From Aquimarina mycalae (GTDB taxonomy: Bacteria > Bacteroidota > Bacteroidia > Flavobacteriales > Flavobacteriaceae), in NCBI RefSeq assembly GCF_029906345.1, contig NZ_JARYGY010000001.1:98851-162850 (forward strand): a DNA stretch of 64,000 nucleotides. Direction: 5' to 3'. Positions 1-64,000 of this stretch are shown here, in pieces. A program made the translations under genes and the position numbers. Under the pieces are notes generated by a model. It had not been told where the DNA came from. It worked only from the letters and a program-made list of their open reading frames with translations, and searched no databases. Position 1 is the first letter of the stretch. The number at the start of each line of letters is the position of its first letter.

Positions 1-1140
1 ATCATCACTCACTGGTGGTGCTGTTGGATCTAATGGGTTAGGTGCACTCGCGACAGCGGTATTGCTAAAGCTACCTGCGGTTATATCTGCTGCGGTGATC
101 ACATAACTCGCGGTATAGGTGCTGTTGTCACTTGCGCCTACTACCAAGTCAATCGTAGTAGCTGGAGTAACGGTAACGGTTGGATCGTCTACCTGAATAT
201 TAAACAGATCGATATTTCCTGTATTGCTCACAGTAAACACATAGTTGATCGTATCTCCTGCATCAATAATACCATTAGCGTTCGTATCTACATAACTATC
301 CGTCTTAGTGATATCCAATAATGGTTGACTTAAATCTGTAACCGTTGGATCATCTGGACTACCATCATTGTCTGGATCAACATCCGTAGGATTGTCTGGA
401 TCATCTGAATCATCCGTGATGTCTGGACCACCTAATGGATCGGTAGCAGTGGCAGTAGCGGTATTGCTAAAACTACCCGCTGTAATGTCTCCCGTGGTGA
501 TGGTGTACGTAGCTGTATAGGTACTGTTATCACTCGCGCCTACTACTAAATCAATCGTAGTGGCTGGAGTAACAGTCACTAAGGCATCCGTAACACTGAT
601 TCCTGTAAGATCGATATTTCCTGTATTGCTCACAGTAAATACATAGTTGATCGTATCTCCTGCATCTATAATACCATTAGCGTTTGTATCTACATAACTA
701 TCCGTCTTGGTGATATCCAGTAAACCTTGTCTAAGGTCGGTGACTGTTGGATCATCTGGATTTCCATCCCCATCATCATCCGTAGCATCTGCAGCATCAT
801 CTGGATCATCTGATAAACTAGTAATTGTATTTCCGTTTGCATCTTCAGCACTTACAGTAGCTGTATTACTAAAACTGCCAGCGGTTATATCAGCTGCTAT
901 AATTGTATAAGTAGCCGTAAAGGTTGAATTATCTGAATTTCCAGCTAACAAAGTAGCTAACGGGCCTCCAGAAACTGTTACAACAGGATCACTTACTGTA
1001 ACATTAGTAATATCAGCAGTACCATTATTCGTTACCGTAAATACATAGTTGATCGTATCTCCTGCATCTATAATACCATTAGCGTTCGTATCTACATAAG
1101 TATCAACTTTGGTAATTTCAAGATCATTTACTACTGGATC
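1..1140 (-). repeat. Tandem 402-bp repeats inside the giant surface-protein gene
   Basis: Three nearly identical 60-base stretches start at 241, 643 and 1045, exactly 402 bases apart. Each 402-bp (134-residue) unit begins with a (V/L)xDITKxDxYVDTNANG-type sequence and matches the DUF7507/DUF11 type of surface repeat. More copies probably lie beyond the left edge. Such long near-identical units can change copy number by recombination and are hard to assemble. Confidence 0.85.
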
Positions 1141-4100
1141 TCTCCAATCTGGTTCTGCTCCTGGGCTGTCAGTATCAGGAAATGGATTATCAGCGGTCTG
1201 TCCTCCATTAGTTGGACCACCTGCATCTGTAACACTTGTTCCGTCAGTATCAAACTCATCATCTAGGCCATCACCATCACTATCTGTACCTAGATTTGTG
1301 AGGTCAGGTGTGGTCCCAATGGTATCTGTACCATCAACCACTCCATCATCATTGCTATCGTAGGCTTCAATAGTATCACTCTCTCCATCTTCATCTGAGT
1401 CAGTATCAATATAATCAGCTCCATCAGTTAATCCATCTGTGTTTTCAGGAGTAATTGGTGTTCCAACTAATCCACAGGTTGCTACTGAGCAATCTGCATC
1501 ATACTGATCATCAATACCATCTCCATCTGTATCATTACCCACTAGAGGAAGGTATACTGAGGTAGATTGTCCTTCTATATTATCTACAATACCATCATCA
1601 TCGGCATCTATATCCAAGAAATTTGGTCCATCTCCTGGATTGGAATCAGAATTCGGTGCTGGCAATGCTGCTCCTGTAATTATTTCTCCTGCACCACTTC
1701 CGTTATCAATAGTATCAACATCATCAGCTAATCCATCACCATCCGCATCTGGATCACTGCCATCTTCAATACCATCGCCATCACTATCTAAAGTTCCTGC
1801 AAAATCAATATCAAAAGCATCGTCAATACCATCCAGATCAATATCAAATCCTCCAGTTACATTCACGTCGACACTATCTGGAATACCATCATTATCTGCA
1901 TCTGCAACGGTATCATTTTGCCCATCTTGATTTACATCAGTTCCACCAGCTTCTAGGACATCTACAATTCCGTCATTATCGCTATCTAGATCAAAATGAT
2001 TTGGTATACCATCTCCATCGAAATCAAATACTGGATCCAATGCATCACAGACACCATTGAGGTCACCATCTAAACATACTGGTGTCGTTGCACTGCCATT
2101 ATCATCAAAATCCTGGTAATTAGGAATCCCATCTCCGTCAGCATCTGCTGAGGGATCAACTCCCAAGCTATTTTCTGCAGTATCAGGAATCCCATCATTA
2201 TCATCATCTAGGTCTAATACGTCCCCAACACTATCATTATCATTATTATCAAAAGTAAGATCACAGGCATCAGCAATTCCATCATTATCTGCATCAGGGC
2301 CTCCAATTTGTTGGTAATCATCTGTTCCATCTGTATCGCCATCTACTGGATCTGTATAGGTTGCCGCCACTACCAATCCATTGGCATCTACGGTACCTGC
2401 AATATCGGTTAATGGCTCTGCTGCGGTATTTCCAGGGTTGTACACACCTCCATCACCTCCATCGGCATTGGCATCTGCATATGCTTCATTGGCATCACTA
2501 CATCCGTCACCATCACTATCTAAAGTAAGGTAATCTAAACTACCATCACTACCTGTATCTGTTGGTGTATTTCCTGCACCACCATTTGCTAAAGACGGAA
2601 CCCCACTAGTAGCTGTATTATCTGTATTGTTGTTATCATCGTCGTGACGTCCTTCCTGTCCTGTTGCTCCACTTAATGTACCGCCTGCCTCTATAGCATC
2701 ATAAATACCATCATTATCAGAATCTAAATCTAAACGATCCGCAATGTTATCACCATCGGTATCTTTATCAAAACACAATACAAAAGAGTTAGCCCTAAAC
2801 AATAACCAGGAATCAAAAACATTATCCCCATTATCAGCCACACCAATCTTAATCGTATTATTTCCTGCTATTAATACGGCAGAAAATGTTATGGTAGTTG
2901 TAAACCCATCTGCCTCGATATTTACTGCTGTAGGGTCTGTTTCGTTATCTATATAAAAAGCACTATCTGTATTGTTATTTACAGTATCAATACTTAGAAA
3001 CGATCCTGAAGGTGTTAGTGCAACATTCGTATTATTTATTATTACTTTAGCTGCATCATTAACTCCTTGATTTACAAAATCATTATATTCTTCTGAAGCA
3101 AAAACAAATTGTCCAGTAATGCTAGTTTCTGCAGGAACATTAATTACAAATTCTAAGCTCGCTACATCAAATTCTGAACTACCTCCTGCAAAATCTGGAT
3201 CTGTACCACCTCCAGCAACACCAGTTCCATTTCCATTAAACCCAAAAGCTGGCCCGAATGTAGCAAACGGAGGAAGTCCTGGTTCGTTCTCGAAAAACTG
3301 ATTGGATAGATTATCGTCCAACTCTAATACATTACCCGAAGAGAAAATAACTCCCGTGCTAAATCCAGCAAAAGCATTAGGGCTACCGCCACTATCTGTT
3401 ATCTGATCTGCGTCATCGAAAGTACCAATCTGAGGGACTAAACCACTTCCTACATTAATACTCGAAGATATCAGAGTAACATCAGTGTTTTCTGCAAATA
3501 ATAACGCTGCCAAAGTACTTGGATTACTTTCTGCTGTAATCTCAAATATAGTATCTGCATCATCTACCAATTCTGTTCCGAATGAGCCTCCTCCAATCGT
3601 ACATTCATCGATATCTAAAATTCCGTCATTATCATCATCCTGATCTACGCCATTTGCCAATCCATCCCCATCAGAGTCGAAATTTGGCATTGCAGGACCT
3701 ACTGGATCTACAATTACTGCTGGAGTTGCACTTTCATCACCAGGCTGGCCATCTGTTATTGTATACGATGTAGTAGGAACAACTATCCCATTTATTGTCG
3801 TTGTTCCCTGTGTAGTAACAAAATTATTATAGGTTGCATTATTCGCTCCTGGAACTGTAGAACCATATTTTCTAAATACATCTATCGCATTGATATTATG
3901 CCAATAAATAATTACATCAGCCGATTGTCCTGCTCCACCACACTGTAAAGTAAAATCCATCAAACCAACTGGATAATCAAAATCATCATCGAGGGACGCC
4001 AATTCTGTCTCTAATAATGGATCCATATTAGTTATCTGTGCACAATCTCCTGTAATTACAACTTCTACGGTTACATATCCGAGTCCTGTAGCATCTACAA

Positions 4101-5799
4101 TAGATGTTACATTAGGTTGCTGAGAATCTGGTATTCCATCATTGTTACCATCACCACCATTAGGACCTGCATCTTCTTCTGCAGTAGGCACTCCATCTCC
4201 ATCATCACAGGCCGTAAATACGGTATTATCGGTTACTGCAGCTACTGCCGTGTTACTATAAGTTGCCGCTATAATCAATCCATTAGCATCTACTTCTCCA
4301 TCAACTACTGTTTGTGGATCATTATCACCATATTGTCCTCCATCATTACCTTCTGCAATATTATTATCTGCTCCTTCATTAGCATCGCTACATATATCTC
4401 CATCACTATTTAAGTTTATATAATCTGGAGTCCCTGGTGTAGTATCTGCAGGAGTCGTTCCTGTTGGTGACACTGTACTTGGTATACCTGTGGTTGCTGT
4501 ATTATCTGCATTATTATCGTCATCAATTTGTCGTCCTTCCTGACCTGGGAATGTACTTGCGGTTCCTCCCGCTTCTACCACATCATAGATACCATCGTTA
4601 TCACTATCCAGGTCTAAGAAATCTTGTATCCCATCACCATCTGTATCTATACATACATTTTCTAATGCTGTAAATCTAAATCCTTCTGCCGATGCTCCTC
4701 CCGTTGCAGAAATCGTAAAGGAGGTTGCTCCAATAGGGAATACTACATTCCATTGTAATAGATTATTATCAATGGCACTTCCTCCTGTTTGGGTAAAATT
4801 TCCTCCGTTTGTTATAGTTGCTCCATCTGCTTGGTCTGTTTGATTTATTGGGTCATTGATAATGGCATCACCTGTACCACCTACCCAACTAATTGTATAG
4901 GTTCCAAAACGTGATCCAAAATCTGGTCCAGGTGGTTCTGGTATTTGAGCATCAGCATCTACATATCCAAACAATGCTAATTGAATATCTGCAGCTCCTG
5001 CGGCTACCGAGAAGTTAGCAGCATCCAAATCCCAATTACCAGCCGCTACTCTATTGTAGTAAAAATATAATTCATTATTTGTAGAAAGTCCAAACTGCTC
5101 TAATTGTCCATTGGTAAAACTATGAGTAATATTCCAGGTAGCTGCTGTACCTGAAGGCAGCGTTATGGTTCCTGACTCGTTACCATCTACATTTCCATCG
5201 TTTGTTGCAGTAAATACTCCAGGTTGTAAGGTTCCATTACATTCTACACTATCTAAAATTCCGTCATTATCATTATCAAGATCAGAAGAATCTGGTTCTC
5301 CGTCATTATCTGAGTCTGGTCCTGTTGCAGTGACCGTAACCGTTAATGTTTGCACATCAGTTCCAGAAGCACTATCTGTTACTGTTATTTCAACAACATA
5401 TATAGCCGCTACTGGAGGTGTATTAAAGGTTAGTATTCCTGAATCATCTATGGAAAATGATGCTACATCAGCCCCTCCAGTTAATGACCAATCTAATTGA
5501 TCTCCATCGCCTGTTCCTTCTACATCCCCATCCGTATCAGTGGCATCCATATCTACTACAGTTCCTGTAGCTCCCGCCGTAAAAGTTGCTGTATTGGTAG
5601 TGGCACTTCCGTTATTAGTAATCACAGGATCCGCATTAACTGCACAACCAGAGGTATCTCCGCTATCCGTAACCGCTGCCACAGCTCCTGTAGTATACGT
5701 AGCTGCTACTACGGCACCATCGGCATTGACAGTTCCTGCTGTTACGGTTAATGGTTCTGCTGCAGTATTACCTGGATTATAAACTCCTCCATCACCCCA
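1..5799 (-). CDS. Giant multidomain surface protein, 3' part (frameshifted continuation, runs off left edge)
   Basis: Read on the minus strand, this frame has no stop codon from 5799 to base 1 (about 1,930 codons) and continues the protein encoded up to 9089. It begins in phase with GGDGGVYNPGNTAAEPLT, the expected continuation of the preceding domain; a paralogous stretch near 2410-2480 reads the same without interruption. In order it carries more Asp-rich calcium-binding repeats, a second choice-of-anchor U-like stretch (about 3730-4060), a choice-of-anchor L-like domain with FVFASEEYNDF (about 2770-3590), long runs of DxDxDGxxD repeats, and at least three copies of a 134-residue DUF7507/DUF11-like repeat starting near 1140. 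The C-terminus, where a T9SS sorting domain would be expected, lies outside the window. It has no start of its own. It is either part of a frameshifted gene or one intact gene with an assembly error. Confidence 0.8.
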
Positions 5800-8700
5800 T
5801 CAGCATTGGCATCACTATATGCTTCATTAGCATCACTACAACCATCTCCATCACTATCGGTTACTTGAAAATCAGGACTTCCTGGTATGTCGGTATCTGT
5901 TATCGTATAGTTTATTGTTCCTGAATCTGCTGGAGTTTCGACTCCATCAAAAAGTCCATTGGTTCCTGATCCTGTATCCTGACCCGTAATTCTACCATTG
6001 GTTTGTGGTAATCCATGTCCAGCTTCAATCACATCATATATACCATCATTATCACTATCCAGATCAAGGAAATCTGGTACTCCATCACCATCGGTATCAA
6101 AGGCAGCTTCGATCGATCCATCTACATTACCAATAGCTCCTGTGGTATCATTATCATCTAAATACGTAAATACTCCATCTGCATCGCCATCACCATATGG
6201 ATCTGAAGGAGATTCATCGGTATTGGTAATACCATCACCATCTACATCTAGGTCTAATGGATCTAAGGTTACATCATTATCGTCATCTATGGCAGATGGT
6301 GCTAAAGGACAAGCGAATCCATCATTACTTGTGGTTACCGCTGTACTATTAAGTAAAGATTCAAAAGGAGCGCCTGTATCATAATCATTAATCAGATACA
6401 TACCTCCATCATTGTAGGATACATATAATCGGTCTTGAGCATCCGTAAAAGCTGCTCCAAAATTAGTCGCTGTGGGAGTAGTTAATCCTCCTACTGTTGA
6501 TTTTTCTAATATTGTAAGATCCCAAATAACGACTTGTTGTGCATCATTTACACCATATAAATTTCCATTAATAAAAGTTACATCATTTACGGTTGTAACT
6601 GGGATTGCTGTACCTCCTGGACCCGTAAAAGTTACAGGTACCAAAACTGGAGGAGGATCACCTACTGCTATTGTAGATACATTATTAATTCTGTGATATT
6701 CCTCTCCAATATTAATCCATAAATTATCTGCGTTATCTACATCACCAGATATTCCTCCACTAGTAAAACCAGAGATCAATCCCAGGTCTTCAAAAGCACC
6801 ATCAGCACCCACACGAAGTAGGTGTCTATTCAATGAAGCTTTTCCTATAGCATATACATAATCATCAAGTCGATTATATCCTGTAGCGTTATATACTTGG
6901 TTAATCGCACCTATCGGAGTTGAATATTCTCCTGATACAGGGTTATAACTTCTCAAGTCTCCTGCGATGATCTGATAAAATACACTAGGGCAATTAAAAG
7001 GTGTTAATGTGCTCGCAAGCGCTGCAACTGCTGGTCCAGAAGGATCTACGATCTCTGCTCCCGTTGCACTTTCATCTCCTGGCAACCCATCTGTAAGTGT
7101 ATATGTTGTTGTTGGCACAGTAGCTGCACCTACTGTAGCAGAACCTGTAGTTACTGTAAAAGCCCCATAAGTTGCATCCATAGCTCCTGGAGCTGAGGAC
7201 CCATATTTTCTAAAGAAATCTATAGTAGATATCCCATGCCAATAATATGTAATACTGGCTATATCTCCTGGAGCACCACATTGTAATGTAAAATCTATTA
7301 ATCCTACTGGATAATTAAATGCTGGGTCCAGCACTCCTACTTCTCCTTCTGTTAAGGATTCCATATTAGTGATCTGAGCACATGTCCCCGAAGTAATTTC
7401 TAAGGTTACATAGGTCGTTCCTGTAGCATCTGGTATCGAACCCACATTACCTTGCAGAGAATCTAAGGTTCCGTCATCGTTACCATCTCCTCCATTCGGA
7501 CCTGCGTCTTCAATAACATCTGCAATATTATCTCCATCATCAACAGTACAAGCTGTAGCATCTCCATTATTAGTTACTGCCGCAGTAGTATTTTGTGGAC
7601 TTCCAGATACTGTAGGTACTCCATCTACATCAACCACATCTCCTAAACTATCATCTCCATCTAAATCGCCAGCAACAAAAGTTCCTGCTCCTTCAATTGC
7701 ATCAGGACAAGTATCACCATCTGCATCTGTATCCTGAAAATCGGGATTACCAGCTATATCCGTATCGGTTATTGTATAATTTATGGTTCCAGAATCCGCA
7801 GGAGTTTCCACTCCATCAAAAAGTCCATTGGCGCCCGATCCTGTATCCTGACCTGTGATTCTACCATTAGTATGCGGTAATCCATGACCAGCTTCTACCA
7901 CATCATAAATACCATCATTATCACTATCTAGGTCAAAAAAGTCAGGTACTCCATCACCATCGGTATCAAAAGCAGCCTCTACCGCTCCATCTACGTTACC
8001 AATAGCTCCAGTAGTATCATTATCATCTAAATACGCAAATATTAAATCACCATCGCCATCTGCAAAAGGATCAGAAGGAGATTCATCTATATTGGTCATT
8101 CCATCACCGTCCAAATCTAAATCAAAAGGATCTAATAAATTATCTTCATCTTGATCTATAGAGGAAGGTGCATTAGCACAAGCGAAACCGTCATTACGTG
8201 TTACATTATCAGTACTTGACAAATAGGTTGCAAAGGGAGCATTGGTTGTGTAATCCTCTATAAGATATAATCCTCCATCATTGTTGGATACATATAATCT
8301 ATCTCCATCATCAGAAAATACTGCTCCATAATTTTGACTACCAGTGGCAGGAAGCCCTGTAATTGCTTCAATTCGTCTGCCTGGTGTTGGTGTAATTTCC
8401 CAAATATATAAACTAGTGCCATCTACTCCATAAAAAGCACCATTAATAAATACTATATCTAATGGAGTCATAGATCCAGGTGCTGTTCCTCCAAAAAATG
8501 GATTGGCCAAATTGGTTGTAGTTATAGTCGCTGCGGGATTGGCTGGTAGTGTCGATACATTATCTATTCTACGTAGCCTTTCTCCGCTTCTAAGATATAG
8601 ATCATCATTAGCATCTACATCACCAGCGATAAAAGGGGAAGTTACGTCTAACACTCCTAAATCATCAAAATTACCATTACTATCTATACGAATTAAATGA

Positions 8701-9089
8701 TTAGCAGAAGGTTCGGTATTTTCTATAATTGCATACAAGTAATTATCTGTGGTATTATAGCCACCTGCATTGTACACTTCTAAGGTACTTAAGGCTGTAC
8801 CATAAGTCCCATCAGCTGGGCTATATGGACGTAACTCTCCATTAATTACTTGATAAAATGTACTCGGACAAGTAAACGGTGTTGTTGCCTGGCTATATCC
8901 TATAGTACTGATTAACGAGATCAGCACAAACATGATTACAAAATGACTTTTTACTTGTTGTAAAAGTTGACCTTTTTTTGAGGCTTTTTTAAACTCAAAA
9001 ATGAAGTCATTTACTGTCTGTATTTTATTGTGTAGTTGGGTAAAAAATTTCATAAGCAATTGCTTGAGTATTTTATTAATTGTATCCAT
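5748..9089 (-). CDS. Giant multidomain surface protein, 5' part up to a frameshift
   Basis: This 1113-codon frame is the N-terminal part of a very large secreted protein, probably an adhesin. Residues 1-50 are an unusually long charged lead-in; a hydrophobic signal segment follows (about 50-64, ending near GYSQ). Next comes a DUF6923-like domain (about 72-310) starting FTCPSTFYQ, then Asp-rich DxDxDG calcium-binding repeats (about 311-550) and a region resembling choice-of-anchor U (about 555-670). The DUF6923-like domain and Asp repeats then occur a second time (about 690-1090), so the N-terminal half is an internal duplication. The last 14 or so residues do not fit the family: the frame slips near 5797 and ends at a chance stop, while the expected sequence continues in another frame to the left edge. 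A second start at residue 13 (MKFFTQ) is possible. The product is probably exported to the cell surface. It is the last gene of an operon with two small proteins upstream. Confidence 0.85.
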   Translation of the reverse strand: MDTINKILKQLLMKFFTQLHNKIQTVNDFIFEFKKASKKGQLLQQVKSHFVIMFVLISLISTIGYSQATTPFTCPSTFYQVINGELRPYSPADGTYGTALSTLEVYNAGGYNTTDNYLYAIIENTEPSANHLIRIDSNGNFDDLGVLDVTSPFIAGDVDANDDLYLRSGERLRRIDNVSTLPANPAATITTTNLANPFFGGTAPGSMTPLDIVFINGAFYGVDGTSLYIWEITPTPGRRIEAITGLPATGSQNYGAVFSDDGDRLYVSNNDGGLYLIEDYTTNAPFATYLSSTDNVTRNDGFACANAPSSIDQDEDNLLDPFDLDLDGDGMTNIDESPSDPFADGDGDLIFAYLDDNDTTGAIGNVDGAVEAAFDTDGDGVPDFFDLDSDNDGIYDVVEAGHGLPHTNGRITGQDTGSGANGLFDGVETPADSGTINYTITDTDIAGNPDFQDTDADGDTCPDAIEGAGTFVAGDLDGDDSLGDVVDVDGVPTVSGSPQNTTAAVTNNGDATACTVDDGDNIADVIEDAGPNGGDGNDDGTLDSLQGNVGSIPDATGTTYVTLEITSGTCAQITNMESLTEGEVGVLDPAFNYPVGLIDFTLQCGAPGDIASITYYWHGISTIDFFRKYGSSAPGAMDATYGAFTVTTGSATVGAATVPTTTYTLTDGLPGDESATGAEIVDPSGPAVAALASTLTPFNCPSVFYQIIAGDLRSYNPVSGEYSTPIGAINQVYNATGYNRLDDYVYAIGKASLNRHLLRVGADGAFEDLGLISGFTSGGISGDVDNADNLWINIGEEYHRINNVSTIAVGDPPPVLVPVTFTGPGGTAIPVTTVNDVTFINGNLYGVNDAQQVVIWDLTILEKSTVGGLTTPTATNFGAAFTDAQDRLYVSYNDGGMYLINDYDTGAPFESLLNSTAVTTSNDGFACPLAPSAIDDDNDVTLDPLDLDVDGDGITNTDESPSDPYGDGDADGVFTYLDDNDTTGAIGNVDGSIEAAFDTDGDGVPDFLDLDSDNDGIYDVIEAGHGLPQTNGRITGQDTGSGTNGLFDGVETPADSGTINYTITDTDIPGSPDFQVTDSDGDGCSDANEAYSDANADGVMEEFIIQVILQQNH
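5791..5801 (-). other. Single-base frameshift site in the giant surface-protein gene
   Basis: On the minus strand the text reads GATGGGGTGATGG where the domain pattern needs one extra base (GAT GGN GGT GAT GG). The paralogous stretch at about 2450-2475 reads GATGGAGGTGATGG, which encodes the expected ADGGDGG. The loss falls in a run of four G and moves translation from the frame ending at 5748 into the frame that is open to base 1. It could be a true mutation, a phase-variable tract or a sequencing error. Confidence 0.8.
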
Positions 9090-9130
9090 CTTTCTGCAAA
9101 AGATTTGATCTTATCATTAAAAGCTATTCA

Positions 9131-9613
9131 TTATACAATGAGGCATATCGCTGATAAAGTCCATCCGAAAAAATACTTATGGAAGACTATACGATATCCT
9201 AAGACCATTGTTGTAATTTCTTTTAATACTGTATTTTTATTCAATATGATTTCATCTACTTTTTTTATGTCAAAAGAAGCTCCAGATGATATATTCGATT
9301 TTTGAACCTCTACCTTTTTATTTAGTGTTGCAGAAGTTTTAGCATTCGTTTTTGCGTGTATTATTTTAGAATTAGTCCGTAAACTCTGAATGTCGAAGCT
9401 TAACATATCAGAACCAAAATCTTCATAGTCACAAATAGTATGGTCCTGGAATAGATCTACATTCTCATTTGAGAATGAAACCACATTATTCTGCGCAAAG
9501 CTGGAAGGTATTGTATTGATGTATATACATATAACAACAAACCACACAACGTGCTGAGTTCTTTTTTTTCTGAAATATTTATTTTTATTTGAGATTTTCA
9601 GTGTCTTTTTCAT
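9131..9613 (-). CDS. Small exported protein upstream of the giant surface protein, unknown function
   Basis: A 160-residue protein that I do not recognise. It has a basic N-terminus, a hydrophobic segment (about 22-38) and a likely signal cleavage after SSFAQ. A polar Asn/Lys/Ser-rich middle follows, and a hydrophobic stretch ends the protein (about 130-160), so it may be anchored at both ends. Its start overlaps the stop of the preceding 112-codon gene by four bases (ATGA), which suggests translational coupling. The giant protein gene starts 41 bases after its stop. Position suggests a role in export or anchoring of the giant protein; that is inference. Confidence 0.6.
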   Translation of the reverse strand: MKKTLKISNKNKYFRKKRTQHVVWFVVICIYINTIPSSFAQNNVVSFSNENVDLFQDHTICDYEDFGSDMLSFDIQSLRTNSKIIHAKTNAKTSATLNKKVEVQKSNISSGASFDIKKVDEIILNKNTVLKEITTMVLGYRIVFHKYFFGWTLSAICLIV

Positions 9614-9948
9614 AGCATTTTTTTTTGGGTATTTTCATAAAGAACCTTTGTTCTAAAAGAAGTATTTAGAACATGTAGGTTCGCTTGATCAATTGGCAAT
9701 TGATCATTAATAGATTTGGATGTAGTATTATGAAAAAATTCGTATTGAGAAGAGTAGGTAGCAATGTGTTCAATACATAAAATAGAAAATAGTAAAATTA
9801 ATATGGCAAAACCATATAATTTTGTTGGTTTATTATTATATTTCCTATTAGAAAAATAATCAGTATCCTTAGATATGTAATTTTGCTTTACAAAAGGTAT
9901 ACTTTCCTTAACCTTAGAGAAAAAAGATATAAAGGAATATTTAATCAT
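9610..9948 (-). CDS. Small single-span membrane protein, unknown function
   Basis: A 112-residue protein with no family I recognise. An amphipathic basic N-terminus (MIKYSFISFFSKVKES) is followed by one clear membrane segment (about 44-62) and a polar tail. It is coupled to the next gene by an ATGA overlap and lies 35 bases downstream of the conserved-loop hairpin at 9985-10027. It is part of the unit hairpin, 112 aa, 160 aa, giant protein. The ORF could be a chance reading, but the overlap and the membrane segment argue for a real gene. Confidence 0.55.
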   Translation of the reverse strand: MIKYSFISFFSKVKESIPFVKQNYISKDTDYFSNRKYNNKPTKLYGFAILILLFSILCIEHIATYSSQYEFFHNTTSKSINDQLPIDQANLHVLNTSFRTKVLYENTQKKML

Positions 9949-9984
9949 AATGGTTGATTTACTTTTAAATTAATCGTTATTCAG

Positions 9985-10027
9985 ACCCTGCTCTTGTTAG
10001 CTCGCCAAAGTTGTACAATTGCGGGGT
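9985..10027. promoter_or_regulatory. Conserved-loop hairpin, copy 1 (12-19-12)
   Basis: Imperfect 12-base arms (ACCCTGCTCTTG and CAATTGCGGGGT on the plus strand) enclose a 19-base loop, TTAGCTCGCCAAAGTTGTA. A second copy at 15674-15716 has the same geometry and 18 of 19 loop bases, but clearly different arms that still pair. It lies 35 bases upstream of the start of the 112-codon gene, so it is probably in the 5' leader of the giant-protein operon. On the plus strand it is followed by TTGTTTTTT, so it could also terminate plus-strand transcripts. I do not recognise it as a known RNA family. Confidence 0.65.
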
Positions 10028-10046
10028 TGTTTTTTATATATCAGTC

Positions 10047-10301
10047 TTATGTTATTACATATAAGATTTTTGATTTTTTATGTAATGTATTCTTGTTTAT
10101 CGCTTGTATATTTTGAGACATTTTATCGTTACACACTTCAATATATTCTGTATTATGAATCACTACCTTATATATAGGTAATTCGGGTACAGCAGCTTTG
10201 CATATACCAGTACATATTATAATTATAAGGAAGAAAGAAACAGGCAATAAGAAACAGCTTGTTAATTTTTGGATTAATGTAGTAAAAGTAATTTCTCTCA
10301 T
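10047..10301 (-). CDS. Small membrane leader protein, copy 1
   Basis: An 84-residue protein starting MREITFTTLIQKL, with one hydrophobic segment (about 17-35) ending near CKAA and a polar tail. I chose this start, not one 21 codons upstream, because the same TGCTTATGAG context marks the start of its 46-residue counterpart at 15761-15901, which shares the pattern TF-x-x-L(I/L)-x-L and a central LLP. Both sit just upstream of a conserved-loop hairpin and a secreted-protein operon. Function unknown; it may be a regulatory leader or a small membrane partner. Confidence 0.5.
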   Translation of the reverse strand: MREITFTTLIQKLTSCFLLPVSFFLIIIICTGICKAAVPELPIYKVVIHNTEYIEVCNDKMSQNIQAINKNTLHKKSKILYVIT

Positions 10302-10364
10302 AAGCAAATACATTAGGTACATAAATTCATAAATAGATATCATGGGGCACACAATATTATTCAA

Positions 10365-11042
10365 ATGAATTATGACAAATTGATCTTATAAAGTAATTGG
10401 TAGCTTATTAAAACATATTATTCAATATATACTATACTTAGGACTAAGGTGGGGTGAGAAAATGAATGTCTTAAGTAAAGTTTATAAATATGCTCGCTAT
10501 TTATTATTAAATAAAAATTACGTTTAGTTTTTTTTAACATTATAAATTTATGCATAATTCATTGATTTTTAACCCGTTATAACCTCAAATTAATTATGGT
10601 AAAACCTTATTTTAAAAATTAACTCTTGTTTATGTCTTGAAATTAAATTAATGTCAGCTAATCAGGTAATTCGATAAGAATATTTCATGAAATGAGGTAA
10701 ATTTCCCCGAATTAATAACAATGATTCAACGAAATATTTGGGGAATTTTCCGAATAAATTTAATTTAATACCATTTATTTAATAAATTAACATTTCTATT
10801 ATGTTAAAAAAAAAATATAAAAGTCTAATCAGAATCAATTCACCATGTGTACTTTAACCGTAAAAACAATAAGTTAATCGTATTGAATATCTTTTTTTTC
10901 TTACATAAAAAACTAATATGCAACGTATTATTCACCACAATATATTGTAAAACAATGCCATAATTACCACTATAAACAGCATCAGAAATCATTAATAATT
11001 AACGTAAAACTAGTTTAATGAAAACAAGACCAGATTATGCTT
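10365..11042. other. Gene-free spacer with promoter-like conserved block and ACGGGGAA motifs
   Basis: No convincing gene was found on either strand in these 678 bases. The spacer holds the upstream part of leader module 1. Bases 10536-10606 resemble 16141-16212, sharing AACATTATAAAT, a CATAA element and TATGGT(A/T)AAACC. It also has two ACGGGGAA-type motifs at 10696-10712 and 10737-10755. The shared block is the likely promoter or operator region for the giant-protein operon on the minus strand. Confidence 0.5.
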
Positions 11043-12146
11043 TTACTTATTAATTACGGTTCTGAATCCTTTATGTTCTGAAGAAGAATCTAAACTATTA
11101 CCCATTCTTGACGAAATTCTATAACTTGCACAATAAGAAGCATTACATAAAAAAGAGCCTCCTTTTATTACTTTTTCTTTTGATCCACCTGCAGCACCTT
11201 TAGGATTATAAAGTGTATCCTTTTTTATGGTGGTATAATATTCTGGCACATACCAATCTGATGTCCACTCCCATACATTACCAGCCATATCATAAATACC
11301 AAAAGCATTGTGTACATAGGATGCTACTGGTGCAGATCCAAAGAATCCATCTATCTTATCATTTTTTATTGGAAAATTGCCCGTATAGGTATTTGCAGAC
11401 TTATTCAATATATCTGGGTCGTTTCCCCAAGTAAATATTGTTAATTCCTGACCTCCTGTAGCTGCATACTCCCATTGAGCTTCTGTTGGCAATTCTCTTC
11501 CAGCCCACTTGCAGTAAGCCAAAGCGTCTTCATAAGCAATATGTACCACTGAATGATTCTCTTTATCTTTAATTGAACTGCCTGGACCTTGAGGTTGTCT
11601 CCAATTAGCTCCGATTTTCCATAACCACCATTGAGAAAAATCATAGAGGTTTGTTACTCCATTGGATCTCTCTTTAAAAATCAAAGATCCTGGTTGTAAC
11701 AAAGAATCATGAGGTTTGGGCGTTCCTGGAGGCAATTGTTTTTTGATCTCATCCCAATCTACTGGCCTTTCGGCTAATGTGATATATCCTGTTTCTTGTA
11801 CAAACCTGGTAAATTTTGCATTGGTGACTTCTGTAATATCTATTAAAAAACTATCTACGCTTACTACATGTCTTGGTTTTTCATGTGACATCGCCCATGA
11901 ATCTGACTCCTTTGCTCCTTGATAAAAAACACCTTTTGGGATCCAAACCATTCCCTCAGGAATTGTATCTGTATTCTTATGTTCTTCTTTATGATCAATT
12001 TTTATCTTACCTTCTCTATTACATGATGAAATCACTAATGTTATCATTAAAAGAAATATCATCAAAAATCTATTTTGAGCAGAAATTATATTGTAGAAAC
12101 CGATACTCATTTTATTATTTTGGTAACAAGTACTCTTTTTTTTCAT
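11043..12146 (-). CDS. Formylglycine-generating enzyme family lipoprotein (SUMF1/FGE)
   Basis: This 367-residue protein should oxidise the active-site Cys of type I sulfatases to formylglycine. The FGE-sulfatase domain spans about 62-365, starting at MVWIPKGVFYQG. The two Cys that define active FGE are present, five residues apart (C334 and C339 in SFLCNASYCASYR), and the domain ends in GFR as usual. The N-terminus has a lipobox (VISSC), so it is predicted to be a lipoprotein acting outside the cytoplasm; a start 12 codons later (MSIGFYN) is equally likely. It lies 190 bases downstream of a sulfatase with the matching CxPxR motif and is probably co-transcribed with it. GldK and other SUMF-like proteins often lack the Cys pair, which favours a true FGE here. 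Confidence 0.88.
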   Translation of the reverse strand: MKKKSTCYQNNKMSIGFYNIISAQNRFLMIFLLMITLVISSCNREGKIKIDHKEEHKNTDTIPEGMVWIPKGVFYQGAKESDSWAMSHEKPRHVVSVDSFLIDITEVTNAKFTRFVQETGYITLAERPVDWDEIKKQLPPGTPKPHDSLLQPGSLIFKERSNGVTNLYDFSQWWLWKIGANWRQPQGPGSSIKDKENHSVVHIAYEDALAYCKWAGRELPTEAQWEYAATGGQELTIFTWGNDPDILNKSANTYTGNFPIKNDKIDGFFGSAPVASYVHNAFGIYDMAGNVWEWTSDWYVPEYYTTIKKDTLYNPKGAAGGSKEKVIKGGSFLCNASYCASYRISSRMGNSLDSSSEHKGFRTVINK

Positions 12147-12277
12147 CTGTTGGTTTTAAGATTTAAAAACAAGTTTAACCTTTTTATTATTACAATAAAA
12201 AAAGATTGCCCAAAAAGTAGTTTACAATTATCAAATAGACACATTGCTTTTCCACTTCTCAGACAATCTCTTAATCA

Positions 12278-12324
12278 TATTCAACTGGGATTATGGGACC
12301 CACATTTATGGACCCAGTTGAATA
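12278..12324. repeat. Perfect 12-bp inverted repeat between sulfatase and FGE genes
   Basis: TATTCAACTGGG at 12278-12289 is matched exactly by its inverse at 12313-12324, with a 23-base loop that contains its own small palindrome TGGGACCCA. No U-run follows on the minus strand, so it is not a standard terminator. It may be an mRNA-processing or stabilising stem-loop, or a protein site. Confidence 0.7.
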
Positions 12325-12336
12325 CATAAAAAATCA

Positions 12337-15300
12337 CTATAATTTTATTAATTGTTTGGTAGTTACTTGATTATCAATATTAATTTTCATAAAATACTGC
12401 CCAACAGGTAACTGAAGATCAGAAACATTAATTTCTGACTTATTATTATAAGATCTTAAAAACACAGATTGTCCTAAACTATTAAATATTCTGACTTCTG
12501 CACGTTCGTATTCACCGCCTTTAACAGAAATCTGTATTTGATCGGTAAACGGATTTGGGTATAATGAAATAATATAATTCTGGGTGATCAGTTCTTGTTG
12601 CATTGGTTTGGTATTTTCTTTATTGGTTAATTGTGTATTTCCTTTTGCACTCGCTGGAATTGAGCAACCATTTATTACTACATCATCAATATATACCCAG
12701 TCAGAATTACCTGAAGCATCTGCTCTAAATCTCAATTGCGTATTTGCTGTAAATGGCCCTGTTATGATTACCTGATCATTATACCTTTGATCATTTACAA
12801 ACTCATCATTTAAGTTCCATTCCTCAACCGTGCTAAAGTTAGCTCCCCCATCGGTTGAGATTTGAAACCAAAAGTCTTCATTTACATTATCCATACTACG
12901 ACAGTAATATGAGAAATCAATTGTTAATTCTTCATAAGCTGATAAATCCATGGTATCTGTTGTCATTACAGAAGTTGAAGTATTATCACGTAATCGTATA
13001 CAATAGGTTCCTGTATTGGCATATGCAGCATCATTTGCACTTCTTCTGGCATCTGATCCTCCATCATTCCAGATTCCCCATCCAGATTCGAAACCTTCTG
13101 TGTTGATTACTGAATATGTACACTCTGTTGGTGGGTCAACACCTTCTATACAACCAGCGCTCCTTACATCTGCAGCCTTTAATTCTGTACTATAAACAGC
13201 TACCGCATCCATTTTTCCTGTAAAAAAACTATCCGCCGTTACCCCAAAACTATCCGTAGTCTGTACTCCTGCAATTCCTCCTGATCCAATATGTGATGGA
13301 ATAGATGTAGGAGCTGCGTTACTGGATGAAGCCAATAAACCATCTACATATAAAGAGTGATTTGTAATACTACCATTATACGTAACGGCTACATGATGCC
13401 AATCTCCGTCATTTGGGAAAGCTGTACTCAATTGATTTATCGGACTTGCACTACTTCGTACTACAGATTCTAGAGTAGCTCCATTTAATCTAATGGCAAT
13501 TCCGTTAGAACCTCCTCCTTCTTCAAAAAGTTCTTGTACTCCTGATAATCCAGTTGGTTTTACCCACATTGCTATGGATCTTTGTGTCATTGCGGCTATC
13601 ATAAATGGCCCAGGATTTTGGCTGTACTGTACTTTAGTTGCTCCATCAAAAACAATGGATTGATCGCCTTCTTTAAAATCTACTGCATCATACGATACCG
13701 TTCCTGTAACAGTAATCGCATTGTTACTATTTGCAGAATAATCGTCTGTTCCTACTCCAGAATCAAAATTCCATAATGCAGCGTATGTATCAGGCGCCAC
13801 ACAAGAAGGATCGACAGGAGGTTGTGTAACCTCAATAATTTCGGGTAACGGAACTGTGTTTCCATTGCTTCTAAAGGTTGGAAGCGGTGCCGACACATTA
13901 ATCAAGTAATTTCTTAGGTCTGTACTCATATCATTGGCAATGGTTAAAGTTGCCGTATCTGGTGAACCTGCTAATAAATTGGTAGTTTCACTAATATCTG
14001 TTGTTAGATTATATAAATCATAAGAAGCGGTTTCATAATAATGAATCAATTTATAATCTCCTTTTCTGATAATTGAAACTGGTCTTTGATCTCTTTGGCT
14101 GTTTGCTATATATCCAGGAAAATGCCAGTATAAAGCATCTCGCCCAAGGTTTGGATTCACTCCAGTAAGCATATCCCACTGACTCACTCCATCGATATCA
14201 TAACCAGATGGTAGTGAAGCTCCTGAAATTTCAGCTAATGTTGGATATAGATCGAAAGCCTGAATAGGTGTATTATTTACCGTACCCATATTGGCCAATA
14301 ATCCCTCAGACCAAGCAAAAGTAACCGAACGGATTCCTCCTTCTGTATACTCTCCTTTCATTCCTTTAAGCGGCACATTATCTTCTGGTCCATTGGCGCC
14401 TCCATTATCCGAAATGAAATACACCAAGGTATTTGCCGATAACATATTGCCAGGATTACGTGGATCTGGCGTCGTTTTCAGGTAATCAATAATTCTTCCT
14501 ATGGTTTGATCCATACCTTCTAATATAGCTGCCTGAGATACGTTATCGTGCCCTATTTGACTTGGGTTCGTATTATTTTTAACTACATACTTAGCATATA
14601 AGTCAGGCCGCGCATTGGCCTGACCCCAAGGACCGTGTATTGCATAATTACTAAAATGCATAAAAAACGGTGTATTATTATTAGCATTCATAAAATCTAT
14701 AGCCGCATCCCCTAATGCATCTGTAACATGTTTGGTAGTCCCTTCTAATGAATTATCACCTGCAAGCGCCAGAGATTCTGCTGCTGTATATGGACTGGCA
14801 TAAATATCCAATTCTGGGCCTATTCTGGGATGAAACTCCCAATTACCTCCTGATAAGGCAGCAAAATAAGAACCTGGTGCTCCATCAGAGTCTCCTCCAA
14901 AATTTACATCAAAACCTTGATCTAAAGGGCCATTGTTCAAACTCCCTCCAGAATGATATTTACCAAAATGAGCTGTGGTATATCCTGCTGTTTTTACGGT
15001 TTCTGCAATAGTAATGGCACTGGCTGGAATTTCATCCTCTCCGTTAGAAAGTCCTTGACTCGGTCCAACCAATAAGGAATTACTATCTCCTCTATTTAAC
15101 CCATTTACCGCAAATACATTATTGGTAGGTCTGGATGCCCATTGTCCACTCAGAATTGCTGCTCTTGTAGGAGCACAATTTGCTCCGTTTACATAAGAAT
15201 TAGGAAAAGCAATTCCTTCTGCTGCCAGAGTAGCTATTCGTGGAGTTTCGTAAAAATCACTGGGATTGTTCATACTGGTTTCATTAGAACTGGTCTGAGA

Positions 15301-15411
15301 CCATCCCATATCATCTGCTATAATCACCACAACATTGGGTGATTGAGCATACATTGTACTACTGATTACAACTGCAAGAAGTAATAGTAATATTTGAGTA
15401 TTCTTTTTCAT
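12337..15411 (-). CDS. Secreted type I sulfatase with LamG-like domain and T9SS sorting signal
   Basis: A 1024-residue secreted sulfatase, probably acting on sulfated algal or animal polysaccharide. A signal peptide (MKKNTQILLLLL...MYAQ) is followed by the sulfatase domain with metal-binding DD near residue 33 and the active-site C79-A-P-T-R83, which needs conversion to formylglycine. A LamG-like lectin domain (about 545-745), a jelly-roll-like segment (about 760-910) and a type A T9SS C-terminal domain (about 935-1024, YPNPFTDQIQ to QLIKL) follow. The longer frame begins at 15462, but the signal peptide clearly starts at 15411. The FGE gene lies downstream on the same strand. The sulfated substrate cannot be read from sequence. 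Confidence 0.92.
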   Translation of the reverse strand: MKKNTQILLLLLAVVISSTMYAQSPNVVVIIADDMGWSQTSSNETSMNNPSDFYETPRIATLAAEGIAFPNSYVNGANCAPTRAAILSGQWASRPTNNVFAVNGLNRGDSNSLLVGPSQGLSNGEDEIPASAITIAETVKTAGYTTAHFGKYHSGGSLNNGPLDQGFDVNFGGDSDGAPGSYFAALSGGNWEFHPRIGPELDIYASPYTAAESLALAGDNSLEGTTKHVTDALGDAAIDFMNANNNTPFFMHFSNYAIHGPWGQANARPDLYAKYVVKNNTNPSQIGHDNVSQAAILEGMDQTIGRIIDYLKTTPDPRNPGNMLSANTLVYFISDNGGANGPEDNVPLKGMKGEYTEGGIRSVTFAWSEGLLANMGTVNNTPIQAFDLYPTLAEISGASLPSGYDIDGVSQWDMLTGVNPNLGRDALYWHFPGYIANSQRDQRPVSIIRKGDYKLIHYYETASYDLYNLTTDISETTNLLAGSPDTATLTIANDMSTDLRNYLINVSAPLPTFRSNGNTVPLPEIIEVTQPPVDPSCVAPDTYAALWNFDSGVGTDDYSANSNNAITVTGTVSYDAVDFKEGDQSIVFDGATKVQYSQNPGPFMIAAMTQRSIAMWVKPTGLSGVQELFEEGGGSNGIAIRLNGATLESVVRSSASPINQLSTAFPNDGDWHHVAVTYNGSITNHSLYVDGLLASSSNAAPTSIPSHIGSGGIAGVQTTDSFGVTADSFFTGKMDAVAVYSTELKAADVRSAGCIEGVDPPTECTYSVINTEGFESGWGIWNDGGSDARRSANDAAYANTGTYCIRLRDNTSTSVMTTDTMDLSAYEELTIDFSYYCRSMDNVNEDFWFQISTDGGANFSTVEEWNLNDEFVNDQRYNDQVIITGPFTANTQLRFRADASGNSDWVYIDDVVINGCSIPASAKGNTQLTNKENTKPMQQELITQNYIISLYPNPFTDQIQISVKGGEYERAEVRIFNSLGQSVFLRSYNNKSEINVSDLQLPVGQYFMKINIDNQVTTKQLIKL

Positions 15412-15524
15412 ATATATGGTATTAAGTTTTTTAAAATTTATAATTATAAACCTATACGACATAGTCTCTTTTATCTCACATACAAACAGCTACATAAAAG
15501 CCTACATCGCGCTTGAAAGTTGAT

Positions 15525-15632
15525 TCATGAAGTATTTGAAAATTGAAAAAAAGAATTTGGTATGCGAATTTGAGGTAACAACATTTTGGTAAGCACATGT
15601 ACTCTCCTCCATTCGTTAGAAGACATTTTCAT
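15525..15632 (-). CDS. Short ORF (35 aa) after hairpin copy 2, coding status uncertain
   Basis: A 35-codon frame starting MKMSSNEWRRVH. It begins about 40 bases after hairpin copy 2, in the position where the 112-codon gene begins after hairpin copy 1, and the DNA just before the two starts is similar (AAATCAACCA). The encoded peptides are not alike. It may be a leader peptide of the sulfatase operon, a relic, or chance. Confidence 0.3.
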   Translation of the reverse strand: MKMSSNEWRRVHVLTKMLLPQIRIPNSFFQFSNTS

Positions 15633-15673
15633 AGTTGGTTGATTTAGTTATTAAAAAATTAATCATTATTCAC

Positions 15674-15716
15674 ACGCTATATTTGCTAGCTCGCCAAAGT
15701 TGTACAAATACAGCGT
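15674..15716. promoter_or_regulatory. Conserved-loop hairpin, copy 2 (12-19-12)
   Basis: Arms ACGCTATATTTG and CAAATACAGCGT (11 of 12 pairs, with the remaining one a G-U pair in minus-strand RNA) enclose the loop CTAGCTCGCCAAAGTTGTA. Compared with copy 1, arm positions 3 and 7 change on both sides while pairing is kept, and 18 of 19 loop bases are identical. It lies about 260 bases upstream of the sulfatase start, in its presumed 5' leader. Confidence 0.65.
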
Positions 15717-15760
15717 TGTTTATTTTTAGTTTATATTTTGTTATTGAAAAATATCATGTC

Positions 15761-15901
15761 TTAACCCATCGATTTAAATATGACGCCAACAAAAAATGTA
15801 GCATCAAAACTTGTCGAGGATATAAGTACAATAAAAATAGTAGGTAATAAGAATAGTTTTTTTACTAGGTTCAGTAAAAAAGAGAAAGTAAAATTACTCA
15901 T
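15761..15901 (-). CDS. Small membrane leader protein, copy 2
   Basis: A 46-residue frame starting MSNFTFSFLLNLVKKLFLLP, with one hydrophobic segment, upstream of hairpin copy 2. It matches the N-terminal half of the 84-residue leader protein at 10047-10301 in start context (TGCTTATGAG), in the TF motif and in the LLP preceding the hydrophobic stretch, then ends early. Retention of a similar reading frame in both modules supports translation. Function unknown. Confidence 0.45.
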   Translation of the reverse strand: MSNFTFSFLLNLVKKLFLLPTIFIVLISSTSFDATFFVGVIFKSMG

Positions 15902-16601
15902 AAGCAGGTATTTTTAATTAAACAATCAGTTTATCAATTTGCATCTTCATAGGGCATATGAAGATCAACTGCTCAATAGTGACAATTTTAATAAATTGGC
16001 TTCTTTAGGAAAGCATACATAGCCAAAAACATTCTAAAACAGAAAGACTAATTTTGTGGAGTATTATATCAGGAAGTCTAAAAGTATTTTTGTTCTATAA
16101 ATCGGCTATTTAATTATTATTATTTACGTTATGTTTTTAAAACATTATAAATATACACATAAACCACTGACAAACAACGTGTTAAAAACATATAATTATT
16201 ATGGTTAAACCGTAGTGTATTTTTTGTAATACACTGAATGCAATAAAACGGCACAATTCTTAGCATATAACTAATTTTACCAAGAATATCATAACCAAAC
16301 ACTATTTACAACTTCACGCTTTAAGAATAATGTAAAAAAAATGAACACTAATTCATGTAGAAATCTATAAAAATTTAGTAAAATCATTACAATTTAACAT
16401 TTTTGAGACAAAAAACAGATTTAAAAAAAAGACGTAATTTTCCCCGTAACATAATTATTGTTATGCCGTATGTGTAAATTTTTAAAATATGTAAGATATT
16501 ATTTAATAGATTTTTAAGGTTCTCAAAAACTGATTTTTAGGTAAAAAAAAAGATGGTCATTTGCCATCTTTTTTTAATATATATCGAGATAAAATTATAT
16601 C
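15902..16601. other. Gene-free spacer: upstream part of leader module 2
   Basis: No gene was found in this 700-base stretch. Bases 16141-16212 are related to 10536-10606 and probably hold the promoter of the sulfatase operon. An ACGGGGAA-type site (TTACGGGGAAAATTAC on the minus strand) lies at 16434-16450. A rho-independent terminator for the response-regulator gene lies at the right end. Confidence 0.5.
16543..16576 (-). terminator. Rho-independent terminator after the LuxR-type response regulator
   Basis: AGATGG (16551-16556) and CCATCT (16564-16569) form a stem flanked by A- and T-runs, so it can work in both directions. It starts 26 bases past the stop of the response-regulator gene on the minus strand. 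Confidence 0.8.
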
Positions 16602-17273
16602 CTATACAAAACCTCTTTTACGAGCTTCTTCTAATAATTTTTGATCATCTGCCTTAGCGATAGAAAACATCTCCTTGATCTGGTTCTTACGCTTCTCAAT
16701 CGCACTTAGTGATAAGCTCACATAATTAGGTAAATTCTTAGTTTTTACACCTCTGGATAAGTGATATAAAATCTTTAGATTTTTTTCATCTAGTGAGAAG
16801 TTATTTGTCATCATTTTTCTAAAATGATTATTTACCGTAGCACTATAATACGGAGTACCACTCACAATATTATTAAACGCTAACAATAACTCGCTAGAAG
16901 TAAGGTCACTTTTTATTAAAAATCCTGATGGATTGATATTCTTTAATATATTATGGATTCTATGATCTTCTCTATGCATTGTAAGGATAATAATCTTAGC
17001 CTTAGGCAATAGTTCCTTTGCATGCTTTGCCAAATCCTCTCCAGAAGTAATTGTACCATCAGAAGAAGGTGGCAGTTTAATATCTACAAAAAGCATATCA
17101 TAAGGAGTGGTCTTAGAAGATTTTTGAATACTCTCATATGCATCATCGCAATTAGATGCAATATCAATCTTAATCTGGTATTCTTTTTGATTTTCTCCTA
17201 ATAAGGTGTTCTTGTATCCTTCAATAATCATTGGATGATCATCAATCATAAGAACTTTTAGCTTTTTCTTCAT
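16602..17273 (-). CDS. Response regulator with LuxR-like DNA-binding domain
   Basis: A 223-residue two-component regulator. The receiver has the acidic pair D11-D12, phospho-acceptor D64 (LFVDIKLPP) and a Lys in FLIKSDL. The C-terminal part (about 155-215) resembles a LuxR-type helix-turn-helix (LSRGVKTKNLPNYVSLSLSAIEKRK) but is divergent. The cognate kinase lies 109 bases upstream on the same strand and probably shares the transcript; a terminator follows. It is a candidate to bind the ACGGGGAA sites in the nearby spacers, which is inference. Confidence 0.85.
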   Translation of the reverse strand: MKKKLKVLMIDDHPMIIEGYKNTLLGENQKEYQIKIDIASNCDDAYESIQKSSKTTPYDMLFVDIKLPPSSDGTITSGEDLAKHAKELLPKAKIIILTMHREDHRIHNILKNINPSGFLIKSDLTSSELLLAFNNIVSGTPYYSATVNNHFRKMMTNNFSLDEKNLKILYHLSRGVKTKNLPNYVSLSLSAIEKRKNQIKEMFSIAKADDQKLLEEARKRGFV

Positions 17274-17382
17274 TTTTTAAAATTTGTGTGGTTCGGTTGT
17301 TATCATATCATTCTACCATAATAACTATAAGGATTGTATATTTATTATAATAAGGAACGAATTTGACAACTTTTTACATTTA

Positions 17383-19443
17383 TTAAATTGGTATACCAAC
17401 AGATACCTTCGTACCTGCATCCTGATTACTAATAAAATCTACTACACCATCCATTTGGGTAACTCTTGATGTAATATTTTTTAATCCAATTCCTCTTTTT
17501 ACCTTACTACTTTTAAATCCTATTCCATCATCTAAAATAGTAAGATTTATTTTATCATCCACATAATCGAAGTTTATTTTTACGCTTTTTGCCTGTGCGT
17601 GTTTAAATATATTCTGTAAGGATTCTTGTATAATACGGAACAAGTTTACTTTTTTCTGATCATCAATGGTCTCCCAATCGATGTTTTCATCATTAGTAAA
17701 TGCAAAATCTACTTTATGTACAGTGCATAGATCACTTACCAAACTTTCTACTACATCTACATAGGCAATATCTGGTGATAAGGTTTCTGTACCCAGATCA
17801 TGCGATATCAATCTGATTTCTTTTTCTATGGATTTAAGCTCATCTATATATTTATTACGAGCATCTGTAAATCCATCATTAGCGCGCTGGTTGATACCAT
17901 CCAGACTTAATCGTACCCCAAACAATCTACCTAGCACACCATCATGCAATTCTTCAGACATACGATGTTGTTCTAGTTTACGACCTTCTTCCAGCTTAAG
18001 TTGCTGACTTAATAGTAATCGATAGATTTCTTGATTGGATTGCTGTTGTTTTTGCTCGAATAATAACTCTTTATTACTCTGTTGCTGTCTAAAAATCACA
18101 TATCCTAATAAAAACAAGACCGATAGCCCCAGTATGGCAAACATCAAATATTGTTTTTCACGACTGATTTGGGTAATCTGCTCTTCTTTTTCTTCGGTTT
18201 CAAATTGGATACGAGCAAATTTATTTACATAAGCTCTCTCTTCTTTTATCAAACTATCATTTAGTTTAATATAGTTTTGTGCATAAGCTAGTCCAGTTTC
18301 ACTATCTGAAACTTCAGACAACAATTGATATGATTGCAGTAATTCTACATTACTATTAACTAGAGGAGCAGCTTCCTTAACTTTTAATGCATATAATTTA
18401 GCAAGACTATCTTCTCCTTTTGCCTTAAAATATTCCGCTAAATGAAGATTATTCGTGGATAGTCCAACAACATCATTTACACTATCTCGAATCCGAAGCG
18501 CTTTATTAAACAATTTAAAAGTCTCTTCATTATCCTTATTTTCTAAAAAGTTAACATATGCAAGATTATCAAGGTAGCGTGCATATCTTTTGGGTCTTTT
18601 GCTCAAAAAATCTTTATAAGATAAAGCTTTGGTATAATATTCATTAGCTTTTTTATAATCTTTTTTCGATTTATAAACAGTACCTATATTATTATTACTA
18701 ATTACCGCATAAAGAATTTCTTTGCTTGTATTTTTAGCATTCTCAATTGCTTTTTCATGATAGGTAATAGCATCATCATATCTTTCCAAATATTTAGCAA
18801 CCGTACCTAAAGTAGAATAGCATAAAGGTAAATATGTTAAATCATCAGATAATTCAAATTTTTCAATAGCTCTTATTACTAGATGTTCGCTTTCACTATA
18901 ATCTTTAACCTTAAGAGAAAGTTTTGCTAAATCAATCAGAACTGTCCCATGAACAAATGCGTTTTCACTAATACTATAATTATCCCTCTTTTCCAAAGCT
19001 CTATATAACTTGTCCGCTTCATAAAAATTTTTGTACGCACTATCAATTATCCTATCTCTAAAATAAAGTCCTCTATACCCGTAAGATTTAGCCATTCCTA
19101 ATGAATCTTTTATCGAAATTGCTAAAAATAGCATTTTACTATCCATATCAGAAGAAATCTCATACTCTCCTAAATCATAATAACTTCCAGAAATTTCTTG
19201 AATTCGTTTTAATTTTGATTTATTATCCTGACTTAATGTTGAATACAAGCTATAGGCTTTGTCAACACTTTTTCTTCTTTCGTCTTTTGATTTATTTTTA
19301 TCTTTGGAATCTTTTATATGATCATCGATAAGACTATACTTCAGTTCAATATTATCGGGCACAGTATCCTGTTTATCACAACCTATCATAATCAAGGCTG
19401 AAATAACAAAAAAGAATATTTTATTATTATGATAATTTAGCAT
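17383..19443 (-). CDS. TPR-containing sensor histidine kinase (HisKA_3 type)
   Basis: A 686-residue membrane kinase. The N-terminus has a signal with a lipobox-like IMIGC, then TPR repeats (about 70-390), a coiled stretch, one membrane segment (about 428-446), a HisKA_3 dimerisation box with the phospho-His in EELHDGVLGRL (about residue 500) and a HATPase domain (about 590-686; DDGIGF, GIGLKNI). The TPR sensor is therefore outside the cytoplasm. It pairs with the LuxR-type regulator immediately downstream, as is common in flavobacteria. The signal it senses is unknown; the small lipoprotein gene just upstream is a neighbour of interest. Confidence 0.88.
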   Translation of the reverse strand: MLNYHNNKIFFFVISALIMIGCDKQDTVPDNIELKYSLIDDHIKDSKDKNKSKDERRKSVDKAYSLYSTLSQDNKSKLKRIQEISGSYYDLGEYEISSDMDSKMLFLAISIKDSLGMAKSYGYRGLYFRDRIIDSAYKNFYEADKLYRALEKRDNYSISENAFVHGTVLIDLAKLSLKVKDYSESEHLVIRAIEKFELSDDLTYLPLCYSTLGTVAKYLERYDDAITYHEKAIENAKNTSKEILYAVISNNNIGTVYKSKKDYKKANEYYTKALSYKDFLSKRPKRYARYLDNLAYVNFLENKDNEETFKLFNKALRIRDSVNDVVGLSTNNLHLAEYFKAKGEDSLAKLYALKVKEAAPLVNSNVELLQSYQLLSEVSDSETGLAYAQNYIKLNDSLIKEERAYVNKFARIQFETEEKEEQITQISREKQYLMFAILGLSVLFLLGYVIFRQQQSNKELLFEQKQQQSNQEIYRLLLSQQLKLEEGRKLEQHRMSEELHDGVLGRLFGVRLSLDGINQRANDGFTDARNKYIDELKSIEKEIRLISHDLGTETLSPDIAYVDVVESLVSDLCTVHKVDFAFTNDENIDWETIDDQKKVNLFRIIQESLQNIFKHAQAKSVKINFDYVDDKINLTILDDGIGFKSSKVKRGIGLKNITSRVTQMDGVVDFISNQDAGTKVSVGIPI

Positions 19444-19502
19444 TTTACTAATATAATTTACAACTCTAATTTAGTAAATAGATCTATAAGTATAAAGAAA
19501 TA

Positions 19503-19544
19503 ACAAAAAAAAACCGTCTATTGTATTAGACGGTTTTTTTTTGT
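19503..19544 (-). terminator. Bidirectional terminator after the 51-residue lipoprotein
   Basis: AAACCGTCTA and TAGACGGTTT form a perfect 10-bp stem with a six-base loop, flanked by A-run and T-run. On the minus strand it ends the short lipoprotein transcript 15 bases past its stop and separates it from the kinase gene. Confidence 0.85.
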
Positions 19545-19558
19545 TATTTCTTGTTATT

Positions 19559-19714
19559 TTATTCTGGACGTTCCACTTCTTCAGTATCATCTTCTTCACC
19601 TAACAATTCAATCTCTTCCTCTAATCCTACTTCTTCATTAATTGTATCAGCCTCACAAGCGATAAACATTGAACTTACGAATAATATTGCGAAAATAGTT
19701 TTTATAGCTTTCAT
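19559..19714 (-). CDS. 51-residue acidic lipoprotein
   Basis: A small gene with start MKAIKTIFAILFVSS and a clean lipobox (MFIAC, Cys20). After the Cys the mature peptide is 31 residues with 16 Asp/Glu and a single Arg, so it is strongly acidic and probably unstructured, ending VERPE. It is a monocistronic unit with its own strong terminator and a long leader carrying several ACGGGGAA-type motifs. I do not recognise a family. Its place between a TPR kinase and a LytTR regulator suggests a signalling or envelope-stress role, which is inference. Confidence 0.75.
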   Translation of the reverse strand: MKAIKTIFAILFVSSMFIACEADTINEEVGLEEEIELLGEEDDTEEVERPE

Positions 19715-20854
19715 AACGGTATATTTTTTTGATTATATCTTTTTATTATTTTGGTTGTATTGTATTATGTTTTTTTATTATAATTTTCCTTTTTCAAGAC
19801 TTTTTTTGTCCAGTATGCATAAACATTCGTTTATCCAGTTTCTCATTGTAAGGATTTTTGCTGGCCAGCAAGAATACTCCGATTGCTCTTTGTATATCCT
19901 TTAGTAAATGTGTAATAGGTTGATAACCTTAATTGTACACTACAAATGTAGCCAGATTGTACCCTCGCGCCTAATATATTAAGGTGCGTTTAGTAGATGG
20001 ATACCTATAAGAGGTGGATGGGTGGGTTATACGAGTGGATGGACCGATTTTAAAAAACAGCTATTTTCGTAGGAATTAGATTACTTGAGCATTTACCGTA
20101 AATAAACCATAAAAAAAACTTAAAAAAAAATAAAAATCGTACAAAAAACCTCCTACAAACTCTTTTGTGTCATTGCGGCCTGTGACAGCCAATAATACAG
20201 AATAATAAATATTCCCCAAATATTAATAAAAAAATTCCCTGTAACAACTGTAAACATTTCATTATACAGCAATTAGCAAAAATCCCTGTGATCTACATCG
20301 TCAAATCATCTACACGCTATCCTGCAAAACGGGGAAAAATAACTTACAAAGATTTAATACTTCTTTTTGTCGATAGCATAAAATATTTATTTCATTATAC
20401 CATATATAACATATAACCTATCAATACATTGCCCAAAAAGTTGAAATATTATTACGGGGAATTTTACATCTTATGTAAATATTACAAATAAGCATGTGAT
20501 TTTAAAAAAGATATAATGGATACCCACACACAAGAACACTGTAATTAAAAAGGGAAAAAACACTCCTTATATATATAACAAAATCCAACACCCTATATCA
20601 AAACAAAATCCCCCTGAAAAATCAGAGGGATTTGCAACATATCTATTAATGACCTGTGTGAAAGGAAAAATAGTAATCATATATTTTGTATGATATGTTT
20701 ATCGGTTATCTTTAGAAACTATTACACAAGTGTTTCTTTTTTAAAACATGATCATCACATATAGTGTTAACAAAAGCACAGATACAGCTCTGAAAAACAG
20801 TACAATATATTATCTGAACCTAATCATAACAACTTTTAAACACTACATATATAT
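19715..20854. other. Gene-free region with ACGGGGAA motif cluster
   Basis: No supported gene in 1.1 kb. The minus strand has a -7-like TACATTTG at 19943-19950 without a clear -33 element, a possible promoter for the 51-residue lipoprotein. Sites related to TTACGGGGAA occur at 20208-20224 (variant), 20231-20245 (variant), 20327-20343 and 20452-20468, the last being the best match. A terminator for the LytTR gene lies at 20598-20633; between it and the LytTR stop nothing was seen. Confidence 0.5.
20598..20633 (-). terminator. Terminator downstream of the LytTR response regulator
   Basis: AAATCCCCCTGA and TCAGAGGGATTT pair with one mismatch around a four-base loop. On the minus strand the stem is followed by TTTTGTTTTG. 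It lies about 220 bases past the LytTR stop. Confidence 0.65.
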
Positions 20855-21592
20855 TTATACATACAAGAAGCTATTTTTTGCCAACGTATCTTTAATTTCT
20901 TCTACGTTTGTTTTGTATGATTTAGAAAACGGAATCATATCTGTAGTATTCTTAATCGCACATTTTGCTTTACCAAAATGTATTCTAGACACATATTTAG
21001 TGTTGATAATGTAGCTGTTATGAATACGTACAAAGTGATCTGGCAACAAGTTCTGGAAATGTTTTAATGTCTTAAAAGCTTCTACTTTATTACCGTTACT
21101 CATGATAAAATCTGTAGTATTATTGTCTGCTTTTAGATACAATACTTCATCGATATTAACAAAACGATAATCTCCATAAGACTTAAAACATAAAGTATTG
21201 TCCATAACTTCATCAAAGTCTCTTTCGAATCTATGAAGTGTCTTGATTAGTTGGCTTTTTGACAACGGCTTAAGAATGTAATCTAATACACTATTACGTA
21301 TACCTTCTATGGCATAGTCAGTTGTTTTAGTAATAATTACAAATTCTGGCAGGTTAACCATGTACTTAGGGAGTTCTGATAATAAACTATACTGGGTTTT
21401 GGACGATTGAGTTCCCGGCACTTCGGGTTCTAGAAAAACTAAACGGGGTTTTCTTTCTAGAATCAAGTCCAACGCCTCTTGCTCATTTGAAGCAATTCCT
21501 GTACAGATATAATCATTGTGATCTTCTAATGCGATCTGAATCGTGCGTGCAGAATTCTGATCATTATCAATAATGATATAAGGGTATTTCAT
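20855..21592 (-). CDS. LytTR-family response regulator with altered phospho-acceptor
   Basis: A 245-residue regulator with an N-terminal receiver-like domain (1-125) and a C-terminal LytTR DNA-binding domain (about 140-240; LYLKADNNTTDF, FVRIHNSYIIN). The receiver keeps D9, D11 and the late Lys (YILKP, K108), but the residue at the phosphorylation site is Glu (LVFLEPEVPG, E55) where Asp is expected. It may therefore be locked in one state or controlled by something other than phosphorylation. No kinase is adjacent; it is monocistronic with a terminator downstream. Confidence 0.85.
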   Translation of the reverse strand: MKYPYIIIDNDQNSARTIQIALEDHNDYICTGIASNEQEALDLILERKPRLVFLEPEVPGTQSSKTQYSLLSELPKYMVNLPEFVIITKTTDYAIEGIRNSVLDYILKPLSKSQLIKTLHRFERDFDEVMDNTLCFKSYGDYRFVNIDEVLYLKADNNTTDFIMSNGNKVEAFKTLKHFQNLLPDHFVRIHNSYIINTKYVSRIHFGKAKCAIKNTTDMIPFSKSYKTNVEEIKDTLAKNSFLYV

Positions 21593-22241
21593 GAGGTAAA
21601 CAATTAAAGGTTAGCGTTGGTTATTAAATACTATTAGTATTCAAAAAAAAAATTGTACACATTTACTGACTACAAGGTATGTTTTTTAGTAATAATCTGG
21701 TTACGGTAAAACCACAATATTAATACGGAGATGTACTATTTACAGGGGTTTGCAATGTATCATTGATCGGGATAATATGCATGTCATCGGTTTTTGGGGT
21801 TTAGATTCTCTAAAACGAAAAACAGCATATTTTAGTATGTCCTTTAAAAAAATTAACAGTTTACGGCACTTTTAAAGCTATAAAAACGGCTAGGCAAGTA
21901 AATCTGTTACAAAACCTTTTTAAAACAATAAAGGAAGGCCAATCAAAAAAGAAACTGTTAGTCACTTATTTATTAAATAACCTCTGTTGGATATAACTAT
22001 TTGGTTAAAAAAACTGCTAAATTGATTTTCATATCGAAACAAAAAAAATTGCATTGATCCTTCGACAAGATCAGGATGACAGGGCTTTTGATCAAAAATT
22101 AACTTATCCATGTTACAATGTTCTATTGAAAATTACTCTGATAGATGTAAATTTTCTCACAACGAATTCAAGTTAATTAAACCATTTTTGATAGTTTTAA
22201 CCTGAGTTATCAATATCATTACGTCAAGAAAACACCAATCC
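21593..22241. other. Gene-free spacer
   Basis: No gene was seen in these 649 bases between two divergent genes. GGTTACGGTAAAACC-like sequence near 21709 resembles the TATGGT(A/T)AAACC element of the leader modules. Bases 22055-22082 hold an interspersed-repeat-like TGATCCTTCGACAAGATCAG followed by GATGACAG. Confidence 0.4.
22055..22082. repeat. Interspersed-repeat-like CCTTCGACAAGATCAGGATGACAG segment
   Basis: This stretch resembles a short sequence (inverse: GTCATCCTGA...TGTCGAAGGATC) that I recall as recurring between genes in many bacteria, Bacteroidota included. Only one copy is visible here, so the call rests on memory of the pattern. Confidence 0.35.
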
Positions 22242-22928
22242 ATGAAAAAAGTTGTAGTACTTACAGGAGCAGGAATCAGTGCAGAAAGCGGCATCAAAAC
22301 TTTTAGGGACGCCGATGGATTATGGGAAGGTCATGATATCATGGAAGTTGCTTCTCCTATTGGGTGGGATAAGAATCCATCGTTGGTATTAGATTTCTAC
22401 AACAAAAGACGTAGTCAATTACAACAGGTAACTCCTAACCAGGCCCACAAAGCATTGGTAGATCTAGAAAAAACACATCAGGTTACTATTGTTACTCAAA
22501 ACGTGGATGACCTACATGAACGTGCTGGCAGCAGTCACGTGGTACATTTACACGGAGAATTACTAAAGGTAAGAAGTCAATTTGATGAAAATTTAGTATT
22601 AGATTGGAAAACGGATCTTATTATTGGGGATTTCTGTGAGCACAATTCGCAGTTGCGCCCTCATATTGTTTGGTTTGGAGAAGAAGTACCTATGCTCGAA
22701 CAGGCAATACAAATTACAGAGCAAGCAGATATACTCATGATTATAGGAACCTCTATGCAAGTATATCCTGCTGCTAGCTTGTTACAATTTGCCCCACATA
22801 ATACTCCTATATATTTTATAGACCCTAAACCTGCAATCGCTCCTCAGGAAAACCTAACGATCCTAGCAGAAAAAGCAACAGTGGGTGTTCCTGAAATAGT
22901 ACAAGAACTCATGGAAGCTATTTTGTAA
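22242..22928 (+). CDS. NAD-dependent protein deacylase, sirtuin family
   Basis: A 228-residue sirtuin that removes acyl groups from protein lysines using NAD+. The NAD motif GAGISAESGIKTFRDADG is at 8-25, the catalytic His in HLHGEL is near 104, and TQNVDDLHERAG is intact. The YxxR pair (YNKR) that marks class III enzymes active on succinyl and malonyl lysine is present. The usual four zinc-binding Cys are absent: only one Cys remains in the region between HGE and WFGE. The gene stands alone, converging with the haem-binding protein gene. Confidence 0.9.
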   Translation: MKKVVVLTGAGISAESGIKTFRDADGLWEGHDIMEVASPIGWDKNPSLVLDFYNKRRSQLQQVTPNQAHKALVDLEKTHQVTIVTQNVDDLHERAGSSHVVHLHGELLKVRSQFDENLVLDWKTDLIIGDFCEHNSQLRPHIVWFGEEVPMLEQAIQITEQADILMIIGTSMQVYPAASLLQFAPHNTPIYFIDPKPAIAPQENLTILAEKATVGVPEIVQELMEAIL

Positions 22929-22951
22929 TAAAAAAGATACACCCATAGTAC

Positions 22952-23395
22952 TTACTTCAAAGTACTTCTAACTTTCTTTGCCCAATCAATCAATTTTTGA
23001 GCATCCTCTTCTGATAAATCTCCATGAATCCAGGTGTATGAATCCAATGGCATTGTTTTATCTTCAACCATCTCTATAAGCTCTTCTAACTTGTGATCTT
23101 TCTTTTTATTAGTATAGGTATCCCAAACCGAAACATCAAAATGTCCTTTTCCGTGTTCGATATGATCCGCTAACCAATATGACACAGGTGTAATCGCTGC
23201 ATACCACGGATATTGTGTCTGTGCACTATGACAATCATAACAATTAGCACGCAACATTGCCTTGATTTCTGGTGAAGGTGATGTTTCTGATTCAAAAGCA
23301 ACAACAGTTTCATATCCAGATTCATTTTTATCAGGTCTAAAAAACTGTGCAATTACTAAAAGTACTATCAACGAGATTCCAATTTTTTTAATCAT
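22952..23395 (-). CDS. Haem-binding domain protein (cytochrome c-like, exported)
   Basis: A 147-residue protein with an N-terminal signal or anchor (IGISLIVLLVIAQFF) and one CxxCH haem site in ANCYDCHSAQTQYPWYA, which matches the haem-binding (Haem_bd) family in length and layout. It should sit in the periplasm or be membrane tethered. No electron-transfer partner is adjacent, so its role is unknown. Confidence 0.82.
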   Translation of the reverse strand: MIKKIGISLIVLLVIAQFFRPDKNESGYETVVAFESETSPSPEIKAMLRANCYDCHSAQTQYPWYAAITPVSYWLADHIEHGKGHFDVSVWDTYTNKKKDHKLEELIEMVEDKTMPLDSYTWIHGDLSEEDAQKLIDWAKKVRSTLK

Positions 23396-23490
23396 TTTGT
23401 ATCTATTACATTTATAGGGTTCAAAATACTAATTAAAAACACAATCTTTGCTATCGTAGTTTTTCTTTTCAAAAAAATATAACATATATC

Positions 23491-24042
23491 ATGATCAATC
23501 TGAAAGAGGAAATAAAAAGAACCAATCATTCTCGGGAAAAACGAAACGAATTTGCTAACCTTATTCTACAAAATCCAAAATTACTTCCTCAATTGTTAGA
23601 GATTTGTAGTCAAGTAGATGATGAAATATCCTGTAAAGCCTCTTGGGGATTAGAATTTTTATCTAAAAATAACATTGAAGCAATACTTCCATATCTGGAT
23701 TCTTTAATGCCTATTTTACCTACAGTATATCAGGATCCTGCCGTGAGGCCTATTGCAAAAATATGTGAATACCTGACGCTTGCTTATTACAAAAGTAAAA
23801 ACCCTGAAGTAAGAAAACAGCTCACCTCTACACACAGAGAAAAAATTACCGAAGCCTGCTTTGATTGGCTTATCTCTGATCAAAAAGTTGCACCCAAAGC
23901 ATATTCTATGACCAGCTTATACTTATTAGGCACAGAGTTTGACTGGGTACATCCAGAACTTAAAATCACATTAGAAAACAATTATAGTATTGGTAGTGCT
24001 GCTTACAAAGCAAGATCGCGAATGATTTTGAAGAAACTGTAA
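23491..24042 (+). CDS. HEAT-like repeat protein preceding purB
   Basis: A 183-residue soluble, mostly alpha-helical protein with no signal peptide and a repeat-like pattern of paired helices (LLEICSQVDDEISCKASWGLEF; YLLGTEFDW). As far as I recall, similar proteins occur next to adenylosuccinate lyase in flavobacteria and are sometimes mislabelled with its name, but this protein has none of the lyase signatures. It lies 150 bases upstream of purB, which has its own promoter. Function unknown. Confidence 0.7.
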   Translation: MINLKEEIKRTNHSREKRNEFANLILQNPKLLPQLLEICSQVDDEISCKASWGLEFLSKNNIEAILPYLDSLMPILPTVYQDPAVRPIAKICEYLTLAYYKSKNPEVRKQLTSTHREKITEACFDWLISDQKVAPKAYSMTSLYLLGTEFDWVHPELKITLENNYSIGSAAYKARSRMILKKL

Positions 24043-24162
24043 ACTATTCAGAATACACAGCCAATACATTATTAAATCCTCAGAAAATCTTTTCTTTTTA
24101 TACATCATCAATATCCATCAAAAAATCATTCTTAGTACTTCGTAATTAGGGATTAAATAAAT

Positions 24163-24170
24163 TATCTTTG
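24163..24170 (+). promoter_or_regulatory. Bacteroidota-type -7 box before purB
   Basis: TATCTTTG matches the TAnnTTTG consensus and ends 22 bases before the purB start. No clear -33 TTG is visible. Confidence 0.55.
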
Positions 24171-24192
24171 CACCTTTCAAAAAAACAATGTT

Positions 24193-25536
24193 ATGTCATT
24201 ATCTCCTTTGCAAGCCATCTCTCCTATCGATGGTCGTTATGCGTCTAAAACACAATCATTAAGTACTTATTTTAGTGAAGAAGCATTAATAAGGTATCGT
24301 GTATTGGTAGAAATCGAGTATTTTATCGCTTTATGCGAAATACCATTACCACAGTTACAAGATATTGATGTAGCTATTTTTGAAAAGTTACGAGAGATCT
24401 ATACACAATTCTCTACAGAAGATGCACAAGCTATAAAAGACATAGAAAAAGTTACCAATCACGATGTAAAAGCGGTTGAGTACTTTATCAAAGAAAAGTT
24501 TGATAATCTTGGCTTACAAGCATATAAGGAGTTTATTCATTTTGGATTGACATCTCAGGATATTAATAACACCGCAATACCACTTAGTATTAAAGAAGCT
24601 ATTGGTGACGTGTATATTCCCGAATACTTAGCTTTAAAAGACAAACTAAAATCATTAGTTACTGAATGGTCTGATGTTTCTATGTTAGCTCGTACGCATG
24701 GACAACCAGCTTCTCCTACTCGATTAGGAAAAGAGTTTCAGGTATACGTTACCAGACTCGAAGCTCAGTTCGACTTATTAAATGACATCCCAAGTGCTGC
24801 TAAGTTTGGTGGAGCTACAGGAAATTATAATGCACATAAAGTTGCTTATCCTTCTATTGACTGGAAAGCTTTTGGAACTCGTTTTGTACAAGAAAAACTA
24901 GGATTACATCATTCTTTTCCAACCACTCAGATTGAGCACTATGATCATATGGCGGCTCTGTTTGATGGACTGAAGCGTATTAATACTATCATCCTGGACT
25001 TAGATCGTGATGTATGGACCTATGTATCTATGGATTACTTTAAGCAAAAGATCAAAAAAGGAGAAGTTGGATCTTCAGCTATGCCACATAAAGTAAATCC
25101 AATTGATTTTGAAAATAGTGAAGGTAATATTGGTATTGCCAATGCTATTTTTGAACATTTATCGGCAAAGTTACCAGTAAGTCGACTGCAACGTGATCTT
25201 ACAGATAGTACAGTACTTAGAAATGTAGGAGTTCCTTTTGGACATACTGTAATCGCATTTCAGGCTACCTTAAAAGGACTAAACAAGTTATTATTAAACG
25301 AAGAGAAATTCGCTCAGGATCTCGAAAACAATTGGGCTGTTGTGGCAGAGGCCATACAAACGATTCTAAGAAGAGAAGGATATCCTAATCCTTATGAAGC
25401 CTTAAAAGGATTAACCAGAACGAATGCTGCGATTAACCAAAATTCTATTGCCGATTTTATAGAAACATTAGAAGTTTCTGAGGATATAAAATCAGAACTA
25501 AAAGCCATTACTCCATCTAATTATACTGGGATTTAA
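24193..25536 (+). CDS. purB: Adenylosuccinate lyase
   Basis: A 447-residue enzyme of the fumarase/aspartase superfamily. It splits SAICAR and adenylosuccinate, releasing fumarate, in purine synthesis. Visible signatures are ISPIDGRY at the N-terminus, the TSQDINNTA region, TRTHGQPASPT-like (ARTHGQPASPT) with the catalytic His, and the family signature GSSAMPHKVNP. Length is normal for the bacterial PurB. A TATCTTTG promoter box lies just upstream. A small membrane-protein gene follows 25 bases after its stop. Confidence 0.97.
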   Translation: MSLSPLQAISPIDGRYASKTQSLSTYFSEEALIRYRVLVEIEYFIALCEIPLPQLQDIDVAIFEKLREIYTQFSTEDAQAIKDIEKVTNHDVKAVEYFIKEKFDNLGLQAYKEFIHFGLTSQDINNTAIPLSIKEAIGDVYIPEYLALKDKLKSLVTEWSDVSMLARTHGQPASPTRLGKEFQVYVTRLEAQFDLLNDIPSAAKFGGATGNYNAHKVAYPSIDWKAFGTRFVQEKLGLHHSFPTTQIEHYDHMAALFDGLKRINTIILDLDRDVWTYVSMDYFKQKIKKGEVGSSAMPHKVNPIDFENSEGNIGIANAIFEHLSAKLPVSRLQRDLTDSTVLRNVGVPFGHTVIAFQATLKGLNKLLLNEEKFAQDLENNWAVVAEAIQTILRREGYPNPYEALKGLTRTNAAINQNSIADFIETLEVSEDIKSELKAITPSNYTGI

Positions 25537-25561
25537 TTAGAATTATAATACCTTAGCTTAT

Positions 25562-25774
25562 ATGCTAAATAACAAGCTAATGATTACCCTATCGGGTATT
25601 ATCTGCATTGGTTTTATCCTATGTGGAATTCTAGGTATTCTAAAATATCTTTTGATACAAATTATTTTAGGCGGTTTATTCTTGTTCTTTATTATTGGAC
25701 TTTTTTATGTAAACTTACAATCTCCTAAAAAGAATACAAATAGGAAAAATATTGATAAAGAAAAAAAAAAATAA
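25562..25774 (+). CDS. Small two-span membrane protein, unknown
   Basis: A 70-residue protein with two hydrophobic segments (about 8-28 and 31-50) and a lysine-rich tail ending KEKKK. It starts 25 bases after purB and may be co-transcribed with it. No family is recognised; the poly-A coding end suggests a gene of low constraint. Confidence 0.5.
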   Translation: MLNNKLMITLSGIICIGFILCGILGILKYLLIQIILGGLFLFFIIGLFYVNLQSPKKNTNRKNIDKEKKK

Positions 25775-25874
25775 ACTCTTAGCATCCTTTTTTTAAACAA
25801 TTACACATTTACGTAATTACGCACTGGGGAATTCTCCTACATTTGCTTTCGGAAACAAAAAAAAGAGAGAATTT

Positions 25875-27431
25875 ATGAAACACAGATTACAACATGCTAT
25901 ACGATGGCTCGTTTGCCTACTCATTGGCGGTGTATTAATGAGCAGTTGTTCTAAGGATGACGACTTAGAACTACCACCAGCGTCTACCTTAAAAGGATAT
26001 TCGTATCACAATTTTCACAAACTACACAAAAGTAAAACGCTGCAAGATCAGGTACAGAAGATGCAATCTCGTAATGCTATTATGGCCAAATCGGGCACGG
26101 AAGATCACACCTTTGTGATCGATACCAGTATCGTGCAGATTTTAGAGGCAGAACGATATGTTAGTTATACCTTTAAGGCTAATCGCAATCCAGTAGATGA
26201 AAACTATCTGGATAACTATGTACTAACGATCTATAATGATGACAGTTTTCATCAGATGTATGTAAGCTATCCAATATTGGTAGATGAAGAAACGGTTACC
26301 TATGATATCGATAATGCCATTGCTACACAAATTACTGGCGAAGCATTAGTGCAAAAGAATACCTGTGGAGCGAGTCAAATTCCTATTACAAGTTGGTCAG
26401 AAGATTGTGTGGATTATGAATGTGGATCAGGACAACACTCAGGATCATCACAAACGGATAGTTGTTCATTAGATGAATTAGGCACACAATATGGTCCTAC
26501 AACAATTTGTGTTGGTGGATGGGTTACCAATTGTTTAGATGCGGGAGATAGTAGCAGTGGTGGTGATGGGTCTGATCAAACTGGTACAGGCGGAACAGGA
26601 GGATCAGGTACTCCAAATGACCCAAGTGACCCAGATCTTACAGATGATAATATCGGTCAGATCGGTGTGATCCCGTTTATACCTCCTAGTCAAGATGTTG
26701 ACTATAATGTGGAGACATTGATGGAACAAGTACGTATACCAGAAGTAAAGGATTTGATTAAGGATCTAAAAAATGAAGTTACTAATCGATTTAAGGAAGA
26801 TGGACGAATGTATAATGTGGATATTACTACCAACAACGGAACAAGGACATTAAACGCGACAGAAATTATGCCCCAAAGTATACGCAAAAAGAGTGTCAAA
26901 TTTCCTCCAATAGACTTTAACACCTTGATAAAGGTACATTTACATAATAAGTTTAATAATAGAAGAGAACAATCTGGAGCAGTAAAACAAACTAAAATTA
27001 CAGTACCTTTGTTTTCTAGTGACGATATTGCATCTTTTATTGGTTTTTTTAATAGAAGAGAAGCTTTAAATATTACAAATGAAGAAAGAGTAAATAATGA
27101 AGATATTAGTTCTATTCTTGTTGCAGAACCAGCAATATTAAATGAAGAAGAAAACATACAAACATCTGGTATATATGCATTAAAAATTAGTGACCCAGAT
27201 CGTGTAAAAGAATTAAAGGAAAGATTTAATACTGAAACAGAGTTAGCAGCTTTTAAAAAACTATATTTTGAACAAATTTTAAATTCTGTTTGTTCATTTG
27301 GTGACAATGGTTGTTACCTAGGAGAATTTGCAGATTTTTTAGAAAATTATGATAATGGCAAGGGTTTTGGTATTAGTATTTACGTAGCTATTGAAACTTT
27401 TGGAGAAATAACGAATTGGGTTAAACCGTAA
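25875..27431 (+). CDS. Large surface lipoprotein, unknown function
   Basis: A 518-residue predicted lipoprotein with lipobox VLMSSC followed by SKDDD, the acidic stretch after the Cys that in Bacteroidota can act as a surface-export signal. A Cys-rich middle (about 160-220) leads to a Gly/Ser/Asp low-complexity linker (about 225-260) and a helical C-terminal half. No catalytic motif is seen. Two DUF6705 genes follow on the same strand 11 and 644 bases downstream, so they may form one operon. Confidence 0.75.
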   Translation: MKHRLQHAIRWLVCLLIGGVLMSSCSKDDDLELPPASTLKGYSYHNFHKLHKSKTLQDQVQKMQSRNAIMAKSGTEDHTFVIDTSIVQILEAERYVSYTFKANRNPVDENYLDNYVLTIYNDDSFHQMYVSYPILVDEETVTYDIDNAIATQITGEALVQKNTCGASQIPITSWSEDCVDYECGSGQHSGSSQTDSCSLDELGTQYGPTTICVGGWVTNCLDAGDSSSGGDGSDQTGTGGTGGSGTPNDPSDPDLTDDNIGQIGVIPFIPPSQDVDYNVETLMEQVRIPEVKDLIKDLKNEVTNRFKEDGRMYNVDITTNNGTRTLNATEIMPQSIRKKSVKFPPIDFNTLIKVHLHNKFNNRREQSGAVKQTKITVPLFSSDDIASFIGFFNRREALNITNEERVNNEDISSILVAEPAILNEEENIQTSGIYALKISDPDRVKELKERFNTETELAAFKKLYFEQILNSVCSFGDNGCYLGEFADFLENYDNGKGFGISIYVAIETFGEITNWVKP

Positions 27432-27442
27432 AAGCTAAATCA

Positions 27443-28012
27443 ATGAAAATAATAATAAAATTATTGTTTGTACTTTTTGTTGTACAAACATATTCGCAAA
27501 CAATTATCCCATTAGAGGAGTTAGTTTCGGGAGAGAATACAACAAGTGATTACTATTATAAAGATACAAATGGATTACTCGATAAGTTTTTAGGGACTTG
27601 GAGATATCAGACTTCTAATGAGTTATTCGAGATTACATTTACAAAAGTAGAGAGAATTAGAACAGGAATGGGTTACTATATAGATGAGCTTAATAGTCGT
27701 TATAAATATATAGAAAATGGAGAGATAATATTTGACACCTATTCACCTATACAGCCTTCAGGTAGTGCAACCTTACAATATATTTCAGGTAGAGCAATAA
27801 AAAAAACCGATTTTAATAGTATTGTTTTAACATACGATGAACCAGGAGATTATGGAGATTATGGACAATTATTATATCTAAAATATATTTCTGGTATTCA
27901 AAAATTAGATTGGTATGTGGATGCAGTATTGTATGATGATCCAGATAATCCTGGAGAACTTACTTCTGGTTATAAGATTCCTTATAAAATGATTCTGACT
28001 AAAATAAATTAG
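27443..28012 (+). CDS. DUF6705 family exported protein, copy 1
   Basis: A 189-residue protein with a signal peptide (MKIIIKLLFVLFVVQTYSQ) and the DUF6705 pattern FLGTWRYQTSNELFEITFTK, a likely small beta-barrel. It is about half identical to the next gene, its tandem duplicate. Function of the family is unknown. A 67-base segment following its stop recurs almost unchanged after copy 2. Confidence 0.8.
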   Translation: MKIIIKLLFVLFVVQTYSQTIIPLEELVSGENTTSDYYYKDTNGLLDKFLGTWRYQTSNELFEITFTKVERIRTGMGYYIDELNSRYKYIENGEIIFDTYSPIQPSGSATLQYISGRAIKKTDFNSIVLTYDEPGDYGDYGQLLYLKYISGIQKLDWYVDAVLYDDPDNPGELTSGYKIPYKMILTKIN

Positions 28013-28072
28013 AGATTAAACAGGAATAATATATAATAGCAGTTTGATATGATCAGCCTGCTATTGTTATAG
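28006..28072 (+). repeat. Direct repeat with hairpin after DUF6705 copy 1
   Basis: A 67-base segment with AATAGCAG (28035-28042) and CTGCTATT (28058-28065) as hairpin arms. It recurs at 28636-28702 with only two differences. Confidence 0.85.
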
Positions 28073-28075
28073 CAA

Positions 28076-28642
28076 ATGAAAGCAATACTAAAGATATTAT
28101 TGGTACTTTTTGCGATACAAAGTTATGGTCAAGAAATCATACCTATAGAAAACATGATAGGCCATCTTGACCTATCTAGAGAAGACAAACCTTATTATAA
28201 AGATGTAAACGGTGTATTTAATAAGTTTATTGGTACTTGGAGATATCAAACATCTAATGAATTATTTGAAATTACCTTTACTAAAATTACTAAAGAAGAT
28301 AGCGGAAATTATTATGAAGATCAATTAACCAGTCGTTACAAATATATTAAAAATGGAGAGGTAATTTATGATACGATGGCTATGTTGCAGCAAGCAGATT
28401 CATACCCTAATTATAATGTTTTTGGAAGTAAGATTAAAAAATCTGATTTAAATAAAATACAATTGCAATTTGATGAACCTGATATTAGGTTTACAGGTTC
28501 AAACTATCTAGAGCTTACCTATAATCCAGTAACCCAAAAATTAAAATGGTATGTCAGTGCAGCTATGGAACCCAATGAAAATGGTGTTTTGGTGTATCCA
28601 TATAAGACACCATATTTAATGACTTTAACCAAGGTAAATTAG
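28076..28642 (+). CDS. DUF6705 family exported protein, copy 2
   Basis: A 188-residue paralogue of the preceding gene with signal peptide MKAILKILLVLFAIQSYGQ and the same FIGTWRYQTSNELFEITFTK core. It starts four bases after the repeat segment that ends copy 1. A strong bidirectional terminator follows the second repeat. Confidence 0.8.
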   Translation: MKAILKILLVLFAIQSYGQEIIPIENMIGHLDLSREDKPYYKDVNGVFNKFIGTWRYQTSNELFEITFTKITKEDSGNYYEDQLTSRYKYIKNGEVIYDTMAMLQQADSYPNYNVFGSKIKKSDLNKIQLQFDEPDIRFTGSNYLELTYNPVTQKLKWYVSAAMEPNENGVLVYPYKTPYLMTLTKVN

Positions 28643-28702
28643 AGATTAAACAGAAATAATATATAATAGCAGTTTGATATGATCAGGCTGCTATTGTTAT
28701 AG
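28636..28702 (+). repeat. Direct repeat with hairpin after DUF6705 copy 2
   Basis: Second copy of the 67-base segment, offset 630 bases from the first, with hairpin arms at 28665-28672 and 28688-28695. Confidence 0.85.
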
Positions 28703-28725
28703 AATATTTTTAAAATCCAGAGAAT

Positions 28726-28762
28726 AAAAAAGCTTCGACTATTAAATAACCGAAGCTTTTTT
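28726..28762. terminator. Bidirectional terminator between convergent genes
   Basis: AAAAAAGCTTCG and CGAAGCTTTTTT form the stem; A/T runs on both sides serve the DUF6705 genes (plus) and the DUF4252 lipoprotein gene (minus). Confidence 0.85.
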
Positions 28763-28783
28763 ATTTTTATAAATATAGAAGCA

Positions 28784-29326
28784 TTAATCTATATCAATAT
28801 CGCCTATTAAATTCTTAAACACATCCATATCCACATCTCCTTTATCAATTGCGTTCATTAATTTGGCTATGTTTTTTGGTTTCATATCATCGCCTAAAAC
28901 TCGTACTAAAGCTAATCCTTTTTCCTGATTAGATGCAAATACAATAACTTCATCGATATTACTACCATCACCTTGATATTTTAACACTGCTTTTGTACCA
29001 TTAGAACCAAACCTCATCAAGGTTTCGTACTTATCCTCACTTAGAATAGTCTTAATAACTGCCTTTTCTTCTTCATATCTGGTTTTGGTTTTTTCTTTAA
29101 GTGGTAACGCTAAAAAATTAACTTTCTTAATACTCTCCAGTGCCTCTTTTTCTTCTTCGCTAAACTCTATCTTATCAGTATCTAACAAACTAGTAGCAAG
29201 ATCTACAGCCACAAAGTCTGCATCTCCTTGATGATCTACAAAATATCGTTGCAATGAAGTCCCGCTATTACAACTCATGAGTAGCATTACACATGCAACA
29301 CTTACTATTTTAATTATATGTTTCAT
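28784..29326 (-). CDS. DUF4252 family lipoprotein
   Basis: A 180-residue predicted lipoprotein (lipobox LLMSC) of the DUF4252 type: a conserved mix of Lys/Glu helices ending with IAKLMNAIDKGDVDMD. Function unknown. It is the last gene in the cluster sigma factor, anti-sigma-like protein, DUF4252, DUF4252. Confidence 0.75.
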   Translation of the reverse strand: MKHIIKIVSVACVMLLMSCNSGTSLQRYFVDHQGDADFVAVDLATSLLDTDKIEFSEEEKEALESIKKVNFLALPLKEKTKTRYEEEKAVIKTILSEDKYETLMRFGSNGTKAVLKYQGDGSNIDEVIVFASNQEKGLALVRVLGDDMKPKNIAKLMNAIDKGDVDMDVFKNLIGDIDID

Positions 29327-29381
29327 TTTAATTGGTTTTTAATCCGTGAAAAACGGATAAGGTTGATTGATTGATGATGAT

Positions 29382-29416
29382 AAGCTTCTTCAAGACATCA
29401 CATCCTGAAGAAGCTT
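29382..29416 (-). repeat. Perfect 11-bp stem-loop between the DUF4252 genes
   Basis: AAGCTTCTTCA (29382-29392) and TGAAGAAGCTT (29406-29416) pair perfectly around 13 bases. No U-run follows on the minus strand, so it may be an attenuating or processing stem instead of a full terminator. Confidence 0.65.
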
Positions 29417-29444
29417 GGGTGTAACTTAAACTAAATATATAAGC

Positions 29445-29978
29445 TTAATTTTTCTTTTTCACTTTTTTAAGCTCTTCGCCTCCTGGAACATTCAAGTGAT
29501 CTGCTATTTTAGATACTTGTCTTAGATCGATATCACCTGTAATTGTTAGCACAACTGTATTAGGTCCTCCATCATTTTCCATTCCTTCCATAAACATAAA
29601 CAACTCTGTTACAAAATTATCGTTCTTACCTGGTTTAGAATAAAACTTTACGTTTTTTCCATCACTTTTTACACGCATTAATTCATCTAATGATGTGTTA
29701 CTAAGATACTTTTGTACATCAGATTTCATTTTCTGACCGATATCCTTATTTTCTGTAGCAAACACTTTAATGTTTTTAATATTTTCTACCAGATTAATAT
29801 ATTCCTTCACTTCAGGATCACTACTTTCTAAATCTAACTTGCTTAGCAGTTTAAACATTTTACTAGTCACCACTACAGATGATACATCATTCATATCTTC
29901 GTATTTATCAAAATTGCTTTGTGCAACAGATAAGTATGGTACTAATGCTATTAATAGTATGATTGCAAACTTTTTCAT
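29445..29978 (-). CDS. DUF4252 family exported protein
   Basis: A 177-residue protein with signal peptide MKKFAIILLIALVPYLSVAQ, no lipobox, and the DUF4252 layout (SKMFKLLSKL; VTELFMFMEG; TGDIDLRQVSKIADHL). It is a distant paralogue of the next gene. It follows the anti-sigma-like gene by about 48 bases. Confidence 0.78.
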   Translation of the reverse strand: MKKFAIILLIALVPYLSVAQSNFDKYEDMNDVSSVVVTSKMFKLLSKLDLESSDPEVKEYINLVENIKNIKVFATENKDIGQKMKSDVQKYLSNTSLDELMRVKSDGKNVKFYSKPGKNDNFVTELFMFMEGMENDGGPNTVVLTITGDIDLRQVSKIADHLNVPGGEELKKVKKKN

Positions 29979-30026
29979 AATTAACTCATTTTAAGTATTC
30001 CTATATATAGGAAATAGTATTCGTAT

Positions 30027-30509
30027 TTATTTTATCAATTTGTTTTTAGCGTTTTCGAATTCATTAAGATACACTAGTTCTTTTTTTGCGGTATCAAACT
30101 CATTCAGGTACACCAAGTCCTTTTTGCCCTCATTCATTAATCTAGCAACCAAATCAAGGGCTTCTTTGGTTTTTTGTAATGCTATTTCAGGGTCATCGTA
30201 AGTACCATACACTCCTTCTGGATCAGCTCCTAGAGGAACATCTTTTATAAACAGCCCCACAATTAAAGCTATTGATGCAGCTACACCTATCCAGGTATAC
30301 CAAGGCACTCGATTGGTACTTAATTTAACTTCTGAAGCAGCGGTTACGTGGCTTTCATTAGAAAAAAACTGAAATAGATCTTTGTATCTCTCCAGGTGTG
30401 ACGGCACGCTTTCTCCGGTAAAATAAACCTTTAATTCTTTTTCTTCAGAAAGGGTCGTTTCTCCTTCAAAATACTTCTCCAGTAATTTTTCTATGTTAGA
30501 CAACTCCAT
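30027..30509 (-). CDS. Anti-sigma-factor-like single-span membrane protein
   Basis: A 160-residue protein that overlaps the end of the ECF sigma gene by 14 bases. The cytoplasmic N-terminus (IEKLLEKYFEGETTLSEEKEL) is typical of flavobacterial proteins paired with ECF sigma factors; one membrane segment follows (about 70-87). The C-terminus has two near-copies of VYLNEF(D/E)xAK. It probably restrains the sigma factor, based on its place; no zinc anti-sigma motif is visible. Confidence 0.7.
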   Translation of the reverse strand: MELSNIEKLLEKYFEGETTLSEEKELKVYFTGESVPSHLERYKDLFQFFSNESHVTAASEVKLSTNRVPWYTWIGVAASIALIVGLFIKDVPLGADPEGVYGTYDDPEIALQKTKEALDLVARLMNEGKKDLVYLNEFDTAKKELVYLNEFENAKNKLIK

Positions 30510-31005
30510 AATTGTGTTTTTTTAATAATTCTTGTCGTATTGTTTTTCTTCCTCTTGATAATGCAACTCGCACTGCTGTCTCGTTCATTTCTAACATTTC
30601 TGCTATCTCTGCATTATCGTATTGTTCTATATCTCTAAGCTGGATAATCATTCGTTGTTGTTCTGGTAATCCATCCATAATTTTACCTACCCACTCCAAA
30701 CTATCCTTTGCTTCTACTTCTCTCTGCAAAGAAGGTCTTTCATCTTTATAATTACTGTGTACTATTTTTAAGTTCCCAGTTTCTTTAGCTTTTAACTTAT
30801 CATAGCAGTAATTCTTTGTCATTGTCATTGCAAAAGCTTCTACATTTTTATACTCTGCCATTTTGGCTTTGTTTCTCCATAACTTTAATAACACTTCTTG
30901 TGTCGCATCTTCTGCTTCTTCATTACTTACCAGTAATCTCTTAGCCAACCTATATAGCTTATCCTTAAATCCATTGGTTAGCGTTATAAATGCTCTTTCT
31001 TTCAT
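30496..31005 (-). CDS. ECF-type RNA polymerase sigma factor
   Basis: A 169-residue sigma-70 family protein. Region 2 (ATQEVLLKLWRNKAKM, with YKNVEAFAMTMTKNYCYD) and region 4 (LPEQQRMIIQLRDIEQYDNAEIAEMLEMNETAVRVALSRGRKTIR) are both visible. It heads the cluster with the anti-sigma-like gene and two DUF4252 genes, which are its likely regulon core. Confidence 0.92.
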   Translation of the reverse strand: MKERAFITLTNGFKDKLYRLAKRLLVSNEEAEDATQEVLLKLWRNKAKMAEYKNVEAFAMTMTKNYCYDKLKAKETGNLKIVHSNYKDERPSLQREVEAKDSLEWVGKIMDGLPEQQRMIIQLRDIEQYDNAEIAEMLEMNETAVRVALSRGRKTIRQELLKKHNYGVV

Positions 31006-31141
31006 ATTCTTTGGTTGGTTGGTATAAATCTAAACTTGTTAGCTTTATATAAGGGAGACGACTATACCTATAATTTGTTACACATTTTTTTGAAATTATA
31101 ATAAAGTCCCTATTTTTAGGGTTATATAAATAAAAAAATCT

Positions 31142-32596
31142 ATGAAATTTCTAAAGTATTTTGCCCTACTTCTTTTTTCGGGAAGTATTCTTACCAGTTG
31201 TTTTAATGATAATGATGATGTCCCTAGTGTTGCTAGCGTATTAGAGATTAATGATTTTATATGGAAAGGTATGAATGCTTTTTATGTTTACAAAGCTGAT
31301 GTAGCGGATTTAGCAAATGATCGATTTTCTTCTGATCAGGAATATAATGATTTCTTAAATGACTTTTCATCTCCAGAATCTATTTTTCTTGCACTTCGAA
31401 CAAAAGAAGTTGATCCTGCAAGCGGACTGGATGTAGATGAATTTAGTTTTTTAGTAGATGACTATATCGCCTTAGAACAAGCTTTTGATGGCATTACCAG
31501 AAATAATGGAATGGAGTTTGGATTAGTGCGATATCCAAATGACGCCTCTAATGTGTTCGGATATGTTCGTTATGTGTTACCTGGAACCGATGCAGAAACC
31601 AAAGGAGTTTTAAGAGGAAATATTTTTAATACCATCGATGGCACCCAAATTACGGATCAAAATTTCAGCAGCCTACTGGCTCCAGACACATACACCATTG
31701 GTCTTGCAACGTTTGATGGTAATGATGTCACTCCAACAGGAACTTCAATCCCACTTACTAAAGTACAATACACAGAAAACCCGGTTTTTCTTTCTAGTAC
31801 CATTGATGTTGGTGGTAATCCAGTTGGGTATTTAATGTACAATTCATTTACTGCAGATTTTGATGCTCAATTAAACGCAGCATTTGGACAATTTGCTTCT
31901 GATAACGTAACCGATCTAATATTAGACTTACGTTATAATGGAGGTGGTTCTGTTACATCTGCAATCGATTTATCCAGTATGATTACAGGCCAGTTTAATG
32001 GGCAAGTATTTACTACAGAAGAATGGAATGAGGATCGACAAGCGCAATTCGGTGATACTAATCTTTTTGATAACCAAATAAGAACAGGCGCTGGCATTAA
32101 TAGCCTCAATCTTAATAGAGTATACATATTAACCACCAGAAGTTCTGCTTCTGCAAGTGAGTTAGTGATTAATGGTCTCGACCCATATATTAACGTAATA
32201 CAGGTTGGATCTGCCAGTAGAGGTAAATTTCAGGCATCTGTAACACTATATGATTCTGATAACTTTGGTCGTACTGGTGCAAATCCTGGACATACGTATG
32301 CCATGCAACCTTTAGTGCTTAGATCTATAAATTCTGTTGGTTTTACAGATTATTTTGGTGGATTTACTCCAGAAATAGAGATAGACGAGGATTTCTCTAA
32401 TCTAGGTGTATTAGGTGATCCTAATGAACCATTATTAAAAGCTGCAATTGATGATATATTAGGTAATAAATCTTCTTCCAAATACAATGGATTACAATTA
32501 GAAACCGTAGGAGAAAGTAAAATGGTACTTCCTACTTTTCAGAGAATGTATAAAAATATTGAAGCCCCAAAACACAGAACAACAAGTTTCGACTAA
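31142..32596 (+). CDS. S41 family C-terminal processing peptidase, lipoprotein
   Basis: A 484-residue protein with lipobox LTSCFND, so probably anchored in the envelope. An N-terminal helical part leads to a PDZ-like segment (about 130-190, GNIFNTIDGTQITD) and the S41 protease domain with LILDLRYNGGGSVTSA and the nucleophile Ser in RSSASASELVINGL. It is transcribed divergently from the sigma cluster and ends at a strong terminator. Substrate unknown. Confidence 0.88.
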   Translation: MKFLKYFALLLFSGSILTSCFNDNDDVPSVASVLEINDFIWKGMNAFYVYKADVADLANDRFSSDQEYNDFLNDFSSPESIFLALRTKEVDPASGLDVDEFSFLVDDYIALEQAFDGITRNNGMEFGLVRYPNDASNVFGYVRYVLPGTDAETKGVLRGNIFNTIDGTQITDQNFSSLLAPDTYTIGLATFDGNDVTPTGTSIPLTKVQYTENPVFLSSTIDVGGNPVGYLMYNSFTADFDAQLNAAFGQFASDNVTDLILDLRYNGGGSVTSAIDLSSMITGQFNGQVFTTEEWNEDRQAQFGDTNLFDNQIRTGAGINSLNLNRVYILTTRSSASASELVINGLDPYINVIQVGSASRGKFQASVTLYDSDNFGRTGANPGHTYAMQPLVLRSINSVGFTDYFGGFTPEIEIDEDFSNLGVLGDPNEPLLKAAIDDILGNKSSSKYNGLQLETVGESKMVLPTFQRMYKNIEAPKHRTTSFD

Positions 32597-32613
32597 TATC
32601 TGATATAAATATT

Positions 32614-32650
32614 AAAAAACCTCAAGCTTATTGGCTTGAGGTTTTTTTTT
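32614..32650. terminator. Bidirectional terminator between S41 peptidase and TonB receptor
   Basis: CCTCAAGC (32620-32627) and GCTTGAGG (32634-32641) form a stem with A-run before and T-run after, between two convergent genes. Confidence 0.9.
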
Positions 32651-32669
32651 ATGCCTTAAAATGTAATTT

Positions 32670-34601
32670 TTAAAACGTAAGATTAAATCCTATTCTGGCG
32701 TTTCTACCTCTGGTACTAAACCCAAAAATCTCTTGATACTCTTCATTCGTAATATTATTCATCGCCGCAAAGACACTCATATTATCTAAAAGCTGATGAC
32801 TTATATAAAAATCCAATATCCCATAACTATCTAATGGTACTGGTGTTGGAGCAAATGTTACTGGATCAAAGTTAGTATCTGTTCTTTCTCCGTTAAATTG
32901 ATAACTCAAAGAAGTATATGTTTTACCACTTAATTGATATCCTATACTAGCCTGTAATGCATGTTCTGGAATACGAATATCATTTTCTAACTTCGATATA
33001 TTAGTATACGTATAGTTTGCATTTACAGACAACTTATCATCTATAAGTTTTGCCCCAACCTCTACTTCCAATCCATCAACTTCAATATCATTAGGTGAGT
33101 TAAAATTCACAAAGGTATTAGGATCAAAAGTGATGAAATTTTCAGAAGTACGATTAAAGTAAACCACACTCATAGTAGCTCTTTTTTCATGCGAGAATTC
33201 AACTCCTGCTTCTATTGTAGTACTTTCTTCTGGTTCTAGATCAGGGTTTCCTGTAAAAAATGCAGTATCAAATAATTGAAACAATGATGGTGTGATATAG
33301 GCTGTACTATACGATGCTAATCCTTTAATATAATTACTACCAAAAGTATGCGTAAAAGATGGATTAACACTATATACTAAATGATTTCCATAGGTACTAT
33401 GGATATTTAATCGCGCTCCTGCATTAACGTTCAATCCAAATTTTGATACATACACCAAGTTTACATAAGGATCAATAATATCAAAATCTGCCTCATTATC
33501 ATTTATTGTTTGCTCTAGATCATTGCTTCCGAATGGAACACTAAAAAGGTTAAAATCACTATAAGAACCATTTGCTCCGATTACTGTATATAAGGTATTA
33601 TTGAAATTATATTTATTATAGGCATCAAAAGTATATATCTTACTCTCATATCTCGAAGGGAAACTAGATGTAAATTCTCGTTCTAATAAAGAATAACTAT
33701 CTACAAAGGTAAAGCTACCATTAGGGTATTTTGCTTCCCAAAACGTACCTCCACGTAATTGACGGCTATCAAATTGATTATCTGCATCAAATCCTGCTCC
33801 ACCATCAAAATCCGTTTTATACTGATCCAGATTTCCAAAAAAGTGAAATTTAAAATTCTTACTCCACTGGTATCCAAGTTTAGCATATACATTAAACTTA
33901 GAATAAGCATCACTTTCTGCTCCTTCTGCCTCTGCAGCAGATAATCCATCTGTAAACTGATTAGAAAAACTACCTACATAACTTACCTTACCTATCGTAC
34001 CATTTATAGATGCCAGGTTTACAAACTCATTAATATCATAATCCTGATCATCCTGAGATTGATTGGTTCCGATACTGGAAGAAAACTGTGCTGCTATTTT
34101 CTTTTTACTTTCTGATTTTGTAGTAATATTGATCACTGCAGTTGCTGCACCAGAACCATATAATGTACTCGATGCCCCTTTAAGGATTTCTATTGATTCT
34201 ATCTGATTTACAGATAACAATCTTAAATCAAAATCCCCAGCCGAAGAAGATGGATCACTAACTGTCACACCATCAACTCTTATTACAACCTGACGGTTAC
34301 GACCTCCACGAATATATACTCCTAATGGTTCTCCAGCAGCATTGTTACTACCGTTTACATACACACCTGCAACTCTGCTCAATACAGTTGCAACCGATTG
34401 TCCTTGGCTACGTTCTAATTCTTTTGAAGTGATTTTAGTAATTACCTTACCACTCTGTTCTCTTTTTAGTTTAAATTTAGAATCAGAAATTATCACTTCT
34501 TCTAATTCATTGACTTTTTCGTCTGGAGTTATTTCTTGCGCTGAAACAACCTGAGATCCAAGCATTAATAATGCTGCCCCAAAAAACATTTTTTTGTTCA
34601 T
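32670..34601 (-). CDS. btuB: TonB-dependent receptor, probable cobalamin receptor (BtuB-like)
   Basis: A 643-residue outer-membrane receptor: signal peptide ending VVSAQ, a TonB-box-like segment (about 33-42), plug domain (about 60-165; GVYIRGGRNRQVVIRVDGV) and a beta-barrel ending in an aromatic residue (GFNLTF). Substrate assignment to cobalamin or other corrinoids rests on the cobalamin riboswitch directly upstream and on the adjacent cob and btu genes. Length is near that of E. coli BtuB (about 600). Confidence 0.88.
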   Translation of the reverse strand: MNKKMFFGAALLMLGSQVVSAQEITPDEKVNELEEVIISDSKFKLKREQSGKVITKITSKELERSQGQSVATVLSRVAGVYVNGSNNAAGEPLGVYIRGGRNRQVVIRVDGVTVSDPSSSAGDFDLRLLSVNQIESIEILKGASSTLYGSGAATAVINITTKSESKKKIAAQFSSSIGTNQSQDDQDYDINEFVNLASINGTIGKVSYVGSFSNQFTDGLSAAEAEGAESDAYSKFNVYAKLGYQWSKNFKFHFFGNLDQYKTDFDGGAGFDADNQFDSRQLRGGTFWEAKYPNGSFTFVDSYSLLEREFTSSFPSRYESKIYTFDAYNKYNFNNTLYTVIGANGSYSDFNLFSVPFGSNDLEQTINDNEADFDIIDPYVNLVYVSKFGLNVNAGARLNIHSTYGNHLVYSVNPSFTHTFGSNYIKGLASYSTAYITPSLFQLFDTAFFTGNPDLEPEESTTIEAGVEFSHEKRATMSVVYFNRTSENFITFDPNTFVNFNSPNDIEVDGLEVEVGAKLIDDKLSVNANYTYTNISKLENDIRIPEHALQASIGYQLSGKTYTSLSYQFNGERTDTNFDPVTFAPTPVPLDSYGILDFYISHQLLDNMSVFAAMNNITNEEYQEIFGFSTRGRNARIGFNLTF

Positions 34602-34689
34602 TTCCTAAATGACTTAATTTTACAATTACCGGAAAAAAGTATGCAGTTTACCCATACCTAAACTTCTATCCCGAAAGTTTGACATTACG

Positions 34690-35010
34690 AATTTAGGCAG
34701 GTCTCCTGGCTTGCGTCTTGTTGTTTACCTTCCCACCTGAACTGAACTTCTTTCAGTTTCTTTTTAAAATAATTTTAAAAGATGTCGAAACAAGTTCGAC
34801 ACAAGCAGTGGTTATAAAGAATTAACAACAAACACCTACTACGATCTGAAAACATCATTTTTCAATATCGACTCGGCAAAGCTTACAGTTGCGGGAACAG
34901 CTCAGGAATATTAATATACAATATTAGATACTAGATTCAGGGTTTAAAAAATCCTAATTCATAACCGTACTACTGTACTTTATTTCACCTGATTCCCTTT
35001 TAATCATCAA
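34690..35010 (-). ncRNA. Cobalamin riboswitch
   Basis: On the minus strand the B12 box GCAAGCCAGGAGACCTGCC is at 34696-34714. Upstream in the right order are GGGAAGG, CCACTG, CCCGCAACTGTAA and AAAAGGGAATCAGGTGAAAT, all conserved parts of this riboswitch class. It ends about 89 bases before the receptor start, so it should shut off receptor synthesis when cobalamin is bound. Limits are approximate; the 5' end could reach 35032. Confidence 0.92.
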
Positions 35011-35080
35011 CCTTATGCATAAGGTATCAGAACCAAAATTCTGCGCGAATGTATTATATTTCTTTGAAAATGCCTTCAAT

Positions 35081-35113
35081 TTGTAAAATAAATTAGTATT
35101 ACCATTACCTTTG
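35081..35113 (+). promoter_or_regulatory. Promoter of the cobUTSC operon
   Basis: TTG at 35081-35083 and TACCTTTG at 35106-35113 match the Bacteroidota -33 and -7 elements with 22 bases between. Transcription would start only about 15 bases before the cobU start, so the operon leader has no room for a riboswitch. Confidence 0.65.
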
Positions 35114-35135
35114 CGCTCTCTAAAAACCGAATTAA

Positions 35136-35639
35136 ATGTTGTATTACATCACAGGTGGAGAGCGTTCAGGCAAAAGTAGTTATGCTCAAAACCTAGCTTT
35201 AGAACTCTCAAACACTCCAATATACCTTGCTACATCAAGAGTTTGGGATGGTAATCATCGCGAACGAATTGATAGGCATATTGCCGATCGAGATGAACGA
35301 TGGACTTCTATAGAAGAAGAAAAACAACTCTCCAAAGTAATTACCGAAGATACTGTTGTAGTAATTGATTGTGTAACACTCTGGCTAACTAATTTTTTTG
35401 TTGATACCAAAAACGATATAGAATTATCTTTATCCCAAGCAAAAACAGAATTTGATAAGCTTTTAAAGATTAATACGACTATTATAATGATATCCAATGA
35501 AATCGGTATGGGTGTTCATGCTTCAACAGAAATAGGAAGAAAATTTACAGAATTACAAGGCTGGATGAATCAACATATAGCTAAACACGCAGATAAAGCA
35601 ATACTAATGGTGTCTGGAATACCAGTAACAATTAAATAA
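35136..35639 (+). CDS. cobU: Adenosylcobinamide kinase / adenosylcobinamide-phosphate guanylyltransferase
   Basis: A 167-residue bifunctional enzyme that phosphorylates adenosylcobinamide and adds GMP in lower-ligand assembly of cobalamin. The P-loop GGERSGKSSYAQ is at 7-18, with the later VVIDCVTLWLTN and SNEIGMGVHAST motifs that are family hallmarks. It heads the operon; its stop (TAA) abuts the cobT start (TAAATG). Confidence 0.95.
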   Translation: MLYYITGGERSGKSSYAQNLALELSNTPIYLATSRVWDGNHRERIDRHIADRDERWTSIEEEKQLSKVITEDTVVVIDCVTLWLTNFFVDTKNDIELSLSQAKTEFDKLLKINTTIIMISNEIGMGVHASTEIGRKFTELQGWMNQHIAKHADKAILMVSGIPVTIK

Positions 35640-36674
35640 ATGAATTTCAACATCTCACCTTTAGACAAATCTCTAGAAAATAGTATTCAGCATAAAATTA
35701 ACCTAAAAACCAAACCAGTAGGTTCTTTAGGCATATTGGAACGTATTGCTCTACAAATAAGTTTGATCCAAAGTACTAAAAGCCCTTCTTTAGAAAAGCC
35801 AACGATATTAGTTTTTGCTGGAGATCATGGAATTGCAGAAAAAGGAGAAGTCAATCCATATCCGCAGGCAGTAACCCAACAAATGGTCTATAACTTTCTT
35901 AATGGAGGTGCTGCTATTAATTCCTTTTGCAATCAAAATAATATCGATTTAAAAATAATTGACGCTGGAGTCAATCATAATTTCGATAACATCTCTGGCC
36001 TTATACACGCTAAAGTAGCATATGGTACAAAAAACTATCAGATAGAACCTGCTATGTCTGCTGATCAATGTAGTACTGCTATTCATAATGGCGCTGCGAT
36101 CGTTTCTGAAACTTATGAGAATGGTAGTAATATTATTGGTTTTGGGGAAATGGGTATTAGTAATTCTTCTGCAGCAGCATTACTCATGTCATATTTTTGT
36201 GAAATTCCAGTAAAAGAATGTGTTGGAGCTGGCACAGGTCTCCAGATGGAAGCTATGAAGCTTAAAAGAACTATTCTAGAAGAAGTTTTTAAAAAATATG
36301 CTCCAACTTCTCCTATTGAAGCTCTTGCTACTTTTGGTGGTTTTGAAATTGCAATGATTACAGGAGCTATACTAAAAGCTGCTGAATTAAAAATGACAAT
36401 TGTTATCGATGGTTTTATTGCAACAGCTGCATTATTAGTTGCTTATGCACTGAATCAAAATGTATTAGACTATTGTATTTTTGCTCACACTTCTAATGAA
36501 CAAGGGCATGAAAAAATGTTGCGTTTTTTAGGAAAAAAACCTTTAATCTCTCTTAATATGAGATTAGGTGAAGGTACTGGAGTGGCGGTAGCATACCCAA
36601 TCATACAATCTGCAGTAACTTTCTTAAATAATATGGCTAGTTTTGAAGAAGCTGAAGTTTCTACTAATGAATAG
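35640..36674 (+). CDS. cobT: Nicotinate-nucleotide--dimethylbenzimidazole phosphoribosyltransferase
   Basis: A 344-residue enzyme that activates the lower-ligand base to alpha-ribazole phosphate. Motifs include TKPVGSLGILE, FAGDHGIA, GFGEMGISNSSAAALL, CVGAGTGL and EQGHEKMLR; length is normal. Second gene of the cobalamin salvage operon. Confidence 0.96.
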   Translation: MNFNISPLDKSLENSIQHKINLKTKPVGSLGILERIALQISLIQSTKSPSLEKPTILVFAGDHGIAEKGEVNPYPQAVTQQMVYNFLNGGAAINSFCNQNNIDLKIIDAGVNHNFDNISGLIHAKVAYGTKNYQIEPAMSADQCSTAIHNGAAIVSETYENGSNIIGFGEMGISNSSAAALLMSYFCEIPVKECVGAGTGLQMEAMKLKRTILEEVFKKYAPTSPIEALATFGGFEIAMITGAILKAAELKMTIVIDGFIATAALLVAYALNQNVLDYCIFAHTSNEQGHEKMLRFLGKKPLISLNMRLGEGTGVAVAYPIIQSAVTFLNNMASFEEAEVSTNE

Positions 36675-36687
36675 TATTGCCTAACAT

Positions 36688-37023
36688 ATGAAAAAAGGTG
36701 TTTTATCAATAGTCGTGGCTATAATCGGTTTTTACTGTATTTATAGATTTAATGTACAATTGTATCATGAAAACCTAACCATAACACAACAAGGAACAAA
36801 TTCTGAAATCATATCAGACCTATCAGTTTTTAAAAAGACTTATAAAATTATTGTATTTAGTTTAGGACTGCTAAGTTTATACTTTGCTATTATTTCCTTT
36901 TTAAAAAAACACAAAATTGGGCTTATAGGAATTATTTTAGCATTAACCTTACTATTATCATGCGTATTTCCGTTTTTAGAATATGCAGTAGAAGCATATC
37001 TTAGCGATATAAATTTTCAGTAG
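36688..37023 (+). CDS. Small membrane protein inside the cobalamin operon, unknown
   Basis: A 111-residue protein with three predicted membrane segments (about 5-22, 52-70 and 76-98). It lies between cobT (13 bases) and cobS (4 bases), all on one strand, so it must be co-expressed with salvage enzymes. No family recognised. CobS is a membrane enzyme, so a partner role is possible but unproven. Confidence 0.65.
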   Translation: MKKGVLSIVVAIIGFYCIYRFNVQLYHENLTITQQGTNSEIISDLSVFKKTYKIIVFSLGLLSLYFAIISFLKKHKIGLIGIILALTLLLSCVFPFLEYAVEAYLSDINFQ

Positions 37024-37027
37024 TAGA

Positions 37028-37792
37028 ATGAAAAAAGAGATTCATATTTTTTTTACTGCTCTTATGTTTTTTACAAGGATTCCTTGCCCTAAATGGGTAA
37101 ATCACGATCCTGAATATTTACGTAAAAGCTCTAAATACTTTCCTTTAGTCGGTATCATTGTTGGAGCCATTGGAGGGATAGTTTTTTATGGTACTTCTTT
37201 TATTTTTCCTAAAGAAATTTCTATCCTCCTTTCTATGTTTGCTACAATATATGCTACAGGAGCTTTTCATGAGGATGGATTTGCTGATGTTTGTGATGGT
37301 TTTGGTGGTGGTTGGACTAAGGATAAGATTCTTTTGATTATGAAAGATTCTAGATTAGGAACCTATGGTACTATTGGAATTCTTCTAATCTTAGGGATAA
37401 AGTTTTCTGCCTTAAGAGTTCTAGAAGATTATCATATTCCGTTACTGTTAATTTCTGGACACAGTTTAAGTCGTTTTATTGCAACAACATTGATTTTTAC
37501 ACATCCATATGTAAGAGATACTGAAGATAGTAAAGCTAAACCTGCTGCAAAAAGTATGAGTATACCTATGCTTTTTATCAGTGGTTTTTTTGGAATAGCT
37601 CCATTACTACTGTTTTTTAATCCTTTTATATTTGTAACATTGATACCGATGTATCTATCCAAAATGTTTCTGGCTTCAAAGTTTAAGAAGTGGATTGGAG
37701 GACAAACTGGAGATTGTGCAGGAGCTGCACAACAGCTTAGCGAAGTGATTTTTTATCTTACTGTAATAGCGCTATGGAAATATATTTGGTAA
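37028..37792 (+). CDS. cobS: Adenosylcobinamide-GDP ribazoletransferase (cobalamin synthase)
   Basis: A 254-residue integral membrane enzyme joining adenosylcobinamide-GDP with alpha-ribazole (phosphate). Motifs: FFTRIPCPKW, FPLVGIIVGAIGG, FHEDGFADVCDGFGGGWTKD, MKDSRLGTYG and GDCAGAAQQLSE. Its end overlaps the start of cobC by 19 bases, indicating coupling. Confidence 0.96.
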   Translation: MKKEIHIFFTALMFFTRIPCPKWVNHDPEYLRKSSKYFPLVGIIVGAIGGIVFYGTSFIFPKEISILLSMFATIYATGAFHEDGFADVCDGFGGGWTKDKILLIMKDSRLGTYGTIGILLILGIKFSALRVLEDYHIPLLLISGHSLSRFIATTLIFTHPYVRDTEDSKAKPAAKSMSIPMLFISGFFGIAPLLLFFNPFIFVTLIPMYLSKMFLASKFKKWIGGQTGDCAGAAQQLSEVIFYLTVIALWKYIW

Positions 37793-38292
37793 GGCATACC
37801 ACTCCTAATATCGAAAAAGGAATTTGTTATGGTCAAAGCGATCTGGGTGTAACAGAATCTTTTGACGCCGAAGCGCTAACAATTCATCAGCAAATTCCGA
37901 TTAAGGAAATTTCAAATATCTACGCTAGCCCGTTACAGCGTTGTAAATTATTAGCTAAGACATTTGATATCCCAACGATTTTTGATAACCGACTTAAAGA
38001 ATTGGATTTTGGTGATTGGGAACTACAACCTTGGGATAGTATTTCACCTTCAGAAATTAATCCTTGGATGGAAGATTTTGTAAATGTAAAAGTGCCCAAT
38101 GGAGAATCATATATTATGCTTCAGGAAAGGATACTTGCGTTTTATAATTCTTTAAATCATACTTCTACAGAAAAAATAGTTATTGTTACCCATGCAGGTC
38201 CAATGAGAGCTTTACTTGCATATATTCAGCAAATAGCACTTAAAGATTCTTTTAGCATTAAAATAAACTATGGCGATGTTATTAAAATCTAA
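37774..38292 (+). CDS. cobC: Alpha-ribazole phosphatase (histidine phosphatase family)
   Basis: A 172-residue histidine phosphatase that would remove the phosphate in the last steps of lower-ligand assembly. The catalytic LVRHT is at 5-9, the second His in VTHAGPMRALL near 147, and LKELDFGDWE matches the family. The call among phosphatases comes from its place after cobS. The 3' end overlaps the convergent PP-loop gene by four bases. Confidence 0.88.
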   Translation: MEIYLVRHTTPNIEKGICYGQSDLGVTESFDAEALTIHQQIPIKEISNIYASPLQRCKLLAKTFDIPTIFDNRLKELDFGDWELQPWDSISPSEINPWMEDFVNVKVPNGESYIMLQERILAFYNSLNHTSTEKIVIVTHAGPMRALLAYIQQIALKDSFSIKINYGDVIKI

Positions 38293-38936
38293 TCCAATAC
38301 TAATTTTGCAAAGTTGTAATTAGACGATATTTCCTTATCTACTACTTTTACTTGTAGTTTTTCTTTAAAAAGAGGTGCATTGGTAACCAGTGTATGATAT
38401 TCTCCATTTTCACCGCAAACATCCACAGATAAAGTTTCTAATTCTTTAATCAGTTCCTTATCGATAATTCTTCCCAAGAAATTGGGGCCTAAATCTTTAT
38501 TGCAGGATACTATCATCGCTTCAACACCAAAATCAATCATATCTAATACTAATTGTTTTCTGGGTTGTTGCCATATTGGTAATATTGCTTTTAAATTTGC
38601 AGCACCAGATACTTTTTCTTCCCATTGTCTATGTGACACTATATCTATATCTCCAAAAACCGCTGATTCTAATTTATAGGTATCGGTTAATGATTTTAGG
38701 TTATCAATATATAATCGCTCATAATCGTTCCAAGTACTCTCAAAAAAATGAATAGGTAAATGAAGAGATCTTGCTTGAGCTTCTAATATTTCTTTTGGAA
38801 TGCCGTGAGATCTAGATCGATCTCCATATTCATTTAATACATTAAATAAAACAGATGCCGTATTTCCTTTTTCAATTGCCTTATGCATTGCATAACAACT
38901 ATCCTTTCCTCCACTCCAAGAGCATACAAATGACAT
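38289..38936 (-). CDS. Dph6-related PP-loop ATP pyrophosphatase
   Basis: A 215-residue adenine-nucleotide alpha-hydrolase with the PP-loop SGGKDSCYA at 8-16 and the diphthine-ammonia-ligase-like later motifs GDIDIVSHRQWEE and VDVCGENGEYHT. Bacteria lack diphthamide, so the true reaction must differ. It is the only minus-strand gene between cobC and btuF, and related genes are found in other cobalamin clusters as I recall, which hints at a corrinoid-linked role. Confidence 0.8.
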   Translation of the reverse strand: MSFVCSWSGGKDSCYAMHKAIEKGNTASVLFNVLNEYGDRSRSHGIPKEILEAQARSLHLPIHFFESTWNDYERLYIDNLKSLTDTYKLESAVFGDIDIVSHRQWEEKVSGAANLKAILPIWQQPRKQLVLDMIDFGVEAMIVSCNKDLGPNFLGRIIDKELIKELETLSVDVCGENGEYHTLVTNAPLFKEKLQVKVVDKEISSNYNFAKLVLD

Positions 38937-39024
38937 ATTTTTATATTTTAAAACACAAATTAACGGTAAATCATAGTAAGATTTTCAAAAAAATATCGAA
39001 GTTTGACAAATATTTACACATCAA

Positions 39025-40170
39025 ATGAAGCATTATATAACCTTACTTTTTTTAATTCTTTCTTTTTTATCCTGCAAAAAAGAACAGAAAACACCTACCA
39101 GTAATATTGTTCAAGAACTGATTGAACAAGAAATCGGATATGCAACTGGTTTTACAATTCAGAATCACGACAATTACAAAGAAATAAATATTACTTCGCC
39201 TTGGCCAGATGCTAAAGGCACATTTACCTATATTCTTTATACCAAAGGAACCGAAAAACCAAAACTGTCTGTAAATAAAGAAGCTAAATTTATCGAAATC
39301 CCAGTAGATAAAACAATTGTGACATCTACTACCGACATACCTATGCTAGAGTATTTAGAATTAGAAAATAAATTAATAGGTTTTCCCCATACTGATTATA
39401 TTTCTTCAGAAAAAACAAGAAGTTTAGTTGAGAAAGACAGTATTGTAGAATTAGGAAACAATGGTCATTTAAATACTGAACTCACTTTAGAACTAGCTCC
39501 AGAGCTTGTCATAGGATATTCTGCCACTGGAGATACTAAGGCGTATGATCTATTAGAAAAAACAGGGATTCCTGTGGTAATGAATGGTTCTTGGATGGAA
39601 CAACACCCTCTTGGTCGAGCAGAATGGATAAAATTTGTAGCTGCTTTTTATAATAAAGAAAAAGAGGCGGACTCAATTTTTAGAAATATTGAAAAAGACT
39701 ATAAAGAAGCCGTTACCTTAGCTAAAAATGCTTCAGGTTCTCCTACTGTCTTGTCTGGTAATATGTTTAAAGATGTTTGGCATGTTCCTGGAGGAAATAG
39801 TTATGTAGCTAAATTCTTAAAAGATGCAAACACGAACTATTTGTGGGCAGAAACACAAAAAACAGGAAGCATAGCACTCAATTTTGAAAGTGTATTAGAA
39901 AAAGCTCAAAATGCAGCAATATGGATAGGTTCGGGAACTTCTAGATCATTGGCAGAACTTCAGGAAAAGAACAATCGATATACTTTTTTTGAAGCGTTTA
40001 AAAATAAAGCCGTATATTCTTCAACGTTAAAAACAGGCGCAAAAGGAGGATTGGTATATTACGAATTAGGCCCAATGCGGCCAGATTTAATTCTTAAGGA
40101 TATTATCCAAATAGCACATCCTGAACTATTAACAGATTACGAACCTTATTTTTTCGAAAAACTGAACTAG
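39025..40170 (+). CDS. btuF: Cobalamin ABC transporter substrate-binding lipoprotein
   Basis: A 381-residue lipoprotein (lipobox LSFLSC) with the periplasmic-binding-protein fold of the FecB/BtuF class: VTSTTDIPMLEYLELENKLIG and LAPELVIGYSATGDTKAYDLLEKTGIPVVM are characteristic. It ends where btuC begins. Corrinoid specificity comes from the neighbouring cob genes; a siderophore cannot be excluded from the protein alone. Confidence 0.87.
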   Translation: MKHYITLLFLILSFLSCKKEQKTPTSNIVQELIEQEIGYATGFTIQNHDNYKEINITSPWPDAKGTFTYILYTKGTEKPKLSVNKEAKFIEIPVDKTIVTSTTDIPMLEYLELENKLIGFPHTDYISSEKTRSLVEKDSIVELGNNGHLNTELTLELAPELVIGYSATGDTKAYDLLEKTGIPVVMNGSWMEQHPLGRAEWIKFVAAFYNKEKEADSIFRNIEKDYKEAVTLAKNASGSPTVLSGNMFKDVWHVPGGNSYVAKFLKDANTNYLWAETQKTGSIALNFESVLEKAQNAAIWIGSGTSRSLAELQEKNNRYTFFEAFKNKAVYSSTLKTGAKGGLVYYELGPMRPDLILKDIIQIAHPELLTDYEPYFFEKLN

Positions 40171-41202
40171 TTGACCCCAAACAAATCATATAAAGGTGTT
40201 TTTAGTATCATAATCATAGTATTATTACTGTGTTTTGTGACTAATATTAGTTTAGGCTCTGTACTTATTCCTTGGTTGGATACCTTACATAGCTTAATAG
40301 GTGGCACAGTAGAAAAAGAATCCTGGAGACATATTATTATAGATTATCGACTTCCTAAAGCAATAACTGCTGTAATTGTAGGAAGTGGATTAGGAGTCTC
40401 TGGATTATTGATGCAAACGCTATTTAGAAATCCTTTAGCTGGACCATTTGTTTTAGGTATTAGTTCTGGAGCTAGTCTTGGTGTGGCTTTGTTAATCTTA
40501 GGAAGTGCTTTTATCGGAGGTTCTGCAGGATTATTTTTAGTATCAAACTGGGGATTAGTTGCCGCAGCAAGTCTTGGAAGTATATTAGTCCTATTTATTG
40601 TAATGCTCGTTTCGATGAGAGTTCGGGATACCATGGCAATTCTGATCATTGGATTAATGTTTGGAAGTATCACTGCTGCAATTGTTAGTGTACTCTCCTA
40701 CTTTGCTCCTGCAGAACAATTACAAAGATATATCTTTTGGGGTTTTGGTAGTCTGGGTAATTTATCCTGGTTGGACCTATTAATTTTCTCTGCAATAGGA
40801 ATTATAGGAATGGTATTAGCTATTATAGCAATAAAACCATTAAACACATTACTACTAGGTGAAAATTATGCTCGTAGTCTTGGACTAAACATCAAAAAAA
40901 GTCGTTTTTTAGTTATTATTGCTACAGGATTATTAGCAGGAAGTATTACCGCTTTTGCTGGACCCATTGCATTTATTGGATTAGCGGTACCTCACTTAAC
41001 AAGGCAATTATTTCATACATCTGATCACAAAACACTAATTCCAGCCGTTATGTTATTTGGTAGTATTATTATGTTAGTATGTGATGCTATTGCCCAATTA
41101 CCAGGAACAGAATATACGTTACCCATAAATGCTATTACATCATTAATCGGAGCTCCAGTAGTAATATGGTTATTAGTTCGAAAACGAAAGATGCTATTTT
41201 AG
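40171..41202 (+). CDS. btuC: Cobalamin ABC transporter permease
   Basis: A 343-residue FecCD-family permease with about ten membrane spans; DYRLPKAITAVIVGSGLGVSGLLMQTLFRNPLAGPFVLGISSGA and GPIAFIGLAVPHL are family hallmarks (the first quoted as positions about 50-92). The start is TTG directly after the btuF stop; no ATG fits as well. The end overlaps btuD by 37 bases. Confidence 0.9.
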   Translation: MTPNKSYKGVFSIIIIVLLLCFVTNISLGSVLIPWLDTLHSLIGGTVEKESWRHIIIDYRLPKAITAVIVGSGLGVSGLLMQTLFRNPLAGPFVLGISSGASLGVALLILGSAFIGGSAGLFLVSNWGLVAAASLGSILVLFIVMLVSMRVRDTMAILIIGLMFGSITAAIVSVLSYFAPAEQLQRYIFWGFGSLGNLSWLDLLIFSAIGIIGMVLAIIAIKPLNTLLLGENYARSLGLNIKKSRFLVIIATGLLAGSITAFAGPIAFIGLAVPHLTRQLFHTSDHKTLIPAVMLFGSIIMLVCDAIAQLPGTEYTLPINAITSLIGAPVVIWLLVRKRKMLF

Positions 41203-42032
41203 CACTAAAAAATCAAAAAACAATTACAATAGATTCATTGAATCCTGAAAATCAAAATATCGTCCTTAAAACTGAAGATCTTTCAATCGGTTATCGCCAT
41301 AAAAACAATTTGGAGGTAGTTGCTGCAGATATTAATCTAAAGCTTTATGAAGGAGAGTTAGTAGGTTTAGTAGGTGCTAATGGTATCGGCAAATCTACCT
41401 TGCTTCGTACCTTGTCTAAGGTTCAACCTGCACTTCATGGTGACATATATTTATCAGACAAAGAACTTAAGACATATAAAACTTCTGAATTAGCTTCTCA
41501 ATTAAGTATTGTGCTAACAGAACAAATTGCTACTAAAAACCTAACAGTGCAGGAGTTAGTTGCATTAGGAAGACAACCATATACCAATTGGGTTGGTAAA
41601 TTAGCTGAAGAAGATATTGAAAAAGTACGTAAAGCTATAGAAGTTACACATATTACTGAATTGGTAGAACGACGATGTTATGAATTAAGTGATGGGCAAC
41701 TACAAAAGGTTCTAATTGCCCGCGCCATTGCTCAGGATACACCTTTTATAATGTTAGACGAGCCTACCACACATTTAGATGTATATCATAAAGCATATAT
41801 CTTAAAACTATTAAAACGTTTAGCCTTCGAAACTCAAAAAACTATTTTATTCTCTACGCATGAAATTGATTTTGCAATTCAATTATGTGATAAAATGATA
41901 GTTATGAATGAAGATGGTTTTGAATTTGGTCGTCCTAAAGAATTGATCCAATGTCGCGCTTTTTCTTCTTTATTTCCGGAAGACCTTATCATCTTTGATG
42001 AAGCAACCAAAAGTTATAGAGTGCGAAGCTAA
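41166..42032 (+). CDS. btuD: Cobalamin ABC transporter ATP-binding protein
   Basis: A 288-residue ABC ATPase with Walker A GANGIGKST (about 69-77), signature LSDGQLQKV (one change from LSGGQ) and Walker B FIMLDEPTTHLD. It partners the permease and binding protein just upstream. About 30 extra N-terminal residues precede the ABC fold and arise from the overlap with btuC; a later start is possible. Confidence 0.9.
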   Translation: MVISSKTKDAILALKNQKTITIDSLNPENQNIVLKTEDLSIGYRHKNNLEVVAADINLKLYEGELVGLVGANGIGKSTLLRTLSKVQPALHGDIYLSDKELKTYKTSELASQLSIVLTEQIATKNLTVQELVALGRQPYTNWVGKLAEEDIEKVRKAIEVTHITELVERRCYELSDGQLQKVLIARAIAQDTPFIMLDEPTTHLDVYHKAYILKLLKRLAFETQKTILFSTHEIDFAIQLCDKMIVMNEDGFEFGRPKELIQCRAFSSLFPEDLIIFDEATKSYRVRS

Positions 42033-42217
42033 GGTCTTTTTCAAAGCTTTTTTGATTAAATGCCCCGCTTCTATTTATCATGGATTGAATAACTCTACAA
42101 TTTATAGAAAAAAGGTAGCATTTTTTGTTTCAAATACTTATTCTACAAAAAATAAAACAAGGAATTGATCTTTTGCTATGCTTTATCTACTTTAGACCAC
42201 TGAAATCTATATTCCTA

Positions 42218-43015
42218 ATGCCCGTAAAGTATTCTTTTGATCCTTCTAAAAAACATCACCTATTTGTTGGGTTAGGACTAGCAGTTTGGATATTTATCTT
42301 TTTATACTTTACGGAACCTCTGGATGTTAATGAGCTTACCAATACAGAAAAACTCATGTATCTTCCTATCTATGGTTTGGTTGGCGCTATGTGTTATATC
42401 TCCATGCTTCCAGTACAAAGTTTCTTGTATACAAAAAATAAAAAGCAATGGTATTTTACAACCGAGACTATTTTCCTTTTACTATTTATGTTATTAGGCT
42501 TGCTACTAAGTAGAAGTTTTTATCTCTACATTGTTATGAAAGGAGAACCTAATCCATATACTTTAGGGTACTATATTAAGAATATTTACGCTCCAGCAAT
42601 ACTAACAATTTTACCTATTGTAATTATTGGAAGATGGTCTTTCGGAAAATATAATAATAAGAAACTGGAAGATCAAAAAGTCGAAATTAAAGGAGTAGGA
42701 ACTTACGAAAACTTAAGGCTTTTTTTTAATGATATTCTCTGTATTCAATCCTCGGATAACTATGTAGAGGTTTCTTATTTGGATAATGGACAGTTAAAAA
42801 AACATTTAATTCGCAATACTCTTTCAACTATAGGTGCTAGTTTTCCGCAATTGCTACAAACACATCGTTCTTTTCTCATAAACCCATATCATTTTAAACA
42901 ATGGAAAACCGAAAAAAGTAAACTTATAATCATTTTAGCTTTTGATATAGCAATACCAATTTCCAGGACTTTTCAAACACAAGTAAAAGAGCACCTGCAT
43001 TCTACCACAAAATAG
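42218..43015 (+). CDS. Membrane-bound LytTR transcriptional regulator
   Basis: A 265-residue protein with four hydrophobic segments (about 16-32, 48-66, 83-104, 120-142) followed by a LytTR DNA-binding domain (about 170-260; ILCIQSSDNYVEVSY and THRSFLINPYHF). The frame can be extended to a TTG at 42125, but ATG at 42218 gives the usual N-terminus. No receiver domain is present, so the membrane part probably senses the signal directly. It is about 190 bases after btuD. Confidence 0.82.
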   Translation: MPVKYSFDPSKKHHLFVGLGLAVWIFIFLYFTEPLDVNELTNTEKLMYLPIYGLVGAMCYISMLPVQSFLYTKNKKQWYFTTETIFLLLFMLLGLLLSRSFYLYIVMKGEPNPYTLGYYIKNIYAPAILTILPIVIIGRWSFGKYNNKKLEDQKVEIKGVGTYENLRLFFNDILCIQSSDNYVEVSYLDNGQLKKHLIRNTLSTIGASFPQLLQTHRSFLINPYHFKQWKTEKSKLIIILAFDIAIPISRTFQTQVKEHLHSTTK

Positions 43016-43108
43016 TTACAACTCGCCACAAGCACCTATTTCTATACACTTGAATCGTGTTCACTTCATAGTTTTGACATTCAATAAATGTCAAAATCTT
43101 ATTCAGAT

Positions 43109-44110
43109 ATGAAAACCTTAATTTCAATAATAGTACTTTTTAGTATATGTGTTGGCACGATATTTTCACAACCGAAAAAACAGCCTGAAATATTTATAAT
43201 AGGCACTATGCACAACGTACCTAAAATTGTAAAACACAGCTATCGTCCACTTCTTAAAATTGCAAAATCATACAAGCCTGATGCAATTTATGTAGAGCGT
43301 CAAAGGCCTAATGACACATTGAGTTTAAAAAATTATGAAAGTAGTTGGTTTATACCTTATGGGGATAGTATTGCTACTATTTTCAAAAATGATGTTAAGC
43401 GCACGTTGCGATTACAAGACCTGAGTGTACATTCTATGAAATCAGATGATTTTAAATATCTAAAACAATACTATGCTACAATAAGAGATAAAGCGAATTG
43501 GTATTATTATGCGTATTTATACAAATACGGAATAAAGGGTAGCAAAAAACCTGTAAGAAATGAAAATGGTGATCTTACAGCTAAACTAGCCATTACGATG
43601 AATCTGAATTATATCCATGCGATGGATTATCAACATGAAACACAACAATACACGAAGCTTTCCAAAGCCTGTATTAAGCAAAGTCAAGAAGATGATCAAG
43701 TACGATATCTAAAAAAACGTAATAAAAGAGATTACCAAAGTGCCATCTTACCAGCTCTTTTTGGAAGACTTGGGTTTTATACCAATAAACAAAAGACCAT
43801 TAAAAATTATGAGATTTCTAATCGTTTTACTTTCAGGAAAACAGATTGCACTCCTTGTATAGAAGCCGCAGCAGTATGGGATCGCAGAAATGCAGGAATG
43901 GCAAAAAACATTGGTGAACAGGTATTACAACACAACCATCAAAATTCAATTGTAATTGTAGGTGCTGGTCACGTATTAGGAATTAAAAAAGAACTAGAAA
44001 AACAATACCCATCAATTACAGTGAAAATTATGGATGAAATATCAATAAAGAAAAAAAACATCAAGACTAATTCAATAAATCATAGAAAAAAATCACAAAA
44101 AAACCCTTGA
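43109..44110 (+). CDS. TIKI/TraB-superfamily-like exported protein (DUF5694-like)
   Basis: A 333-residue protein with signal peptide MKTLISIIVLFSICVGTIFSQ. IIGTMHNVP near the start of the mature part, YVERQRP, and VIVGAGHVLGI near the end match the GxxH ... GxxH layout of the TIKI/TraB/EreA-like hydrolase superfamily, and DUF5694 proteins look like this. An upstream in-frame ATG at 43088 adds seven residues. Substrate unknown; a metal-dependent peptidase is possible. Confidence 0.7.
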   Translation: MKTLISIIVLFSICVGTIFSQPKKQPEIFIIGTMHNVPKIVKHSYRPLLKIAKSYKPDAIYVERQRPNDTLSLKNYESSWFIPYGDSIATIFKNDVKRTLRLQDLSVHSMKSDDFKYLKQYYATIRDKANWYYYAYLYKYGIKGSKKPVRNENGDLTAKLAITMNLNYIHAMDYQHETQQYTKLSKACIKQSQEDDQVRYLKKRNKRDYQSAILPALFGRLGFYTNKQKTIKNYEISNRFTFRKTDCTPCIEAAAVWDRRNAGMAKNIGEQVLQHNHQNSIVIVGAGHVLGIKKELEKQYPSITVKIMDEISIKKKNIKTNSINHRKKSQKNP

Positions 44111-44273
44111 AAAAATGATGTTTTATCATAACAAATACTTAAAACTTATATATATATTTACATCATAAAAAGTAATATTAATACTAGTATTTCTCTACCT
44201 CACAAATTAATTATTTTAAAGGATTTATTAAAAGTTAGTTGTTATAATAACAACCAATACCTATAAATATAAT

Positions 44274-45728
44274 ATGCTTAGATTTTTACTTTGTGCTGTT
44301 ATTTTTTCTTTATCATTTTTAACATTATCTGCACAATCGGTAAATGATTACAGAACGAATGGAAGTAATGGTAATTGGACAAACGTATCTATTTGGGAAG
44401 TATATAATGGAACAGTTTGGGTAGCTGCAACGAACTATCCAGGGCAAATCGCAGGTACTAATGCTGTATCAATAGAAGGTAACTCTGAAATAACTATAAA
44501 TTCTAATATACCTAACAGTTTTATTTCGCTTACTATAGGACCTGGTATTTTATTTGTTAGCGCAGATTCTAGTCTTGATACTCCATTAATTACACTAATC
44601 ACAGGAGGTGAAGCAGAATGGACAAGTAACAACACCGACTTATCGCTTCCTGCTAATGCATCTATAATAATTGATGGTGGTAATTTAGTAGAAGACAATC
44701 CATGTAATGCTACTAAAACAATAACTATTGGTGGTACTGTTTATGCATCCTGTAATGGTGGCGGTGGCGGTGTAAATTATGATTTTGATGATATTAATAC
44801 TGGCGGAGGAACACTTAGTGTTGCTCCGAGTTCGAATGCCCCAATATGTTCAGGACAAACGCTAACTCTTTTTGCAAACCCTGCAGGAGCTGGAAGTACT
44901 GGTGCAACATTTAGTTGGTTGGGAACAGGACCAGGAGGATACTCATTTAATGCTACCGCACAAAACCCAACAGAAAGTAGTATAACTATAAGTGGAACCT
45001 ACACATATACGGTAACCATAACCGATGGCGATGGTAATGGAAACACGAATACGAATACTATTGATGTAATAGTTAATAATGCTCCCAATGCACCAGTAAG
45101 TAATGGCAACCAAATTGTTTGCAGAGGAATTACTGGTACTTTAACCGCTACTGTAAATGTCGGTGAAACCATAGATTGGTATAATACAGCTTCTGGAGGA
45201 ACCCCTTTATTAACTGGTAATACTAGTTATTCAACCGCAGTTGCTGGTAGTTATTATGCAGAGGCAAGAAATACAACAACAGGATGTATTAGTATTAGCA
45301 GAATAGGTGTTATTTTATCTAATAAATCTTGTAAAGTTATTACTAATAGGAGAATCACCTTTAGAGTACATTCAGGAGTTATTGGTCCATCTGGCGCTTT
45401 AACGACAGATATGATCGTTAACTTTTTCGATGATGGACAAAACGGAGTTGGTAACCCGTATCAACTTCAAGTACAAAACAATACAGCAATTGGATTTAGC
45501 TATCAAATATGGATACAAAATGTTCCTTATGCATCAATCCCAGGATTGAGCTTGATAAATCACACATTAAATACTATAAACAACGGTGATGGAACCTATA
45601 ATTATTTATTTACCAGTACAAGTCCTCTAGGCGCATTCCAATCCAGATCTATAACTGGTTCTGGAAGTGCTCCAACACCATTAGGAATAGGGATTGCTTG
45701 CGGATGTATAAGTTTTTACAAACTATAG
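44274..45728 (+). CDS. Secreted protein with Ig-like domains
   Basis: A 484-residue protein with a signal peptide ending LSAQS. A G8/parallel-beta-like N-terminal region (about 25-140; NGNWTNVSIWE) leads to a PKD-like domain (about 180-265), an Ig_7-like domain (about 270-345; YYAEARNTTTGC) and a final domain of about 130 residues with no known motif. No T9SS sorting domain is recognisable at the end (ACGCISFYKL), so its final location is uncertain. Confidence 0.7.
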   Translation: MLRFLLCAVIFSLSFLTLSAQSVNDYRTNGSNGNWTNVSIWEVYNGTVWVAATNYPGQIAGTNAVSIEGNSEITINSNIPNSFISLTIGPGILFVSADSSLDTPLITLITGGEAEWTSNNTDLSLPANASIIIDGGNLVEDNPCNATKTITIGGTVYASCNGGGGGVNYDFDDINTGGGTLSVAPSSNAPICSGQTLTLFANPAGAGSTGATFSWLGTGPGGYSFNATAQNPTESSITISGTYTYTVTITDGDGNGNTNTNTIDVIVNNAPNAPVSNGNQIVCRGITGTLTATVNVGETIDWYNTASGGTPLLTGNTSYSTAVAGSYYAEARNTTTGCISISRIGVILSNKSCKVITNRRITFRVHSGVIGPSGALTTDMIVNFFDDGQNGVGNPYQLQVQNNTAIGFSYQIWIQNVPYASIPGLSLINHTLNTINNGDGTYNYLFTSTSPLGAFQSRSITGSGSAPTPLGIGIACGCISFYKL

Positions 45729-45780
45729 TTTTCATATACCTAATAATTCAATATTTTAGATGCATCAAAAAAACTAATCT

Positions 45781-46245
45781 TTGAATCATCTACCAAACAT
45801 TATCGAATCTATTATTCAATGGGGAATAACTCCAAAACTTCCTATTGAAAACAAAGAGCTTCTTTTAAAAAAATCATTAATACTATTGTATCAGGAATAT
45901 CTTATCTTAGAAGGAAAGGTTACAGATGATGAGAACGATTATCCTGAAGCTCCAGAATTTAACTTCGAAAAAATCTCAAATACGATTCGATCTAATTTTC
46001 CAGAATTAGGATTTTACCAAAACGTTGCAGACCCTTTTGATCTAGAGAAACCAGATACTATTCTTGGTGATGCTAATGATGATTTATCTGATATTATCAA
46101 AGATTTGATGGAAGTACAATGGAGGTTCCAAAATACGAGTGCAGTAGATGCGGTTTGGTATTTTGAGTTTATTATGCGTAATCATTCTGAAAGGCATATT
46201 GTAAATATTTTAAAGACTTTAAAGGATATAGAAGAACAATTATAA
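45781..46245 (+). CDS. DUF5063 family protein
   Basis: A 154-residue soluble acidic protein. The start is TTG (LNHLPNIIES), since no upstream ATG is available. The pattern LLYQEYLILEG and ILGDANDDLSDIIKDLMEVQWRF matches DUF5063 as I know it. Function unknown. rmuC follows on the same strand but has its own promoter-like box. Confidence 0.72.
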   Translation: MNHLPNIIESIIQWGITPKLPIENKELLLKKSLILLYQEYLILEGKVTDDENDYPEAPEFNFEKISNTIRSNFPELGFYQNVADPFDLEKPDTILGDANDDLSDIIKDLMEVQWRFQNTSAVDAVWYFEFIMRNHSERHIVNILKTLKDIEEQL

Positions 46246-46293
46246 TTTGATTATTTAACTATACTTCTTCTCGGCTTATACTAGCTAAATTTT

Positions 46294-46301
46294 TATCTTT
46301 G
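46294..46301 (+). promoter_or_regulatory. Bacteroidota-type -7 box before rmuC
   Basis: TATCTTTG fits TAnnTTTG, 17 bases before the rmuC start. No clear -33 TTG. Confidence 0.5.
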
Positions 46302-46318
46302 GATAAACAAAAAATTAC

Positions 46319-47710
46319 ATGTCAGAATACATATTGCTCATTGTGGCAGTTGCCGCGATTATAGTTGGTTTTTTTATAGGTAAATACGTTGCTTCTCTTA
46401 AAAACAAGAGTGATCAGACTACACTTACTGAAAGAGCCAATCAATTACAATTACAGTTTGACGAAGCAAAAAAAACTGCTGATCAGCAATTAGAGTACAC
46501 AAAACAACAACAAGAAGTACATAAGCAATCCTTAGAAAAACAGCTTGCCGAAATATCTAAAGAGCGAGAAGAAATCCGTAGAGAAAAAGATTTTCTAAAT
46601 ACAGAACTTACTCGTCGTAATGCCGAATTCGAAAATTTGCAACTCAAAAACAATGAACAAAAGGATGAAGTAGAAAAATTACAAGAAAAATTCACCAAAG
46701 AATTCGAAAATCTGGCGAATAAAATTCTTGATGAGAAGTCTAATAAGTTTACAGAACAGAATAAAGAAAACATAAAAAACATCCTAAATCCTCTGCAAGA
46801 GAAAATCAATACTTTCGAGAAAAAAGTAGAACAAACACATAAAGAAAGTATAGACTATCACGCGGCTTTACGTCAGCAAATAGTAGGTCTTAAGGATCTC
46901 AACGAACAGATGAGTAAAGAGGCTACAAACCTAACAAAAGCGCTAAAAGGTGATAGTAAAATGCAAGGAAATTGGGGTGAATTGGTTTTAGAACGTGTAT
47001 TAGAAAAGTCTGGACTAGAAAAAGATCGAGAATATTTTGTACAGCAAAGCTTTACTACAAATGATGGGCAGCGCGTATTACCTGATGTTGTTATTCATTT
47101 GCCAGATAATAAAAAAATGGTCATTGATTCTAAAGTTACGTTAACCGCTTATGAACGTTATGTGAATGAAGATGATGAAAACCTTAGAGCAACCTATCTA
47201 AAAGAACATATCACATCATTAAGGCGTCATATTGATCAACTTTCTGAAAAAAACTATCAAGACCTTTATGATATAGAGTCTCCTGATTTCGTGTTACTTT
47301 TTGTTCCTATCGAACCTGCTTTTGCCATTGCAATTAATGAAGATAGCAAATTATACAATCAAGCATTTGAAAAGAATATCGTAATTGTAACTCCATCCAC
47401 ACTTTTGGCCACTTTACGAACCATTGATACCATGTGGAATAATGAAAAACAGCAGCGTAATGCAATTGAAATAGCAAGGCAGGCTGGTGCATTGTATGAT
47501 AAATTTGAAGGATTGGTTAAAGATCTTACTGGAGTTGGTAAAAAGATAGATGACGCTAAAAAAGATTACTCAGCTGCTATGAACAAATTGGTGGACGGAC
47601 GTGGAAATCTAATTACTAGTGTAGAAAAATTGAAGAAAATGGGAGCCAAAGCCAAAAAATCACTTCCGGAAGCAATTATAAAACGTGCTGAAGAAGATAA
47701 CGACATATAA
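46319..47710 (+). CDS. rmuC: DNA recombination protein RmuC
   Basis: A 463-residue protein with an N-terminal membrane anchor (about 5-25), a long coiled coil (about 30-190) and the RmuC nuclease-like domain (about 215-400; GNWGELVLERVLEKSGL, LPDVVIHLPDNKKMVIDSKVTL, EPAFAIAI, TPSTLLATLRTI). It limits inversions or rearrangements of DNA in other bacteria. Length is normal. Confidence 0.95.
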   Translation: MSEYILLIVAVAAIIVGFFIGKYVASLKNKSDQTTLTERANQLQLQFDEAKKTADQQLEYTKQQQEVHKQSLEKQLAEISKEREEIRREKDFLNTELTRRNAEFENLQLKNNEQKDEVEKLQEKFTKEFENLANKILDEKSNKFTEQNKENIKNILNPLQEKINTFEKKVEQTHKESIDYHAALRQQIVGLKDLNEQMSKEATNLTKALKGDSKMQGNWGELVLERVLEKSGLEKDREYFVQQSFTTNDGQRVLPDVVIHLPDNKKMVIDSKVTLTAYERYVNEDDENLRATYLKEHITSLRRHIDQLSEKNYQDLYDIESPDFVLLFVPIEPAFAIAINEDSKLYNQAFEKNIVIVTPSTLLATLRTIDTMWNNEKQQRNAIEIARQAGALYDKFEGLVKDLTGVGKKIDDAKKDYSAAMNKLVDGRGNLITSVEKLKKMGAKAKKSLPEAIIKRAEEDNDI

Positions 47711-47727
47711 TCTCAATACCACGAAAT

Positions 47728-48069
47728 ATGGAATCAAATATATCGCAAGTACTAATCCAGTTATTAACTGGGTTATTTTATGCATTACCAACCATAGCAT
47801 TTATTGTTATTAGTATTTATTACTTACTAAAAACAGGAACTAAAACCGACGGAATTTTGATCCTGATCGGCAACATCATTATTTTTCTTTCTATTGTTCT
47901 TGGTAGAATATTATTTATTCAGCTTGCAGTATATCAAAAATGGGAAGGTGAAACATACTCCTATCTATCCACTGGCATTAGCGCGTTATCTTTCATAGGA
48001 TCTATTTTGTTTGTCGTTGGAACGTTTCTGTTAATAAGAAAAGTGATTAAAACAAAATCTTTAATGTAA
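47728..48069 (+). CDS. Small integral membrane protein, unknown
   Basis: A 113-residue protein with three hydrophobic spans (about 10-33, 41-62 and 82-104). It starts 18 bases after rmuC, and its stop shares a base with the next start (TAATG), so the genes are coupled. No family recognised. Confidence 0.65.
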   Translation: MESNISQVLIQLLTGLFYALPTIAFIVISIYYLLKTGTKTDGILILIGNIIIFLSIVLGRILFIQLAVYQKWEGETYSYLSTGISALSFIGSILFVVGTFLLIRKVIKTKSLM

Positions 48070-49223
48070 TGAAAAACATACTCACATATACACTTCTATT
48101 GTGTACTGTACTTATTACAGAATTTGGAATCGCTCAGCAAATATATTTCCCAGAACGCGGAAATTGGGAAGAGAAAAACCCATCTGTATTTAATATCAAT
48201 ACAGAAAAACTTACTGAAGCCGTGCAATATGCTAAGAACCATGAATATGTTGGTTCTAAAGATTTACGTCAGGCAATTCTAAAAGGTTTTGAAAGAGAGC
48301 CTTATCATAAAATCTTAGGTCCTACTAAAAAAAGAGGTGCTCCCGCAGGTTTGATTCTAAAAGATGGATATATTATTGCTAAATGGGGAGATGTAAATCG
48401 TGTAGATATGACTTTTAGCGTTACCAAAAGCTATTTATCCACCATGGCTGGATTAGCGATTGATGCAAAGTTGATTCAGGCTGTAGATGATTTAGCATAC
48501 AATTATGTATGGGATCACACCTATGATGGAATACATAACAAAAAAATTAGCTGGAGACATTTACTCACACAATCCTCTGATTGGTCAGGTCAATTATGGG
48601 GTGGTTATGACTGGGCAGATCGCCCACCAACAACAGGAGATATTGATGATTGGAAATTTAGAAAATTAAACGAGCCAGGAACCGTTTTTGAGTATAACGA
48701 TGTTCGGGTAAATGTATTAGCCTACTCCCTGTTAAACATCTGGAGAAAACCATTACCGCAAATACTCAAAGAAAAAATCATGGATCCGATAGGAGGATCT
48801 ACAACTTGGAGATGGTATGGATATAAAAATTCTTGGGTTCCCATTGATGGAATCAAAATGCAATCTGTAAGTGGTGGTGGTCATTCTGGAGGTGGTTTAT
48901 TTATAAATACTACCGATCACGCACGTTTTGGGTTATTATTTCTAAATAACGGTGCCTGGAATGATCAACAATTAATTTCAAAAAACTGGATTAAAGAAGC
49001 TATTTCACCTTCGGTGGCTAATCCTAATTATGGATTTATGTGGTGGCTAAACAAAAAAGGACCTCGACATTGGAAAGGTTTACCTGAACATTTATTTTAT
49101 GCTGCAGGTTTTGGAGGTAATTTCATCATTATAGATCAAAAGCAAAACATAGTAATCGTAACACGATGGTTAGAACCTAGCCAAATTGATGAGTTTGTTG
49201 CTAAAGTATACGAAGCACTCTAA
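48069..49223 (+). CDS. Serine hydrolase, beta-lactamase class C family
   Basis: A 384-residue exported protein (signal peptide ending GIAQQ). The nucleophile motif SVTK (SxxK), the YN motif in FEYNDVRVN and a third-motif HSGGG are present. Family members act as esterases, D-peptidases or beta-lactamases; the substrate cannot be read here. Confidence 0.88.
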   Translation: MKNILTYTLLLCTVLITEFGIAQQIYFPERGNWEEKNPSVFNINTEKLTEAVQYAKNHEYVGSKDLRQAILKGFEREPYHKILGPTKKRGAPAGLILKDGYIIAKWGDVNRVDMTFSVTKSYLSTMAGLAIDAKLIQAVDDLAYNYVWDHTYDGIHNKKISWRHLLTQSSDWSGQLWGGYDWADRPPTTGDIDDWKFRKLNEPGTVFEYNDVRVNVLAYSLLNIWRKPLPQILKEKIMDPIGGSTTWRWYGYKNSWVPIDGIKMQSVSGGGHSGGGLFINTTDHARFGLLFLNNGAWNDQQLISKNWIKEAISPSVANPNYGFMWWLNKKGPRHWKGLPEHLFYAAGFGGNFIIIDQKQNIVIVTRWLEPSQIDEFVAKVYEAL

Positions 49224-49242
49224 AATCATTAAGTAAATATTT

Positions 49243-49608
49243 ATGAAAAAAATATTAGCAATTATAATTTTAGTCATTGTTCTTCTTTTTGCCTCTTGGT
49301 ATGCTACTGTATATTTTGCGACGTATAGTGAAGGTGTTAGAAGTGGTGAACTGATTAAATTTAGCAATAAAGGCATACTGTTTAAAACCTGGGAAGGAGA
49401 AATCAGTCAAGGGATTTCTGGTGCACAGATATTTAGTTTTTCTGTAGAAGGTAAAAACGAAACCGTTATTAAAAAATTAGAAAAATTTCAAGGTAGATAT
49501 GTAAAACTAAAATACAAAGAACGGTTTGCTACCATTTCCTGGTTAGGAGATTCAAAATATTTCGTTATCGATGTGGAAGAAGAAGAATCTCCACATTTCA
49601 GAAAATAA
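49243..49608 (+). CDS. Small membrane-anchored protein, unknown
   Basis: A 121-residue protein with one N-terminal hydrophobic segment (about 3-22) and a basic, beta-rich soluble part. It starts 19 bases after the serine hydrolase and ends 16 bases before the thioesterase, so it probably shares their transcript. No family recognised. Confidence 0.65.
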   Translation: MKKILAIIILVIVLLFASWYATVYFATYSEGVRSGELIKFSNKGILFKTWEGEISQGISGAQIFSFSVEGKNETVIKKLEKFQGRYVKLKYKERFATISWLGDSKYFVIDVEEEESPHFRK

Positions 49609-49624
49609 TCAAAGAAATTAATTC

Positions 49625-50167
49625 ATGAAAAAATATAAAACAGCACGAGAATCCAGAGTAGTAATTTCGGAATTAATGCTTCCGTCTCACTCAAATTTTA
49701 GTGGAAAAATTCACGGTGGATACATCCTATCTCTTATGGATCAAATTGCTTTTGCTTGCGGATCTAAGCACTCAGAAGCTTATTGTGTAACCGCTAGCGT
49801 AGATAAAGTGGATTTTCTAAAACCTATCGAAGTCGGTGAGCTTGTAACCATGAAAGCTTCTGTAAACAATGTAGGAAAAACTTCTATGGTTGTTGGAGTT
49901 CGAGTAGAATCAGAGAATATTATGACTGGCAAAGTGAAACATTGTAACTCTAGCTATTTTACCATGGTCGCTAAAAATAATGAAGGAAAAAGCATCGCTG
50001 TTCCAGGTTTGATTATGGAAAACGAAACAGCAGTGCGTCGTTTCGTAAGAAGTATTATTCGTAAAGATGATGCCAAAGCAAGACGAGATCGGTTTAAAGC
50101 TTCAGAATTTAAACTCGAAGATCATTTAGAATTATTAAAAGAATACAATGTAAAAATAGACTTATAA
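49625..50167 (+). CDS. Acyl-CoA thioesterase (hotdog fold)
   Basis: A 180-residue cytoplasmic thioesterase. The hotdog core is visible in LPSHSNFSGKIHGGYILSLMD, with the helix-start Asp of this family (LMDQIAFACGSKHS) and the VDKVDFLKPIEVGE strand. Family members split medium- or long-chain acyl-CoA. The last 45 residues are a basic, charged tail. Confidence 0.9.
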   Translation: MKKYKTARESRVVISELMLPSHSNFSGKIHGGYILSLMDQIAFACGSKHSEAYCVTASVDKVDFLKPIEVGELVTMKASVNNVGKTSMVVGVRVESENIMTGKVKHCNSSYFTMVAKNNEGKSIAVPGLIMENETAVRRFVRSIIRKDDAKARRDRFKASEFKLEDHLELLKEYNVKIDL

Positions 50168-50223
50168 TTTATCAATAATCTTTACGTTATAATCCTATAA
50201 TATCACTTTAAGTGTTTGATACT

Positions 50224-50231
50224 TAAATTTG
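50224..50231 (+). promoter_or_regulatory. Candidate -7 box before the haem lipoprotein gene
   Basis: TAAATTTG fits TAnnTTTG, 25 bases before the start; no spaced -33 TTG seen. Confidence 0.4.
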
Positions 50232-50256
50232 CTATATTGAAGAAAAATAAAAAGCT

Positions 50257-50649
50257 ATGAAAACCCCATTTCGATTATTGTTGCTCTTATGTTTAATTAC
50301 TTTAATAAGTTGTGGAAGCAGTGATGATGGCACTACTAGTATACCAGAAATTCCAATCGATCCTGATCCAATTCCAGGACAGACCTCTACATATATTGAT
50401 CATGTAAAAACTATCATTGATACTAATTGTATTGAATGTCATGGAACTCCTCTTCAAAATTCTGCTCCGATGGCGCTTGAAACTTTTCAGGAAGTAAAAA
50501 ATGCTGTGACCGATAGGAACTTGTTCAGTTTTATAGCCACTAATAATGCATTTAATGTAATGCCGCCATCTGATGAAGGAGGAAGAATGCCTCAAGCTAC
50601 TATTGATATTGTTGAGGATTGGATTGCAGACGGACTTTTAGAGCAATAG
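50257..50649 (+). CDS. c-type haem lipoprotein
   Basis: A 130-residue lipoprotein (lipobox LISC) with a Pro-rich linker (about 30-45) and one haem c site, NCIECHG, with a candidate axial Met in NVMPPSDEGG. It resembles the cytochrome c-like domain found in planctomycete-type and flavobacterial surface proteins. It converges with ilvA. Redox partner unknown. Confidence 0.8.
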   Translation: MKTPFRLLLLLCLITLISCGSSDDGTTSIPEIPIDPDPIPGQTSTYIDHVKTIIDTNCIECHGTPLQNSAPMALETFQEVKNAVTDRNLFSFIATNNAFNVMPPSDEGGRMPQATIDIVEDWIADGLLEQ

Positions 50650-50693
50650 AAGTATTTTTATAAATATTTTTATTTCCGTAAACGATAGGAAAA

Positions 50694-51959
50694 CTACACC
50701 AAAAACTGAAAAAGATCTGGTTTGTCATTGAGATAATCTCCAAAGAAATTATGCTTCTTCATTCGAGAAATCAACGGCTGTAAATCATTTTTATCTTTAA
50801 GTTCTATCCCAACTACTGCTGGTCCGTTTTCTCTGCTTGATTTTTTAGAGTATTCAAAATGTGTGATATCATCATTAGGTCCTAGAATTTCTCCAACAAA
50901 CTGTTTCAGAGCTCCAGCCCTTTGAGGAAAACGTACAATAAAATAATGCTTAAGATCTGCAAACAATAATGCACGTTCTTTTATTTCTGCAGTACGGGTA
51001 ATATCATTATTACTTCCGCTAATAATACAAACTACATTCTTGCCTTTTATTCTATCTTTATAAAATTCTAATGCTGCCAATGTCAACGCTCCTGCAGGTT
51101 CTACAACAATTGCATCTCTATTATACAGATCCAAAATAGTCTGACATACATAACCTTCTGGAATGGTTATCATATCCGACAAATAAGACTTACATATCTC
51201 AAAGTTAAGATCTCCTACTTTTTGCACTGCTGCTCCATCAATAAATTTATCAATATCGAAAATCTCTGTATTCTTATTATTTTGAATAGAGGTTAACATA
51301 GAAGGCGCTCCTTCGGGTTCTATACCTACAATTTTGGTCTTGGGAGATAATGCTTTCATTGCTCCACATAAACCAGAGGCCAAACCACCACCACCTACAG
51401 CTACAAATACATAATCAATTGGAACATCTGCTTGTTTAAAAATCTCTAGCCCTATAGTGCCTTGCCCTTCGATTGTTTTTGGGTCATCAAAAGGATGTAT
51501 AAATGTTTTACCTTCAGAAATACATACTTCTTTGGCAGCTTTAGAGGCATCATCAAAAGTATCACCTTCTAACACAATTGTAACATGAGATCCACCGAAC
51601 ATTTGGGTTTGCTCAACCTTTTGTTTAGGCGTTACCGTAGGCATATAGATGGTACCTTGGATTTTCAAATGATGACATGCAAAAGCTACTCCTTGCGCAT
51701 GATTACCTGCACTCGCACAAACTACACCTTTAGCTAATTGTTCTTTATTAAGAGCATTGATCTTATTAAAAGCCCCTCTGATCTTATATGACCGAACTCG
51801 TTGAAGATCTTCTCGTTTCATTAGCACATTAGCATCGTATTTTCTAGAATATCGAATACTATTCATGAGAGGTGTAACCATGGAAACCTCCTTGATTACA
51901 GAAGCTGCTTCTTGTATATCTTCTAATTCTGGAAAATATGTGGTTACTGTTGAGTTCAC
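50694..51959 (-). CDS. ilvA: Threonine ammonia-lyase (threonine dehydratase)
   Basis: A 421-residue PLP enzyme that makes 2-oxobutanoate, the first step toward isoleucine. The PLP Lys is in RSYKIRGAFN, the Gly-rich phosphate loop in VGGGGLASGLCG, and an ACT-like regulatory domain (about 330-421) ends the protein, as in the short form of biosynthetic IlvA. It is the last gene of ilvD-B-N-C-A, 139 bases after ilvC. Confidence 0.95.
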   Translation of the reverse strand: MNSTVTTYFPELEDIQEAASVIKEVSMVTPLMNSIRYSRKYDANVLMKREDLQRVRSYKIRGAFNKINALNKEQLAKGVVCASAGNHAQGVAFACHHLKIQGTIYMPTVTPKQKVEQTQMFGGSHVTIVLEGDTFDDASKAAKEVCISEGKTFIHPFDDPKTIEGQGTIGLEIFKQADVPIDYVFVAVGGGGLASGLCGAMKALSPKTKIVGIEPEGAPSMLTSIQNNKNTEIFDIDKFIDGAAVQKVGDLNFEICKSYLSDMITIPEGYVCQTILDLYNRDAIVVEPAGALTLAALEFYKDRIKGKNVVCIISGSNNDITRTAEIKERALLFADLKHYFIVRFPQRAGALKQFVGEILGPNDDITHFEYSKKSSRENGPAVVGIELKDKNDLQPLISRMKKHNFFGDYLNDKPDLFQFLV

Positions 51960-52098
51960 TAATTCTAAAATGTTATTTCAAATATTTGCAAGTCTGAGCC
52001 CATCAAAGGTTACACAATACACATCTCAAAAAACTTCGACAGACCCAGCCTAAACAAATAAACTATTCAAATTTCATTATAAACTTTTATGTTTTTTA

Positions 52099-53574
52099 CT
52101 ATACTATCGGCTTCATAGCCGTCATAGAAGCCCTTAATCTATTACCTACAACTTCTATTGGATGGTTTCTTAATGTAGCGTTTACTTCTATCAGCTTAGC
52201 ATTATCAACTTCATTACTTTTGCCATTATCATATGCTTTACCTATGACATCCGTATCGATCTTTTTCATAAAATCTGCTAATAAAGGTTTACAGGCATGA
52301 TCAAATAAATAACAACCGTATTCTGCTGTGTCAGATATCACGCTATTCATCTCGAACAATTTCTTACGCGCAATTGTATTTGCTATAAGTGGAGTTTCAT
52401 GTAACGATTCGTAATATGCGGATTCTTCAATAATACCAGATGATGTCATTGCTTCAAATGCTAACTCCACTCCTGCTCTAACCATAGCAACCATCAATAC
52501 TCCATTGTCATAAAATTCTTGTTCTGAAATCTCAACATCTCCCGCAGGTGTTTTCTCGAATGCTGTTTCGCCTGTCGCAGCTCTCCAGGACAATAGGTTT
52601 TTATCATCATTCTTCCAATCTTCCATCATCGTTTTAGAAAAATGACCTTTCATAATATCATCCATATGTTTTTCGAATAATGGACGCATAATTTCTTTTA
52701 ACTCTTCTGATAAATCAAAAGCTTTAATTTTAGCAACATTAGAAAGTCTATCCATCATATTGGTGATTCCTCCATACTTCATTCCTTCTGTAATAGTTTC
52801 CCAACCATATTGAATTAATTTGGAAGCATACCCAGCATCAATTCCTTTTTCTATCATTTTATCAAAACAAAGGATAGATCCAGTCTGTAATAACCCACAA
52901 AGGATGGTTTGCTCACCCATAAGATCTGATTTCACCTCTGCAACAAAAGAAGATTCTAATACACCCGCTCTATCACCACCTGTTCCTACTGCATATGCCT
53001 TAGCTTGTGCCAATCCATGTCCTTGAGGATCATTTTCAGGGTGTACCGCAATCAAAGTAGGTACTCCGAATCCTCTTTTATATTCTTCTCTAACTTCAGA
53101 ACCAGGGCATTTTGGCGCTACCATAATCACGGTTAAATCTTCTCTTACCTGCATCCCTTCTTCTACAATATTAAATCCATGAGAATAGGATAAAGTAGCT
53201 CCTTTTTTCATAAGTGGCATTACCGTGTTAACCACCTGCGTATGCTGCTTATCTGGTGTTAAATTGATCACTACATCTGCGTTTGGAACCAGTTCTTCAT
53301 AAGTACCTACAGCAAAGCCATTATCCGTGGCATTCTTATAAGATTGTCTTTTTTCTTTGATAGCAGCTTCACGAAGTGTATATGAAATATCTAATCCCGA
53401 ATCTCTCATGTTTAGCCCTTGATTTAGTCCTTGTGCTCCACATCCTACTATTACTACTTTTTTTCCTTTAAGCGCATCAACTCCATCCTTAAATTCTGAG
53501 GAGTCCATAAATCTACATTTTCCTAATTGGGTTAATTGATCTCTTAATGATAGCGTATTAAAATAATTTGCCAT
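52099..53574 (-). CDS. ilvC: Ketol-acid reductoisomerase, class II
   Basis: A 491-residue NADPH-dependent enzyme of valine and isoleucine synthesis. The nucleotide loop [21 protein letters not shown] is at about 35-55, with catalytic metal-binding residues in the duplicated C-terminal knotted domain ([21 protein letters not shown]). The length equals the long class II form of enterobacteria, unlike the ~330-residue class I. Confidence 0.97.
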
Positions 53575-53596
53575 TTCCTTCTTAATTTGTGATTAC

Positions 53597-53612
53597 TTCC
53601 GTGTGTACGGAA
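53597..53612. repeat. Short palindrome between ilvN and ilvC
   Basis: TTCCGT-GTGT-ACGGAA is a perfect 6-bp inverted repeat in the 82-base spacer just upstream of ilvC. It could be an mRNA stem or a binding site. Confidence 0.45.
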
Positions 53613-53656
53613 ATCTATTTAATTTTGATTTCTAGTTGTTTACTCTTTGATAATTA

Positions 53657-54199
53657 TCATAATGCTTCTATTCCGAAACTTTCTATTATTTTGGAAATAT
53701 GCATCTTTTCCTTTGTTACTGCTATTCTACCAGAACGCACAAACTGCATCAAACCATATGGTTCTAACTTATCATATAACTTCTCTACCTCTTTACGTCT
53801 TCCTGTTTTTTCTAATACAAAAAACTCTGGAGTTACAGTGACAATATTGGCATTGCTTTCTTTAATAACATTTTGTATTTGTCGCTCTTCAAACAATAAT
53901 TTTGAAGCGATCTTAAATAGTGCAGTTTCTTGATAAATTGTTTCATCATCTTTATGATAAAACGCTTTAATAACCTCGATTTGCTTTTCTATTTGGCCTA
54001 CCAATTTCTTCACTTGTTCTTCTGTAATTTTTACTACAATAGTAAAACGAAATACATCTTTTATTTCTGAAACAGAAGCCGTCATGCTATCTAAATTGAT
54101 ATGACGTTTCAAAAAGATTGCTGATATCCTATTCAACAATCCTATATTATTTTCAGTATACACTGATATTGTATAGCTCTCTCTCTCCATAATTAGCAT
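53657..54199 (-). CDS. ilvN: Acetolactate synthase small (regulatory) subunit
   Basis: A 180-residue subunit with an N-terminal ACT domain (about 6-80; YTISVYTENNIGLLNRISAIF) that binds the feedback inhibitor valine, and a C-terminal activation domain. It overlaps the end of ilvB by seven bases. The start may be the first or the second Met (MLIM). Confidence 0.95.
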   Translation of the reverse strand: MLIMERESYTISVYTENNIGLLNRISAIFLKRHINLDSMTASVSEIKDVFRFTIVVKITEEQVKKLVGQIEKQIEVIKAFYHKDDETIYQETALFKIASKLLFEERQIQNVIKESNANIVTVTPEFFVLEKTGRRKEVEKLYDKLEPYGLMQFVRSGRIAVTKEKMHISKIIESFGIEAL

Positions 54200-55926
54200 A
54201 ATCTTATATCTGAAACCGATGCACCAGTAGGTATCATAGGAAATACATTATTCTCTTTTTCTACACATACTTCTAAAAAGTAAGGCTCTGTTGAAGCAAT
54301 CATATCTTTAATAGCCGATTGCAAATCTTCTCTTTTGGTTACTCTTTTAGCTTCTATATGGTATCCTTTAGCGATTGTTATGAAATCTGGATTAACCATT
54401 TCTGTAGATGCGTATCGTTTATCAAAAAACAATTGTTGCCATTGACGCACCATTCCAAGGAAATCATTATTAAGCACCACAATTTTCACTGGAACTTTAG
54501 TTTGAAAAATGGTTCCCAATTCTTGTATTGTCATTTGATATCCTCCATCTCCGATAATTGCTACAACTTCTCTTTCTGGAGCTCCCATTTTGGCTCCGAT
54601 AGCTGCTGGTAATGCAAATCCCATTGTACCCAAACCTCCAGAAGTAACATTACTTTTGGATTTTACAAACTCTGCATATCTACAAGCAATCATTTGGTGT
54701 TGCCCCACATCCGACACTATAACCGCATCTCCTTTAGTTTCTTCATTGATCCCTCTTAAGACCTCTCCCATAGAAAGTCCATCTTTAGAAGGATACAGTT
54801 CTTCTTTGATGACTTTATCATACTCTATGGAGTCATAATCTTTAAATTCTTGCAACCAAGCATCATGAATACCAGGTTTTACCATCGGAAGTATTTCTGC
54901 AAGGGTATTTTTCACATTACCCATTACTGCAACATCGGCTTTCACATTTTTATTTATTTCTGCTGGATCAATTTCGAAATGAATAACTTTTGCTTGTTTA
55001 GCATACGTTTCTAAATTACCTGTTACTCTATCATCAAAACGCATTCCTACAGCCAATAACAGATCGCATTCATTCGTAAGTTTATTAGGTCCGTAATTAC
55101 CGTGCATACCTACCATACCCACATTAAGTGGATGTTTTGTTGGTAACGCAGACAATCCCAAAATTGTCCAAGCTGCTGGGATTCCAGATTTTTCTATAAA
55201 ATTCTTTAACTCTTCCTCTGCTTCTCCAAGAATTACTCCTTGTCCAAAAACGATAAGAGGCTTTTTAGCTTTATTGATTAAGTCAGCTGCCTGATTTAAT
55301 GTTGTAGGATCAGTTTCTGGAACTGGTTTATAACTGCGTACTCCCTTACACGTTGAATATTTAAAATCCAGTTCTCCAAACTGAGCATCTTTGGTAATAT
55401 CAATTAAAACTGGTCCTGGCCTTCCAGAACGTGCTATATAAAAAGCTTTAGCTAATACAGAAGGAATATCTTCTGCCTTAGTTACCTGATGATTCCATTT
55501 GGTGATTGGAGTAGAAATTCCAATAATATCTGTTTCTTGAAAAGCATCAGACCCCAATAAATGAGAACCTACTTGACCAGTGATACAAACCATTGGTGTA
55601 GAATCTATTTGAGCATCTGCTATTCCTGTAACAAAGTTTGTAGCTCCAGGACCTGATGTAGCAATGGCTACTCCTACCTTTCCACTGGTTCTGGCATATC
55701 CTTGAGCTGCATGCGTTGCTCCCTGTTCATGCCTGGTAAGTACGTGATGTAATTTGTCCTGAAACTTATACAACTCATCATACACTGGCATGATGGCACC
55801 ACCAGGATATCCATAAATCAAATCCACACCTTCTGCAAGCAGGCAATGTATTACAGCTTCTGCTCCCGTCATGTGACCAGTAGTTACTTTAGTTTCTTTT
55901 TTTTCTATTTGCGTTTGTGTCTCCAT
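54193..55926 (-). CDS. ilvB: Acetolactate synthase large (catalytic) subunit
   Basis: A 577-residue ThDP enzyme that condenses pyruvate with pyruvate or 2-oxobutanoate. The catalytic Glu lies in LTRHEQGATHAA, the ThDP-binding motif runs from GDGGYQM to VVLNN, and the FAD region (VGMRFDDRVTGN) is present. It sits 44 bases after ilvD in the operon. Confidence 0.96.
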   Translation of the reverse strand: METQTQIEKKETKVTTGHMTGAEAVIHCLLAEGVDLIYGYPGGAIMPVYDELYKFQDKLHHVLTRHEQGATHAAQGYARTSGKVGVAIATSGPGATNFVTGIADAQIDSTPMVCITGQVGSHLLGSDAFQETDIIGISTPITKWNHQVTKAEDIPSVLAKAFYIARSGRPGPVLIDITKDAQFGELDFKYSTCKGVRSYKPVPETDPTTLNQAADLINKAKKPLIVFGQGVILGEAEEELKNFIEKSGIPAAWTILGLSALPTKHPLNVGMVGMHGNYGPNKLTNECDLLLAVGMRFDDRVTGNLETYAKQAKVIHFEIDPAEINKNVKADVAVMGNVKNTLAEILPMVKPGIHDAWLQEFKDYDSIEYDKVIKEELYPSKDGLSMGEVLRGINEETKGDAVIVSDVGQHQMIACRYAEFVKSKSNVTSGGLGTMGFALPAAIGAKMGAPEREVVAIIGDGGYQMTIQELGTIFQTKVPVKIVVLNNDFLGMVRQWQQLFFDKRYASTEMVNPDFITIAKGYHIEAKRVTKREDLQSAIKDMIASTEPYFLEVCVEKENNVFPMIPTGASVSDIRLC

Positions 55927-55970
55927 TACGCTATATCTTTTTAGATTCTAGTTTTTATCCCAGAATGTTT

Positions 55971-57647
55971 TTAGAATTCATCTGTCACACAGCCTTGTGA
56001 TGCAGATGAAACTGTATTGGCATATTTATATAAAACTCCTTTTTTGAACTTCAATGGTGGTTGCACCCAAGAAGCTTTTCTTCTTTTGATTTCTTCATCC
56101 TCTATAGCAACTGTAATTGCATTAGTTTCTGCATCGATAGTAATAACATCTCCATCTTCAACCAATGCTATTAAACCACCTTCTTGTGCCTCTGGAGTTA
56201 TATGTCCTACTACAAATCCATGTGTTCCTCCCGAGAATCTTCCATCTGTTATAAGTGCTACATCCTTACCAAGACCCGCTCCCATGATTGCCGCTGTAGG
56301 TTTTAACATTTCTGGCATTCCAGGACCTCCTTTAGGGCCTTCGTACCGAATGACGACTACATTCCCTTTTTCTACTTTACCATCTCTTATTCCGTCGTTT
56401 GCATCATATTCACTATTAAATACTTTTGCTTTTCCTTGAAAACGAAGCCCTTCTTTACCTGTTATCTTGGCAACACACCCTTCTTCTGCGAGATTGCCAA
56501 ACAATATTCTAAGGTGTCCCGTTGGCTTAATCGGATTTTCTAGAGATTTAATTACATCTTGTCCTTCTGTAAGATCTGGCACATCCAGTAAATTTTCTGC
56601 AAGTGTTTTTCCTGTAACAGTCAAACAATCTCCGTGAAGCAATCCTTTCTTTAATAAATATTTTAGCACTGCTGGAATACCTCCTACTTCATGTACATCT
56701 TCCATCAAGTATTTTCCGCTAGGTTTTAAATCTGCCAAAAAAGGTGTTTCATCACTTACTCTCTGAAAATCTGCAAGCGTAAACTCTACATCAGCTGCTC
56801 TTGCAATTGCCAGAAAGTGTAATACTGCATTCGTAGAACCGCCTAACACTGTTACCAATCGAATTGCATTTTCTAATGATTTTTTGGTTACAATATCCAG
56901 TGGTTTAATATCTTTTTCTAAAAGTGTTCTCATCGCTCTACCCGCTGCAATACTTTCTTCTTCTTTATTTTTACTAATTGCAGGGTTTGATGAATTATAA
57001 GGTAAAGACATTCCTAAAGCTTCTATTGCAGAAGCCATGGTATTGGCAGTATACATACCACCACAAGCACCTGCTCCAGGACATGCTTTTTCTATTACAC
57101 TTTTATATTCTTTCTGAGTAATAGATCCTGCTACTTTTTCTCCCCAAGCTTCGAAAGCAGAAACTACATCTAATTTTTTTCCTTCGTGACATCCTGAAGC
57201 AATTGTTCCTCCATATACCAAAATTGAAGGTCGATTTAATCGTATCATTGCCATTAATGCTCCTGGCATATTCTTATCACATCCCACCACAGTTACCATT
57301 CCATCATAAGACATAGCCTGGACTACAGTTTCCATTGAATCTGCAATCACATCTCTAGATGGTAATGAAAAACGCATTCCTGGTGTTCCCATAGAAATAC
57401 CATCACTTACACCAATTGTATTAAAAATAAGACCTACAACATCCTCTTCTTTTGTTCCTTGCTTTACTAACTTTGCCAAATCATTAAGATGCATATTACA
57501 AGGATTACCTTCATAACCTGTACTTGCAATACCTACTAATGGTTTTTTAAAATCTTCATCTGTTAAACCAATCGCATGAAGCATTGCTTGCGCTGCTGGT
57601 TGTGTATCGTCTTGTGTTACTTGTTTACTGTATTTATTAATGCTCAT
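55971..57647 (-). CDS. ilvD: Dihydroxy-acid dehydratase
   Basis: A 558-residue iron-sulfur enzyme of valine and isoleucine synthesis. Cluster cysteines are in [19 protein letters not shown] and [19 protein letters not shown]; the C-terminal [11 protein letters not shown] is intact. It is the first structural gene after the tandem attenuator leader. Confidence 0.97.
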
Positions 57648-57896
57648 TCCTTTTGAATGTGAATTTTTTGCTAATTATTTAAAATTTTAACTATTTATTT
57701 ATCATATCCTTACATAGCCAAATAAACCGCAGTATAAAATTATCCCGTAATGACTAAATCATTAAATTTTATTCAATATCCTTACAACATCCAACCATTC
57801 CTAAATATTTATTAATTACTGATTTACAACACATTACACTCTTCTTATTTACAATCACTATTTGTTAATTTTTATTATACATTCTTTTTTAAGCAT

Positions 57897-57930
57897 AAAA
57901 AAACTCCCTTCAAAATCTGAAGGGAGTCTA
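57897..57930 (-). terminator. Attenuator terminator 2 of the ilv operon
   Basis: ACTCCCTTCA...TGAAGGGAGT stem followed by seven U on the minus strand, 26 bases after the stop of leader peptide 2 and 250 bases upstream of ilvD. Confidence 0.88.
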
Positions 57931-57955
57931 GTATTTACATTACTTCAATATCCCC

Positions 57956-58021
57956 TCATCGTAGTGAAATAATCACGACGATACTAATGACATTGATACT
58001 AATATTTTTTATTGTTCTCAT
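57956..58021 (-). CDS. ilv leader peptide 2 (21 aa)
   Basis: A 21-codon frame reading MRTIKNISINVISIVVIISL then Arg: seven Ile, three Val and one Leu codons. Ile/Val-rich short frames before a terminator are the hallmark of ilv attenuation: shortage of charged tRNA stalls the ribosome and should favour an antiterminator. It is a near-duplicate of leader peptide 1. Confidence 0.88.
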   Translation of the reverse strand: MRTIKNISINVISIVVIISLR

Positions 58022-58040
58022 TCTACTCTTTAAAATATGC

Positions 58041-58076
58041 AAAAAAAAATCCCTTTACTTTCGCAAAGGGATTTTT
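58041..58076 (-). terminator. Attenuator terminator 1 of the ilv operon
   Basis: AATCCCTTT and AAAGGGATT arms around the loop GCGAAAGT-type sequence, followed by nine U on the minus strand. It lies between leader peptides 1 and 2. Confidence 0.88.
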
Positions 58077-58104
58077 ATATGTTACTATATTACAAATATC
58101 CCTT

Positions 58105-58170
58105 TCATCGCAGTGAAATAATCACGACGTTGCTAATGACATTAATAATATTGATGTTACTTGTTCTCAT
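58105..58170 (-). CDS. ilv leader peptide 1 (21 aa)
   Basis: A 21-codon frame reading MRTSNINIINVISNVVIISL then Arg: six Ile, three Val and one Leu codons. The last 50 bases are nearly identical to leader 2, including the GTCGTGATTATTTCACT run that encodes VVIISL. It is the first translated frame of the operon. Confidence 0.88.
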   Translation of the reverse strand: MRTSNINIINVISNVVIISLR

Positions 58171-58277
58171 TGATGGTGTAAATATAATGAAATATATATT
58201 TGAAAAATAGGTTATACATTAATTTTTAATATAAATCACATCAAAATATTATAAAAACATTCTTTTAACTAACAATT

Positions 58278-58305
58278 AAGGAGTTACCAAAAATGGTAAC
58301 TCCTT
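58278..58305 (-). terminator. Stem-loop after the metalloprotease gene
   Basis: AAGGAGTTACC and GGTAACTCCTT form an 11-bp perfect stem 30 bases past the stop. The following minus-strand U-run is poor (AATTGTTAG), so termination may be incomplete. Confidence 0.6.
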
Positions 58306-58335
58306 ATTACATAAAATGTATCCTCAACTTATTTT

Positions 58336-61300
58336 TTAATGTTTAACAACCCTAATTATTTTAGTATGTTTATCGGCTTGTATTTTTACAAAATACACTC
58401 CTGCAGCCTCAAGTTCTCTCCCTAAAGCAACTACATTATCTGCTTTATTATACCTTTGATATATCAGTTCCTTACCTGAAATATCAAATACACTAATAAT
58501 AAAATCATCCTTTATTTTTGACACATCAATATTAAATGTATCTGTAAATGGATTTGGGAACACATTAAAATTATCAATTCCTATATTTGATTTCAAATTA
58601 GCTTCTCCAATAACTACGGAATAATCTTCATATTCTCCATAACGAACATCATTTGTACCTGTGTTACAGGGGTTATTTTCTATGTCATAATACGAAACTA
58701 ATATTCGCATTTTTGTCGTTCCAATTGTTGCTGTATTCGGCACTGCAACAGAAACATCTCCTATTAATGCTGTAGTCTTTGTTAATGTATAAGATTCTCC
58801 TGCATCTGTAAAATCACCATCTATATTCCAATCGAAGAATGCATAGATTTCGTCACTTCCTCCTCCATTATATCCAGCAATATTTACTCGAAGATTATAG
58901 TTAGTTCCAGCATTTACATTTCCAGATATTGAAGTAAAATCATCATATCCAGTAGCATTTCTAGTCGAGGAGTTGTTAATCCCCGCAAAAGCAACATTAG
59001 TCACTCCTTCTGGGCCATCGTTTCCTGTTGCAGCACAATAAGTGACATTCGTTTGACAAGGGTCACATGTAGAACCTCCACAATCAACTCCTGTCTCATC
59101 TCCATTTTGCATACCATCTGTACAAGTAGGACCTGATGTACCTCCAACAATTACAGTATAATCTTCGACTTCATCACCTTCTGTTACACCACAAGGAGAT
59201 GGGTTACTAAACCATCTGTAACGAACTCGTAATCTGGTCGAACCATTCTGAGCATTATTTGGTACTACAACGGTAGCGGATCCAGATCCTGTACCTCTTG
59301 GTTTCATCAGAACCTCTTCTCCAGAATCCTCAAAATCTCCATCTTTATTCCAATCGATCCAACCTCCAACTACATTAGAATTCCAATTTGAACTAGTAAT
59401 TCCTGGAGTAACCGTTAACGTTATGGATTGTCCTTTTTCGACATTAGTACTTTGAGATGTGAAATCTGTATAAGCACTATTCTGACTTGTATTAGAAATA
59501 GATCCAAAAGTTACTTCTGCTATATAATTTGATCCTTGTCGTCCAGCACTACAATAGGTCACACTTGTATTACAAGGGGTACAATCGGGACCACCACAAT
59601 CAACCCCAGTTTCATTTCCATTTTGAATACCATCATTACATGTTGGATCTACTGTACAAGGATTACAATCAGGACCATCACAATCTACTCCAGTCTCATT
59701 TCCATTCTGAATACCATCATTACAGGTTGGATTAGCACTTCCACCAATAATAAACACAAAATAATCTTCTACTTCACCACCAGTAGTCCCTGTTGTACCA
59801 CAAGGCTCAGGAGCAGTATGTATTTTATAACGTACTCTTAATCTGGTGGCACCATTTTTTGCTGTATTAGGAACTACAACGGTTGTTGTTACACCACCAG
59901 GACCATTGGTTTTCAATAAAACCTCTTCACCTGCATCCGTAAAGTCTCCATCTTTATTCCAATCAATCCAAGCTCCAAAATAATTAGGATCATGGAAATC
60001 GATTCCTGGATTAACGGTTAAAGTAACAGACTCGCCTTTAACAAGATTAGTTCCCAGGTTAGTAAAATCAGTATAAGAACTATTTCCACTTTTATTAGAG
60101 ATAGCACCAAAGATAACTTCGTCTATATAATTTGTACCTTGACTACCTGCAGCACAATAACTTGTAGGCATAGGATCAGAATTTCCGTCGGTTATACTAA
60201 AATTAGCATTTGTAATATCGAAAAAGATATTATTCGTACCTCTTACCATAATTCTATTTACACCTCCTTGATTGTCTGGTATTGTAATTTGATGAGAACC
60301 ATCATTAGGTACCGCAGAAGCTAAGGTTATTGGGTATGTATTTCCTCCATCTATAGATAACAAAATATCTACAGTTGCCGCGTTTACTCCATTTCCTGTG
60401 GTTCCTGCTACATTCCAGGTTACCGTATGCGTAGAGCCTACTGGTGCATCAAATCTTGTGTTTTGAGAAGTTATCACAAAGGGACCAGCAGTTCCACTTA
60501 CTGTAATAACAGCATTATCAGAATCTGTATTACCTCCTCCTGGATGATTATCTCTTACAGTGAATCTAAAATTCATAGTTCTAGCAACAGAAGGTGTTAC
60601 CTCCCATTCGGAAGAAGAATCTCCTGCTTTTATAGCCGAAAGGTCAGGCATATATCGATTTGGAGATGTTGAAGGAGGCTTATAACGGAATAAAGGACCG
60701 ACAGTTGACGTAGCACGAGGAGGCATAGGAGCTATTTCTTTATCCATTTGGTTCCAAGTATATGTTAGTTGGTTTGAAGCAGTATTAGGATCGGTAGCTG
60801 ACCCTTCTAATATAAATGGAGTAGATCTTGGAATCGTATAATTACCTCCCACACTAGCTACTGGCGCACTATTACCGACTGATCTTGTGGTACCGCAACC
60901 TGCTGTGCTTACAATATGATTCCACATTTCATCTATTTGTTTAGCATGAAAAAAAACATATTGCGTATTTTCTGTATTAGGATCACAACCTGTATATGCC
61001 ATGATCGTATTACCTCCTCCTGGTTCAACGGCACCTTCGTCAAGACGATTACCCCCACACGAGTTGTTAAACGAATGGTTAGCACCGAATTGATGGCCTA
61101 TTTCATGAACGAATGTGCGAAAGAAATAATCTGCGACAGATGTGAAAGGATGAGCACCAGTGGCTCCTTGGGCTTTTTTACTATCATCACATACAGATCT
61201 TAATGCTCCACGTCCAGTCCCATCTGAATCTAAAACATGACCAATATCATAGTTAGCATTACCAATTGCGGCATCAAGAACTCCTTGACCTTCATTTACC

Positions 61301-62163
61301 GATATCGAAGTATTACCATGTGTAATACCATCAGTAGCTCCATTAAGAAAAATGGAATTCTCAATATTAGGCACTAATTCAAATGTCGTTCCAAGATCTC
61401 TTTCATAAATCGCATTCACTCTAGTCATAAGATCATTCAACTCGGCAAGTACTGCAGCTTTTCTTTGTTGAGTCGAACCATTTGTGACGCCTGCCTTATC
61501 AGTATAAATTTTAGACAATTCTCCTGTTACCGCTATAGCCATTCTGTAGACTCTAACACGACCATCATTAGCATCTTTTCTTGCTTTGTTTGATTTTTCT
61601 GCTTGCTTTGTACTTTTTTCTGAAAAAGTTTTGGCTGCATTATCAATTATTTGACAGTTAATCGGTTCTGACCCATCCGTTTTTGAAGTAACAACATAAT
61701 CTTTACTATTACTATCATAAGGCTTTATATGTACTAATTTAGTATCCGATTTCATAATCATACCTCTAAGGCTATTATGTCCCAAACTAAAATGTACAAC
61801 TTCGTTTTCTCCATTAACAGGCGTACCCACATAAGATTTAATATCGGGGTACTTTTTGGCCAAATCAGGATGTAAAGCATTTGTTTCCTTTACTCTGTAT
61901 TCTTTAAATTTTCCGTCTTCGGTAGGAAGTGTGATAATGACATTTGATTGACCAAAATAATTATATCTATTCGGACAATGAGATAAAACATCCTTAAATT
62001 TCTCTACACTAAGGTGATAAGTGTTTTGGTTCGAAGTCTTCTTAGTAGAAGAAATGTTTGTGCTTTCAATAGGGTTATTATTTTTTTTCCAAAAATTATT
62101 GGTTTGTGAAAACCCAAAATGGAAAACAAATAAACCCATAAATAAGACGAGTTGATTTTTCAT
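58336..62163 (-). CDS. Secreted metzincin zinc metalloprotease with GEVED domains and T9SS signal
   Basis: A 1275-residue reprolysin-like (M12B-type) protease. A signal peptide and a propeptide-like region (to about 195) precede the catalytic domain with zinc site HEIGHQFGANH (about 356) and Met-turn NTIMAYTGCD (about 387). A cadherin/PKD-like region follows (about 430-660), then three GEVED domains (about 675-805, 870-1000, 1030-1160) separated by Cys-rich linkers CxDGxQNGxETGVDC. A T9SS type A domain (about 1195-1275; NVFPNPFTDTFNI to IIRVVKH) ends it. It probably degrades host or environmental protein at the cell surface or in the medium. Confidence 0.93.
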   Translation of the reverse strand: MKNQLVLFMGLFVFHFGFSQTNNFWKKNNNPIESTNISSTKKTSNQNTYHLSVEKFKDVLSHCPNRYNYFGQSNVIITLPTEDGKFKEYRVKETNALHPDLAKKYPDIKSYVGTPVNGENEVVHFSLGHNSLRGMIMKSDTKLVHIKPYDSNSKDYVVTSKTDGSEPINCQIIDNAAKTFSEKSTKQAEKSNKARKDANDGRVRVYRMAIAVTGELSKIYTDKAGVTNGSTQQRKAAVLAELNDLMTRVNAIYERDLGTTFELVPNIENSIFLNGATDGITHGNTSISVNEGQGVLDAAIGNANYDIGHVLDSDGTGRGALRSVCDDSKKAQGATGAHPFTSVADYFFRTFVHEIGHQFGANHSFNNSCGGNRLDEGAVEPGGGNTIMAYTGCDPNTENTQYVFFHAKQIDEMWNHIVSTAGCGTTRSVGNSAPVASVGGNYTIPRSTPFILEGSATDPNTASNQLTYTWNQMDKEIAPMPPRATSTVGPLFRYKPPSTSPNRYMPDLSAIKAGDSSSEWEVTPSVARTMNFRFTVRDNHPGGGNTDSDNAVITVSGTAGPFVITSQNTRFDAPVGSTHTVTWNVAGTTGNGVNAATVDILLSIDGGNTYPITLASAVPNDGSHQITIPDNQGGVNRIMVRGTNNIFFDITNANFSITDGNSDPMPTSYCAAGSQGTNYIDEVIFGAISNKSGNSSYTDFTNLGTNLVKGESVTLTVNPGIDFHDPNYFGAWIDWNKDGDFTDAGEEVLLKTNGPGGVTTTVVVPNTAKNGATRLRVRYKIHTAPEPCGTTGTTGGEVEDYFVFIIGGSANPTCNDGIQNGNETGVDCDGPDCNPCTVDPTCNDGIQNGNETGVDCGGPDCTPCNTSVTYCSAGRQGSNYIAEVTFGSISNTSQNSAYTDFTSQSTNVEKGQSITLTVTPGITSSNWNSNVVGGWIDWNKDGDFEDSGEEVLMKPRGTGSGSATVVVPNNAQNGSTRLRVRYRWFSNPSPCGVTEGDEVEDYTVIVGGTSGPTCTDGMQNGDETGVDCGGSTCDPCQTNVTYCAATGNDGPEGVTNVAFAGINNSSTRNATGYDDFTSISGNVNAGTNYNLRVNIAGYNGGGSDEIYAFFDWNIDGDFTDAGESYTLTKTTALIGDVSVAVPNTATIGTTKMRILVSYYDIENNPCNTGTNDVRYGEYEDYSVVIGEANLKSNIGIDNFNVFPNPFTDTFNIDVSKIKDDFIISVFDISGKELIYQRYNKADNVVALGRELEAAGVYFVKIQADKHTKIIRVVKH
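59040..59735 (-). repeat. Cys-rich linker repeats in the metalloprotease gene
   Basis: Three copies of a module encoding CxDGxQNGxETGVDCxGxxCxPC occur near 59050-59130, 59570-59640 and 59650-59730. The last two are directly adjacent at a spacing of about 72 bases and nearly identical, which points to a recent tandem duplication. Confidence 0.8.
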
Positions 62164-62192
62164 CGCTAAAGTATAAGTTTGTGTTAGTTTTA

Positions 62193-62200
62193 CAAACTTA
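62193..62200 (-). promoter_or_regulatory. Candidate -7 box of the metalloprotease gene
   Basis: TAAGTTTG on the minus strand fits TAnnTTTG, 30 bases before the start codon. No clear -33 element was found. Confidence 0.45.
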
Positions 62201-62385
62201 GTTCTATAACCTATGCATGAATCGTACTATACTAACAATACCTAACACTATATTACCGATAATGATTAAATTCTAAAAATTTAACATTTTTACGGTTAAA
62301 ATCACATGTTTTGAAGCTTAAAAACAATTAATATGTTAATATATTTATTAATTAAAAAAATAATCAATAAACGCGTTTTCAAACA

Positions 62386-63039
62386 TTATAACTTAAACAA
62401 GTTATTTTTCATACAATAAATTACTAATCCAACTCTGGTTTTTACTTGTAGTTTTTTAAAAACCGATTCTCTGTAATTTTCAATAGTTTTAGGACTCAAG
62501 GACATTTCGTTAGCAATGCTTTTATAGGTGAGCTCTGAACAGGTATACTTTAAAAAAGTCCATTCTCTATCCGTGAGTTTTTCAGCAAGATTCTGACTAA
62601 TATCCTCATCTGCTTTATCTGAATATTTTAGTGCAGTTTCTATTTTACTAGAGTAATAAAAACCTTGTTCGATCACCATTTTCATGGCAAATTCAAAATT
62701 TTCTGGATGTATATCTTTTAACAAATAACCTCTCGCACCAGCTCTCAGCATTTTGATAATTGTTTCTTCATCATCCTCCATAGTTAATGCCAATACTTTT
62801 TGCTCTGGTTGATTTTCTTTTAACCATTGCATTGCCTGGATGCCATCCATAACTGGCATTTTAACATCTAATAAAATCAATTCTGGTTTTTTCCTTTTAT
62901 GAAGATAATATTGCGTAAGCTCTTTTCCGTTTCTAAGTATTGCCAATACTTCATACCCTTCCAAATTTGTAATAAGGCTTTCCAAAGATTGCGCAAAGAG
63001 CAGGTGATCATCGACGATAACAACTGTTTTTTTCTTCAT
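62386..63039 (-). CDS. NarL/FixJ-family response regulator
   Basis: A 217-residue regulator. The receiver has D10-D11, phospho-acceptor D58 (LILLDVKMPVMDG) and Lys in GYLLKDIHPENF; the LuxR-type helix-turn-helix is complete (LTDREWTFLKYTCSELTYKSIANEMSLSPKTIENYRESVFKKL). Its kinase gene ends 15 bases upstream, so the two are co-transcribed. Confidence 0.95.
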   Translation of the reverse strand: MKKKTVVIVDDHLLFAQSLESLITNLEGYEVLAILRNGKELTQYYLHKRKKPELILLDVKMPVMDGIQAMQWLKENQPEQKVLALTMEDDEETIIKMLRAGARGYLLKDIHPENFEFAMKMVIEQGFYYSSKIETALKYSDKADEDISQNLAEKLTDREWTFLKYTCSELTYKSIANEMSLSPKTIENYRESVFKKLQVKTRVGLVIYCMKNNLFKL

Positions 63040-63054
63040 TTTAATTTTATTTTA

Positions 63055-63843
63055 TTATACCTTATCTTCTTCTTTAAATGGATATCGTAATGTAAGCAAC
63101 ACTCCTTTTCCAGGTTCTGCCACGCAATCCAGTTTTGCATTTACTATCGCTGCCCTACTTTTCATGTTTAACAATCCAGAATTAGCTTGTACCGACTCCA
63201 TATCATATCCTACGCCATCGTCTTTTACAGTTATAATAAGATCTTTATTTGTATACTCAAGTTTCACCAACAAATTAGATGCCTCGGCATGTTTTATAGT
63301 ATTTGAGAAAAACTCCTGAATAATTCTATATAAAATGATTTCATCTTTAGGATTAATATGCACTTCATCTCCTGATACAATAAACTCAGGAGTCAAGAAA
63401 TTAAGTTTTTTAAATCGATCTAATTCTACTTGTATAGATTTCTCTAATCCTATGTTTTGAATCACCTCATGGTTTAGGGTCTTAGAAAGGTTTCGGATCT
63501 CTTGAAGACTATCACCCACCAATCCTCTAATATCATTTATTGTTTCTTTTCCTTTAGCATCTAGCGTAGTACTCGCAATATTAATCTGCATTACTGCAGT
63601 AGATAATAATTGCCCTATATTATCGTGAAGTTCCCAACTTACATTCTTAAGTGTCTGTTCCTGAATTTCTAGTTTAGAGTTTTGTAGTTCTTCCTCAAAA
63701 CGCTGCTTTGCTTTAAATCGTTCTAGCAATAATTTGTTTTTTCGACGCTGAAAAGCAACAAAGAATATGATACCGAATATCATAAAAAATAAGATAATAA
63801 CGGTAAAGTAAACTAATAATAAGATCTGTTCTTTCTCGAGCAT
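63055..63843 (-). CDS. Sensor histidine kinase (NarX/DesK-like, HisKA_3)
   Basis: A 262-residue kinase with one N-terminal membrane segment (about 7-30), a short coiled coil, the phospho-His in WELHDNIGQLLS (about residue 73) and a HATPase domain (about 165-258; DDGVGYD, SGLLNMKSRA). The frame extends eight codons to a TTG at 63867, but ATG at 63843 is the better start. There is no extracytoplasmic sensor domain of note; it may need a partner protein. Confidence 0.9.
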   Translation of the reverse strand: MLEKEQILLLVYFTVIILFFMIFGIIFFVAFQRRKNKLLLERFKAKQRFEEELQNSKLEIQEQTLKNVSWELHDNIGQLLSTAVMQINIASTTLDAKGKETINDIRGLVGDSLQEIRNLSKTLNHEVIQNIGLEKSIQVELDRFKKLNFLTPEFIVSGDEVHINPKDEIILYRIIQEFFSNTIKHAEASNLLVKLEYTNKDLIITVKDDGVGYDMESVQANSGLLNMKSRAAIVNAKLDCVAEPGKGVLLTLRYPFKEEDKV

Positions 63844-64000
63844 ACTATAAAACCAATCGTATAACAAGTATACATAAAAATATTGGCGAAAGTTAATATT
63901 GACCTATAGATTTCAACAAATTCTGGGCTTTTAGTATTACTATAGTATTCTCCATAAATAAATATTGGATTCACTAATATATGAAAAACCAATGCCCCAA
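63813..64000 (-). CDS. C-terminal end of a membrane protein, partial at right edge
   Basis: A minus-strand frame is open from the window edge to a TAG at 63813-63815 (62 codons). It encodes a polar segment (YYSNTKSPEFVEIYRS) and a hydrophobic one (ILTFANIFMYTCYTIGFIVC) ending RKNRSYY. It overlaps the kinase start by 31 bases, which fits translational coupling with a membrane protein that may supply the sensor. Too short to assign to a family. Confidence 0.5.
   Translation of the reverse strand, partial: GALVFHILVNPIFIYGEYYSNTKSPEFVEIYRSILTFANIFMYTCYTIGFIVCSRKNRSYY

Follow-up and report, generated by a model that had tools for sequence, protein, structure and literature searches.

A 64,000-nt stretch of the Aquimarina mycalae genome, hereafter the window, carries two hairpins with nearly the same loop, raising the question of what kind of element they represent. 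Inspection confirmed the essentials of the first-pass annotation: the hairpins are 43 nt long, lie at 9985-10027 (copy 1) and 15674-15716 (copy 2), and share a 12-19-12 geometry, 18 of 19 loop positions and compensatory stem changes at position 3 (C-G to G-C) and position 7 (C-G to T-A). Within the window, the 18-mer TAGCTCGCCAAAGTTGTA is found at 9998-10015 and again at 15687-15704, as compared to 0.04 matches expected in shuffled sequence with up to 3 mismatches allowed. Judged by eye, the plus strand of copy 1 forms standard pairs at 10 of the 12 stem positions, including one G.T, as opposed to 9 of 12 for the minus strand. The corresponding values for copy 2 are 11 of 12 and, counting a G.T, 12 of 12. 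The 43-nt hairpin is thus real, but it had been taken for the whole unit; the conserved unit is ∼100 nt and includes a second hairpin just upstream on the plus strand (H1, with the 43-nt hairpin forming H2).

No above-threshold Rfam match was found at the element, in agreement with the earlier statement that it resembles no known riboswitch; within the window, only a cobalamin riboswitch, located elsewhere, reached a gathering score. Permissive searches, run for copy 1, for an entire locus and for a single stand-alone copy, yielded sub-threshold matches only. CopA (RF00042) scored 17.3 bits with the stand-alone copy (gathering threshold 60; E 1.5) and was absent from the matches up to E 10 for copy 1. 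In the open PMC literature, with subscription journals outside the search, nothing was found for Aquimarina together with small RNA and antisense. The terms sprB, antisense RNA and Flavobacterium occur together in two papers, one of them PMC9723704. Apparently, the element belongs to an undescribed family in Aquimarina and related marine bacteria.

We first used a model built on the minus strand (R1) and then a two-hairpin model (R2), the latter applied to the fetched loci and to the organism's own genome; of 74 stretches from an exact-loop search, 16 were passed to the covariance model. The element was present in 31 of 52 sampled Aquimarina genomes, at one to six copies per genome, and in four genomes from other Flavobacteriaceae genera. 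The A. mycalae genome has four copies, two with divergent loops. Copies are sometimes clustered, several within 2 kb, and some stand alone, without a gene. An alphaproteobacterial MAG and a Colwellia contain the exact 19-mer, but these stretches did not match the model and were taken as chance. Copies recur with covarying stems, often before exported-protein genes, which the first-pass annotation had named as support. This recurrence supports a selected structure with a near-invariant loop, the loop being conserved far more strongly than the stems.

Both strands were considered as the one that folds. The minus-strand model had 95.4% of cells paired and 65 double-change cells versus 12.0 in shuffled alignments; for the plus-strand two-hairpin structure, the values were 95.8% and 28 versus 4.9, all of these counts ignoring phylogeny. 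Although an RNA from the minus strand would covary, the plus strand fits far better. The alifold values were −35.8 (plus) and −18.3 (minus), and 58 of 69 copies were more stable on the plus strand. Read on this strand, 105 copies contained 432 G.U cells versus 46 A.C cells, the stem pairs alternating between A-U, G-U and G-C. At least six T residues occurred in the 10 nt following the hairpin in 95 of 105 distinct copies. Copy 1 folded with z-scores of −6.14 (plus) and −0.93 (minus); copy 2 had only a slight plus preference (−2.11 and −1.65). Overall, the comparison of copies indicates that the folding strand is the plus strand of the window, and the element therefore does not serve the minus-strand genes as a sense-strand leader. 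Its frequent place before exported-protein genes stands, and the remark that the T-rich run might terminate antisense transcripts was the better half of the earlier interpretation. We did not class the element as a riboswitch: it has no family match and its fold lies opposite to the sense strand.

The limits of conservation suggest an RNA gene. In 21 stand-alone copies, conservation spans a promoter-like block through to the U-rich tail and does not extend beyond. The block also lies upstream of 23 other copies, among them copy 1 (L034); a −7-like box is common to these 23, but its presence was a selection criterion. That the element is an RNA is well supported by these comparisons. An RNA of ∼160-240 nt with its own promoter-like block would carry two hairpins at its 3′ end, the 43-nt hairpin being the latter. 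The coordinates are summarized in Table 1. For copy 1, an automated box scan chose a different box than the palindrome TATGG-N5-CCATA; for copy 2, a motif scan found no clear promoter-like block upstream. From copy to copy, the two halves of the palindrome covary, a pattern not accounted for by a fixed operator. This second conserved block was initially assigned to a long RNA of the minus strand as one of its hairpins; its location agrees better with promoter function for the plus-strand RNA. A plus-strand coding role was also considered: one stand-alone copy (L014) has a frame open across the hairpins, but by eye stop codons break this frame in close relatives, for example L008, and the role was rejected.

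Table 1. Features of the two loci in the window.
Feature	Position	Strand	Basis or remark
Giant repetitive exported-protein gene	1..9089	-	runs off the window; open 5748-9089; other frame 1-5682
Second ORF, 160 codons; follows leader ORF, precedes giant gene	9131..9613	-	no Pfam match
Leader ORF, 112 codons	9610..9948	-	start codon at H1 base; 4-nt overlap with next ORF; no Pfam match
Palindrome TATGG-N5-CCATA of promoter-like block, copy 1	9802..9816	+	read directly from sequence
TATATTTC, -7-like box (sigmaA consensus TAnnTTTG), copy 1	9837..9844	+	read directly from sequence
Putative small RNA, ~188 nt, copy 1	9849..10036	+	predicted start after -7-like box, to U-tail
Hairpin H1, 15 pairs, 4-nt loop, copy 1	9947..9980	+	fold and covariation
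Hairpin H2 (43-nt hairpin plus outer pairs), copy 1	9984..10028	+	fold and covariation
19-nt loop, nearly invariant among copies, copy 1	9997..10015	+	
U-rich tail, copy 1	10029..10037	+	
Secreted sulfatase with type A T9SS sorting domain	12337..15462	-	downstream (minus) of copy 2
Two-hairpin module and U-rich tail, copy 2	15622..15726	+	H1 15631-15669, H2 15672-15719

Many copies are antisense to the 5′ ends of long exported-protein genes, the largest complete product being 5150 aa, and overlie the start codon of a leader ORF of ∼100 codons. The giant protein facing copy 1 is a DUF6923-repeat protein. The leader frame is open for 80 codons in 22 of 23 loci, compared to 0 of 23 for either other frame and 0 of 24 for stand-alone copies. 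Its substitutions are distributed nearly equally over codon positions 1, 2 and 3 (414, 445 and 494), and the two ORFs tested had no Pfam match. We therefore rejected a constrained protein product and retained the ORF as a translated frame. In geometric terms, 12 of 26 loci have the next start codon −4 to +15 nt from the leader stop, and 11 of 26 have it more than 31 nt away. Copies on the TrmH side lack a giant gene, although the leader ORF is present. The copy 2 module lies 160-264 nt before the sulfatase start codon; this and other sulfatase copies have no leader ORF. Within 285 nt upstream on the minus strand, TAnnTTTG occurred in 14 of 54 ORF-bearing copies versus 13.9 expected, and none of these matches had a −33 TTG. 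Since a conserved minus-strand promoter was not found, the H2 complement is only presumed to lie within the mRNA. In stand-alone copies, the same scan matched 15 of 22 versus 4.1 expected, an unexplained excess.

The model that best accommodates these data, which we put forward tentatively, is that an antisense RNA blocks translation of the leader ORF in the manner of CopA, with stand-alone copies acting in trans. We infer the mechanism as follows. A plus-strand small RNA of ∼160-240 nt would carry a 3′ module of H1, H2 and U-tail and, for copy 1, would face the beginning of the giant-gene operon in antisense orientation. Pairing with the leader mRNA would start loop to loop, over the leader start codon, and halt translation of the leader ORF. 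With the leader stop often at or close to the start codon that follows, the giant gene would be translated less as well. If translation as such is what counts, and not its product, one expects a leader frame that stays open and an amino-acid sequence that changes almost freely, as is seen here. Stand-alone copies, having the same loop, might target such leaders in trans. Copy 2, which has neither a leader ORF nor a clear promoter-like block, fits less clearly. A more speculative extension, which we consider rather unlikely, is an antisense network in which every RNA pairs with any giant-gene leader via one shared loop, loop variants define compatibility groups like those of plasmid copy-number control, and stand-alone copies are master repressors choosing which giant adhesins are made. 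Such a network predicts that the loops of a genome change together while the stems drift. This is partly observed: copies within genomes share loop variants beyond their overall similarity (0 of 1000 permutations).

The antisense model was weighed against four others. The most credible of these, though less probable, is a small-RNA family whose loop is the site of an RNA-binding protein, the stand-alone copies titrating or carrying the protein and the overlap with giant-gene leaders being secondary. The excess of loop over stem conservation, the concerted change of loops within a genome and the existence of stand-alone copies all agree with it, and PMC11697453 provides a precedent in Bacteroides, where RbpB binds a paralogous sRNA family of 14 members. 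It leaves unexplained the open yet unconstrained leader ORF and the overlap with its start codon. It is improbable that the loop serves as the seed of a trans-acting RNA directed at mRNAs from outside its own neighbourhood: stand-alone copies do conserve the loop, but perfect 11-mer matches to the complement of its core, the only type of match counted, number four in the genome, three of them within elements, and we rejected the loop as a general seed.

It is more doubtful still that the element functions on the minus strand, as a riboswitch, stability hairpin or antitermination signal in the leaders of long genes. Such a role is consistent with its location before these genes and with the covariation of the H2 stem on that strand as well; against it stand the strand evidence and the stand-alone copies that precede no gene. 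Antitermination by a NusG paralog was discarded, as 11 of the 31 element-bearing genomes, including this one, have a single NusG match. Least probable is a DNA element, a recombination or transposition site acting as a single-stranded hairpin. Its multiple, at times clustered, copies, the unlike flanks of stand-alone copies in different species and an ORF near one stand-alone locus (L075), which we take to be transposase-like, would suit such an element. By contrast, the conserved region is bounded by the promoter-like block and the U-tail, and searches of plasmids and phages with one stand-alone copy and of viral contigs with the exact loop pattern yielded no match, so that spread by these routes was rejected.

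Very large gliding-type adhesins are costly, and their switching is poorly known. If the antisense model is correct, a compact RNA family whose loop hardly varies, encoded opposite the leader start codons, would give direct control over them. The Sok/mok/hok system works through a leader ORF that is coupled to the following gene and blocked by antisense RNA; the element would be similar in this blocking but implies no toxin. To our knowledge, leader-ORF-coupled antisense control is known only from plasmid and toxin-antitoxin systems, and the element would represent a chromosomal case, in a phylum from which few small RNAs have been studied. Tap, whose translation is coupled to repA, is the point at which CopA inhibits RepA: the antisense RNA keeps Tap from being translated (PMC12779154). 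The element would resemble CopA/Tap/RepA of R1-type (IncFII) replicons in its short stem-loop antisense RNA and in the leader-ORF coupling and loop-first pairing proposed here. Unlike CopA, it is chromosomal and multi-copy, has stand-alone copies, and its proposed target is an exported giant protein. The DonS-like cis-antisense RNAs of Bacteroides, described in PMC7366714, also come from Bacteroidota and lie opposite the starts of surface-protein genes. These RNAs are 78-128 nt and target susC homologs, whereas the element faces giant-protein leaders and has stand-alone paralogs sharing its loop. DonS is divergent to the susC homolog of a PUL; copy 1 faces the DUF6923-repeat gene and copy 2 the sulfatase. 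FopS of Bacteroides thetaiotaomicron, described in PMC11697453, likewise comprises multi-copy sRNAs, some of them antisense, that are associated with surface-protein operons and repress translation near start codons. It is set apart by its described architecture, a single-stranded 5′ R1 seed and one terminator hairpin; the element, by contrast, has two hairpins and its conserved part is the 3′ loop.

Re-reading of the window sequence confirmed both hairpins reported by the first-pass annotation; the claimed geometry, loop identity and two compensatory stem changes were as described. Read on the minus strand, 70 distinct copies of the element had 95.4% of cells paired and 65 double-change cells, versus 12.0 in shuffled alignments, and slid controls brought pairing down to 42–52%. 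Reading the plus strand brought out a second hairpin, H1, alongside H2, the hairpin with the near-invariant 19-nt loop. For this two-hairpin structure, 54 diverse copies had 95.8% of cells paired (92.4% when shuffled) and 28 double-change cells (4.9 when shuffled).

Several measures bear on the strand. The consensus energy was −35.8 kcal/mol on the plus strand versus −18.3 kcal/mol on the minus strand, and the mean folding energy of 69 copies was −23.4 versus −13.95, the plus strand being the more stable in 58. According to the folding z-scores, copy 1 reached −6.14 on the plus strand and −0.93 on the minus strand; the values for copy 2 were −2.11 and −1.65. Several plus-strand pairs alternate between A-U, G-U and G-C, which leaves A·C mismatches on the other strand. 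Across 105 distinct copies, 432 G·U and 46 A·C cells were counted on a structure derived from the plus strand, and thus biased towards it; when the minus-strand structure was scored instead, the numbers were 112 and 23, one small near-invariant helix contributing 73 of the 112. At least six T residues lay within 10 nt past the stem in 95 of the 105 copies. No terminator was called at copy 1 by a conventional scan, which accepts only loops of 3–8 nt. Together, the sequence features indicate that the element is very probably the 3′ end of a structured RNA transcribed from the plus strand.

Features noted in the window
Feature	Position	Strand	Remarks
Copy 1, hairpins and tail	9947–10037	+	Downstream (−): leader ORF, 160-aa ORF (4-nt overlap), giant repetitive gene
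Copy 1, predicted RNA	9849–10036	+	
Copy 1, palindrome of upstream block	9802–9816		
Copy 2	15622–15726	+	Downstream (−): T9SS sulfatase
Secreted sulfatase, then sulfatase-modifying-factor-like gene	11043–15462	−	
Giant gene, change of frame	near 5640–5860	−	Two open stretches, one ending at 5748 and one reaching from 5682 to the window edge
Cobalamin riboswitch	34679–35052	−	53.4 bits

Allowing up to two mismatches, the loop occurred in 34 of 91 genomes, the window's own included; several such sites had no hairpin and look like chance matches. Model R1, built from 23 copies on the minus strand and applied at E ≤ 0.01, matched 31 of 52 Aquimarina genomes, with 1 to 6 copies in each, and six of 249 genomes of the family: the window's own, one of the same genus and four of other genera. 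Named carriers outside Aquimarina were Dokdonia, Kordia and Algibacter. The window's genome (28 contigs, 5.19 Mb in total) has four copies, two with non-matching loops. Tandem arrays of two to four copies in about 2 kb were seen at five loci (L093, L087, L106, L195 and L196). Loop variants tended to be shared within genomes: CTCTAC occurred in three copies of one genome, CTCTCC in two of another, and a TAG..GTTGTA loop was common to the sulfatase-side and giant-gene-side copies of the window's genome and of genome G039. This likeness exceeded the prediction from overall similarity (0 of 1000 label permutations) and may reflect shared ancestry or gene conversion.

Two of 108 model matches had no readable loop, and the loop pattern misread two more (L084 and L239). 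The 106 matches with a readable loop were sorted by the 1.3 kb or less downstream on the minus strand: 20 adjoined a TrmH-type gene, 15 were stand-alone (class A), 10 lay upstream of a sulfatase, 48 upstream of another open stretch of >150 residues, and 13 were unclassified. One complete downstream gene encodes a protein of 5150 aa that carries a type B T9SS sorting domain, and the gene has an sprF-like neighbour; others extend beyond the fetched DNA, some exceeding 5900 aa. The element likewise precedes long exported-protein genes in Dokdonia, Kordia and Algibacter. The frame change in the window's giant gene is either a sequencing error or real variation. At TrmH-side copies (L074, L079, L086, L102, L108 and others), a conserved motif around CATTTTGACGATGTGTTTACTT lies about 300–450 nt beyond the element on the minus strand, and after it comes a strong terminator-like hairpin whose loop is conserved. 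A second copy is present at L019 and L102.

We aligned 21 distinct class A copies with flanks of about 300 nt. Mean identity was 0.15–0.49 outside the element region, 0.68–0.87 across a block comprising a TACGG-N4-CCGTA palindrome and TATATTGTG, 0.37–0.50 over a body of about 100 nt and 0.73–1.0 over H1 and H2, returning to 0.22 past the tail; these copies were picked by parts of the box and loop, so those letters are conserved by construction, while the palindrome, H1, tail and bounds played no part in selection. A second set (n = 23, including copy 1), picked by a palindrome and TAT(A/C)TTTC, had the same layout. In a scan of 98 copies, the palindrome lay 34 nt upstream of TATATTG in 13 and 33 nt upstream of TAT(A/C)TTTC in 13, and three more had a different palindrome at −41, upstream of TATATTTG. 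Many of the 98, copy 2 among them, yielded no convincing palindrome/box pair; at copy 1 the script picked another box. TATATTGT matches TAnnTTGY (SM5), and TATATTTG matches TAnnTTTG, described in PMC9723704 as the sigmaA motif of Flavobacterium psychrophilum. The same paper has the remFG-sprCDBF adhesin operon of this species driven by SM5 and sigma-54 sites. We infer that the block acts as a promoter. The palindrome undergoes compensating changes (TACGG/CCGTA, TATGG/CCATA, TACAG/CTGTA), which a fixed operator would not usually show, and is lost in some class A copies.

On the minus strand, the frame of the ATG adjoining H1 was open for 80 codons in 22 of 23 palindrome/TAT(A/C)TTTC copies, versus none of the 23 in either alternative frame; it was open over the same length in 32 of the 57 remaining copies that have an ATG, and in none of the 24 class A copies. 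Substitutions at codon positions 1, 2 and 3 numbered 414, 445 and 494 in 25 pairs that are not independent, since some sequences occur in more than one pair. Because the frame is open and substitutions are nearly even across codon positions, the leader frame appears to be kept while its product drifts. Among 54 copies with an open leader ORF, the next ORF was non-TrmH in 26; the distance from leader stop to next start was within −4 to +15 nt in 12 of these and within the wider range of −25 to +31 nt in 15, with the remainder up to 399 nt. A TrmH gene lay 251–382 nt past the leader in 13 of the 54, 12 had no next ORF under the script's rule, and in three the leader frame continued to the locus end.

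A CopA-like mechanism, in which the RNA would act as an antisense over the leader ORF start, is the best fit to a leader ORF that is open but unconstrained, to the overlap with its start codon and to a loop that stays constant while the stems drift. Against this mechanism, a scan of the ORF-bearing copies found no conserved minus-strand promoter, TrmH-side copies lack the giant gene and sulfatase copies lack the leader ORF; these are its weak points. We gave no weight to a below-threshold Rfam match to CopA (17.3 bits, E 1.5). In the plasmid-type system described in PMC12779154, CopA blocks translation of Tap, a coupled leader. A frame kept with a drifting product is the expectation for a coupled leader such as Tap.
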